A stretch of DNA of 42,478 bases from Alphaproteobacteria bacterium (GTDB taxonomy: Bacteria; Pseudomonadota; Alphaproteobacteria; UBA2966), in the NCBI GenBank assembly GCA_021296255.1, contig JAGWAU010000020.1, forward strand, positions 1 to 42,478, written 5' to 3'. Below are positions 1 through 42,478 of this stretch, piece by piece. The stretch's first letter is position 1. The number at the start of each line of letters is the position of its first letter. A program made the position numbers and the translations under genes. The notes under the pieces are model-generated. The model did not search any database, had not been told where the DNA came from, and saw only the letters and a program-made list of their open reading frames with translations.

Positions 1-2
1 TG

Positions 3-605
3 GCAGACATAGCGGTCGATCTACTCGGTCGCGACATTCGGTTCTGCCATTCGCTGTTTAACTTCAAGTGGGCCGGTATCGGTCAGGCAGTGAAGTGGCA
101 TCAGGATATACCCTTCTATCCTCACACTAACTACGCAGTCCTCTCAATCAGCACGTTTATCGAAGACGTTGGCTTCGAGCAGGGACCCGTTCGCGTAGTT
201 CCGGGCAGTCATAGAGAGCAAATCTACTCGCACTACACGGAAGGCGGCGACTGGGCGGCATGCATGCGGGAGCGGGATTTAATCGATCTCCAAGTCGAAA
301 GGTCACGTGCTCTGATGGGACCCGCCGGAACACTTACCGTGCACAGCGCCCGCCTCGTTCATGCATCCGATCCCAATCGTTCGAATAAGGGCCGGCCCAT
401 TCTCGTCAACGTGTACACGGCAGCCGATGCACTGCCGTACAGCAATCTCGCGCAGCGCAGCACAAACACGGGAACGATCGTGCGAGGCGCGCCTGCCACC
501 TATGCGCGCATGGACCCGGAGTCATGCCCGCTGCCTCCCGATTTCTCAAAAGGATTTTCAGTGGAGAACGCGACATTTTCGGAAGCATCTTTGGACGATG
601 GATGA
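3..605 (+). CDS. Phytanoyl-CoA dioxygenase (PhyH) family protein, 5' end missing
   Basis: The open frame runs in from the window edge, so the N-terminus is missing and a GTG at 90 is only an internal candidate start. The visible part matches the core of the PhyH family, Fe(II)/2-oxoglutarate-dependent oxygenases that hydroxylate small lipophilic or metabolite substrates in the cytoplasm. A HxD iron-binding pair lies in WHQDIPFYPHTNY. It is followed by a GPVRVVPGSHR segment typical of the double-stranded beta-helix, then the distal histidine in RLVHASDPNRSNKGRP, whose arginine is the likely 2-oxoglutarate anchor. The substrate cannot be told. The gene ends 4 bases from the tail of the broken hyuA-like gene on the other strand, so the two converge. 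Family assignment is firm; function is not. Confidence 0.8.
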   Translation, partial: ADIAVDLLGRDIRFCHSLFNFKWAGIGQAVKWHQDIPFYPHTNYAVLSISTFIEDVGFEQGPVRVVPGSHREQIYSHYTEGGDWAACMRERDLIDLQVERSRALMGPAGTLTVHSARLVHASDPNRSNKGRPILVNVYTAADALPYSNLAQRSTNTGTIVRGAPATYARMDPESCPLPPDFSKGFSVENATFSEASLDDG

Positions 606-609
606 CAGC

Positions 610-2474
610 CTATCTCAATTCCATGATCAAGTTGCCAACGTCATCGACTCGCATCTCCCAATTCGGCGGTATAACCGTCGTCGATCCAGTCTCCTCGATG
701 ATCGCGGGTCCATGGAACCGCGCTTCGGCCGGAAGTGATGTTCGCGCGTATATGGACGTTTGCTTGGCCGTACTGTCGAAGAATACTACCCGCCTCCCAA
801 TCTCGGCCTCCGCAAGTTTGCGCACACTATTGTCAAGGCGTGGGAAGCTGAATTTTGGCGCCCGCCCGACCGCGACGAGCCGAAGGGTCACTATCTGCGC
901 GGGACGGCCGGTCGGAAGATATGACCAGGCGTCGAAATAGCTGTCGCTGAAGGTTTCTCCCAATGCCAAACGATCGAGGTCTCTGGGGTTCACCGCAATG
1001 TCGAGCTCGTGGGCCTGACCTTCGTAACGCAGCCCGATCGAATAGCGAATGTCTCGATCAGCCTCGGAAACCTTCTCAGCCGATAACAATGCATGCGCCT
1101 CCTTATCCAATTGGTGCAGGTGGTCCGCCACCACCGACAGGTCGGCCTCTTCGAGCAAGGACAGGTGCGTGCGTGTGAACTCATGCCGCAGGTCCGACGT
1201 CAGGAGACCGAGCGCCGACAAATTTCCGGGATGGTTGGGGGAGATGACTCTGCGAATGCCGACCTCCTGCGCCACGGCACAGCCGTGCATCGAACCCGCG
1301 CCCCCGAATGCGATCAGGGTAAAGGCTCGGGAGTCTTCACCTCGTTCGACGGAGATTTCGCGAACTGCAGCGCTCATATTAGATTCGGCGATGCGAACCA
1401 TCCCTTCGGCCACAAAGTTGAGATCTGTGGAACCGAGCTTTCGATCCAGCTTCGCCACCGCAGCTTCCGCCCGTCCCCGGCGCAGGTTTAGGAATTCACC
1501 GAGCCGCGTCTCAGGGCCGAGCCGATTCAGCACCAGGTTGGCGTCGGTGACCGTGGGCTCTTCGCCACCGTTGTCATAGCACGCCGGACCGGGAACGGCG
1601 CCTGCGCTCTGCGGACCCACGGCGATCGGCCATCGGTGTCGACCCAGGCGACACTGCCACCGCCAGCACCCACCGTATTGATACCGAGCTGGGGGAATCG
1701 TAGCGGCAGGCCACTCACTATTCGCTGTGCCGCTGACGCCGGCTGGCGCTTCTTGATGAGGCAAACATCGGTGCTGGTGCCGCCCATGTCGCAGGTAATG
1801 AAGTTGTCGATTCCGAGCTGTCGTGACAGAAACAAACCGGCCGCGCCTCCTCCTGCCGGCCCAGAAAGCACGGCAGTCACGGGAAAACGCGCAATGTGCG
1901 AGGCCACCGCAACGCCCCCATTGTTGGTCATGATGAGCAAATCCTGTCCGAAGCCACCGTGACTCAACCAATCGCTCAGGCTACTTAAGTAACGTTCCAT
2001 GACGGGGCCGAGGTAGGCGTTAAACGCGGTCGTGGTAAAGCGCTCGAACTCGCGGACTTGAGGTAATACGTCTGCCGATCAGCAGATGAAACAGTCCGGA
2101 AGTGCGTCCTTGAGAAACGCGACGGCGTGGTGCTCGTGTGCATCGTTGCTATAGGCGTGAAGGAAGCGGCCGGCGACGGCTTCAACGTCGCGCACCTCGA
2201 TTGCTTTGGCGATTTCACCTAATTGTTCATCGCTTGGCGCCTTCAAAGACTCCTCAAGATAAGACATCCGCTCGTCAACCTCAAAACGCCACGAACGCTT
2301 AATCAGGGGCGGTGCCTTACGAAATCGTGGATCAAACAGGCCGCCTGTAAAGCGCTGACCGGTGCCGATAGCCAACACATCCCGAAATCCCTTCGTTTGT
2401 CGTTCGTATTGATCCTTGGCCATTTCTGCCACTGTAGCCAGGGGTCTGGTGAGTTGATCCTCTTCCGCTGTCAC
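610..2474 (-). pseudogene. Broken hydantoinase/oxoprolinase (HyuA-like) gene
   Basis: Three stretches of one minus-strand protein match the ATP-dependent hydantoinase A / 5-oxoprolinase family. The first (KGFRDVLAIG onward) ends at an in-frame TGA at 2079-2081. The same frame then continues through SADVLPQVREFERFTTTAF, LLIMTNNGGVA and CDMGGTSTDVCLIKKR. Near 1621-1628 one base is missing, and the protein resumes one frame over with VGPQSAGAVPGPACY and TVTDANLVLNRLGPETRLG, ending in IIEETGSTTVIPPNW. The N-terminal part with the DIGGTFTD nucleotide-binding motif is absent or scrambled: members run near 690 residues, while this covers about 620. With a nonsense codon, a frameshift and a lost N-terminus, a working enzyme is unlikely. 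No hyuB partner is seen in the window. Confidence 0.85.
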
Positions 2475-2584
2475 CGCTGTCCGTAGCAGCTGGAGGCTCT
2501 CCGCGTTTGGCTCAGGAAAGCGCGGCCCTCGGTGTGCTCATTGCCGGAGTCGCAGCTTGGTTCTGATCGTTGGAGCTACGGGAG

Positions 2585-2831
2585 TCAAGGCAGGTTACGG
2601 CAGAGCTGCCACCGCTTCACAGGGCGATTCTCGAGGCTGGCACGGGCGACGTCAGTGCAGAGGTGACCAAGTCCTGCCCGATTCGTTCCACAGGGCGGTC
2701 TTGGTTCTCGCCCAAGCGGCGAAGGTGCCAATCTCTTGTAGTAACAAGATCGCCGGACCGCCGACATGCACCACTTTCTCCCCGGTCTTCGGGGCGGAGA
2801 GGTTGATCAGCCAAATGCGTCTTCCTGATAT
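2585..2831 (-). pseudogene. Possible remnant of a PCMT-like SAM methyltransferase
   Basis: On the minus strand a short translation reads WLINLSAPKTGEKVVHVGG, which resembles motif I of protein-L-isoaspartate methyltransferase-like enzymes (typically LAPKPGERVLHVGAGTGYYT). After it the frame breaks. A neighbouring frame gives YYKRLAP and then TDVARASLENRPV, which could be the next strand and helix of the same Rossmann fold. If so, this is a decayed gene fragment with at least one frameshift, consistent with the decayed hyuA-like gene beside it. The match is short and by eye, so confidence is low. Confidence 0.3.
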
Positions 2832-2932
2832 TTCTGTGATTGATCCCGCACGATGGAAAATGATTCCGTGATGGTGCGTCCGGTCACACGGAGTGTAACG
2901 GCGGCCATTGTTGCATTTCGCAGTTGCCTAAT

Positions 2933-2949
2933 GCGACCATGATGGTCGC
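2933..2949. promoter_or_regulatory. Palindrome upstream of dctP (candidate operator)
   Basis: GCGACCAT-G-ATGGTCGC is an inverted repeat with 8-base perfect arms around one central base, 60 bases before the dctP start. Symmetric sites of this size commonly bind dimeric regulators such as GntR-family proteins, which often control TRAP operons. No such regulator gene is present here, so the role is inference. Confidence 0.4.
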
Positions 2950-3009
2950 GGAGACCGATCATGTTGGGAAGCTTGCTCCGCATTCATACCAATTCTGGGA
3001 GGATTTCTT

Positions 3010-4053
3010 ATGCGAAGATGGTCACTTCTCGCTATCGGCGCCGCCGCGCTCATTCTGGTGGCCGGCGTGAACGAGGTTGACGCGGCGAAGAAGCTCAAGC
3101 TCGGCACCGTCGCCAACCCCGGCATCCCGTTGGGCGCGGCGATCGCCGAGGGGCTCGTGCCGGTCACCGAAAAGGTGTCGGGCGGCGAGCTCATAATCGA
3201 GCCGCACTATCGCGGGTCCATCTGTGGCGAACAGATCTGCGGCGAGCAGTCGGCGCAAGGCCTGATCGCTGTTGCCACCAGCTCTACCGCGAACTTCGGC
3301 AATTTCGGGGCGACCTACGCCGCTTTCGATCTGCCCTATCTGTTCAAGGATCTGGATATCGCCAACGAGCTGGCCAAAGGCTGGTTCGGCAAGGCGCACC
3401 ACGACCGCGCGGTCGCGGAAACCGGCTTCCACGTGTTTTCGGTTTTCTCTGCCGGCGGCTTCCGCCAAGTGGCGAACACCAAGCACACGGTCAGGGTGCC
3501 CAAGGACCTCAAAGGCATCAAGATCCGCGTCACCAAGAGCCCGGTGGAGTTTACGCTGATCAAATCCTGGGGCGGTGTACCGATCCCGTACGACTGGTTG
3601 CAGCTCTACCAGGGCCTGCAGACGGGCGTGGTCGAAGGCCAGTACGTGCAGATCGCCTGGCAGGAGCTGTTCAAGATGTACGAGGTGCAACCCTACTTCA
3701 CGTTCACCAACGGTGCCTGGGGCGGCAACGTCCTCTACGTGCACGACATCAACATGAAGAAGTTGACCGACGAGGAAAAGGCTTGGCTGCGCGAGGGCAT
3801 GGACGCCTTCGATACGCTTGCCAGAGAGAAAGACAGCGCGTGGATCGAGACGGGTATCAAGGTGATGGCGACCAAGGAAGGCGTGGAATACTACCACCCG
3901 ACGCCTGCCGAAATGGACCTGTGGCGCGCCGGGGCGGTCGTCGCCTGGAAGGACGCCAAAGGTACCTACGACGCCAAGATCGTCGAAAAGGCGCTGATGG
4001 AGCAGGGGCTCACGGCGTTCCTTGACACCCTCAAGAAGGGTGGCGCGCTTTAG
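3010..4053 (+). CDS. dctP: TRAP transporter solute-binding protein, DctP family
   Basis: This 347-residue periplasmic protein captures a small acid and delivers it to the DctQM permease. It opens with a Sec signal peptide (basic MRRW, hydrophobic core, likely cut near VDA-AKK at residue 25). The mature part shows the DctP fold: KLKLGTVANPGIPLG near the start, the conserved arginine region DLKGIKIRVTKSP that usually binds the substrate carboxylate, and LQLYQGLQTGVVEGQ in the hinge region. The length is normal. A strong GGGAGGA site fixes the start. An unusual repeat of cysteines (SICGEQICGEQS) sits near mature residue 50. The gene is followed by its own terminator and points toward dctQ, so it is not co-transcribed with the permease. 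The substrate is unknown. Confidence 0.93.
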   Translation: MRRWSLLAIGAAALILVAGVNEVDAAKKLKLGTVANPGIPLGAAIAEGLVPVTEKVSGGELIIEPHYRGSICGEQICGEQSAQGLIAVATSSTANFGNFGATYAAFDLPYLFKDLDIANELAKGWFGKAHHDRAVAETGFHVFSVFSAGGFRQVANTKHTVRVPKDLKGIKIRVTKSPVEFTLIKSWGGVPIPYDWLQLYQGLQTGVVEGQYVQIAWQELFKMYEVQPYFTFTNGAWGGNVLYVHDINMKKLTDEEKAWLREGMDAFDTLAREKDSAWIETGIKVMATKEGVEYYHPTPAEMDLWRAGAVVAWKDAKGTYDAKIVEKALMEQGLTAFLDTLKKGGAL

Positions 4054-4075
4054 CCGGAAGGCATCCGTTTGGGCG

Positions 4076-4107
4076 CGGAGGGAGGCGTTCGCCTCCCTCC
4101 GTGTTTT
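4076..4107 (+). terminator. Rho-independent terminator after dctP
   Basis: A perfect 12-base-pair hairpin (CGGAGGGAGGCG, loop TT, CGCCTCCCTCCG) begins 23 bases after the dctP stop and is followed by TGTTTT. It lies between the convergent dctP and dctQ genes. The T-run favours plus-strand termination. Confidence 0.85.
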
Positions 4108-4140
4108 CGGATCGCGTGATCCGCCCTTGGGCAATGGTGG

Positions 4141-4659
4141 TTAACCGTCGGCTTCCCCCTTCCCCAACGTGAATTCGCCCTTTCGATATGCAATCACGTC
4201 CTCGAGAAATGCGACAAACGCACCGAGGAATATCAGGGAGCCGGAGATCGGCAGGATATACATGGGGTACCGTTTCGGCATGTACCCCATCTCCCAATAT
4301 AGGCCGGGGTTGTTCTGCGCGACCTGCCAGCCCCACACCATAATCACGAAACCCAGACCGCAGATAATGAGATTCCACATCTGCTGAATGCCGAAGGCGT
4401 ACTTGTCAGGCAAGTAGCCGTAGAGCATGTCGAGTGCTATGTGCTCTTTCTCGCGAGTGGTGAGGGCCAGCGCCGCGAATACCAGCCAGATGTTGCAGAA
4501 GAGCGTCATCAGATCGCCCCACACGGGGGGGTTCAAGAACACATATCGCATGAACACGGTGTAGATGGTGAAAATCACCATCGAGAACAGCATGAGTGCG
4601 CAAAACCACGTGAGAATACGGCGGATCAAGAGGTCGAGATTGATCAGGAACCGAGTCAT
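4141..4659 (-). CDS. dctQ: TRAP transporter small permease, DctQ family
   Basis: This 172-residue inner-membrane protein is the small subunit of a TRAP transporter and pairs with DctM. Four hydrophobic segments are visible: about residues 14-36, 48-66, 92-112 and 133-155. The family signature YVFLNPPVWGDL follows the first segment. The start lies 12 bases after the dctM stop, so the two are one transcription unit in the order dctM-dctQ, the reverse of the usual Q-M order. The C-terminus is a short charged tail (FTLGKGEADG). Confidence 0.9.
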   Translation of the reverse strand: MTRFLINLDLLIRRILTWFCALMLFSMVIFTIYTVFMRYVFLNPPVWGDLMTLFCNIWLVFAALALTTREKEHIALDMLYGYLPDKYAFGIQQMWNLIICGLGFVIMVWGWQVAQNNPGLYWEMGYMPKRYPMYILPISGSLIFLGAFVAFLEDVIAYRKGEFTLGKGEADG

Positions 4660-4671
4660 GGCTGGGATCCC

Positions 4672-5964
4672 TTAGCCTTCGACGAAGCCCCAAGCGACGG
4701 GCAACCACATTGTGAGATCCGGCCAGATGACCACGACGAATAGCAGGACTGCCAAGGCCATGAGATAGGGCAGCATCGACACGGCCACGCGTTCGAGGCT
4801 CGCGCGCGCGATGGCGGCCGAGGTGAAATAGCCAACACCGATGGGCGGCGTCACGGTCCCAATGAGGAATCCGACGACGACGATCAGCGCCGCCTGCACG
4901 TCCGGATAACCGACCCTGACGCACACTTCGATCAGCACTGGGCCGACGACGATGATGTTCGCGGCGGCATCCATGATCATGCCCAGTATGTAAATGAAAC
5001 CGCAGAGAACGAGCGCGAACAGGATCGGACTTTGCCCGAAGCTGAGCAGCCAAGCCTCGAGCGCGTCAATGGCTCCGAGGGTGGTCAACAGCCAACTGAA
5101 GGGTCCGGCGGCGGCAATGATGATGAACACGACGGCGCTGGTGCGATATGCGCGGACGAACGCTGCCACGATATCGTTGAGCGTCGCGGCCTTGTACACG
5201 AACATACCCAGGATCATCGCCGTCATGGCCGTGATGGCGCCGGCCTCGACGACCCCGGCGATACCACCCACTACCGAACCCACCAGAACCACCGGGATAA
5301 TCAGCGCAAACGAAGCCGACGCCGCGGATCTTCCGAGTGCGCCCCAACTGAATGCCTCGTCACTGCGCTCGTAGTCGCGACGCACGGCAATGATGTACGT
5401 CATTATCATGAGGACGAAGCCGATTAACAGGCCGGGGAGGATGCCGCCGGCAAACAAGGCGCCGACCGATATGCCGCCGGCATTAGCCAGGATGATCATG
5501 GCGATGCTGGGAGGAATGATGCCGCCGATCGTGGCGCTGACGGCGGTCAGTCCCGCGGCGAACTCGGGTTCGTAGCCGCGCAATTTCATGGCCGGAATGA
5601 GCAGCGAGCCGACCGTTGCCGTATCCGCCACCACGGAACCGTTCATGCCCGCGAAGAACATACTCACCAGGATATTCACCTGTGCCAAGCTGCCACGCAT
5701 GCGGCCAATGATGCGACTACTGAAATCAACCAATCGGTCGGTGATGGCACCCGTCGTCATAAGTTCGCCGGTCAGCATGAAGAACGGGATGGCCACCAAG
5801 GTGTACGCGTTGATCGCCTCGAACATCTGGTTGGGAATGAGGAGCAGGGGAATGTCGCCGACGAGCAAGACATAGAAGGTTGGCAACAGGATGAGGGTGA
5901 ATCCGATCGGCGCTCCCAGCAGAACCAGGATCACGAGCAGCGCCATCAAAACAATGCTTGTCAT
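4672..5964 (-). CDS. dctM: TRAP transporter large permease, DctM family
   Basis: This 430-residue protein is the large, ion-coupled transport subunit of the TRAP system, with about 12 membrane segments. Family hallmarks are IPFFMLTGELMTTGAITDRL near residue 57, the FFAGMNGSVVADTATVGS and IGGIIPPSIAMIILA stretches of the first half, and TVTPPIGVGYFTSAAIA in the second. The frame is open 38 codons further upstream, but the extra residues are not hydrophobic and family members begin at a segment like MTSIVLMALLVILVLLG, so that ATG was chosen. No strong ribosome binding site precedes it. Together with DctP it would import a carboxylate-type substrate using an ion gradient. Confidence 0.9.
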   Translation of the reverse strand: MTSIVLMALLVILVLLGAPIGFTLILLPTFYVLLVGDIPLLLIPNQMFEAINAYTLVAIPFFMLTGELMTTGAITDRLVDFSSRIIGRMRGSLAQVNILVSMFFAGMNGSVVADTATVGSLLIPAMKLRGYEPEFAAGLTAVSATIGGIIPPSIAMIILANAGGISVGALFAGGILPGLLIGFVLMIMTYIIAVRRDYERSDEAFSWGALGRSAASASFALIIPVVLVGSVVGGIAGVVEAGAITAMTAMILGMFVYKAATLNDIVAAFVRAYRTSAVVFIIIAAAGPFSWLLTTLGAIDALEAWLLSFGQSPILFALVLCGFIYILGMIMDAAANIIVVGPVLIEVCVRVGYPDVQAALIVVVGFLIGTVTPPIGVGYFTSAAIARASLERVAVSMLPYLMALAVLLFVVVIWPDLTMWLPVAWGFVEG

Positions 5965-6083
5965 GGGTGGAGCCGATCCCTGCGTCAGATTCGAAATTAT
6001 TCCACCACTCCGCCGACTCCAAACCCTACCGCCGACGATCGCAACAGCTTGTATGGCGTCTTGGCGCCGCCACGTCAATTGTG

Positions 6084-6368
6084 TCGGACCCGCACGAGCG
6101 GGCCCTGTTCTACTGGACCCGCGCGCATCACTTCGCGCACCGCACCGCCGAGGATGCGTGACAGTGCGGTCAGGCGCTCAACGAGGCCAAAGCTGTGTTG
6201 CCTCATGGAGCGTGGCACTCCTGGTTGGAAAGCAGGGGTATTGCCAAGCGCACAGTGACGCGATGGATGGAACTCGCCCGCAAGTTCGAATTCAGCCAAA
6301 TCGGCCGATTTGAAAGCGTGGACGCTGCCGCAAGTTTGGGTTTGAGACGGACGAGCGGGTCAATCTGA
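6084..6368 (+). pseudogene. Remnant of a DUF3102-like (phage/plasmid-type) protein
   Basis: Between dctM and the tRNA, one plus-strand frame reads ERALFYWTRAHHFAHRTAEDA, a stop at 6159-6161, and then, still in frame, QALNEAKAVLPHGAWHSWL, RTVTRWMELARKFEFSQ and a stop at 6366-6368. The second half has the pattern of DUF3102-type proteins of phages and plasmids (an EAK..LPHG.W..WLE stretch, then a helix-turn-helix-like RTA.RWM.LA segment). No start codon suits the frame and it carries an internal stop, so it looks like a fossil. The rest of the gap between dctM and the tRNA (5965-6083 and 6369-6515) holds nothing I recognise. Confidence 0.5.
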
Positions 6369-6515
6369 CAGGCGGGCTAAAGCAGTAGCACACATTGGCC
6401 GTCACAAACCGTCTGTCTGTCCATAGCGGATTGCCTACAGCAACGCTCGCAAAACCCCGAAAACCAAGGGAGTCTACGAGACTGTGTTCTGATCGACGGT
6501 TCGCATGGGACTGGG

Positions 6516-6592
6516 TGGTGGGCCCGGCAGGACTCGAACCTGCAACCAGACCGTTATGAGCGGCCGGCTCTAACCAGTTGAGCTACGGGCCC
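6516..6592 (-). tRNA. tRNA-Ile2 (anticodon CAU)
   Basis: A 77-base cloverleaf folds on the minus strand. It has acceptor GGGCCCG/CGGGCCC (perfect), D arm GCTC..GAGC, anticodon stem GGCCG/CGGTC with loop CTCATAA, T arm GCAGG/CCTGC with loop TTCGAGT, and an encoded CCA end. The anticodon is CAU. The acceptor and anticodon-stem sequence match tRNA-Ile2, whose C34 is changed to lysidine by TilS so that it reads AUA, rather than elongator or initiator tRNA-Met. It begins 20 bases after the rpoD stop on the same strand, so it may be cut from the rpoD transcript. Confidence 0.93.
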
Positions 6593-6612
6593 CCCGAGAA
6601 GGCAGTGGGGGC

Positions 6613-8565
6613 TCAGGTGTCCAGGAAGCTCCTGAGCTTGCGCGATCGGCTCGGGTGCTTGAGCTTACGCAAAGCCTTGGCCTCGATCTGACGTATGCGC
6701 TCGCGCGTGACCGAGAACTGCTGCCCGACCTCCTCCAGCGTGTGGTCGGTATTCATGCCGATACCGAAACGCATGCGCAGCACCCGTTCCTCACGGGGCG
6801 TCAGGCTGGCGAGCACGCGCGTTGCCGTCTCGCGCAGGTTCGAGTGGATCGCCGCGTCGACCGGCAGCACTGCGTTGCGGTCCTCGATGAAGTCGCCGAG
6901 GTGACTGTCCTCCTCGTCCCCGATGGGCGTTTCCAGGCTGATCGGTTCCTTGGCGATCTTGAGGACCTTGCGCACCTTGTCGAGCGGCATGTTGAGTTTC
7001 TCGGCCAACTCCTCGGGCGTCGGCTCGCGACCGATCTCGTGGAGCATCTGGCGCGAGGTGCGGACGAGCTTGTTGATGGTTTCGATCATGTGCACGGGGA
7101 TGCGAATGGTTCGGGCCTGGTCGGCGATCGAACGCGTGATCGCCTGGCGGATCCACCACGTGGCGTAGGTCGAGAACTTGTAGCCGCGACGGTACTCGAA
7201 TTTGTCGACGGCCTTCATCAAGCCGATGTTCCCCTCCTGGATAAGGTCCAGGAACTGCAGGCCGCGGTTCGTGTATTTCTTGGCGATGGAGATGACGAGC
7301 CGCAGATTGGCCTCGACCATTTCCTTCTTGGCCCGGCTGGCCTCCCGTTCACCCCTCTGAACCGTATGGACGATGCGGCGAAACTCCCGGATATCCAATC
7401 CGATATCTATGCAGATGTCGGCGAACTCCTTGCGGATCAGTTTGATCTCGTCGCCGTCCTTCTTGGCGAATTCAGCCCACCCTTTTTCCTTCAGGCGCCG
7501 GACGCGCGACAACCAGCGCGGGTCGAGTTCCCGCCCCTGATAGTACTTGACGAAGCTGTCACGCGGAATCCTGTGTTTTTCGGCAAGCCGCAGAAGACGA
7601 CCTTCGAGAGAATGGAGGCGGCGATTGATGCCATAGAGTTGATCGACGAGCTCTTCGATGCGGCCGTTGTTCAGGCGAATCGAGTTCATGCGATGGGCCA
7701 GTTGCACCTTGAGCTTCGCGTAGCGCTTCTCCTGTGCCGGGCTCAGGGAGCCGTTTTTCAACACCGCCTGGACGCGCAGATCCTGCAGGCGTTTGACTTT
7801 CTTGTAGGTGGCAGCGATGTCATCGAACGTGTCGAGCACGTGAGGTTTCAGGACGGCTTCCATCGCGGCCAGTGACAGCACCACCTCGTCGTCGTCATCC
7901 TCGCCGCCTTCTTCTCCTTCCGTCGACTTGTCCGCGCTCTCCTCCCCCATTTCTTCAGGGAGTGCTTCCGTCTCGGCGCCTTCTCCCTCGCCCCCCTCGT
8001 CGTCGTCCCGTCCGCCGAACGTAGCGTCGAGGTCGACGATCTCGCGCAGAAGCACGCTCTCCGAGGTCAGGTCGTCGCGCCATTGGACGATCGCGCGCAA
8101 GGTCAGCGGGCTTTCGCAGATCCCGCCGATCATGGTCTCGCGCCCTTTCTCGATGCGCTTGGCGATTTCGATCTCGCCCTGACGCGAGAGAAGTTCGATC
8201 GACCCCATTTCCCTCAGGTACATGCGGACAGGATCATCGGTTCGCTCGTACTCGGTTTCCTCGGCCTTCACGACGGCTACCGGAGCCGGCGGCTTGTCGG
8301 CCTTGTCTTCGCCGGACGAGGCATCCTCGGCCTCATCACCTTCGATAACGTTGACGCCCATTTCGGACAGCATCGCCATGGTGTCCTCGATCTGCTCTGA
8401 AGACACCTGGTCCTGGGGCAGAACCTCGTTCAGCTCGTCATAGGTGACATAGCCGCGCTCTTTGGCCCGGGCGACCATCTTCTTGATCGCCTGGTTGGAG
8501 GCGTCGATAAGCGGGCTGTCTGTCGACTCTTCTGTTGTTTCTTCAGTCTCTGCCGCGTTGGCCAT
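6613..8565 (-). CDS. rpoD: RNA polymerase primary sigma factor RpoD (sigma-70)
   Basis: This 650-residue protein directs RNA polymerase to housekeeping promoters. Region 1.1 fills about residues 1-90 and region 1.2 contains [20 protein letters not shown] non-conserved region includes a very acidic insert around residues 185-230 (runs of E, D and G). Region 2 carries [20 protein letters not shown] and [13 protein letters not shown], which contact the -10 element. Region 3 follows, and region 4 carries [17 protein letters not shown] and the helix [17 protein letters not shown], which reads the -35 element. It lies 79 bases behind dnaG, the alphaproteobacterial form of the macromolecular synthesis operon. 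Length and motifs are complete. Confidence 0.98.
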
Positions 8566-8644
8566 ATTCGTCGCCGTGATGGTTAATGTCGCTGCGTAAT
8601 CGTTACGCGCCCGGCGGAAGGTTCCTGGCGCGCAGATCTGTCCC

Positions 8645-10504
8645 TCAGGATGACCTGGTGCTTGTCGGATCCGTCGTTACCGCTTCCGTCTTATTGCTTC
8701 GCTCCGCTTCGCCAAGAAACGCTTTCAGGCGATTGAATCCCTCGTCGGTGAAGTCAAACTCCTCGATGTATGCGCTTTTCTCCGCCGGCAATGTCACGGC
8801 CAGGCGGTGTACGGAAAGCGCGTTCTCCCACCCTTCCTGGGCGGTTTCCAGTGGTACGTCCGGGCGCACGAACGACGCGAGCGGCGCGACCCTCGCTTCG
8901 GCGATGTCATCCAACGTCGCCGCAAATCCCTTTTCACGGAGGTGTTGCTTCAATGTCGCGCTGTCAAGACCCGGGTTGCCCCACGCTATCTCTATGATTT
9001 CGTTTCGCAACCTGTCAAGCGCGGGGTTGCTGAACTCGATGTCCGCAAACTCCTCCGACTTCTGCTTCAAAAGGTCGGGGTGGACGACGATCGTGGCAAC
9101 CAGAACGCGCTCGCGGCGGTCCGTAATGCCGGCTTTCCCGAGACCCAGTCCGTGATGCCGTGACAAGCGGCGTCCCCGGGGAACACCTCGTCTCCCGCGC
9201 CCCCGAGGAGTCATCCGTGCGTCCGTCGTCCGTCCGCCCGCGCCGAACAGCTCTTCCAGCCGCGCGCGAAAATGACGCTCATAGAACGCTTTGACCTGTC
9301 GATCTTCGACCCGCGTGACCAAGGCCCGGATGTCATTGGCGAACCCGGCACGCCGTTCGGGCGTGTCGAGGGTCCGGTCCTGCATGGCGATCTGCCACAG
9401 CAGATCCGAAAGTGGCGTGGCGTTCAAGAGCAGTTGCCGGAACGCTTCCGCGCCCTTCGACGTCACCAAGCTGTCCGGATCCTCACCAGTCGGGAGCAGG
9501 GCAAAGCGGAGCGAATGCCCGGAGCGCAAAAGCGGCAGCGCACGGTCCGCGACACGTCCGGCCGCACTCCATCCGGCCGCGTCGCCGTCAAAACACAAAA
9601 TCGGTTCAGGTGTAAAGCGCCACAGCAGGCCGAGTTGATCCTCTGTCACTGCCGTTCCCAATGGAGCTACGGCGTTCGGGAAGCCTGCCTGATGTAGGGC
9701 GATGACGTCCATGTAGCCTTCCGCGACGATGACCGATTCGCGGTCCCTTATCGCCGAGCGCGCATGAGCGAGGTTGTAGAGTAAGCGGCCTTTCTGGAAG
9801 AGGGGCGTCTCGGGCGAGTTCAGATATTTGGCCCGTGCCTCGCCCAAGGCCCTTCCGCCAAAGGCCACGACGCGGCCTCGAGTATCCGTAATGGGGAACG
9901 TGATCCGATCGCGAAATCGATCGAACGTCTCGCCGCCGTCCCGGGGCGTGACTAGGAGCCCGCAGTCAATGAGCTGTTTCTCGGTAAAACTCCTGGCGAG
10001 CGACGCTTCCTTGAATGTCGTGCGGCCCTTCGGTGCGTAGCCCAGACGAAACTCCTTGATCGTCTCATCCGTGAGTCCCCGGCCCTTCAAATACTCCTTT
10101 GCGTCCCGACCGGAACCGGTTGCGAGCCGTCCCTCGAACCATTCGGCGGCAAACGCCATCGCGTCGAACAACGTGGCCCGCGCTTCTTCCCGCGCCTCCG
10201 CCTCGGGCGAACGCACCGGCACCTTCATCCCAATTTCAGCGGCAAGCTTCTCGACAGCCTCCGGAAAGCTGAGGCCCTCTTGCTGCATGACGAAATCGAA
10301 CACGCTGCCGTGCGCCTGGCAGCCGAAACAGTGATAGAAGCCCTTCTCCTCGTTCACCGTGAACGACGGAGTCTTTTCGTTATGAAATGGACACAGGCCC
10401 AGCCATTCGCGCCCCCGGCGCGTGAGCCTTACGTGCCGTCCAATCACGTCCGCAAGCGGGACCCGTGCCCGTACGTCGTCGAGGAAGTGGTCCGGAAATG
10501 CCAT
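8645..10504 (-). CDS. dnaG: DNA primase DnaG
   Basis: This 619-residue primase makes RNA primers for the replication fork. The N-terminal zinc ribbon has C38, H41, C59 and C62 (LCPFHNEK ... FYHCFGCQ). The RNA polymerase core includes [21 protein letters not shown] and [11 protein letters not shown]. The TOPRIM metal site is E262 in VAEGYMDV and D306/D308 in CFDGDAAG. A basic, low-complexity linker (about 425-445, rich in R and G) precedes the C-terminal domain that binds the DnaB helicase. The gene sits between yqeY and rpoD on the same strand, which allows coordinated expression of primase and sigma factor. Confidence 0.97.
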
Positions 10505-10684
10505 CGACGCGGGCTCAGTCCATCATGTCCGTATCCGGCCCCATGCCCGCGTCCATGAGGCGCCGCTCCGAAATATCAGCCGAATTATACTGCGCACAAC
10601 GTCCAGCCGAACAGCGGTGCATCGGATTTCGCACCGACGGAAACCCCGATTCATGAGAGGGAATATCGTGACCAGGTCCCGGCT

Positions 10685-11161
10685 CTACGACAACAAGCCC
10701 TTGACAACCTGGCTGGCTTTACCGAAATCCATCTGCCCGGCGTAGCGGGACCTGAGCTCTCCCATAACCTGTCCCATGTTTTTGATGCTGCTGGCGCCGA
10801 GTTCCTCAATCACCTCCCGGCTGGCGGTCGAGACTTCGTCCTCCGACATCTGCTTGGGTAGGAACTCCTCGATGATCCGGATCTCGCTCTCCTCCTGCTC
10901 CACTAGGTCGTCGCGCCGACCCTTCTTGTACATTTCGATCGAGTCTCGCCTTTGGCGGATCATCGTCTGCATCATGTTCAGGATTTCGTCCTCGCTCAGG
11001 CCTTCCGATTTGCCCGAGCTCCGTGCGGCGATGTCACGATCCTTCAGGGCGGCCAAAATCAATCGCACGGTCGCGGAACGCCGCGCGTCCTTGGCCTTCA
11101 TCGCGCTCTTGAGGGATTCGGAAAGGCGCTCGCGTAACATACCCCGCCCGGTATGGCCCAT
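10685..11161 (-). CDS. GatB/YqeY domain protein
   Basis: This 158-residue, mainly helical protein belongs to the GatB/YqeY family, related to the tail domain of the amidotransferase GatB that touches tRNA. Its own role is not settled. Family features are LRERLSESLKSAMKAKDARR near the start, EEFLPKQMSEDEV in the middle and MGQVMGELRSRYAGQMDFGK at the end. The chosen ATG has a GAGG seven bases upstream. Homologues usually begin at the next ATG, seven codons on (11140), which remains possible. It heads the yqeY-dnaG-rpoD run, 180 bases before dnaG, and is divergent from carA, an arrangement seen in many alphaproteobacteria. Confidence 0.9.
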   Translation of the reverse strand: MGHTGRGMLRERLSESLKSAMKAKDARRSATVRLILAALKDRDIAARSSGKSEGLSEDEILNMMQTMIRQRRDSIEMYKKGRRDDLVEQEESEIRIIEEFLPKQMSEDEVSTASREVIEELGASSIKNMGQVMGELRSRYAGQMDFGKASQVVKGLLS

Positions 11162-11260
11162 CTGGAAACCTCAAGTCTAGTTGACGCGGGCCAGAATAGC
11201 AAAACCCATTTCTTCATCTAACTTATTGAAATGTAACATGAATATACCGCGGCGATAGGG

Positions 11261-11289
11261 TTGACGACGGCATGAATCTTGCGTAGGTT
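11261..11289 (+). promoter_or_regulatory. Candidate sigma-70 promoter of carA
   Basis: TTGACG and TAGGTT are separated by 17 bases in the 265-base gap between the divergent yqeY and carA genes. The -35 is near consensus and the -10 is weak. It would start the carAB message about 130 bases before the carA start codon, leaving room for a leader. No other clear promoter pair was seen on the plus strand here. Confidence 0.35.
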
Positions 11290-11426
11290 CCGCCGGACTT
11301 TACGTCCATGCCGGGTGTCCTGGAGCGTTCGGCCAGCGCGGACGGTTTGGTTCAGAACATTTCCGCCACGATGTTCAAGGTCCCGAGTCCGCAGCACAAC
11401 AACACGATGTTCGCGATCGACCCTCA

Positions 11427-12620
11427 TTGATAGCTTGGCCCAACTCGACTGACGCCACGTCCCGTATCGCGGGGGCGTCGGCAGTCTTGGTGCTGGACGA
11501 TGGCTCGGTTCTCTGGGGTCAAGGGGTTGGGTGCACCGGCACCGTGGTTGGGGAGGTTTGCTTCAATACCTCCATGACCGGGTATCAAGAGATCGTGTCC
11601 GATCCATCCTACGCCGGCCAGATCATAACCTTTACCTTCCCTCATATCGGCAACGTCGGCACCAACGATGAGGATATTGAGACGCTGAACCCTGCTGCCC
11701 GTGGGGTCGTCCTGAAGGCGTCGATCACGGATCCATCGAACTTCCGGGCCCTGTCTCACCTGGACGGTTGGCTGAAGTGTCAGGGCCTCGTCGGCATTGC
11801 GGGGGTGGACACTCGCCGCCTCACTCGCCGCATTCGGGACGGTGGGGCGCCCACCGGACTTCTTCGTCATGCGCCCGACGGCGGCTTCGACCTCGCGGCG
11901 CTGCACGAGCAGGCAAAGGCCTGGCCAGGGTTGGAAGGCATGGATCTGGCCAAGGAGGTTTCCTGTGCTCAGACCTATGTGTGGGATGAAACCAGGTGGG
12001 CTCTGGGGCGCGACGTCAGGACCACGGGATACGGAAAACTGACGGACTCCCGCTTTCATGTGGTCGCGGTCGATTTCGGCATAAAGCGGAACATTCTGCG
12101 TTGCCTTGCGTCTCTCGGCTGTGCGGTCACCGTCGTACCCGCCGCGGCGACGGCAGACGACATTTTGGGATGCGGGCCCGATGGTGTGTTCTTGTCAAAC
12201 GGTCCGGGCGACCCGGCCGCAACGGGCGAGTATGCGGTACCCGCCATCAGGGGCGTGCTGGACTCGGGGCTTCCCCTCTTCGGCATCTGTCTCGGACACC
12301 AGATCCTGGCGCTCGCGCTGGGTGCGCGAACCGGCAAGATGCACATGGGCCACCGCGGGGCCAATCATCCGGTGAAGGATTTGGCCACGGGCAAGGTGGA
12401 GATCACCAGCCAGAATCACGGTTTTGTCGTCGACGCGGAGTCGTTGCCGTCGGGCGTGTCGGCAAGCCACGTGTCCTTGTTCGACGGCTCGCTGGAAGGT
12501 CTCTCCGTCGACGGCGTGCCCGTCTTCTCGGTCCAGTATCATCCCGAGGCCTCGCCGGGTCCTCAGGATAGTCATTATCTGTTCGACCGCTTTGTGGCGC
12601 TGATGGAAGCCAATGCCTAG
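11427..12620 (+). CDS. carA: Carbamoyl-phosphate synthase small subunit CarA
   Basis: This 397-residue glutaminase subunit releases ammonia from glutamine and passes it to CarB for carbamoyl phosphate, the precursor of arginine and pyrimidines. The N-terminal CarA domain has [20 protein letters not shown]. The class I amidotransferase domain has FLSNGPGDP, the nucleophile C288 in [10 protein letters not shown], and H372/E374 in [11 protein letters not shown]. The start is a TTG, chosen because the conserved [10 protein letters not shown] strand needs the upstream residues. No better ATG lies in frame. The stop overlaps the carB start by eight bases, so translation is probably coupled. Confidence 0.96.
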
Positions 12621-15600
12621 GCGTGCGGACATCGAGTCGATCCTGATCATCGGCGCTGGTCCCATCGTCATCGGCCAAGCCTGCGAGTTCGACTATTCCG
12701 GCACTCAGGCGTGCCGGGCCCTGAAGTCCGAAGGCTATCGGACCGTGCTCGTCAACTCGAACCCCGCCACCATCATGACCGATCCGGGCATGGCTGATGC
12801 GACGTATGTAGAGCCGATCACGCCGGATTTCGTCGCCAAGATCATCGAGAAGGAACGGCCCGATGCCTTGCTGCCTACAATGGGCGGTCAAACCGGGCTG
12901 AATACGGCTATGGCGGTCGCCGACGCAGGCGTCCTCGATGCACACGGTGTGGAGATGATCGGGGCCGACCGTAACGCCATCCGCAAGGCAGAAGACCGTA
13001 AGCTGTTCCGCATGGCGATGGAGAACATCGGCCTCGAATGTCCGCGCAGCCTGACGGCACACTCCGTCGACGAAGCCCGCGTGGCGCTCGGCGACATCGG
13101 GTTGCCGCTGATAATCCGCCCATCCTTCACCTTGGGCGGCACCGGGTCCGGTGTCGCCTCTAACCGCGAGGAATTCGAGCACATCGTTGCGAATGGCCTC
13201 GATGCCTCCCCGATCACCGAGGTCCTGATCGAACAGTCCGTGCTGGGGTGGAAGGAGTACGAGATGGAGGTCGTTCGCGACAGGAACGACAACTGCATCA
13301 TCGTCTGCTCGATCGAGAACGTCGATCCGATGGGCGTGCACACCGGCGACTCGATCACGGTCGCGCCGGCGCTGACCCTCACCGACAAGGAATACCAGAT
13401 CATGCGCAACGCCTCGATCGCAGTGCTGCGCGAGATCGGGGTGGAAACCGGCGGCTCGAACGTACAATTCGCGGTCGATCCGTCCAGCGGCCGGCTCGTG
13501 ATCATCGAGATGAATCCGCGCGTGTCCCGTTCTTCGGCGTTGGCCTCCAAGGCCACCGGATTTCCCATCGCGAAGGTGGCTGCGCGGCTCGCTGTCGGAT
13601 ATACGCTTGACGAACTCGGCAACGACATCACGGGCGTGACGCCGGCCTCTTTCGAGCCGACCATCGACTACGTGGTCACGAAAATTCCGCGCTTCGCCTT
13701 CGAGAAATTCCCGGGCGCGGCGCCGCTGCTGACGACCTCGATGAAATCCGTTGGCGAAGCCATGTCCATCGGGCGGTGTTTTGCGGAGTCGTTGCAAAAG
13801 GCGCTTCGTTCGATGGAAACGGGACTGACGGGTCTCAACGAGGTCGCAATCCCAGGTGCCGAAGATCCGGCCGCCGCGAACACCCCCGCGTATCGTCACG
13901 CGATTGCCGCCGCGCTCGCAGAGCAGTCACCCGAGCGGTTGTTGGTGATCGCCCAGGCGCTGCGTGCAGGTTTTACCACCGATGAGATACACGGACCCAC
14001 TGGCTACGACCACTGGTTCGTCGAACAGATTCGCGCCATCGTGGACACCGAGACCGGCGTCCGGGAAAAGGGATTGCCCGACACTCGGGAAGGGCTGCTC
14101 CAGTTGAAGCAAATGGGGTTTTCCGATGCGCGCTTGGCCGAGCTTTCGGGACTGACCGAGTCCGACGTCGCCGCCGCCCGATCCCGTCTCGACGTGCATC
14201 CTGTGTTCAAGCGCGTCGATACCTGCGCGGCCGAGTATGAATCCCGGACCCCATACCTGTACTCGAGTTATGAATCGGACACTTGGCTCGGTCTCGACCA
14301 GGCACCCGATATGGAGTCCGAGGCGCAGCCGAGTGACCGGACCAAGGTCATCGTCCTGGGGGGCGGCCCCAACCGTATCGGACAGGGAATCGAGTTCGAC
14401 TATTGCTGTTGTCACGCCGCATACGCGCTGACCGACGCTGGGCACGAAACCGTCATGGTCAACTGCAATCCGGAAACGGTGTCGACCGATTACGATACGT
14501 CCGACCGCCTGTATTTCGAGCCGCTCACCGTCGAGGACGTGTTGGAGATCGTCCGCACAGAGCGGTCCAGGGGCACCCTGCTCGGTGTCATCGTGCAGTT
14601 CGGTGGACAAACCCCCCTCAAGCTCGCGCAGGGGCTCGAAGAGGCCGGCGTACCGATCCTCGGCACGTCGCCGGATGCGATCGATCTCGCCGAAGATCGC
14701 AAGCGGTTTCAGCAACTGCTTTCGCGCCTCGGCCTGCGTCAGCCCGCGAACGGGATCGCTACCAGCACTGAAGAAGCGAAGGAAATCGCGGCGTCCATCG
14801 GATATCCCGTCCTCATCCGACCCTCGTATGTCTTGGGTGGTCGGGCCATGGAGATCGTGTACGACGGCGCAGCCCTGGAGCGGTACATGCGCGCCGCCGT
14901 CGAAGTGTCCGGTACCAGTCCGGTTCTCATTGACGCGTATCTACGAGACGCGATCGAAGTGGATGTCGATGCGCTTTGCGACGGCGAAGAGGTGTTCGTC
15001 GCCGGCGTCATGGAGCACATAGAAGAGGCCGGCGTTCATTCGGGCGACTCGGCGTGCGTCCTTCCGCCACACACCCTCTCGCCAACGACGTTGGATGATA
15101 TCCGCCGGCAGACTGCCGCTCTTGCCGCGGAGCTCCACGTCGTCGGTCTGATGAACGTTCAGTACGCCGTAAAGGACGAGGATGTTTACATCCTTGAAGT
15201 CAATCCTCGCGCGAGCCGCACGGTACCCTTCGTCGCCAAAGCCACGGGTAGGCCCATCGCGAGCGTCGCCGCGCGCGTCATGGCGGGTGCGAAACTGAAA
15301 GGACTGATCGACGAAGGAGACGAGGGGCAGAACGGACGGGTCGCGGTCAAGGAGGCCGTATTTCCATTTGCCCGGTTCCCCGGCGTCGACGTCATGCTGG
15401 GACCGGAGATGCGATCTACGGGCGAGGTCATGGGAATCGATACGGACTTCGCGCGGGCCTTCGCCAAGTCCCAGCTTGCTAGCGGCGTGTGGCTGCCCGA
15501 GTCGGGAAAGGTGTTCATCTCGGTGAAGGATGACGACAAGGAGACCATGGCCGCGCCTGCGCGGAAGCTCGTGGAGTTGGGCTACGAGATCGTGGCGACC

Positions 15601-15906
15601 AGCGGCACGGCGCGGTTTCTGCGCTCTGCCGGTGTAACTTGCAGTGAAACGAGAAAGGTGCTGGAAGGCAGCCCTCACATCGTCGACTCCATCAAGAACG
15701 GAGAAATCGCTTTGGTCCTCAACACCACCGAGGGCGCACAGGCGATCGCCGACAGTTTCTCCCTCCGCCGGGCCGCCCTGACCGAGCACGTGCCTTACTA
15801 CACAACTGTGGCCGGCTCGCTCGCGGCCGTTGAGGCGATGGAAACTCTTCTCGTGGGTAGCCTTGATGTCAGTTCCTTGCAAACCTATTCTAAATCCTCG
15901 TCATGA
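12613..15906 (+). CDS. carB: Carbamoyl-phosphate synthase large subunit CarB
   Basis: This 1097-residue subunit makes carbamoyl phosphate from bicarbonate, ammonia and two ATP. The two homologous halves each hold a biotin-carboxylase-like ATP-grasp unit. The first begins [18 protein letters not shown] and has [14 protein letters not shown] and [17 protein letters not shown]. The second begins [18 protein letters not shown] and has [14 protein letters not shown] and [17 protein letters not shown]. The last 150 residues form the MGS-like allosteric domain ([16 protein letters not shown]). Length and motifs are complete. It is followed after 77 bases by greA on the same strand. Confidence 0.98.
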
Positions 15907-15983
15907 GAGTTACGCTTGGCCGTCAGCACGCAACCGTTGGAAGGTGATGCTGTTCCGGCTTTGAACGGGCAGAACGAGAAGTT

Positions 15984-16457
15984 ATGGAAAAGGTCCCGAT
16001 GACCTCGGCGGGCTATAGTCGCCTGCAGGATGAACTCAAGCGTCTCAAAACGATTGAACGGCCCTCGATCGTGAAAGCACTAGAGGCGGCGCGGGAACAC
16101 GGCGACCTCGCGGAGAACGCTGAATTTCACGCGGCTAAGGAGCGTCAAGGTTTCGTCGAAACTCGCGTCATGGAACTCGAGGACAAGCTGCGTCGTGCAG
16201 ATGTTATTGACGTGAGCGCCCTGTCGGGAAATCGTGTCCAGTTCGGAGCGACTGTCCGTCTGGCGGATGAGGATACCGACGAAAAAGTGACCTACACGAT
16301 CGTCGGAACCGATGAAGCCGACATCAAGGAAGGCCTGCTATCGGTGACATCGCCTTTGGCGCGCGCGATCATCGGTAAAAGCAAAGGCGATACGGCTGAG
16401 GTCAACACGCCGGGCGGCCTTAAGTACTACGAGATCGTCGGCGTCAAATACAAATAG
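15984..16457 (+). CDS. greA: Transcription elongation factor GreA
   Basis: This 157-residue factor rescues backtracked RNA polymerase by stimulating cleavage of the nascent RNA. The N-terminal coiled coil carries the acidic tip in EHGDLAENAEFHAAKE. The C-terminal FKBP-like domain has SPLARAIIGKSKGD and ends in the family's YEIVGVKYK. Length is standard. The carA-carB-greA order is common in alphaproteobacteria. It is convergent with the Lrp-type gene, whose stop lies 35 bases away. Confidence 0.97.
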   Translation: MEKVPMTSAGYSRLQDELKRLKTIERPSIVKALEAAREHGDLAENAEFHAAKERQGFVETRVMELEDKLRRADVIDVSALSGNRVQFGATVRLADEDTDEKVTYTIVGTDEADIKEGLLSVTSPLARAIIGKSKGDTAEVNTPGGLKYYEIVGVKYK

Positions 16458-16492
16458 GCGCCTCTTCTATCGGTGGACACGAACTGGCGCCG

Positions 16493-16984
16493 TCAAGTGT
16501 CGGCCGGGATCTCGACGTCGATGGGAACGCCGGGTTCGGACTTCGATGGCCGGATCGCCAGGGCGCTCTTCACCTGGGCGACGTTGGGGGCGGTCGTCAA
16601 CTCCGTTGTCAGGAATGTTTGATACGCATCCCAATTGGTTGCCACGATTTTCAACAGGAAGTCGACCTCGCCCGCGAGCATGAAACACTCCCGCACCATA
16701 GGCCAACTCGCCACGAGTTCTTCGAACCCGGCCAGATCCTGTTCCGCCTGGCTTTCCAACCCGACCTGGGCGAACACCGTAACGCCAAATCCCAAGGTCT
16801 CCGTGTTGAGGTCGGCGTGGTAACCACGAATGTATCCGGCTGCTTCCAGCGCGCGCACGCGTCGCAGGCACGGCGGGGCGGAGATCCCCACCGTCTTGGC
16901 AAGCTTCACGTTGGTGATTCTCCCGTCCGCTTGCAGCGTCTGCAGGATGTGTCGATCGATACGGTCGAGTTTGACCCGAGCCAT
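16493..16984 (-). CDS. Lrp/AsnC family transcriptional regulator
   Basis: This 163-residue protein has an N-terminal winged helix (LDRIDRHILQTLQADGRITN, then KLAKTVGISAPPCLRRVRAL as the recognition helix) and a C-terminal RAM domain (GEVDFLLKIVATNWDAYQTF) that binds small effectors such as amino acids. The frame is open further upstream, but the family starts at MARVKLDRID and an AGAGG lies six bases before that ATG. A twofold direct repeat of a 14-base sequence lies about 60 bases upstream in the divergent promoter region and may be its own binding site. Target genes cannot be told from the sequence. The ELM1-like gene opposite is one candidate. Confidence 0.93.
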   Translation of the reverse strand: MARVKLDRIDRHILQTLQADGRITNVKLAKTVGISAPPCLRRVRALEAAGYIRGYHADLNTETLGFGVTVFAQVGLESQAEQDLAGFEELVASWPMVRECFMLAGEVDFLLKIVATNWDAYQTFLTTELTTAPNVAQVKSALAIRPSKSEPGVPIDVEIPADT

Positions 16985-17045
16985 CGCGACCTCTTGCCTC
17001 TCGTTGCCGTCTGCTCGATTGGCGGCCTCGACTGTGAGGCCGCGC

Positions 17046-17077
17046 AATATTGTTTCGCAGGGTAATATTATTTCGCA
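17046..17077. promoter_or_regulatory. Twin direct repeats in a divergent promoter region
   Basis: AATATTGTTTCGCA (17046-17059) and AATATTATTTCGCA (17064-17077) differ by one base and are 18 bases apart start to start, close to two helical turns. They stand out as AT-rich in a GC-rich setting and lie between the divergent Lrp-type regulator and the ELM1-like gene. Lrp-family dimers and octamers bind AT-rich, phased sites and often their own promoter, so these are candidate autoregulatory sites. Confidence 0.5.
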
Positions 17078-17118
17078 TATGCGACAAGCTGACCGGAACA
17101 TGGGTTTCTGCCGATGCA

Positions 17119-18192
17119 ATGACCGGCGTCTGCGATGTTGATTTGCTTCGAGCCACACCGGCAAATTCTCCCGTGCCCCGTTCGACATCTCAAATAACCG
17201 GGGGGTCGCCCACGCCGGTATGCTGGGTCGTGACCGAGGGCGCCATCGGCATGGAAAATCAAGCGCTCGGATTGGCGGAGGCCATCGGTTTGCCCACCGT
17301 CATCAAGCGGGTGATGGTTCGCGCGCCGTGGACCAACCTCCCGGCTCAACTCTGGCCGCGTCCATTGAGCCTGATTGCCGAGGGCAGCGACCGGCTGGAC
17401 GGACCCTGGCCTCGCCTGTTGATCACCTGTGGGCGGCGCAGCGTTCCCTTCAGCATGGCGATCCGACACGCCAGCGGCGGCGGCTGTTTCACGGTCCACG
17501 TCCAAGACCCCAAAGTGCGCTTGAGCAACTTCGACCTCGTCGTGCCGCCCCGGCACGACGGGTTGTCCGGTCCCAACGTCGTCGCGTCACGCGGTGCACT
17601 CAATCGGGTGACCCCGCAGAAACTCGCTGAAGGGGTTCGGCGTCTCGTGCCACAGATAGCGGCATTGCCCCATCCTGTGGTCGCGGTACTGCTGGGCGGT
17701 ACCAGTAACGGCTTCCGGTTGACTCCCGCCCGGACCAGCCGTCTTGCCGATCAACTGCTCGAATTGGTGCAGTCGACCGGTGCGGGCCTTGCCGTTACGC
17801 CATCACGGCGAACGGGCGAGGAAAACATCGCCGAACTTCGTCGGAAACTCTCAGGCAGCGGGGTGTTTCTCTGGGACGGCACGGGTCCAAACCCTTATTT
17901 CGGGCTTCTCGGTCTGGCGGATGCCATCGCGGTGACGTGCGACTCCGTCAGCATGGTGTCCGAGGCGGCCACCACGGGAAAGCCGACTTATGTGATCGAT
18001 CTCGACGGCGGTTCGCGGCGCTTTCGCAGGTTTCATGACTCCTTGCACGCCGACGGTGTCACCCGGCCCTTCGACGGAGGCCTGGAGCAATGGGTTTACG
18101 CGCCTCTGGATGACACCACGACGGTTGCCGCGGCCGTTCGCCAGAGACTAGGATTGGCCGCGCAGGAGCCCACCGAATGTCACTGGACATAG
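17119..18192 (+). CDS. ELM1/GtrOC1-like family protein (DUF1022-type)
   Basis: This protein of about 357 residues belongs to the family named after plant mitochondrial fission protein ELM1. Bacterial members have a glycosyltransferase-B-like fold, and their role is not settled (cell-envelope sugar transfer has been proposed). Family features are WVVTEGAIGMENQALGLAEA at the start, LLITCGRRSVPFSMAIR, a VHVQDPKVRLSNFDLVVPP strand, VAVLLGGTSNGFRL, and TCDSVSMVSEAATTGKP toward the end, the last resembling a nucleotide-sugar pocket. The start is uncertain: the ATG at 17119 has no clear ribosome binding site, and a GTG at 17173 would also keep the conserved domain. The 3' end overlaps the next gene by 16 bases, suggesting coupled translation. 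Confidence 0.8.
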   Translation: MTGVCDVDLLRATPANSPVPRSTSQITGGSPTPVCWVVTEGAIGMENQALGLAEAIGLPTVIKRVMVRAPWTNLPAQLWPRPLSLIAEGSDRLDGPWPRLLITCGRRSVPFSMAIRHASGGGCFTVHVQDPKVRLSNFDLVVPPRHDGLSGPNVVASRGALNRVTPQKLAEGVRRLVPQIAALPHPVVAVLLGGTSNGFRLTPARTSRLADQLLELVQSTGAGLAVTPSRRTGEENIAELRRKLSGSGVFLWDGTGPNPYFGLLGLADAIAVTCDSVSMVSEAATTGKPTYVIDLDGGSRRFRRFHDSLHADGVTRPFDGGLEQWVYAPLDDTTTVAAAVRQRLGLAAQEPTECHWT

Positions 18193-20111
18193 AGACGTTC
18201 AAGAACCAGGGTTGGCGCCCCGGTGGCAATTTCGGCGGCATGACTCTGTTCAAGGCCCTCGGACATCCTCACGCTACGGGGCGGGGGCAGGCGATGATTC
18301 AGCGGCTGCGGCAGGCAGGTCCGATCGCCGTTTACGATCCGTTGGGACAGGCCTCTGATTTTGAGGTTCTCTATTCGCTCGATGGCTGCAACGTTGTGGC
18401 CGCCTTCGTTCAGAACATCGACGAGGTCGGCACGAACGTGGCGGGTTGCGATGCCAGGCCGGTCACCGAGTTGCCGGGCTGTGCGGCGGCGACGCTTTTG
18501 ATCGCCGCATTCGATGCGGACCGGCTCTTGGATCACATCCGTCATCTCTTGCCCGAGGGGATGAGCGTCGTCTCCCTCGATGAAATGCGCCTGCCCGAGG
18601 ATTGGCTCAGCAATCCCCGCAGATATCTTGATCCCTTGAATTTTGCGACCAACTTCGCCTTTTTCCGTGACACGCAGGACCTGCACACGTCCGTTCGTAC
18701 CGCGAATTACTGGGCCGGATACGGCGCTCGGGATGTAGAGTTGTGGCTCTGCCTGTTCGACGAGTCCGGCTCCGTGTTGGCGAGTTGGAACGAACCGCTG
18801 ACCGACACGTGTTCCTCCATCACGATCAACAGCGCCGTAGTTCGGAGCCGGTTCGCTCTCGATGACTATTGCGGCTCTCTGTTCATTCATGCGTTGCGCG
18901 TTCGCGGGCACGACGTCGTCAAGTATGCGCTGGACGTCCACGGGAATGGCGCCGGCACGCTTTCTTGCACGCATGACGCCAATGCCTGGCCGGCGGATCT
19001 CTATGGCGGCACGCCGGCTCCGGACGAGGGTGAGCGCGTCGTGCTTTGGATTCAGAACAGCCACCCGCTCGCAATTCCCAGAGGCGGGGTCGGACTGAAC
19101 GCCATGGGCTCACAGGATATCGCGTGGCTGGATCAGGAGATTCCTGCTTTCGGCACCCATGCACTCGATGTCGCCACTCTTCTTCCCGATCTTCACTGGC
19201 CCGGCCAAATCGAAGTCCAGGCGGGGCGTTACTTCGTGCGGCCTCGATACGAGATCGAAGGCCCCGGCGGTCGGCGAAGGATCGCCCACGCCAACGTCGA
19301 GCGCACCGATCTTGAGCCTGATCCACGAATTCCGGACCTTGCACCGCTCATGGGCAAGGGATACATCCTGCCCTTTCCGGTATTGCCGGTGAGCGACTTC
19401 AGAAGCCTCGCTCTTCCGACGCCCATGGCGACCACTCAGCGGGAGCTGCCCGTCAAGTGCGCTCTGATGGACGCGGCCGGAGAGCGCGTCTCCGAGAAGT
19501 TTCTCGGACGCATCGCGCGGCGCGACAGCGTGGTCGTCGATGTCGACTCATGGATGCGAGACGAGGGCATGGACCTGCCGTCCGGCTACGGGCACATCGA
19601 ACTGCTCTATGATTTCAGGGACGGCGGCGAGGCGGACGGCTGGTTGCACGGCATCGGGCGCTACCGCCGCCGCGACAGCGAGCACGCGGCGGAAACGAGC
19701 TTCGGTGCTCACATCTTCAACACGCCCATCGTGTATCGGGACGAACCGCAATCTTACGCGTCTAACCCTCCCGGACTGTCGACCCGCCTGTTTCTCAGGG
19801 TTGGTGGCCATGGTCTCCAGACCATGTGCCACCTCATCTACCCCGCCTCGCAGCCCTGGAAAGACTTTTCGGACACCCAGTTCATCCTCCATGACGGAAA
19901 CGGGGAAATCGTGGATACGGTCTCCGTCAAGATTCCTTGTAGCGGATCCCTGCACTGGCGCTACCACGAGACATTCGACGCGGATGCCGTGAGCCGCGCC
20001 GGCGACGGTGCCTATATTCTGGTCCGTGATGCGACATGCCGTCTTTTCGGTTACCACGGGCTGCTCTCGAACGACGACGCCTTTTGCCTCGACCATATGT
20101 TCGGTTTCTGA
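18177..20111 (+). CDS. Large conserved-looking protein of unknown function
   Basis: I do not recognise this 644-residue protein. It has no signal peptide and no membrane segment, so it is probably cytoplasmic or surface-attached by another route. The composition is balanced, with many aromatic and charged residues in alternating, strand-like patterns (for example VELWLCLFDESGSVLASW and LSTRLFLRVGGHGLQTMCH), which suggests a beta-rich architecture of two or more similar domains. A TANYWAGYGARD stretch near residue 178, a DYCGSLFIHALRVRGHD stretch near 230 and a C-terminal CLDHMFGF are distinctive. Codon use matches the neighbours. It overlaps the end of the ELM1-like gene and lies 99 bases before trxB. 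The overlap ties it to the ELM1-like protein, so an envelope or polysaccharide role is a guess only. Confidence 0.85.
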   Translation: MSLDIETFKNQGWRPGGNFGGMTLFKALGHPHATGRGQAMIQRLRQAGPIAVYDPLGQASDFEVLYSLDGCNVVAAFVQNIDEVGTNVAGCDARPVTELPGCAAATLLIAAFDADRLLDHIRHLLPEGMSVVSLDEMRLPEDWLSNPRRYLDPLNFATNFAFFRDTQDLHTSVRTANYWAGYGARDVELWLCLFDESGSVLASWNEPLTDTCSSITINSAVVRSRFALDDYCGSLFIHALRVRGHDVVKYALDVHGNGAGTLSCTHDANAWPADLYGGTPAPDEGERVVLWIQNSHPLAIPRGGVGLNAMGSQDIAWLDQEIPAFGTHALDVATLLPDLHWPGQIEVQAGRYFVRPRYEIEGPGGRRRIAHANVERTDLEPDPRIPDLAPLMGKGYILPFPVLPVSDFRSLALPTPMATTQRELPVKCALMDAAGERVSEKFLGRIARRDSVVVDVDSWMRDEGMDLPSGYGHIELLYDFRDGGEADGWLHGIGRYRRRDSEHAAETSFGAHIFNTPIVYRDEPQSYASNPPGLSTRLFLRVGGHGLQTMCHLIYPASQPWKDFSDTQFILHDGNGEIVDTVSVKIPCSGSLHWRYHETFDADAVSRAGDGAYILVRDATCRLFGYHGLLSNDDAFCLDHMFGF

Positions 20112-20210
20112 CGGCGGTTCGCGCCGCCGTGCCTTGCGCGACCGGCAACGGCTTCATAAATACGGGAGGCCGTCCTCGGCCACGAGAGGTTGCTGCATGA
20201 GGGGTGCCGT

Positions 20211-21179
20211 ATGAGCGAGCACAAACATAGTCGAGTCCTGATCGTCGGGTCCGGCCCTGCAGGGTACACCGCCGCGATCTATGCAGCCCGGGCGAGCTTG
20301 GCGCCGATGGTGGTTCGCGGGTTGGAGCCCGGCGGGCAGATGACCATCACCACCGATGTGGAGAACTATCCGGGATTCTCCGAGATCATCCAGGGACCCT
20401 GGCTCATGGAGCAGATGGCGGAACAGGCCCGTAGCGTCGATGCCGAACTGATCGATGACATGATCACGGAGATCGACCTCTCGTCCCGTCCCTTCATCGC
20501 CAAAGGTGATTCCGGAAACGCCTACAGCGGCGATTCGGTGATTGTTGCGACGGGCGCGCAGGCACGCTGGCTTGGCCTGCCCAGCGAGGAGAGGTTCAAG
20601 GGCTTTGGCGTGTCCGCCTGCGCGACATGTGATGGATTCTTCTTCCGCCAGAAACAGGTCATCGTCGTGGGCGGTGGGAACACGGCGGTGGAGGAGGCGA
20701 TCTATCTCACCAACCACGCCAGCAAGGTGACGCTGGTCCATCGCCGGGATGAGCTCAGAGCGGAGAAGATTCTCCAGAAGCGCCTGTTCGACAATGAGAA
20801 AATCGCAATCCTGTGGAACCACGTTCTCGAGGAAGTCCTCGGCGAGCAGGAGCCCCCGGGCGTGACCGGAGTCAGGCTCCGGCATGCCCGAACCAGCGAG
20901 AGTCGGGAGATGGCCGTCGACGGCGTATTCATCGCCATCGGCCATACGCCCTCCACGGAGTTGTTCCGGGGCCAGGTCGAGATGGACGACGAGGGGTACA
21001 TCGCGACGGCCGCAGATTCGACGGCAACTAACGTCCCTGGCGTCTTCGCGGCCGGAGACGTTCAGGACAAGATATACCGCCAGGCCGTAACGGCGGCAGG
21101 CACCGGATGCATGGCCGCACTGGAAGCCGAAAAGTTCCTCGCGGAGCATGACGCCACGGCAAGCAAGGCTGCGGAGTAA
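20211..21179 (+). CDS. trxB: Thioredoxin reductase TrxB
   Basis: This flavoprotein of about 322 residues passes electrons from NADPH through FAD to thioredoxin. The FAD-binding dinucleotide motif is [20 protein letters not shown]. The redox pair is C137 and C140 in [11 protein letters not shown]. The NADPH-binding motif is [16 protein letters not shown], followed by [10 protein letters not shown], and the C-terminal FAD motif is [20 protein letters not shown]. An upstream in-frame ATG exists, but MSEHKHSR has a GAGGGG six bases before it and fits the family. It is followed after 21 bases by a LysR gene on the same strand. Confidence 0.97.
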
Positions 21180-21200
21180 GGGCGACCTCCGAGCCAGATC

Positions 21201-22094
21201 ATGGACTGGGACAAACTCAGGATATTCCACAGTGTCGCTGATGCGGGTAGCTTCACCCACGCGGGCGAAACGCTGAACCTCAGTCAATCCGCCGTCAGCC
21301 GGCAGATCGGCGCGCTGGAGGAGAACCTCGGCGTCATGCTGTTCCATCGCCATGCGCGGGGCCTCATCCTGACCGAGCAGGGCGAGACGCTCTATCGCAC
21401 CGCGCACGACGTGTCCGCGCGTTTGGCGATGACCGAAGCCATGATCACGGACGCCGCCGAAAGGCCCCGGGGCGAACTCAAGGTGACGACGACCGTGGGG
21501 TTCGGCTCAACTTGGCTGACACCCCGAATTCGCGAGTTCACCGAACATTACCCCGATGTCACGCTCCACCTCATCCTCGATGATCGTGAACTCGACCTCG
21601 GTATGCGGGAGGCAGACATCGCGATCCGCATGCACGAGCCGATTCAAGGTGATCTCGTGAAGCGGAAGCTCGTCAGGGTGCATCGCCATATCTATGCCTC
21701 GCCGGAATATCTCTCCCGCAACGGAACGCCCGCGACGATCGAGGACTTGGCAGATCACAAGCTCATCGTATATGGCGAGGAAGCCCCAACGGTTCTGGCC
21801 GACGTGAACTGGCTTCTCACGCTAGGCGACAAGGGAAGCAAGAAGCGGCTAAATCCGACGTTGAAGGTGAACAACATTTACGGCACGCTCCTCGCGGTCG
21901 AATCCGGCGTGGGTATCGCGGGATTGCCCGACTACATAGTTCAGGGCCACTCGCGGGTGACGCGGATCATTCCCGAGGTCGAGGGGCCGGCGTTCGACAC
22001 CTTTTTCGTCTATCCCGAAGAACTTAGGCATTCGAAGCGAGTCGCCATTTTCCGCGACTTTCTTGTTCGAAAGGTTCAAGGGGAGCGATTTTAG
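21201..22094 (+). CDS. LysR family transcriptional regulator
   Basis: This 297-residue protein has the LysR N-terminal winged helix (MDWDKLRIFHSVADAGSFTH, then LNLSQSAVSRQIGALEENLG) and a periplasmic-binding-protein-like effector domain from about residue 90 (RGELKVTTTVGFGSTWLTPR, later AVESGVGIAGLPDYIV). It follows trxB closely and is probably co-transcribed with it, so it may respond to redox state, but the effector and targets are unknown. The only strong terminator is more than 270 bases downstream. Confidence 0.93.
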   Translation: MDWDKLRIFHSVADAGSFTHAGETLNLSQSAVSRQIGALEENLGVMLFHRHARGLILTEQGETLYRTAHDVSARLAMTEAMITDAAERPRGELKVTTTVGFGSTWLTPRIREFTEHYPDVTLHLILDDRELDLGMREADIAIRMHEPIQGDLVKRKLVRVHRHIYASPEYLSRNGTPATIEDLADHKLIVYGEEAPTVLADVNWLLTLGDKGSKKRLNPTLKVNNIYGTLLAVESGVGIAGLPDYIVQGHSRVTRIIPEVEGPAFDTFFVYPEELRHSKRVAIFRDFLVRKVQGERF

Positions 22095-22254
22095 AGTCTC
22101 AGTTTGGCTGGAACCGCTCCAGCGGTCCTTGTTGGCCAGGGCGGCGGACCTTCGGCCCGCTCCACAAGCTATGCAAAAAACGCATACCTGGTCTGAACAT
22201 TTGGGCCTACCAGCGCTCTTTCGTTGCGACCATATATGACGGGACTGAGTATTG

Positions 22255-22393
22255 CGTCCGCAATATTCACGACGCTTCGAGCGTTTCGCTCGAAACCGGT
22301 CGAATTTGGCCCCCCACATTCGGCCAATCTACGTCTCCCAGACGTAATGCCTCCCTGTTACAGTTGCCGGGCCCAAGTGGCCCGGCTTTTTTT
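22255..22393 (+). ncRNA. Candidate structured small RNA or long 3' leader
   Basis: The gap between lysR and the next gene holds a row of hairpins and no reading frame. They are ATTGCG-TC-CGCAAT (22251-22264), TTCGAGCG-TTT-CGCTCGAA (22276-22294), ACGTCT-CCC-AGACGT (22331-22345), and the terminator hairpin. The third loop and the following GCCTCCCTG expose pyrimidine-rich CTCCC sequences, which in alphaproteobacterial trans-acting small RNAs pair with ribosome binding sites. A weak promoter (TTGCGA, 17 bases, GAGTAT at 22224-22252) would start an RNA of about 135 bases. It could instead be a processed 3' end of the trxB-lysR message. Confidence 0.35.
22366..22393 (+). terminator. Strong Rho-independent terminator
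   Basis: GCCGGGCC, loop CAAGT, GGCCCGGC and seven T residues form an 8-base-pair GC hairpin with a U-run. It ends 40 bases before the start of the DsbA-like gene, so it closes the transcript that comes from lysR or from the candidate small RNA. Confidence 0.92.
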
Positions 22394-22433
22394 AGTTTCA
22401 CTTCCGCACGTCATGCGCTGATTGGAGACGTAG

Positions 22434-23054
22434 ATGAAGACTCTGGACTGGTATTTCGACTTTTTGTCGGGTTTCGCCTATCTGCAATTCAAGCAGCTGA
22501 AAGACCTGCCCGGCGATGTCTCGATCTCTTACCACCCCATGCTGTTCGCAGGGTTGCTGCGGCACCACGAGACCAAGGGCCCGGCTCAGATTCCGCGGAA
22601 GCGCGTATACACCTACCGCCATTGGATCTGGCAGGCGAAACAGGCGAATATCCCGTTCCGCATGCCCCCCAATCATCCGTTTCCGCCCTTGCCGCCGCTG
22701 CGCCTGGCCATCGCCCTCGAGAACGACGGCTCGGCGATCGAGACGATATTCGATCACATCTGGCAGCGAGGAGAGGACGTGGGCGACCCCCAGGGGTGGA
22801 CCCGGTTGACGGACAGGCTGGGCATCGCCGATGCCGAGACGCTGATTGAAGATCAGGGGGTCAAGGACCAACTCCGCGCGAACACCGAGGCCGCCGTCGA
22901 GCTCGGCCTTTTCGGCGTGCCGACGGCCATCGTCGACGACGAGCTCTTCTGGGGTCAGGACTCGACGTCGATGCTGTTCGCCTATCTCGAGGATCCGGAA
23001 CTGTTCCAGGACGACGAGATGGTCAGGGCGGCGAACCTGCCGACGGGCATTTAG
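22434..23054 (+). CDS. 2-hydroxychromene-2-carboxylate isomerase-like protein (DsbA/GST-kappa fold)
   Basis: This 206-residue protein has the thioredoxin-like fold of the HCCA isomerase / kappa-class GST group. It begins LDWYFDFLSGFAYLQFKQL: the serine that replaces the DsbA CxxC follows the first strand, which supports glutathione-dependent isomerase chemistry rather than disulfide formation. The C-terminal half has FGVPTAIVDDELFWGQDSTSM, the cis-proline and glutathione-binding part (GVPT). HCCA isomerase acts in naphthalene breakdown, but no such pathway is present here, so the substrate is unknown. A GGAGA lies upstream of the ATG. It is convergent with msrP, 27 bases apart. Confidence 0.88.
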   Translation: MKTLDWYFDFLSGFAYLQFKQLKDLPGDVSISYHPMLFAGLLRHHETKGPAQIPRKRVYTYRHWIWQAKQANIPFRMPPNHPFPPLPPLRLAIALENDGSAIETIFDHIWQRGEDVGDPQGWTRLTDRLGIADAETLIEDQGVKDQLRANTEAAVELGLFGVPTAIVDDELFWGQDSTSMLFAYLEDPELFQDDEMVRAANLPTGI

Positions 23055-23081
23055 AGCGGAGGGAGGTCTCGGCGACCGACG

Positions 23082-24068
23082 CTACATGAACAGCCGTTCG
23101 CCTTCCATGCCGTCATACAGTTGGGCGACGAACTCGCCGTAACCGTTGTAAATCACCGTCGGAATTCTGCCGTTCGTTCCGAGCACGCGTTCCGTCGCTT
23201 GGCTCCATCGGGGGTGGGGAACTTCCGGATTGACGTTCGCCCAGAAGCCGTACTCCCGGCCCTGAACCTCTTCCCAGAATGTTTTCGGCCGCTTGTCCGT
23301 GAACGTGAACCGGTCGATCGACTTGACCGACTTGAAGCCGTACTTCCACGGGGCCGCAAGCCGGAGCGGTGCGCCGTGCTGCTTTGCCAGCGGCTTGCCA
23401 TAAGCGCCCGTTACCATGAACGCAAGATCGTTGGCCGCCTCGGCAATGGTCAGTCCTTCGAGATAGGGCCAGGGATACCAGAACTGCCGCTGGCCCGGTG
23501 CCATTTCCGGTTTGTTGAATGTCGCCATTTCGATGTACTTCGCGCTGCTCAGCGGCTTGGCGAGTTCTACCAACGCCCTGAGTGGAAATCCCGTCCATGG
23601 CGCGACCATCGACCAGGCCTCGACGCAGCGATGACGATAAACCCGCTCCTCCAGCGATACCTTCGCCAGCAAGTCGTCGATCCCGATCGTGAACTCGTTC
23701 TCGACCATGCCCTCGATGCGGATTTCCCACGGCCTGATCTTCAGCTTTTGCGCTGAGCGCCAGATCTCCTTGTGGGAACCGTATTCATAGAAGTTATTGT
23801 ACTTGCCGTTGGTTTCCTCGTCCGTGATATCGCGTTCGACACGGTATCTCAGGTTCCGTGCGGCTGGATAGAGCGGGAATGACGGATCATCCCGCTGCGC
23901 GTCCGCCCATGGCACCTCGGCCAACGCCGGACGTGCGAAAGAGCCCATACCCGCCAGGATGCTGCCCGCCGCGAGTCCTGTCATGAGCTGGCGCCGGTTG
24001 AGAAATGCGCTTTCGGGCGTCGCCGCCGATTCCTGGAGTTCCCAGCCTTTGCGAACCTTGATCAACAT
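23082..24068 (-). CDS. msrP: Periplasmic methionine sulfoxide reductase, molybdoenzyme MsrP (YedY)
   Basis: This 328-residue enzyme of the sulfite-oxidase fold repairs oxidised methionine in periplasmic proteins. It carries a Tat signal (RRQLMTGLAAGS, arginines 25-26) ending near PALA-EVPW, as expected for a cofactor-loaded export. C148 in YRHRCVEAWSMVAPW is the molybdenum ligand, and PRWSQATERVLG lies near the end. The ATG has an excellent TAGGAGG site. The usual electron donor MsrQ, a haem membrane protein, is normally next to it but is not in this window. The molybdenum cofactor genes at the right end of the window could supply its cofactor. Confidence 0.95.
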   Translation of the reverse strand: MLIKVRKGWELQESAATPESAFLNRRQLMTGLAAGSILAGMGSFARPALAEVPWADAQRDDPSFPLYPAARNLRYRVERDITDEETNGKYNNFYEYGSHKEIWRSAQKLKIRPWEIRIEGMVENEFTIGIDDLLAKVSLEERVYRHRCVEAWSMVAPWTGFPLRALVELAKPLSSAKYIEMATFNKPEMAPGQRQFWYPWPYLEGLTIAEAANDLAFMVTGAYGKPLAKQHGAPLRLAAPWKYGFKSVKSIDRFTFTDKRPKTFWEEVQGREYGFWANVNPEVPHPRWSQATERVLGTNGRIPTVIYNGYGEFVAQLYDGMEGERLFM

Positions 24069-24170
24069 TTTTGCCTCCTAAGCCGCTTGCGCGGATGACG
24101 TTTCCGACATAAGGGCCGCCAGTCTCGGCCACAAGTCAAACTTACGTGATACCCGCCGGCGGCCGGCGCC

Positions 24171-24956
24171 TTACGCATCTTCGAAGGCGACCGTCACCTG
24201 CCCGAATTCCCCAAAATCGGCAACCGCCACGTCGCCGGCATCGGCATAGGCCAACCCGGTGGAGAGTCCCGTCGCGATGACGTCGCCCGCGCGCAGACCC
24301 ATTCCCGTGCTGGGTAGGTCGTTGGCGAGCCAGTGCAGTGCGTTCACCGGATGTTCGAGAACGTTGCCCCCGCTTCCGCGCGTGACGATTTTTCCGTTGA
24401 TCGCCAAGGTCACCTCGTGCGATGCCAGATCTTTCTGGCGCCAATCGATGACCGGTTCACCCAGGATCAAGCCGCCCGACAGCATGTTGTCGGCTATGAG
24501 GCTCAAGACGCCAACGCATGTCCAGTCCTGGTACGCAGTATCTACGATCTCGATGAGCGGAATCATCGCGTCGACGGCGTCGGTCACGGCATCGACGTCG
24601 AACGGCGCCCCGGACGGGGGCAAGTCCTTGCCGAGACGGAACCCGAACTCGGGCTCGATGAGGCGCATGAAATACTTGTCGCTTTGCAGCTTGACCGGGC
24701 TCTGATCAAGCTTGCCGGCCATCACCCGCCCGCGGCAGGGTTCATCGAATTTCAGCGTCTGTTGAGCAACTTCACTCGTACAACTCAGCTTCCAACCGAC
24801 GGATTGGCCGCCCCAGATTTCGACCAGACGATCTTGGATCGCATACGCCTCAAGAAGCGTCTCGGGGATCAGATCCGGCGGCAACGCCTCCAATTGCTTA
24901 CGTTGGTGATACGCCGTGGCCAACAGGCTTGCGCCGCGCGCCGCTGGCGCATCCAT
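24171..24956 (-). CDS. 2-keto-4-pentenoate hydratase family protein (MhpD-like)
   Basis: This 261-residue protein belongs to the MhpD branch of the fumarylacetoacetate hydrolase superfamily, which hydrates or decarboxylates 2-keto-dienoates from aromatic ring cleavage. Family signs are AYAIQDRLVEIWGGQSVGWK, then IEPEFGFRLGKDLPP carrying the metal-binding ExE, LIEIVDTAYQDW, and GDVIATGLSTG near the end. The frame is open far upstream, but that part is out-of-family and MDAPAARG is the natural start. It lies 29 bases after the EF-G-like gene on the same strand. No ring-cleavage genes are nearby, so it may serve another 2-keto acid. Confidence 0.87.
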   Translation of the reverse strand: MDAPAARGASLLATAYHQRKQLEALPPDLIPETLLEAYAIQDRLVEIWGGQSVGWKLSCTSEVAQQTLKFDEPCRGRVMAGKLDQSPVKLQSDKYFMRLIEPEFGFRLGKDLPPSGAPFDVDAVTDAVDAMIPLIEIVDTAYQDWTCVGVLSLIADNMLSGGLILGEPVIDWRQKDLASHEVTLAINGKIVTRGSGGNVLEHPVNALHWLANDLPSTGMGLRAGDVIATGLSTGLAYADAGDVAVADFGEFGQVTVAFEDA

Positions 24957-24985
24957 GGAATTTACCGTTCTCCGGGCTCTCGGCG

Positions 24986-27010
24986 TCACTCCGCTGCGTA
25001 GGCTTCCACGACCTCGTCCGCGAGACGCCCCTGCAACTCCTGCAGGTGATCGAACTTCCAGGTGAACGTACCGACACCGGACGTCAACGAGCGTATCTCG
25101 ATGATCAGGTCGTGCATTTCGGATTGCGGCAATTGGGCCGACAGGATGTCCCAGCCCTGCCAACCCGGACGGGTATCGAATCCCAGGATCTGTCCGCGCC
25201 GGCTGCTCACCACGCTGTTGACCCGCGCCGTCAGCTCGGAAGGCACCGAGATATCGACATGCAGGATCGGCTCCAACAGCACCGGGTTGCACTTGGGCAA
25301 TCCCTCCGACATGGCCATGCGGCCTGCCGTCTTGAACGCTAGTTCTGAGCTGTCGACCGCGTGATGCTGCCCGTCCGTCAAGGTCACTGACACGTCAACC
25401 ACGGGAAACCCGAGCGGTCCCTTGCTCAGGAAATCCAGGACTCCGGCCTCGACCGCGGGAATGAATTGACGTGGTACGGCACCGCCTACGACCTTCTCGT
25501 CGAACTGGAAACCGGAACCGCGCGGCAACGGCTTGATGTCGATGTGCACGTCGCCGAATTGGCCGTGGCCGCCGGTCTGCTTCTTGTATCGCGAGTGCTG
25601 CGAAACTCCCTTGCGAATCGCCTCCTTGTACGGAACCTTCGGGCGTTCCACATTGATCGACAGGCCCGAACGGTTCTTCAGCCGGTCCGCGGCCACGCGC
25701 AGGTGCATTTCACCCTGTCCCCACAGTAGCCACTGATTCGTGTCGTCCTCGTGTTCGAACCGCAGCGACGGATCTTCGTCCATCAACTTGGTCACGGCGC
25801 CCGAGACCTTGACTTCGTCATTGCGGTCAGCGGCTGTCATGGCCAACGCATAAACGGGCTGTGGTACGGGCGCCCGCGGGAGTTGTTCCACGTCCTTCGA
25901 GGTAGACAGCGTCGTGCCGGTAACGGCCTGTTCGAGTCGGCCCAACCCGACGATATCGCCCGCAACGGCCTCGGCTAGCTTGTCTGTTTGCTGACCCAGG
26001 AGTCGGAACAGGCCCGAAACGCGCTGGTCACCGAGTGTCATTCCGTCCGTGACCGAGCCCCGCCACATCCGGGCGACGGACAACTTGCCGCCATGCTGGG
26101 TGTTGAAGGACTTGAGAATCTGCACCAGGGGCTCGCTGCCACCGAGATCGATCCCCGCTCGTTCAGCGGCGACGTTCGCGGCCGGTACCTCATGCCGTAA
26201 CGCCTTCAACAGCCGATTGACGCCGGACGACTGCTCGGCCGTTCCCAGCAGAATGGGCACGACGTATCCATCCCGGGTGATATTGGAAAGGTGACCATAG
26301 GCGGCGTCCCGCTCGGGATCGACATCCTCAAGAAGCTGCTCCATCAGCGTATCGTCGTAGTCGGCCAGCTTCTCCAGCATCTCGTAACGGGCCTGTGCAA
26401 CATCGTCGTCCATGTCACCGGGAATGGCCGCCGGTTCCGACACCGCACCGGGCTTGTAGGTAAAGGCCCGAAGACTGGGAAGATCGACATAGCCGGTCAC
26501 CGCCTCGCCGTCGACAATGGGCAACTCCCGCAACACGAGGGGCTTTTCCGAAGCCTCCTGCAGAGCGGTCACCAGGTCGCCGATCGGACCCGAGGCCCGA
26601 TCCATCTTGTTGACGAAAATGAAATGAGGCAGGCCCATGTCGCTGAGCCGATGCAGCACGGGCATCATCATGATCGCCTTGTCCGCCTCCGGCTCGCATA
26701 CGACAACGGCCGCGTCGGCACCTATGAGCGCGTTGGCACCATCCTGCCAGAATTCGATGGAGCCCGGACAATCGAGAAACGTGAAGACATCGTCCAGGTA
26801 AGTGGTCGTCGCGACGTTGAGTTCCGTGCTCATCTGCCGGTCGCGTGCCTCGGGGCTCGCGTCACCGACGGTGTTGCCTTCCTTCGCGCTCCCCTTTCGG
26901 TGGACCGCTCCCGTGGCGAACAGGATCGCCTCGAGAAGTGCTGTTTTTCCAGAGGTGTATGGACCGACAAGCGCTACGGATCGCGGCCCGGCATCAGTAC
27001 TCCCGCTCAT
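24986..27010 (-). CDS. Elongation factor G-like protein (EF-G paralogue)
   Basis: This 674-residue GTPase has the five-domain layout of EF-G. The P-loop is GPYTSGKT (16-23), the G3 motif is DCPG (80-83) instead of the usual DTPG, and G4 is NKMD (134-137). The C-terminal half keeps domain II (SFNTQHGGKLSVARMWRGSV), domain IV (RYKKQTGGHGQFGDVHIDIK) and domain V (ARVNSVVSSRRGQILG). The altered P-loop and G3 and a shorter G' region mark it as the second, EF-G-like family rather than the main translocase, which normally sits with rpsL-rpsG-tufA. Its role is not established. It is followed by the MhpD-like gene. Confidence 0.9.
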   Translation of the reverse strand: MSGSTDAGPRSVALVGPYTSGKTALLEAILFATGAVHRKGSAKEGNTVGDASPEARDRQMSTELNVATTTYLDDVFTFLDCPGSIEFWQDGANALIGADAAVVVCEPEADKAIMMMPVLHRLSDMGLPHFIFVNKMDRASGPIGDLVTALQEASEKPLVLRELPIVDGEAVTGYVDLPSLRAFTYKPGAVSEPAAIPGDMDDDVAQARYEMLEKLADYDDTLMEQLLEDVDPERDAAYGHLSNITRDGYVVPILLGTAEQSSGVNRLLKALRHEVPAANVAAERAGIDLGGSEPLVQILKSFNTQHGGKLSVARMWRGSVTDGMTLGDQRVSGLFRLLGQQTDKLAEAVAGDIVGLGRLEQAVTGTTLSTSKDVEQLPRAPVPQPVYALAMTAADRNDEVKVSGAVTKLMDEDPSLRFEHEDDTNQWLLWGQGEMHLRVAADRLKNRSGLSINVERPKVPYKEAIRKGVSQHSRYKKQTGGHGQFGDVHIDIKPLPRGSGFQFDEKVVGGAVPRQFIPAVEAGVLDFLSKGPLGFPVVDVSVTLTDGQHHAVDSSELAFKTAGRMAMSEGLPKCNPVLLEPILHVDISVPSELTARVNSVVSSRRGQILGFDTRPGWQGWDILSAQLPQSEMHDLIIEIRSLTSGVGTFTWKFDHLQELQGRLADEVVEAYAAE

Positions 27011-27200
27011 AGATCGTGCCTCGATGCTGCTGCTCCGACGCCGACCGAAGTCCCGTCACGGATTCAAAGGCCGAAGCGGCATGATGTCCTTCCCTGGCCC
27101 ACTATGTTTTCAAGCGGACGCCCGGCATGCAAGGAGAAAACTGCCCTGATGTCACCGGCAGATGATGTGTCCGGGTTAGGTAGCACACGAGAGGGTGGAC

Positions 27201-28514
<1,314 letters not shown>

Positions 28515-28562
28515 TCACTTGCACTACTGGAATTTGCCTAGCGCTCGGGCATATTAGGGGAC

Positions 28563-30736
28563 ATGAGTACCGCCGAGACCGTTTACGAGCCTGTGCGCCC
28601 TCGCCTCGACTACGAGAAGACCGAGGGCGGCATCGCGTACCAACTGGTTTCCGATTACACGCCGGCAGGCGACCAGCCTCAGGCGATCGAGGAGATCTCG
28701 GCGAGTGTCGACGGGGGGGAACGCAATCAGGTCCTGCTTGGCGTCACCGGGTCCGGCAAGACGTTCACCATGGCGAACGTCATCCGCAATACTGGCCGCC
28801 CGGCACTGGTCCTGGCGCCCAACAAGACGCTCGCGGCCCAGCTTTATGGCGAGATGAAGGAGTTCTTCCCCAATAACTCGGTGGAGTATTTCGTCTCCTA
28901 CTACGATTACTATCAGCCCGAGGCCTACGTCCCCAGATCGGACACCTACATCGAGAAAGATGCCTCGATCAACGAGCAGATCGACCGTATGCTATGGAGC
29001 GCGACGACGTCATCATCGTGGCCAGCGTCTCCTGCATTTACGGTATCGGCGACATCGAGACCTATCAGGAGATGACGGTCAACCTGAAGGCCGGAGACTC
29101 GATCGACCGCAACAAGCTGTTACGGCAGTTGGTCGAACTCCAATACCGTCGGAACGACACCAACTTCGTGCGCGGGACGTTCCGCGTTCGAGGCGACTCG
29201 ATCGAGATGTTCCCGGTCCATCTCGAGGACCGGGCGTGGCGGATTTCGCTGTTCGGCGATGAGGTCGAGAGCATCACGGAGTTCGACCCGCTCACGGGCG
29301 AGAGGACGGACACGCTCTCCCAGATCAAACTCTACGCAAATTCGCACTACGTGACGCCGAAGCCCACGCTCAAACAGGCGGTACAGGAGATTCGCAAGGA
29401 GCTGAAAATTCGCCTCGACGAGTTTCGATGCTCGGAAAAGCTGCTCGAAGCGGAACGTCTGGAACAGCGTACCGTGTTCGATCTCGAGATGATCGAGGCG
29501 ACGGGCTCCTGCGCCGGGATCGAGAACTACTCCCGCTACCTGACCGGCCGCCTGCCCGGCCAGCCCCCGCCGACTCTTTTCGAATACCTCCCCGACAACG
29601 CGTTGGTCGTCGTGGACGAGAGTCATGTCACGGTACCGCAACTCGGTGGGATGTTCCGTGGTGACTTCCGCCGCAAGTCGACGCTGGCGGAGTACGGGTT
29701 CCGCTTGCCGAGTTGCGTTGATAACCGTCCCCTCAAGTTCGAGGAGTGGGATGCCATGCGCCCCCAGACAATTTATGTCTCCGCGACACCGGGGTCCTGG
29801 GAACTGGAACAGACCGGCGGTGTCTTCGTCGAGCAGGTGATCCGGCCGACTGGCCTCATGGATCCGCGATGCCTCCTGCGTCCCGTCGACAGCCAAGTGG
29901 ACGACTTGATGGCCGAATGCCGCGATGCGGCCGCCAACGGCCAGCGCGTTCTGGTGACAACGTTGACCAAACGGATGGCCGAGGACCTCACCGAATACCT
30001 GCACGAAGCCGGCATTCGCGTCCGTTATCTGCATTCGGATATCGATACCATCGAGCGTATCGAGATCATCCGCGACCTGCGTCTCGGTGCCTTCGACGTC
30101 CTCGTCGGCATCAACCTGTTGCGCGAGGGTCTCGACATCCCCGAATGCGCCCTTGTCGCCATTCTTGATGCCGACAAGGAAGGGTTCTTGCGCTCACGGA
30201 CCTCCCTCATCCAGACCATTGGTCGGGCTGCGAGGAATGTGGACGGCCGCGTGATCCTCTACGCGGATGACATGACGGAGAGTCTGAAGGGGGCCATTGA
30301 CGAAACGGATCGCCGACGCGAGAAACAGAGACAGTTCAACGAGGCCAACGGCATCACCGCCGAGTCTGTCAAGAAAAACATCGGTGACATCCTCGAGGGC
30401 GTGTACGAGGGCGACTACGTCACCGTTTCCACCGGCGATGAGGAAACCCGGCATCTCATCGGCCACAATCTCGATGCCCATCTCGAGGACCTGGATAAGC
30501 GAATGCTGGAGGCGGCCGCGGAGCTGGAATTCGAGGAAGCCGCCCGCCTGCGCGACGAGATTCGCCGTCTTGAGGATGCCGATCTCGGGATTGGCGCACC
30601 GCGTCACCGTCGCGCCAAGGGCCGGCGCGAAGAAAAGAGCGACTCCCGATCCCACAGACAGGGACCGCGCTCGACCGCAGGCCAACCGGGAACCCGACAG
30701 TACCGGGGCAAAAGCAAACGCGCGATGAGGCTGTAG
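28563..30736 (+). pseudogene. uvrB: Excinuclease ABC subunit B (uvrB), interrupted by a frameshift
   Basis: UvrB verifies DNA damage and hands it to UvrC in nucleotide excision repair. The first 143 residues are intact: Walker A GVTGSGKT at 60-67 and the DNA-gripping hairpin [10 protein letters not shown] at 113-122. After EQIDRM the frame is lost, and the protein resumes one frame over with [19 protein letters not shown]. Compared with the family (EQIDRMRHSATRSLLERDD), eight codons are missing but two of their bases remain, so about 22 bases are absent at 28992/28993. The rest is well conserved: helicase motifs ([42 protein letters not shown]) and the C-terminal UVR motif [17 protein letters not shown]. 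The ATG at 28994 cannot rescue it because Walker A would be lost. A recent lesion or an assembly error are both possible. Confidence 0.9.
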
Positions 30737-30917
30737 CCGCCGTCTCCCTCCCTCGCTCGGCCGCGCCGGAGCGGGGGTGTGCCGGGTGGCGCATGTTTTG
30801 CCGTCCCAATACGGGAGCCCCGCCTCGGCAATAGCCTTGAAACCGATCTCCCATGGACAGCCCGCGCGACAGCTGTTCTATTCCCCGAATTACCGTCGAT
30901 CGAGCTCGCTCAACTCC

Positions 30918-31262
30918 ATGCCTCCGAAAGTCAATCCGCTTCGACTCAATAATCTGCAACGCAAGACTTTGGCGGTTTTGCAGGCGCTGGCGGCCGATCC
31001 CCGTGCCTCCACGACTCTCCCCGAGACCGGCGAGGTCCTGATCACCGGATTTCCGCCACCCCATGGCGACCATTTCCACGTCGGCGACACGGTGATCATG
31101 GCAAAGGACGCGACGGGGCTCAGGAACGAGGCGGTATGGCGGGCATTGGAACGGAAAGGCTTGGCGCGCAGCGAGTTTCCCATCGCCATTCACCTGACTG
31201 CTTCAGGTTTGTCGTACGACACGGGCCTGGAGGAGAGGATCCTGCACCGTCATTCCCACTAG
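30918..31262 (+). CDS. Small hypothetical protein (114 aa)
   Basis: No function is recognised. The protein begins MPPKVNPLRLNNLQRKTLAVLQALAADP, a basic helix, followed by TGEVLITGFPPPHGDHFHVGD and KDATGLRNEAVWRALERKGLARSEF, and ends IHLTASGLSYDTG. The middle resembles a small beta domain carrying several histidines (PPPHGDHFHVGD). The NEAVWRALERKGLARS part looks like a short helical or winged-helix unit. It lies 181 bases after uvrB on the same strand and 175 bases before the DUF1538 genes. Codon use matches its neighbours. The frame is open upstream, but the chosen ATG gives the sensible N-terminus. Confidence 0.7.
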   Translation: MPPKVNPLRLNNLQRKTLAVLQALAADPRASTTLPETGEVLITGFPPPHGDHFHVGDTVIMAKDATGLRNEAVWRALERKGLARSEFPIAIHLTASGLSYDTGLEERILHRHSH

Positions 31263-31281
31263 TCCTCCGGGCCCGACAAGG

Positions 31282-31295
31282 TGCACGCGCGTGCA
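31282..31295. promoter_or_regulatory. Perfect 14-base palindrome upstream of the DUF1538 operon
   Basis: TGCACGCGCGTGCA is self-complementary over its whole length, 20 bases after the small hypothetical gene and about 140 bases before the first DUF1538 gene. It has no T-run and so is not a terminator. It is placed where an operator of the downstream operon would lie. The binding protein is unknown. Confidence 0.35.
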
Positions 31296-31437
31296 ACACG
31301 CAGGTCACGAGGGGAATGAACGGCGGGCGTCCCGTGGATCGCAGGTCGAACCCCGGGGTGTCGTTGCGGCCGAATCCATCAACCGATAGAAGGGGAATGA
31401 CCGCGCCCCCAAGCCAGGATCGGGGCCAACGGACAAC

Positions 31438-32181
31438 ATGCTGCGAGCGCTCACGCACTTCCTGACCCTTGTCGGCGGATCATTCCGTGATCTTGCGCCG
31501 ATCATCGTGGTTGTCGCTTTCTTCCAAATCGTTGTCTTGCGCCAGCCGCCGCCTGACTTTGCAGGCATTGCCGTGGGCACGCTTTTCGTGCTCGTGGGTC
31601 TCACCCTGTTCATTCGCGGGCTCGATATGGCTCTCTTCCCTCTCGGCCATGGACTGGCGTTCGACTTCGCCCGGAAGGGAAGCCTGTTCTGGCTCCTGAC
31701 CTTCGCATTCGCCCTCGGATTTGGGACGACGGCGGCGGAACCGGCCCTGATCGCCGTTTCCGCGGAAGCAGCCGCCGCCGCGGCGGAAGCCGGTATCGTT
31801 GCACCCACCGAGAGCGCGCGAAAGGAATATGCCGCCTGGCTCAGAATAACCGTCGCGGTCTCGGTAGGACTTGCGCTGGTGATCGGTACCTTTCGAATCG
31901 TCAAAGGCTGGCCCGTCCACTACCTCATCATCGGGGGTTACATGCTCGTGCTGGTCATGACCGTGATCGCGCCGGAAAGCATCGTCGGAATCGCATACGA
32001 CGCGGGCGGCGTTACGACATCGACGATTACGGTCCCCCTGGTCACGGCGCTCGGAGTGGGTCTCGCCAGCACGATCCACGGCCGAAACCCGTTGACGGAC
32101 GGTTTCGGGCTCATCGCGTTCGCCAGCTTGGCGCCGATGATCTTCGTGATGGCATTCGGAATCGTTTGGAACCCGGGTTGA
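31438..32181 (+). CDS. DUF1538 membrane protein, UmpA-like
   Basis: This 247-residue inner-membrane protein of the DUF1538 family has about six or seven hydrophobic segments. Two conserved motifs inside the membrane are [10 protein letters not shown] (95-104) and [20 protein letters not shown] (186-205), the second with small and hydroxyl residues suited to a transport path. From memory, a DUF1538 pair called UmpAB in a halophilic Halomonas was reported to work as a two-component monovalent cation/proton antiporter. That role is the best guess here. The ribosome binding site is weak. The stop overlaps the start of the second DUF1538 gene (TTGA), so the two are translated together. Confidence 0.88.
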
Positions 32182-32972
32182 AACCCGTGACGGATCTGTT
32201 CTGGCGAGTCGTCCAAACGGGAGCGTCGACCGTGATCGACGTCATTCCGATCGCAGTCGTCGTTCTGGGATTTCAGTTTCTGGTCATCCGACGCAGGCCA
32301 TCGCATCCGAAAGCGATTGCCGTCGGATTCATCTACGTGGTTGTCGGGCTCACCCTGTTTTTGGTCGGGCTGGAGGAAGCCCTGTTTCCGCTTGGCGAAG
32401 CCATGGCCGCGCAACTCACGGCGCCCACGTTTCTCGGCGCAACGCCGGACCTCGACGCGATAGACTGGAGTGCCTACTTCTGGGTGTACGTTTTCGCCGC
32501 AGCCATCGGCTTCGCGACCACCATCGCCGAGCCGTCGCTCATCGCGGTCGCACTCAAAGCCAACGAGGTATCGGGCGGTACGATCGGCGTTTGGGGCCTG
32601 CGGACGGCCGTCGCCGTCGGTGTCGCGATTGGCGTGGGCCTGGGGACGTTTCGCATCGTGACGGGTATCCCTCTACCGTACTTCATCGTGGCGGGGTACA
32701 TCATCGTGGTTCTGCAGACAGTGTGGGCGGAGCGCGCCATCATTCCCTTGGCTTACGATACGGGTGGCGTCACCACGTCTACCGTGACCGTTCCCTTGGT
32801 GACGGCACTGGGCCTCGGGCTGGCGACGGGCATTCCGGGACGCAGCCCGCTGATCGACGGCTTCGGACTCATCGCGTTCGCGAGCCTGTTTCCCATGATT
32901 ACCGTCATGGGCTATGCCCAGGCAAGCGCCTGGCAACGGCGCCGCAGACGCGCACGGCGGAGGAGATCGTGA
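32178..32972 (+). CDS. DUF1538 membrane protein, UmpB-like
   Basis: This 264-residue membrane protein is the paralogue of the gene before it. It shares [10 protein letters not shown] (112-121) and [20 protein letters not shown] (192-211) with nearly identical spacing, so the pair arose by duplication and probably forms a heteromer. It has six or seven membrane segments and a strikingly basic C-terminal tail ([12 protein letters not shown]) that would face the cytoplasm. The TTG inside the TTGA overlap with the preceding stop is the likeliest start. Another TTG four codons upstream is possible. Its own stop overlaps the GTG of the PII-like gene (GTGA). Confidence 0.87.
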
Positions 32973-33319
32973 GATTCAAGCTGATCATGGCATTGGTTGA
33001 CGACCGCTATACCGAAGCTATTCTTCAGGCGGCGCGCTCGGCAGGAGCGACGGGCGCCACGGTTGTCACATCCGCCAGGGGCGAGGGTGTCGAACCCGAG
33101 AAATCGTTCCTGGGTCTCGACATTTCCGGACAACGGGATCTGCTGATGTTCCTGGTCGCCGAACAACTTGCCCGAGATATTCTCGAACACATCTCAAAGA
33201 CGGGACGATTCGAGGAACAACCCGGGGCCGGCATCGCCTTTCAACTCGCCATAGAAGATGCCGTGGGCCTGAGGTCCCAATTTCGAGTCATCTCGGAAGA
33301 GATTCAGGATCAGATATGA
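32969..33319 (+). CDS. PII-like small signalling protein
   Basis: This 116-residue protein has the size and pattern of a GlnB/PII trimer protein. It opens [29 protein letters not shown] like the first beta-alpha unit, continues GATVVTSARGEG into a T-loop region, and has ISKTGRF as the B-loop and IAFQLAIEDAVGL as the last strand. The usual T-loop tyrosine that is uridylylated is not present at its place (EKSFLGLDI), so it is not a standard nitrogen sensor. Such PII-like proteins bind nucleotides and tend to control a neighbouring transporter. GTG start with a GGAGGAGA site. The end overlaps the CBS gene by ATGA. Confidence 0.8.
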   Translation: MRFKLIMALVDDRYTEAILQAARSAGATGATVVTSARGEGVEPEKSFLGLDISGQRDLLMFLVAEQLARDILEHISKTGRFEEQPGAGIAFQLAIEDAVGLRSQFRVISEEIQDQI

Positions 33320-33738
33320 CCCAGCTGCCCTACATCAGGGTGGGCGACATCATGCGGAAGGACGTGCATACCGTTGATCCGCTGGCCTCGGTCCGCGATG
33401 CGCTGCACGAGATGCACAAGCACGGCGTCAGCTCTCTCGTCATTGAACGCCGGGACGAGCGCGACGAACTGGGTCTTATCGTAGTTTCGGATATCGCCCG
33501 GGACGTGATCGCCAGGAACCGTTCGCTCGACCGGGTCGACGTATACGAGGTCATGGCGAAACCTGTGGTTACGTTGGATGCCGACATGGACGTCAAATAT
33601 GCATCTCGCCTTCTCAGCGATCTGAGATTGAGCCGGGGCCTGGTCGTGGATCACGATCGCAATCTCGTAGGTATCGTGACCCTGCGTGATATGGTGTTGG
33701 CCTACACCGGCCCGGGCGGCGTTGAAGAGACGATATGA
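33316..33738 (+). CDS. Two-CBS-domain protein
   Basis: This 140-residue cytoplasmic protein is made of a tandem CBS (Bateman) pair: VGDIMRKDVHTVDPLASVRDA with VSSLVIERRDERDELGLIVVSDI, then VYEVMAKPVVTLDADMDV with SRGLVVDHDRNLVGIVTLRDM. Such pairs bind adenosine nucleotides or similar ligands and gate a partner enzyme or channel. It overlaps the PII-like gene by four bases (ATGA) and precedes a cation exchanger gene by 40 bases, which makes regulation of the transporters in this operon the natural reading, although this is inference. Confidence 0.92.
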   Translation: MTQLPYIRVGDIMRKDVHTVDPLASVRDALHEMHKHGVSSLVIERRDERDELGLIVVSDIARDVIARNRSLDRVDVYEVMAKPVVTLDADMDVKYASRLLSDLRLSRGLVVDHDRNLVGIVTLRDMVLAYTGPGGVEETI

Positions 33739-33778
33739 ATTCGACTGGGCGGTTCTGAGACCGGCCGCGGAGGCATCG

Positions 33779-34768
33779 TTGTTGATTTATCTCCAGTTGG
33801 TCGGCGGTCTCGTCATCCTGCTTCTGGGCGGGGACTTTCTTGTCCGCGGCGCCGTGGCGTTGGCGCGAAAGCTCGGTGTATCGCCGCTCGTCATCGGCTT
33901 GACGGTTGTCGCCTTCGGCACCTCGGCACCGGAGTTGATCGTCAGCGTCGAGGCCGCGTTGGATGGCGTACCCGGGCTCGCGATCGGCAACGTCGTCGGT
34001 AGCAACGTGGCCAACGTGTTTCTCGTCCTCGGAGCCCCTGCCGTCATGTTTCCCATCGTCTGTCAGGCACCATCCCTGAATCGCGACGTCATCGTGATGA
34101 TCGGCGCCAGCCTGCTCTTCGTCGCATTCTGCTGGGGCGGGGTCCTGGTGGCTTGGCAAGGCGCGATACTGGTGGTTCTTCTCCTCGCCTTCCTCATCAA
34201 TTCGTATGTATCGGAACGCCGTGACGGCCGCGGTCACGAGGAATACGGTGAAGAGTTCGACGGTATCGCCGCGTTTCCTCGGTCGGTGCTCGTGTTCCTG
34301 GGATTTATCGCGGTCGGATTGGTGGGACTGTTGTTCGGGTCCCACCTCCTGATCGATGGAGCGGTAGGTGTTGCACGGAAGTGGGATGTATCGGAAACGG
34401 TCATTGGCCTCACCCTCGTCGCGTTGGGGACGTCTCTGCCCGAACTCGCGACGACCATTGCTGCTGCCATTCGAAAACAAGGCGGAATTGCGGTCGGCAA
34501 CGTGGTCGGCAGCAATATGTTCAATATCCTGGGTGTCATGGGCGTCACGTCACTCATCATTCCGGTACCGGTCCCCGAACAGACGTTGCAATTCGATCTC
34601 TGGGTGATGCTCGGCGCGTCGGTCGTTCTGCTGCCGTTCGCGCTGCGCAATATACCGATCGGCCGCACCGCGGGCGTAGTGTTTTCCCTCGCCTATCTGG
34701 GATTCATCTTCATCCAATACTTCGGCGTGCCTGTCTTCCCACTCGAGACCGCCTACTTGAACCTATGA
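33779..34768 (+). CDS. CaCA family Na+(K+)/Ca2+ exchanger-like protein (YrbG-type)
   Basis: This membrane protein of about 329 residues belongs to the calcium/cation antiporter superfamily. Two inverted halves each carry the alpha repeat: FGTSAPELIVS with GNVVGSNVANVFLVLG, and LGTSLPELATT with GNVVGSNMFNILGVMG. Their acidic, serine and asparagine residues form the ion site. An acidic cytoplasmic loop (HEEYGEEFDG) divides the halves. The frame is open upstream, but a GGAGG at 33769-33773 and the first hydrophobic residues point to a TTG start at 33779 or 33782. The stop overlaps the SDR gene start by ATGA. Confidence 0.9.
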   Translation: MLIYLQLVGGLVILLLGGDFLVRGAVALARKLGVSPLVIGLTVVAFGTSAPELIVSVEAALDGVPGLAIGNVVGSNVANVFLVLGAPAVMFPIVCQAPSLNRDVIVMIGASLLFVAFCWGGVLVAWQGAILVVLLLAFLINSYVSERRDGRGHEEYGEEFDGIAAFPRSVLVFLGFIAVGLVGLLFGSHLLIDGAVGVARKWDVSETVIGLTLVALGTSLPELATTIAAAIRKQGGIAVGNVVGSNMFNILGVMGVTSLIIPVPVPEQTLQFDLWVMLGASVVLLPFALRNIPIGRTAGVVFSLAYLGFIFIQYFGVPVFPLETAYLNL

Positions 34769-35562
34769 GCGATGCAGTGTCTCCTTCGGCCGCACGGCCC
34801 ATCGAGGCGGGTGTCGCGCTCGTCACGGGCGGCGGGCAACGAATTGGACGGGCGATTTCTCAGGCGTTGGCGGAGGACGGATGGGCAGTCGCCGTTCATC
34901 ACCTGCGGTCGGCAAGCCAGTCCGAAGAAGTCGTGGCCGAGATCGCGAAGGGTGGCGGTCGTGCCATCGCGATCGCCGCCGATTTGACAGATGCAACCGC
35001 TGCCACGGACCTGATCCCGCGCGTCGCCGCGAAACTGGGGCCGGTGACCTGCCTCGTCAACAACGCGTCTGTGTTTGAGCCCGACGACGTCCTGTCGGCG
35101 ACTCAAGAGTCCTGGCGGCGGCACATCGATGTCAATTTGCGGGCGCCGTTCTTCTTGTCTCAATCCTTCGCCAAAGAGATGGTGGCAGGCGCGTTCGGCT
35201 GCATCATCAACATCATTGACGAACGTGTATGGAATCTGACACCCCATTTTGCATCTTACACGATGAGCAAGAGCGGTTTGTGGACGTTGACCCAAACGTG
35301 CGCGTTGGCGCTCGCACCTGGGATCAGGGTGAATGGCATTGGGCCGGGACCGACGCTCCCGAGCCCCCGGCAGAGTCGTGAGCACTTCGAAACACAGGCC
35401 GCCTTGACACCGCTTGGGCGTGGCACCACACCCGGGGAGATCGTGTCCGCAGTTCGATTCATCCTCTCGTCGCCCGCGATGACCGGACAAATGATTGCGC
35501 TGGACGGCGGCCGGCACCTCAAATGGCGCCGGCACCCGGATGACGCGGACCTCGAGGAATGA
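34765..35562 (+). CDS. Short-chain dehydrogenase, FolM/pteridine reductase-like
   Basis: This 265-residue NAD(P)H-dependent enzyme has the cofactor motif TGGGQRIG (21-28) and NNAS (99-102). The catalytic set is D152, Y165 and K169 (IIDER ... SYTMSK). The place of the usual SDR serine is taken by aspartate 13 residues before the tyrosine, which is the arrangement of PTR1 and FolM pteridine reductases. Together with the RIG in the cofactor motif and the folB gene that follows, this suggests a dihydromonapterin or dihydrofolate reductase activity. It begins inside the stop of the exchanger gene (ATGA). The specific substrate is inference. Confidence 0.85.
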   Translation: MSDAVSPSAARPIEAGVALVTGGGQRIGRAISQALAEDGWAVAVHHLRSASQSEEVVAEIAKGGGRAIAIAADLTDATAATDLIPRVAAKLGPVTCLVNNASVFEPDDVLSATQESWRRHIDVNLRAPFFLSQSFAKEMVAGAFGCIINIIDERVWNLTPHFASYTMSKSGLWTLTQTCALALAPGIRVNGIGPGPTLPSPRQSREHFETQAALTPLGRGTTPGEIVSAVRFILSSPAMTGQMIALDGGRHLKWRRHPDDADLEE

Positions 35563-35608
35563 CAATGTTGTGGCTGGTCGTGGCGCAAGGCGACGGGCGG
35601 GCGTGGAC

Positions 35609-36016
35609 ATGTCACCGGACGGGGAAAACTTGAGCCGAGAACGGGAACGGCGCGAAGCGCAGCGGATCATCATCCGCAATCTGATACTGCCTGCCCGTGT
35701 CGGCGTGTACCGTCATGAGAAATCCGGTCCGCAGCAGGTTCGCATCAATCTCGAACTGATCGTCGAGGATCCTCGTCAATCCCTGAATGACGAGATCGAT
35801 GACGTCGTCAGTTACGAGACGGTGATATTGAGCGTGAAGGAAGTATTGGCGGAAGGTCACACGAACTTGGTCGAGACATTAGCTGAAAAGATTGCGGAAA
35901 TATGTCTGTCTGATCTCCGCGTTGTGGGAGTTCGTGTGGGAATAGAAAAACTTCACGCCATCTCCGAAGCGGAAAGCGTTGGTGTTGAAATCGAGCGATT
36001 CCGATCTAACCATTGA
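35609..36016 (+). CDS. folB: Dihydroneopterin aldolase FolB
   Basis: This protein of about 135 residues has the tunnelling fold of FolB, which splits dihydroneopterin in folate synthesis. It shows IIIRNLILPARVGVYRHEK, QQVRINLELIV, VSYETVILSVKEVL, the ETLAEKIAEICL helix and VGIEKLHAISEAESVGVEIE with the catalytic lysine. The N-terminal 16 residues are extra and charged. The ATG at 35609 has no clear ribosome binding site, and a GTG two codons before it or a TTG seven codons after it are alternatives. It starts 46 bases after the SDR gene and is the last gene of that run. Confidence 0.9.
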   Translation: MSPDGENLSRERERREAQRIIIRNLILPARVGVYRHEKSGPQQVRINLELIVEDPRQSLNDEIDDVVSYETVILSVKEVLAEGHTNLVETLAEKIAEICLSDLRVVGVRVGIEKLHAISEAESVGVEIERFRSNH

Positions 36017-36380
36017 TAACTCGACAAATTCTTTGGGTCATGTATTGCCGTTTGTCGGAAAGTTGTGCACAGGCGAATATTTACTGAATGCTGACGGCCG
36101 CATATTGCATGAGGTTTCTGCTTCGGGATCTCAGAAAGACCTTGACTTTTGAATTCTCACTTAAAATCAATTAGTTATTATATATTGCCCAAAAAACAGG
36201 CAACTAGATGAACGCAAAGGATTGCCGCGCTTGTACCCCCTGACGACATCATTTCCCACAAACTTATCCACACGAATCGTGGATATTATGACATCCGTGT
36301 GAAGCTGCCGCCGTCGACCATTCACCCAAACTTTGGGAGTCGTGCGGCTTCGTCGATGATATGCTCGCCGGCAACAGATC
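36017..36380. promoter_or_regulatory. AT-rich intergenic segment with DnaA-box-like sites
   Basis: This 364-base gap between folB and uvrC is clearly richer in A and T than its surroundings, most of all around 36155-36200 (runs such as TTAGTTATTATATATT). It contains a perfect DnaA box TTATCCACA (36264-36272), which with GTGGATA forms an inverted pair TATCCAC-7-GTGGATA (36265-36285), plus near matches TTGTGCACA (36063-36071) and TTTCCCACA (36252-36260). It may be a DnaA-controlled promoter of uvrC or a replication-origin-like element. No gene is seen, and no clear sigma-70 promoter with normal spacing was found. Confidence 0.5.
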
Positions 36381-38315
36381 ATGACGGCCGCCCAACCTGA
36401 AATTCAGCGCTCGCGGCACCGCGTCGTCTCCGGCACCGAGAGCGCGGGCACTGAGCCCGCCGCCCCTTCGGTTACGCGTGGCCGTGATGTAATCCGCACC
36501 CATTTGAAGCTGCTGCCCAACAGTCCCGGCGTCTATAGGATGGTCGATGCGAAGGGACAGGTTCTGTATGTCGGCAAGGCAAAGAGCCTGAAGAAGCGGG
36601 TCGCCTCCTATGCGAATTCGACGGGCTTGACGACTCGCATACTGGGCATGGTCGCGTCGACCGTGGACATGGAGTTCATCACGACACATACCGAGGTCGA
36701 GGCGCTGCTTCTCGAGTCGAACCTCATCAAAGAACTCAAACCCCGCTACAACATATTGCTGAGGGACGATAAATCCTTTCCTTACATTCTAATCACGGGA
36801 GACCACGACTGGGCTCAGATCACGAAACACCGCGGCGCGCGAAACAGGCCAGGTGAATATTTCGGGCCTTTCGCATCGGCAGGTGCCGTCAATGAAACGA
36901 TCAACGCGCTCCAGCGGGCCTTTCCGCTTCGTTCTTGTTCCGACAGCGTGTTCGCAAGCCGCACGCGACCCTGCCTCCAATATCAGATCCGCCGCTGCAC
37001 GGCGCCCTGTGTCGACCGCATCGGTCGGGAAGACTATGACCGGATCGTGCACGAGGCGCGGGACTTTCTTTCGGGCCGGAGTCGGCGAACCCAGGAGGAA
37101 CTCTCCGAACGGATGCAGGAAGCCAGCGCAAGTCTGGAATTCGAGACCGCGGCAGTCTATCGGGATCGCATTCGGGCCCTCACCCAGATTCAGGCGCGCC
37201 AAGGGATCAATATTCCAACGCTGGGAGAGGCCGACGTTGTCGGGGTTTATCGGGATGCGGGCCAAACCTGTATTCAAGTGTTTTTTTTCCGCTCCGGGCA
37301 GAACTACGGCAACCGAGCCTACTTTCCGGCACATGCCAAGAGCGACACCATTGAAGAGGTCCTGTCCGCCTTCATCGGCCAGTTCTACGCCGACAAACCG
37401 CCACCCCGACTGGTGCTGACCAGTCATGGCATAGAAGGCAGGGACCTCGTCGAGCAGGCACTCGGTGTCCGCGCAGGCAGGCGGGTGGACATCCGCGCGC
37501 CGCGTCGGGGCGCCAAGCGCCAGTTGGTCGAACATGCCGTCGACAATGGTCGAGAAGCGCTCGCCCGCCGCCTCGCGGAGAGCGCCTCACAGCGGCGGTT
37601 GCTGGAGGGTGTGGCCAGAACGTTTGGCCTTGAGGCGTCCCCCGAGCGTATCGAAGTCTACGACAACAGCCATATTCGCGGCAGTGAAGCTCTGGGTGCC
37701 ATGATCGTCGCGGGGGCCGAGGGACTCCTCAAGAACCAGTACCGGAAATTCAACATCAAGCGGTCCGATCTTACTCCTGGGGATGACTACGGCATGATGA
37801 CCGAGGTCTTGACTCGTCGTTTCTCACGCCTGCTCAGGGAAGACGAAGACCGTGAGGGTGGGCAGTGGCCAGACCTGGTCCTGATTGACGGCGGTGCCGG
37901 CCACCTGAGGACGGCCGGGCAGGTGTTTGCCGATCTCGGCGTTACGGATGTGGCGCTCGCCGCCATCGCGAAGGGTCCGAACCGCAATGCCGGTCGCGAA
38001 ACGTTTCATGTTCAGGGGCAGCCGGCGTTCTCGCTGGAGACCAACGATTCCGTACTGTACTTCCTTCAGCGTCTGCGCGATGAGGCGCATCGATATGCCA
38101 TTGGCGGCCATCGCGCCAAGCGGTCGCATAAACTGGGCCGCTCGGCGCTGGACGAGATTCCCGGCATCGGGGCCAAGCGAAAGCGCGCCCTGCTGCATCA
38201 TTTCGGCTCCGTACGGTCCGTGGAGCGCGCTGGCCTAGCCGATCTTGAAGCGGTCGAAGGAGTCTCGCAGCGCGTGGCCAAATCGATCTATGACCATTTT
38301 CATTCCGGCGACTAG
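36381..38315 (+). CDS. uvrC: Excinuclease ABC subunit C UvrC
   Basis: This 644-residue nuclease makes the two cuts around a lesion marked by UvrB. The GIY-YIG domain for the 3' cut has [20 protein letters not shown] (48-67). A zinc-ligand-like cysteine group follows ([15 protein letters not shown]). The UVR motif that binds UvrB is [20 protein letters not shown]. The RNase H-like domain for the 5' cut has [19 protein letters not shown] and [12 protein letters not shown]. The helix-hairpin-helix end has [21 protein letters not shown]. The N-terminal 40 residues are a loose extension. All parts are intact, in contrast to uvrB. It leads the uvrC-pgsA-mob/moa run. Confidence 0.97.
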
Positions 38316-38384
38316 AGGACTCTTGGTGCGGAGGTTCCGAACATCGGCCGCGGTCGATGGCGGTCGAAAATTTTCTGTCCGCCA

Positions 38385-39014
38385 ATGATCACCAGCCTGC
38401 CTAACCTCCTGACCTTCTCGCGAATTCTGGTCATTCCGGCGTTGGTGGCGACGTTCTATTTTCCGGGACTCTTGGCGGATTGGATTGCATTGGGACTGTT
38501 CTGCGCCGCCGGTGTCACCGATTTCCTGGATGGCTACGTGGCGCGCTTGCGCGGACAGATGTCCACGTTGGGCCGGTTCCTGGATCCCGTGGCCGACAAG
38601 CTCTTGATCGTCGCTGCCATCGTGATGTTGATCGCCTTCGACCGAATTGACGGATGGACCGTCCTCGCTGCGGTGATCATCGTCTGCCGCGAGATCCTCG
38701 TGTCCGGTTTGCGCGAATTCCTGGCGGATGTGCGCGTCCCCGTTCCGGTAAGCCGCCTGGCGAAGTGGAAGACCGCAATCCAAATCATTGCGATCGCCTT
38801 TCTGTTGTCGGGTAACGCCGGGGATTTGCTGCTGCCGGCAAAAGAGATGGGAACCATTTGCCTCTGGGTTGCTGCCGCGCTTACCCTTTATACGGGCTAC
38901 GATTACCTGAGAGCGGGATTGGTGCACATCGCGGCGAATGATGATGAGGAGGCGGCGAAGCCCGAAAAAGACCGCGGCGCCATCAAGAGCACCGGGACCC
39001 GCACCTACGGTTGA
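38385..39014 (+). CDS. pgsA: CDP-diacylglycerol--glycerol-3-phosphate 3-phosphatidyltransferase PgsA
   Basis: This 209-residue inner-membrane enzyme makes phosphatidylglycerol phosphate, the precursor of phosphatidylglycerol and cardiolipin. The CDP-alcohol phosphotransferase signature DG-x2-AR-x8-G-x3-D-x3-D is complete in DGYVARLRGQMSTLGRF followed by LDPVAD. It begins SLPNLLTFSRILVIPALV as the family does and has about five membrane segments. The C-terminal 25 residues are charged. It follows uvrC by 69 bases, a pairing common in alphaproteobacteria and gammaproteobacteria. Confidence 0.95.
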   Translation: MITSLPNLLTFSRILVIPALVATFYFPGLLADWIALGLFCAAGVTDFLDGYVARLRGQMSTLGRFLDPVADKLLIVAAIVMLIAFDRIDGWTVLAAVIIVCREILVSGLREFLADVRVPVPVSRLAKWKTAIQIIAIAFLLSGNAGDLLLPAKEMGTICLWVAAALTLYTGYDYLRAGLVHIAANDDEEAAKPEKDRGAIKSTGTRTYG

Positions 39015-39078
39015 TCGCGCGCACTGGCTAATACTCCACGGATGATTTGGTTTCCGCAGTGAAGCAAAGGACCCCGTG

Positions 39079-39609
39079 ATGAAGCTGTTGGGCATCGCCG
39101 GATGGAGCGGCAGCGGCAAAACGACACTCATCGCGGACCTGCTGCCCCGACTCAGGGAAAGTGGAATTCGCGTGTCGACCATCAAACACGCGCACCACGG
39201 ATTCGACGTGGACCAGCCAGGGAAGGACTCGTACGAGCATCGAAAAGCGGGCGCCTCCGAGGTCCTGGTGTCTTCGAGTCGGCGATGGGTGCTCATGCAC
39301 GAAAATCGCGGTGAGCCGGAACCGTCGCTGACGGATCTCGTTTCCCGGCTGTCGGCCGTGGATCTGGTTCTGGTCGAGGGATTCAAGCGGGAGGCAATCG
39401 ACAAGCTGGAGGTCTATCGCCAGGGGTTGGGGAAGCCCATGCTCCAGCACGAGGACCCCCGTATCGTGGCCGTGGCCAGTGACACATCACTTTCGGATGT
39501 ACCCGTTCCGGTACTCAGCCTCGCTGCGGTCGACGAAATTGCGGCCTTCATCGCCGCGCATTGCGGTTTCGCCGGGCAAACCCGGTACGCGGCGGCCCGG
39601 GGGCTATAG
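39079..39609 (+). CDS. mobB: Molybdopterin-guanine dinucleotide biosynthesis protein MobB
   Basis: This 176-residue P-loop GTPase helps MobA attach GMP to the molybdenum cofactor. It begins LLGIAGWSGSGKTTLIADLL (Walker A), then has STIKHAHHGFDVDQPGKDS, a conserved MobB stretch, and VDLVLVEGFKREAIDKLEVY with the Walker B-like strand. AAGGA seven bases before the ATG supports this start over the GTG just before it. It stops two bases before moeA. A bis-MGD form is needed by many oxidoreductases, whereas MsrP in this window uses the plain cofactor, so other molybdoenzymes are expected elsewhere. Confidence 0.95.
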   Translation: MKLLGIAGWSGSGKTTLIADLLPRLRESGIRVSTIKHAHHGFDVDQPGKDSYEHRKAGASEVLVSSSRRWVLMHENRGEPEPSLTDLVSRLSAVDLVLVEGFKREAIDKLEVYRQGLGKPMLQHEDPRIVAVASDTSLSDVPVPVLSLAAVDEIAAFIAAHCGFAGQTRYAAARGL

Positions 39610-39611
39610 CC

Positions 39612-40865
39612 GTGCAGCTTTCCGACGATTGCTTCGCGACCGGAGATCGTCTGATGACGATGGCGGAAGCGCTCGTCCTTCTGGCGGAACGTATCGCACC
39701 GGTCGGCGCCACCGAACCCCTTCCCCTGCGCGGCGCCGTCAAGCGGATTCTCGCCGAAGATGTCGTGTCAGAGCGCGATGTTCCCCCGCAGGGAAATTCA
39801 GCGGTCGATGGCTATGCGTTCGCGTTCGATGACCTGACACCTGGCCATGAGACCCGTCTTCGAATCGCTGGCCGTGCCACGGCGGGACACCCGACGTCAG
39901 GCGAACCGGGCGGACGCGAGGCGGTGCGGATCTTCACAGGGGCTTTGATGCCGGAGAGATGCGATACCGTCGCCATGCAGGAAGACTGCATAGCTGACGC
40001 TGACGAGGTCGTCATTCCTCCCGGACTATCACGGGGCGCCAATCGTCGTCGTGCCGGTGAAGACGTTCGGACGGGGGATGTCGTCCTCACCGAGGGTCAC
40101 CTGCTGCGACCTCAGGATCTTGGTATCGCGGCGTCCGTCGGCTGTACCGAAATCTCCGTGTACCGGCCGGTTCGTGTGGCTGTTTTTTCCACGGGCGATG
40201 AAGTTTGCGAACCGGGCGTCCCTCTGGCCCATGGGGCCATCTATGATTCGAATCGCTATGTCTTGATGTCGTTGCTTGATGGTCTTCCCGTCGACGTCTC
40301 TGATCTGGGGATACTGGCCGACGATCAGCAGGCGGTGGCATCGGCATTGCGGGATGCCGCACGTGCGCACGACTTGCTGATCACGTCGGGCGGTGTGTCG
40401 GTGGGGGAAGAAGATCACGTCAAGAACGCTGTCCGGAAAAACGGCACCCTTCACTTCTGGCGCCTCGCCATAAAGCCGGGCCGGCCGTTGGCATTGGGGC
40501 AGGTCAATGGGGTGCCGTTCGTCGGGTTGCCCGGCAATCCGGTGGCCGCGATGGTGACGTTTCTTCGCTTTGCGCGGCCGCTGCTGCTGCGCTTGGCGGG
40601 GGGCACCCGCGTCGACCCGCACCTTTACCGCGTCCGCGCGAACTTCTCCCATCGCAAGAAGCCCAACCGCCGTGAGTGGGTGCGGGCATGTCTCAAATCG
40701 GGCCCTGACGGGACTTTGGAAGCCGAAAAGTTCGCTCGCGAAGGGGCTGGGATTTTGCGCTCTCTGGTCGAGTCGGACGGTCTGGTCGAACTGCCCGAGG
40801 AGATGACAGAGGTGATACCGGGCACTATGGTGGAATTTCTCCCCTTTGCCGAGGTGGCGTCTTGA
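39612..40865 (+). CDS. moeA: Molybdopterin molybdenumtransferase MoeA
   Basis: This 417-residue enzyme inserts molybdate into adenylated molybdopterin. Family features are PPQGNSAVDGYAFAF, RIFTGALMPERCDTV, a VAVFSTGDEVCEPG strand beginning the MoCF domain, DLLITSGGVSVGEEDHVK, and VGLPGNPVAAMVTF. Domain IV ends the protein. The GTG start gives VQLSDDCFATGDRLMTMAEAL, which matches alphaproteobacterial MoeA N-termini (LSDDCF..G..LM). A start at the internal ATG would lose it. The stop overlaps the TTG of moaD. Confidence 0.95.
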   Translation: MQLSDDCFATGDRLMTMAEALVLLAERIAPVGATEPLPLRGAVKRILAEDVVSERDVPPQGNSAVDGYAFAFDDLTPGHETRLRIAGRATAGHPTSGEPGGREAVRIFTGALMPERCDTVAMQEDCIADADEVVIPPGLSRGANRRRAGEDVRTGDVVLTEGHLLRPQDLGIAASVGCTEISVYRPVRVAVFSTGDEVCEPGVPLAHGAIYDSNRYVLMSLLDGLPVDVSDLGILADDQQAVASALRDAARAHDLLITSGGVSVGEEDHVKNAVRKNGTLHFWRLAIKPGRPLALGQVNGVPFVGLPGNPVAAMVTFLRFARPLLLRLAGGTRVDPHLYRVRANFSHRKKPNRREWVRACLKSGPDGTLEAEKFAREGAGILRSLVESDGLVELPEEMTEVIPGTMVEFLPFAEVAS

Positions 40866-41113
40866 AGGTTCTCTATTTCGCTTGGGTCCGTTCGCAAATC
40901 GGTCTCTCGGAGGAGACCGTCGATCTTCCCGACGATGTTTCCACGGTCAGTGAACTGCTCGATTGGTTGCGGGGACGTGGTCCCCGGCACGCCGAAGCGC
41001 TGCACGACACCTCCGTCGTGCGGGTCGCCGTGAACGAGGAGTATGCGTCGCTCGACGCGCCAGTCGCGGCTGGAGACGAAGTGGCCTTGTTTCCACCGGT
41101 GACCGGCGGGTGA
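40862..41113 (+). CDS. moaD: Molybdopterin synthase small subunit MoaD
   Basis: This 83-residue ubiquitin-like sulfur carrier donates sulfur from its C-terminal thiocarboxylate to precursor Z. It begins KVLYFAWVRSQIGLSEETV and ends FPPVTGG, the double glycine required for activation by MoeB. The start is a TTG inside the TTGA overlap with the moeA stop. Its own stop overlaps the GTG of moaE, so subunit ratios are probably set by coupled translation. Confidence 0.95.
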   Translation: MKVLYFAWVRSQIGLSEETVDLPDDVSTVSELLDWLRGRGPRHAEALHDTSVVRVAVNEEYASLDAPVAAGDEVALFPPVTGG

Positions 41114-41586
41114 CGCCGAAATCGGGTCGCATGATTCGGGTTCAGAGAGAGGATTTTGACGTTGCCGCCGAGACCGCCTCGATCGTGGGGAGCGATCACG
41201 GTATCGGTGCCGTGGTGACCTTCATCGGCCTTGTTCGCGATATCAGCGGCGGCGAGTCGATTTCGAACATGACGCTCGAGCACTATCCAGGCATGACAGA
41301 AAAGATGCTGGAGCGAATCGAGTCCGAGGCGATGTCGCGATGGCCCCTTTCCGCGAGCCTGATCGTTCATAGGTACGGCCATCTCGAACCGGGAGACGGC
41401 ATTGTTCTGGTCATCACGGCATCCCCGCACCGCGAGGCGGCTTTTGAAGCGAGTGAGTTTCTCGTGGACTGGCTCAAGACCAAGGCGCCGTTCTGGAAGC
41501 GGGAAACGACACCCGCGGGTGCCAAGTGGGTCGCGGCCCGTGACAGCGACGACGCTGCGGCGGCTCGCTGGACCGGAGAGATCTAA
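41110..41586 (+). CDS. moaE: Molybdopterin synthase catalytic subunit MoaE
   Basis: This 158-residue subunit joins sulfur from MoaD to precursor Z, forming molybdopterin. Conserved parts are GAVVTFIGLVRD, MTLEHYPGMTEKMLERIE, VHRYGHLEPGDGIVLVIT and WLKTKAPFWKRE, where K123 and K130 keep the spacing of the two active-site lysines. The GTG overlapping the moaD stop was chosen because it keeps the coupling pattern of the operon. An ATG seven codons later (41131) gives a normal 151-residue protein and is also likely. Confidence 0.95.
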   Translation: MTPKSGRMIRVQREDFDVAAETASIVGSDHGIGAVVTFIGLVRDISGGESISNMTLEHYPGMTEKMLERIESEAMSRWPLSASLIVHRYGHLEPGDGIVLVITASPHREAAFEASEFLVDWLKTKAPFWKRETTPAGAKWVAARDSDDAAAARWTGEI

Positions 41587-41703
41587 GACCTGTCGGCGGC
41601 GGTATGCTTGAGTGGAATTTGGGGCTATGCTCTGAAAATTCTTGATTCCATTCGTTTCGTATACATTTTCCCTGTTGGATCGTGAGGACGCGAGGCATTT
41701 AGC

Positions 41704-42478
41704 ATGTTCATACAGACCGAAGAAACCCAGGATGCATCGGAACTTCGCTTCGTTCCGGGCGTCCCGGTACTCGAATTCGGAACCGTGTCGTTCGAGCGTG
41801 GCGACGACGTGGGGCGTTCCCCTCTCGTCGAACGACTGTTCGAGATCAGTGAACTGCGCTCACGTTGTCCAAGGAGGACGGCAAGGATTGGACGCTGCTG
41901 AAACCGGCGATATTGGGCGTCATCATGGACCACTTCATGTCGGAGCGTCTGGTCCTTCTCGACGAGGTGCCCGAATCGGAATCCCCGCCATCCGTCGCTA
42001 CCGATAGCGAAGTCAGCGAAGTAACCGGGCAAATCGCGGAACTTCTGGAGACGCGAATCCGGCCCGTCGCCCAGGACCAGGGCGGGGACATCATCTTTCA
42101 CGGGTTCGAGGAGGGCCACGTCATCCTCGAGTTCCAAGGTGCCGCCCACGCGCTGCAAGGCGGGATCCAGACGATGTTGCGGCACTACATCCCCGAGGTG
42201 GAGGAAGTCGTCAATCATCTGGACATGAGGCCCAAGCCCGGACTGGACACGCCCGAAGGCAAGGCCATCAAGCGCGTGCTCGATGAAGAGATCAATCCGC
42301 AGATCGCGATGCATGGCGGACACATTGCGCTGGTCGACGTGGTCGACGATACGGCGTACGTCAGGCTCGACGGCGGCTGCCAGGGTTGTGCGATGTCGTC
42401 GCTGACCCTCAAGCAGGGGGTCGAAGGGGCGATCATGCAGGTCGCCCCGTCCGTCACTCAAGTGCTTGACACGACTGA
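41704..42478 (+). pseudogene. Nfu/NifU-like Fe-S scaffold gene, frameshifted and cut by the window end
   Basis: The protein begins MFIQTEETQDASELRFVPG with the Nfu N-terminal domain, intact for 52 residues to LFEISELR. It then loses frame and resumes one frame over as TLSKEDGKDWTLLKPAILG. Relatives have about eight more residues here (a GVFFGSDF-like strand), so about 25 bases appear missing at 41859/41860. The rest is well kept: EEINPQIAMHGGHIALVDVV and the cluster-binding CxxC in GGCQGCAMSSLTLKQGVE. The end VLDTT matches relatives, which continue a few more residues past the window. It would carry Fe-S clusters to target enzymes. As written it cannot make that protein. Confidence 0.88.

Follow-up and report, generated by a model that had tools for sequence, protein, structure and literature searches.

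A putative DnaA-reactivating sequence with a head-to-head DnaA-box core between folB and uvrC in Alphaproteobacteria

The window analyzed here, a stretch of 42,478 nucleotides of DNA from an alphaproteobacterial draft genome, contains an intergenic gap at positions 36017-36380 between folB and uvrC, two ORFs on the same strand. DnaA boxes lie in this AT-rich gap, and an earlier note on the sequence had raised the question of whether they mark a chromosomal origin of replication or a site of another kind at which DnaA acts. The findings described below suggest that the gap probably holds a DARS (DnaA-reactivating sequence) with a layout resembling that of Escherichia coli DARS2, which would regenerate ATP-DnaA with the participation of IHF.

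Anatomy of the folB-uvrC gap

When the composition was calculated along the window, the GC content of the gap was found to be 0.44 and 0.47 (two intervals of 400 bases), compared to mostly 0.57-0.65 for the intervals between 30 and 42 kb. This bears out the AT-rich island described in the earlier note, whose account of the boxes also held: a perfect DnaA box, TTATCCACA, is found at 36264-36272, the opposed pair TATCCAC-7-GTGGATA is present in the gap, and there are two near-match boxes, TTGTGCACA at 36063 and TTTCCCACA at 36252. The parts of the element and the two neighbouring genes are listed in Table 1. In the wider surroundings, uvrB (28994-30736 of the window) is found 5.3 kb upstream of the element. 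The region downstream of uvrC, at 39561-41586, carries moeA, moaD and moaE-like ORFs, recognized by eye.

Table 1. Positions in the window of the DARS-like element, its parts and its neighbouring genes
Feature	Positions	Strand	Remarks
folB ORF (dihydroneopterin aldolase)	35495-36016	+	Upstream neighbour; Pfam FolB
Whole DARS-like element, 235 bp	36058-36292	+	113 bits with profile R1; the window belongs to the 57 training rows
Distal DnaA box TTGTGCACA	36063-36071	+	One mismatch to TTWTNCACA; gap of 180 bp to the core
IHF consensus site AATCAATTAGTTA	36165-36177	+	Sequence match to WATCAANNNNTTR with 0 mismatches; gap of 74 bp to the core
Inverted repeat TTGCC-N9-GGCAA	36185-36203		
Core box III, TTTCCCACA	36252-36260	+	
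Core box II, TTATCCACA	36264-36272	+	Perfect; 3 bp after box III
Core box I, ATATCCACG on the minus strand	36278-36286	-	Inverted; two mismatches; 5 bp after box II
uvrC	36381-38315	+	Downstream neighbour

The core of the element (36252-36286) is made of three boxes arranged as TTTCCCACA-3-TTATCCACA-5-(inverted)ATATCCACG, a geometry of 9-3-9-5-9, and its letters read TTTCCCACA-AAC-TTATCCACA-CGAAT-CGTGGATAT. Box II on the plus strand and box I on the minus strand, the latter with two mismatches, form a head-to-head pair. The inner 15-mer of the upstream palindrome (36187-36201) stands at a gap of 50 bp from the core and has one mismatch to the Fis consensus GNNYANNNNNTRNNC. The full series of spacings in the window is 180 bp for the distal box, 74 bp for the IHF site and 50 bp for the palindrome, followed by 3 and 5 bp within the core.

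The number of DnaA boxes by itself is within chance. The window contains one perfect copy of TTATCCACA and the 4.25-Mb genome contains six, compared to nine for the reversed control pattern. When up to one mismatch was allowed, two copies were found in the window compared to 3.6 expected, and the genome has 32 matches to TTWTNCACA compared to 50 for the controls. In contrast, the spacing and the conservation of the boxes are far beyond chance. A strict scan for the 9-3-9-5-9 core returned one site in the window and one site in samples totalling 2.0 Mb taken from five relatives; the latter is at the element of genome G001, the sole copy of the element inside those samples.

Conservation upstream of uvrC and copies elsewhere

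Conservation was assessed in the window together with 80 named uvrC loci; uvrC was also taken from relatives. The titles of the named loci include Magnetospirillum, Telmatospirillum, Parvibaculum, Dongia, Defluviicoccus and many MAGs. A TTGTGCACA-like box located 196-214 bp before a TTATCCACA-like box was found upstream of uvrC in 57 of the 81 loci, with a mode of 200-201 bp, compared to 1 of 3650 controls (1825 stretches of 700 bases from the same loci, both strands). Distance classes outside 181-218 bp contained at most six loci and mostly none. The 24 loci without the box pair were left out of the alignment of 57 rows (A2), in which the gap from the distal box to the core ranges from 175 to 193 bp and six columns of the distal box are invariant.

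The IHF consensus was present without mismatch in 30 of the 81 upstream regions compared to 25 of the 1825 control stretches. A plus-strand IHF site with up to one mismatch occurred at a gap of 71-76 bp in 43 of the 57 rows, 22 of them perfect; this count was made without tie-breaking toward 74 bp, and the tie-broken count gave the same 43 of 57. At other positions or on the opposite strand, the same rows hold 24 further IHF-like sites with up to one mismatch. Perfect matches to the Fis consensus were found at a gap of 50-52 bp in 35 of the 57 rows, and there were eight perfect sites elsewhere. Within the core, the gap between boxes II and I is 5 bp in 42 of the 57 rows (up to two mismatches), while any other gap from 0 to 15 bp was seen in at most one row. 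Boxes III and II are 3 bp apart in 48 of the 57 rows (next best, 6). Box I with up to two mismatches is absent from 15 of the 57 rows, and in 11 of those 15 it has at least five mismatches. The resulting variant, with box II in place and box I unrecognizable, occurs in L102, L103, L109, L111-L113, L119, L120, L123, L136 and L146; six of these 11 loci are titled Parvibaculum or Parvibaculaceae.

A stretch that is conserved and non-coding might also be a structured RNA or be conserved by chance. However, no Rfam match was obtained at E up to 1 in 11 loci, ten of them uvrC loci, and the RNA reading was rejected. The conserved columns cluster in protein-site motifs whose spacing is fixed, and the frequency of the box pair in loci and controls given above argues against chance. 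Either explanation is considered exceedingly improbable.

A sequence-only profile, R1, was derived from the 57 alphaproteobacterial copies, with no E. coli row. When searched against the named loci, R1 matched 65 of 80, in every case on the plus strand and upstream of uvrC; 56 of these loci had trained the profile. Nine of the 24 left-out loci were later matched in this way, and 15 of the 80 named loci had no match. Among genomes of Alphaproteobacteria, 266 of 385 were matched at E up to 0.001, some of them coinciding with the R1 training loci, and no match was obtained in 119 of the 385 under stricter filters. A draw across the phylum gave matches in 205 of 299 genomes, 158 of which lie outside Alphaproteobacteria (counted from the table) and have mostly lower scores. 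As judged from scores and lengths, several matches in other classes are full-length at 40-64 bits and many are short or weak. In 1.6 Mb sampled from four genomes, R1 gave three weak matches of at most 17.5 bits. The weaker matches in genomes may be something other than DARS.

The position of the element relative to uvrC was determined in 36 hand-picked genomes comprising close relatives, one-contig genomes, genomes with several matches and five without a match (G026, G018, G080, G068 and G077). R1 matched 31 of the 36, and in 27 of these 31 the best match was found no more than 0.5 kb upstream of the uvrC match; in G322 this best match was weak, at 21.7 bits. The best match was displaced from uvrC by 1.17 Mb in G209, by 17 kb in G048 and by 111 kb in G074, and in G288 an R1 match was present and uvrC was not found. 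Further copies above 40 bits occurred in seven genomes (G065, G337, G258, G074, G029, G359 and G188). Two to four R1 matches, some of them weak, were seen in G065, G188, G283 and G359, which belong to one family, and in G258 and G337. Contamination could account for part of the extra copies in G258, G337 and other drafts.

When 14 displaced or extra copies were submitted to a looser core scan, nine passed and five failed (those of G209, G048 and G029, and one each of G337 and G258). In ten alignments of such copies, the IHF site, the palindrome and the box II region were recognizable, and boxes I and III were decayed in some. As judged by eye from the ORFs, the displaced copies still have SDR, folB or uvrB-type genes nearby. 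Among the 53 named loci with 9 kb of upstream sequence, 28 have uvrB upstream on the same strand, 44 have an SDR gene and 35 have folB. DARS-like sequences at uvrB and mutH are described for Vibrio cholerae in passages of PMC6090056. That linkage of the element to uvrB might be ancestral is a speculation.

These positions bear on the proposal that the gap is a uvrC promoter region controlled by DnaA and IHF, which would couple excision repair to the cell cycle. In the 27 of 31 matched genomes of the hand-picked set and in the 65 of 80 named loci, training loci included, the element does precede uvrC on the same strand. However, the uvrC match begins at a distance from box II that ranges from about 30 to more than 600 bp, while the internal spacing of the element is nearly fixed, and full-length matches away from uvrC exist in G209, G048 and G074 and as extra copies. 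A role as a uvrC promoter region is therefore judged to be quite unlikely. The earlier note had offered control of uvrC by DnaA, or titration of DnaA, as alternatives to an origin. The note was right in seeing a DnaA-box site and in considering control by DnaA possible. The copies found apart from uvrC, however, make it improbable that control of uvrC is all that the element does.

Comparison with E. coli sites and position relative to the origin

The regions of DARS1, DARS2 and datA from E. coli K-12 were compared with the window. In the strict core scan of the E. coli stretches, DARS1 and DARS2 were found, and there was no site at oriC, datA, dnaA or uvrC. The DARS1 core, reversed, reads TAATACACA-TGG-TTATCCACA-GGAAT-AGTGGATAA and the DARS2 core, reversed, reads TTCTTCACA-ACT-CTATCCACA-GAAAA-GGTGAATAA; both have the same geometry as the core in the window. 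Passages of PMC5742627 state that the box spacing is equal in both DARS and that box I is opposed. According to passages of PMC10380432, PMC5742627, PMC8682772 and PMC4245941, the core of three boxes, with boxes II and I head-to-head, is essential, and DARS2 requires IHF and Fis sites placed at particular distances.

The likeness to DARS2 (rppH-mutH region, NC_000913.3 near 2.969 Mb) extends beyond the core. Two IHF-like sites, each with one mismatch, occur in DARS2, one at a gap of 74 bp, equal to that of the window, and the other at 58 bp. A perfect DnaA box is located at 176 bp, compared to the distal box at 180 bp in the window. These E. coli IHF-like sites and the 176-bp box were assigned from sequence and not from published coordinates. 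As with DARS2, the element is located away from the origin in the relatives tested. In contrast, the IHF motif and the distal box of DARS2 are oriented opposite to those of the window, the order is core, Fis-like site and IHF site in the window compared to core, IHF and Fis as inferred for DARS2, and the window element adjoins folB and uvrC whereas DARS2 lies in the rppH-mutH region.

DARS1, located between bioD and uvrB, also resembles the window in its letters: from box II to box I, TTATCCACAGGAATAGTGGATAA in DARS1 and TTATCCACACGAATCGTGGATAT in the window are alike at 20 of 23 positions. A uvrB gene is nearby in both cases, DARS1 lying before uvrB with moaA-E just beyond. The best IHF-like sites near DARS1, however, have two mismatches. 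The R1 match to DARS1 spans 153 bp and has a score of 28.3 bits (E 7.9e-9 in 14 kb), the highest in the 91 kb of E. coli stretches; R1 gave 10.9 bits to DARS2 (core only), 15.7 bits to a datA box and 16.7 bits to an oriC box. Low R1 scores are thus not diagnostic, because the datA and oriC boxes outscore DARS2. R1 was rejected as the sole discriminator, and the core geometry was used instead.

The 15.7 bits at the datA box also count in favour of a datA-type site, and datA resembles the window in having strong DnaA boxes and a perfect IHF consensus. Nevertheless, the E. coli datA stretch lacks the head-to-head three-box 9-3-9-5-9 core that is present in the window, and this core is the published hallmark of DARS according to the passages of PMC10380432 and PMC5742627. 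A datA-type site is accordingly regarded as unlikely.

Similarly, DnaA boxes, an IHF consensus site and an AT-rich stretch occur together at oriC, where DnaA boxes open the AT-rich DNA and replication starts, and near 31-33 kb the skew of the window passes gradually from slightly negative values to positive ones. When skew was measured in spaced 20-kb samples on either side of uvrC, however, it was found to be -0.077 and -0.082 in G023, -0.028 and -0.036 in G054, and -0.011 and -0.010 in G042, in which it is weak. In these three relatives, with genomes of one or two contigs, the site lies inside one replichore and off the skew minimum, and the skew switch is elsewhere. The site is not an origin in these genomes, because the skew sign is unchanged across it. 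The skew of G001 and G209 was too weak to place the site. The genome of the window is a draft of 136 contigs, and the skew evidence comes from the relatives. Moreover, the core is head-to-head, and a core of this kind is missing from the E. coli oriC stretch; passages of PMC10380432 contrast head-to-head boxes with the head-to-tail boxes of oriC. An additional AT-rich box cluster, syntenic with one in G002, is present in the genome of the window. An origin in the gap is therefore very unlikely, and the origin reading of the earlier note is not supported by the skew and the core. That note had named two observations as speaking against an origin, a skew switch elsewhere and absence of the boxes from relatives; the former was made in the three relatives, and the boxes proved to be conserved.

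The syntenic clusters are located at G000:C31:16223-16283 (L002 1489-1549) in the genome of the window and at G002:C54:6072-6132 (L213), and each adjoins a gamma-carbonic-anhydrase-like gene (by eye). They are a better candidate for oriC than the uvrC site. Three DnaA-type boxes 12 bp apart were also seen at G001:C2:15850-15882 on a 93-kb replicon, an arrangement like that of a plasmid origin.

Predicted function and occurrence of DARS in Alphaproteobacteria

Judged from sequence, the anatomy of the gap identifies a putative DARS-type element with high confidence, and by analogy with E. coli the element may reactivate DnaA. ADP-DnaA would bind boxes III, II and I, and the head-to-head pair of boxes II and I would force an AAA+ contact through which ADP is expelled. 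The apo-DnaA would then leave and take up ATP, providing more ATP-DnaA for initiation at an oriC located elsewhere. IHF, placed 74 bp off, would bend the DNA and allow the distal box and a palindrome binder to act on the core. We infer each of these events, namely the binding of DnaA, IHF and a palindrome factor, the release of ADP and the effect on initiation. The extra copies in seven genomes can be likened to the two DARS of E. coli.

Two features of the window count against a DARS: the element is placed between two same-strand genes, and box I has two mismatches. Transcription through DARS harms DARS in E. coli, according to passages of PMC5010248. The palindrome has one mismatch to the Fis consensus in the window, its position is unlike that inferred for E. 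coli DARS2, and a fis gene was not identified.

Passages of Kasho 2014 (PMC4245941) describe the DARS2 core, like Fis, as conserved specifically among gammaproteobacteria related to E. coli. A 2017 review names beta- and gammaproteobacteria for DARS in the passages seen (PMC5742627), and a 2023 review refers in its corresponding passages to similar sequences in many proteobacterial species, with the classes unnamed (PMC10380432). No description of DARS in Alphaproteobacteria was found in the literature searched, which excludes the founding paper (Fujimitsu 2009) and Sugiyama 2019; such an element is absent from the passages of PMC10380432, PMC8682772, PMC4245941, PMC7566177, PMC5760092, PMC6090056, PMC5010248, PMC10532879, PMC11853086, PMC13220808, PMC10218098, PMC5448010 and PMC5742627 that were covered.

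With about even chances, DARS is ancestral to Pseudomonadota and Alphaproteobacteria regenerate ATP-DnaA at a uvrC-linked DARS, with IHF and a non-Fis factor acting on TTGCC-N9-GGCAA. The alphaproteobacterial cell cycle is usually explained by DnaA synthesis and proteolysis; if this proposal is true, it also rests on the recycling of ADP-DnaA. E. coli is the organism from which reactivation of DnaA by DARS is known, and the alphaproteobacterial element is a possible extension of it: a DARS with the exact core geometry and the IHF spacing, if present in most of the sampled Alphaproteobacteria, would bring ADP-DnaA recycling into the class. The 235-bp element offers a precise target for deletion and for in vitro tests, and its conserved palindrome points to a further factor.

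Potential partners were searched for in the genome of the window. It has dnaA and a second DnaA-type ORF of 246 amino acids, which we take to be of Hda-like size, and three genes of the HU/IHF family. No fis gene was identified in the genome by an HTH_8 search, in which the matches were two NtrC-sized ORFs and one ORF of 108 amino acids (22.4 bits). The latter, with its weak match to a Fis-type helix at G000:C87:58578-58667, is a possible binder of the palindrome.
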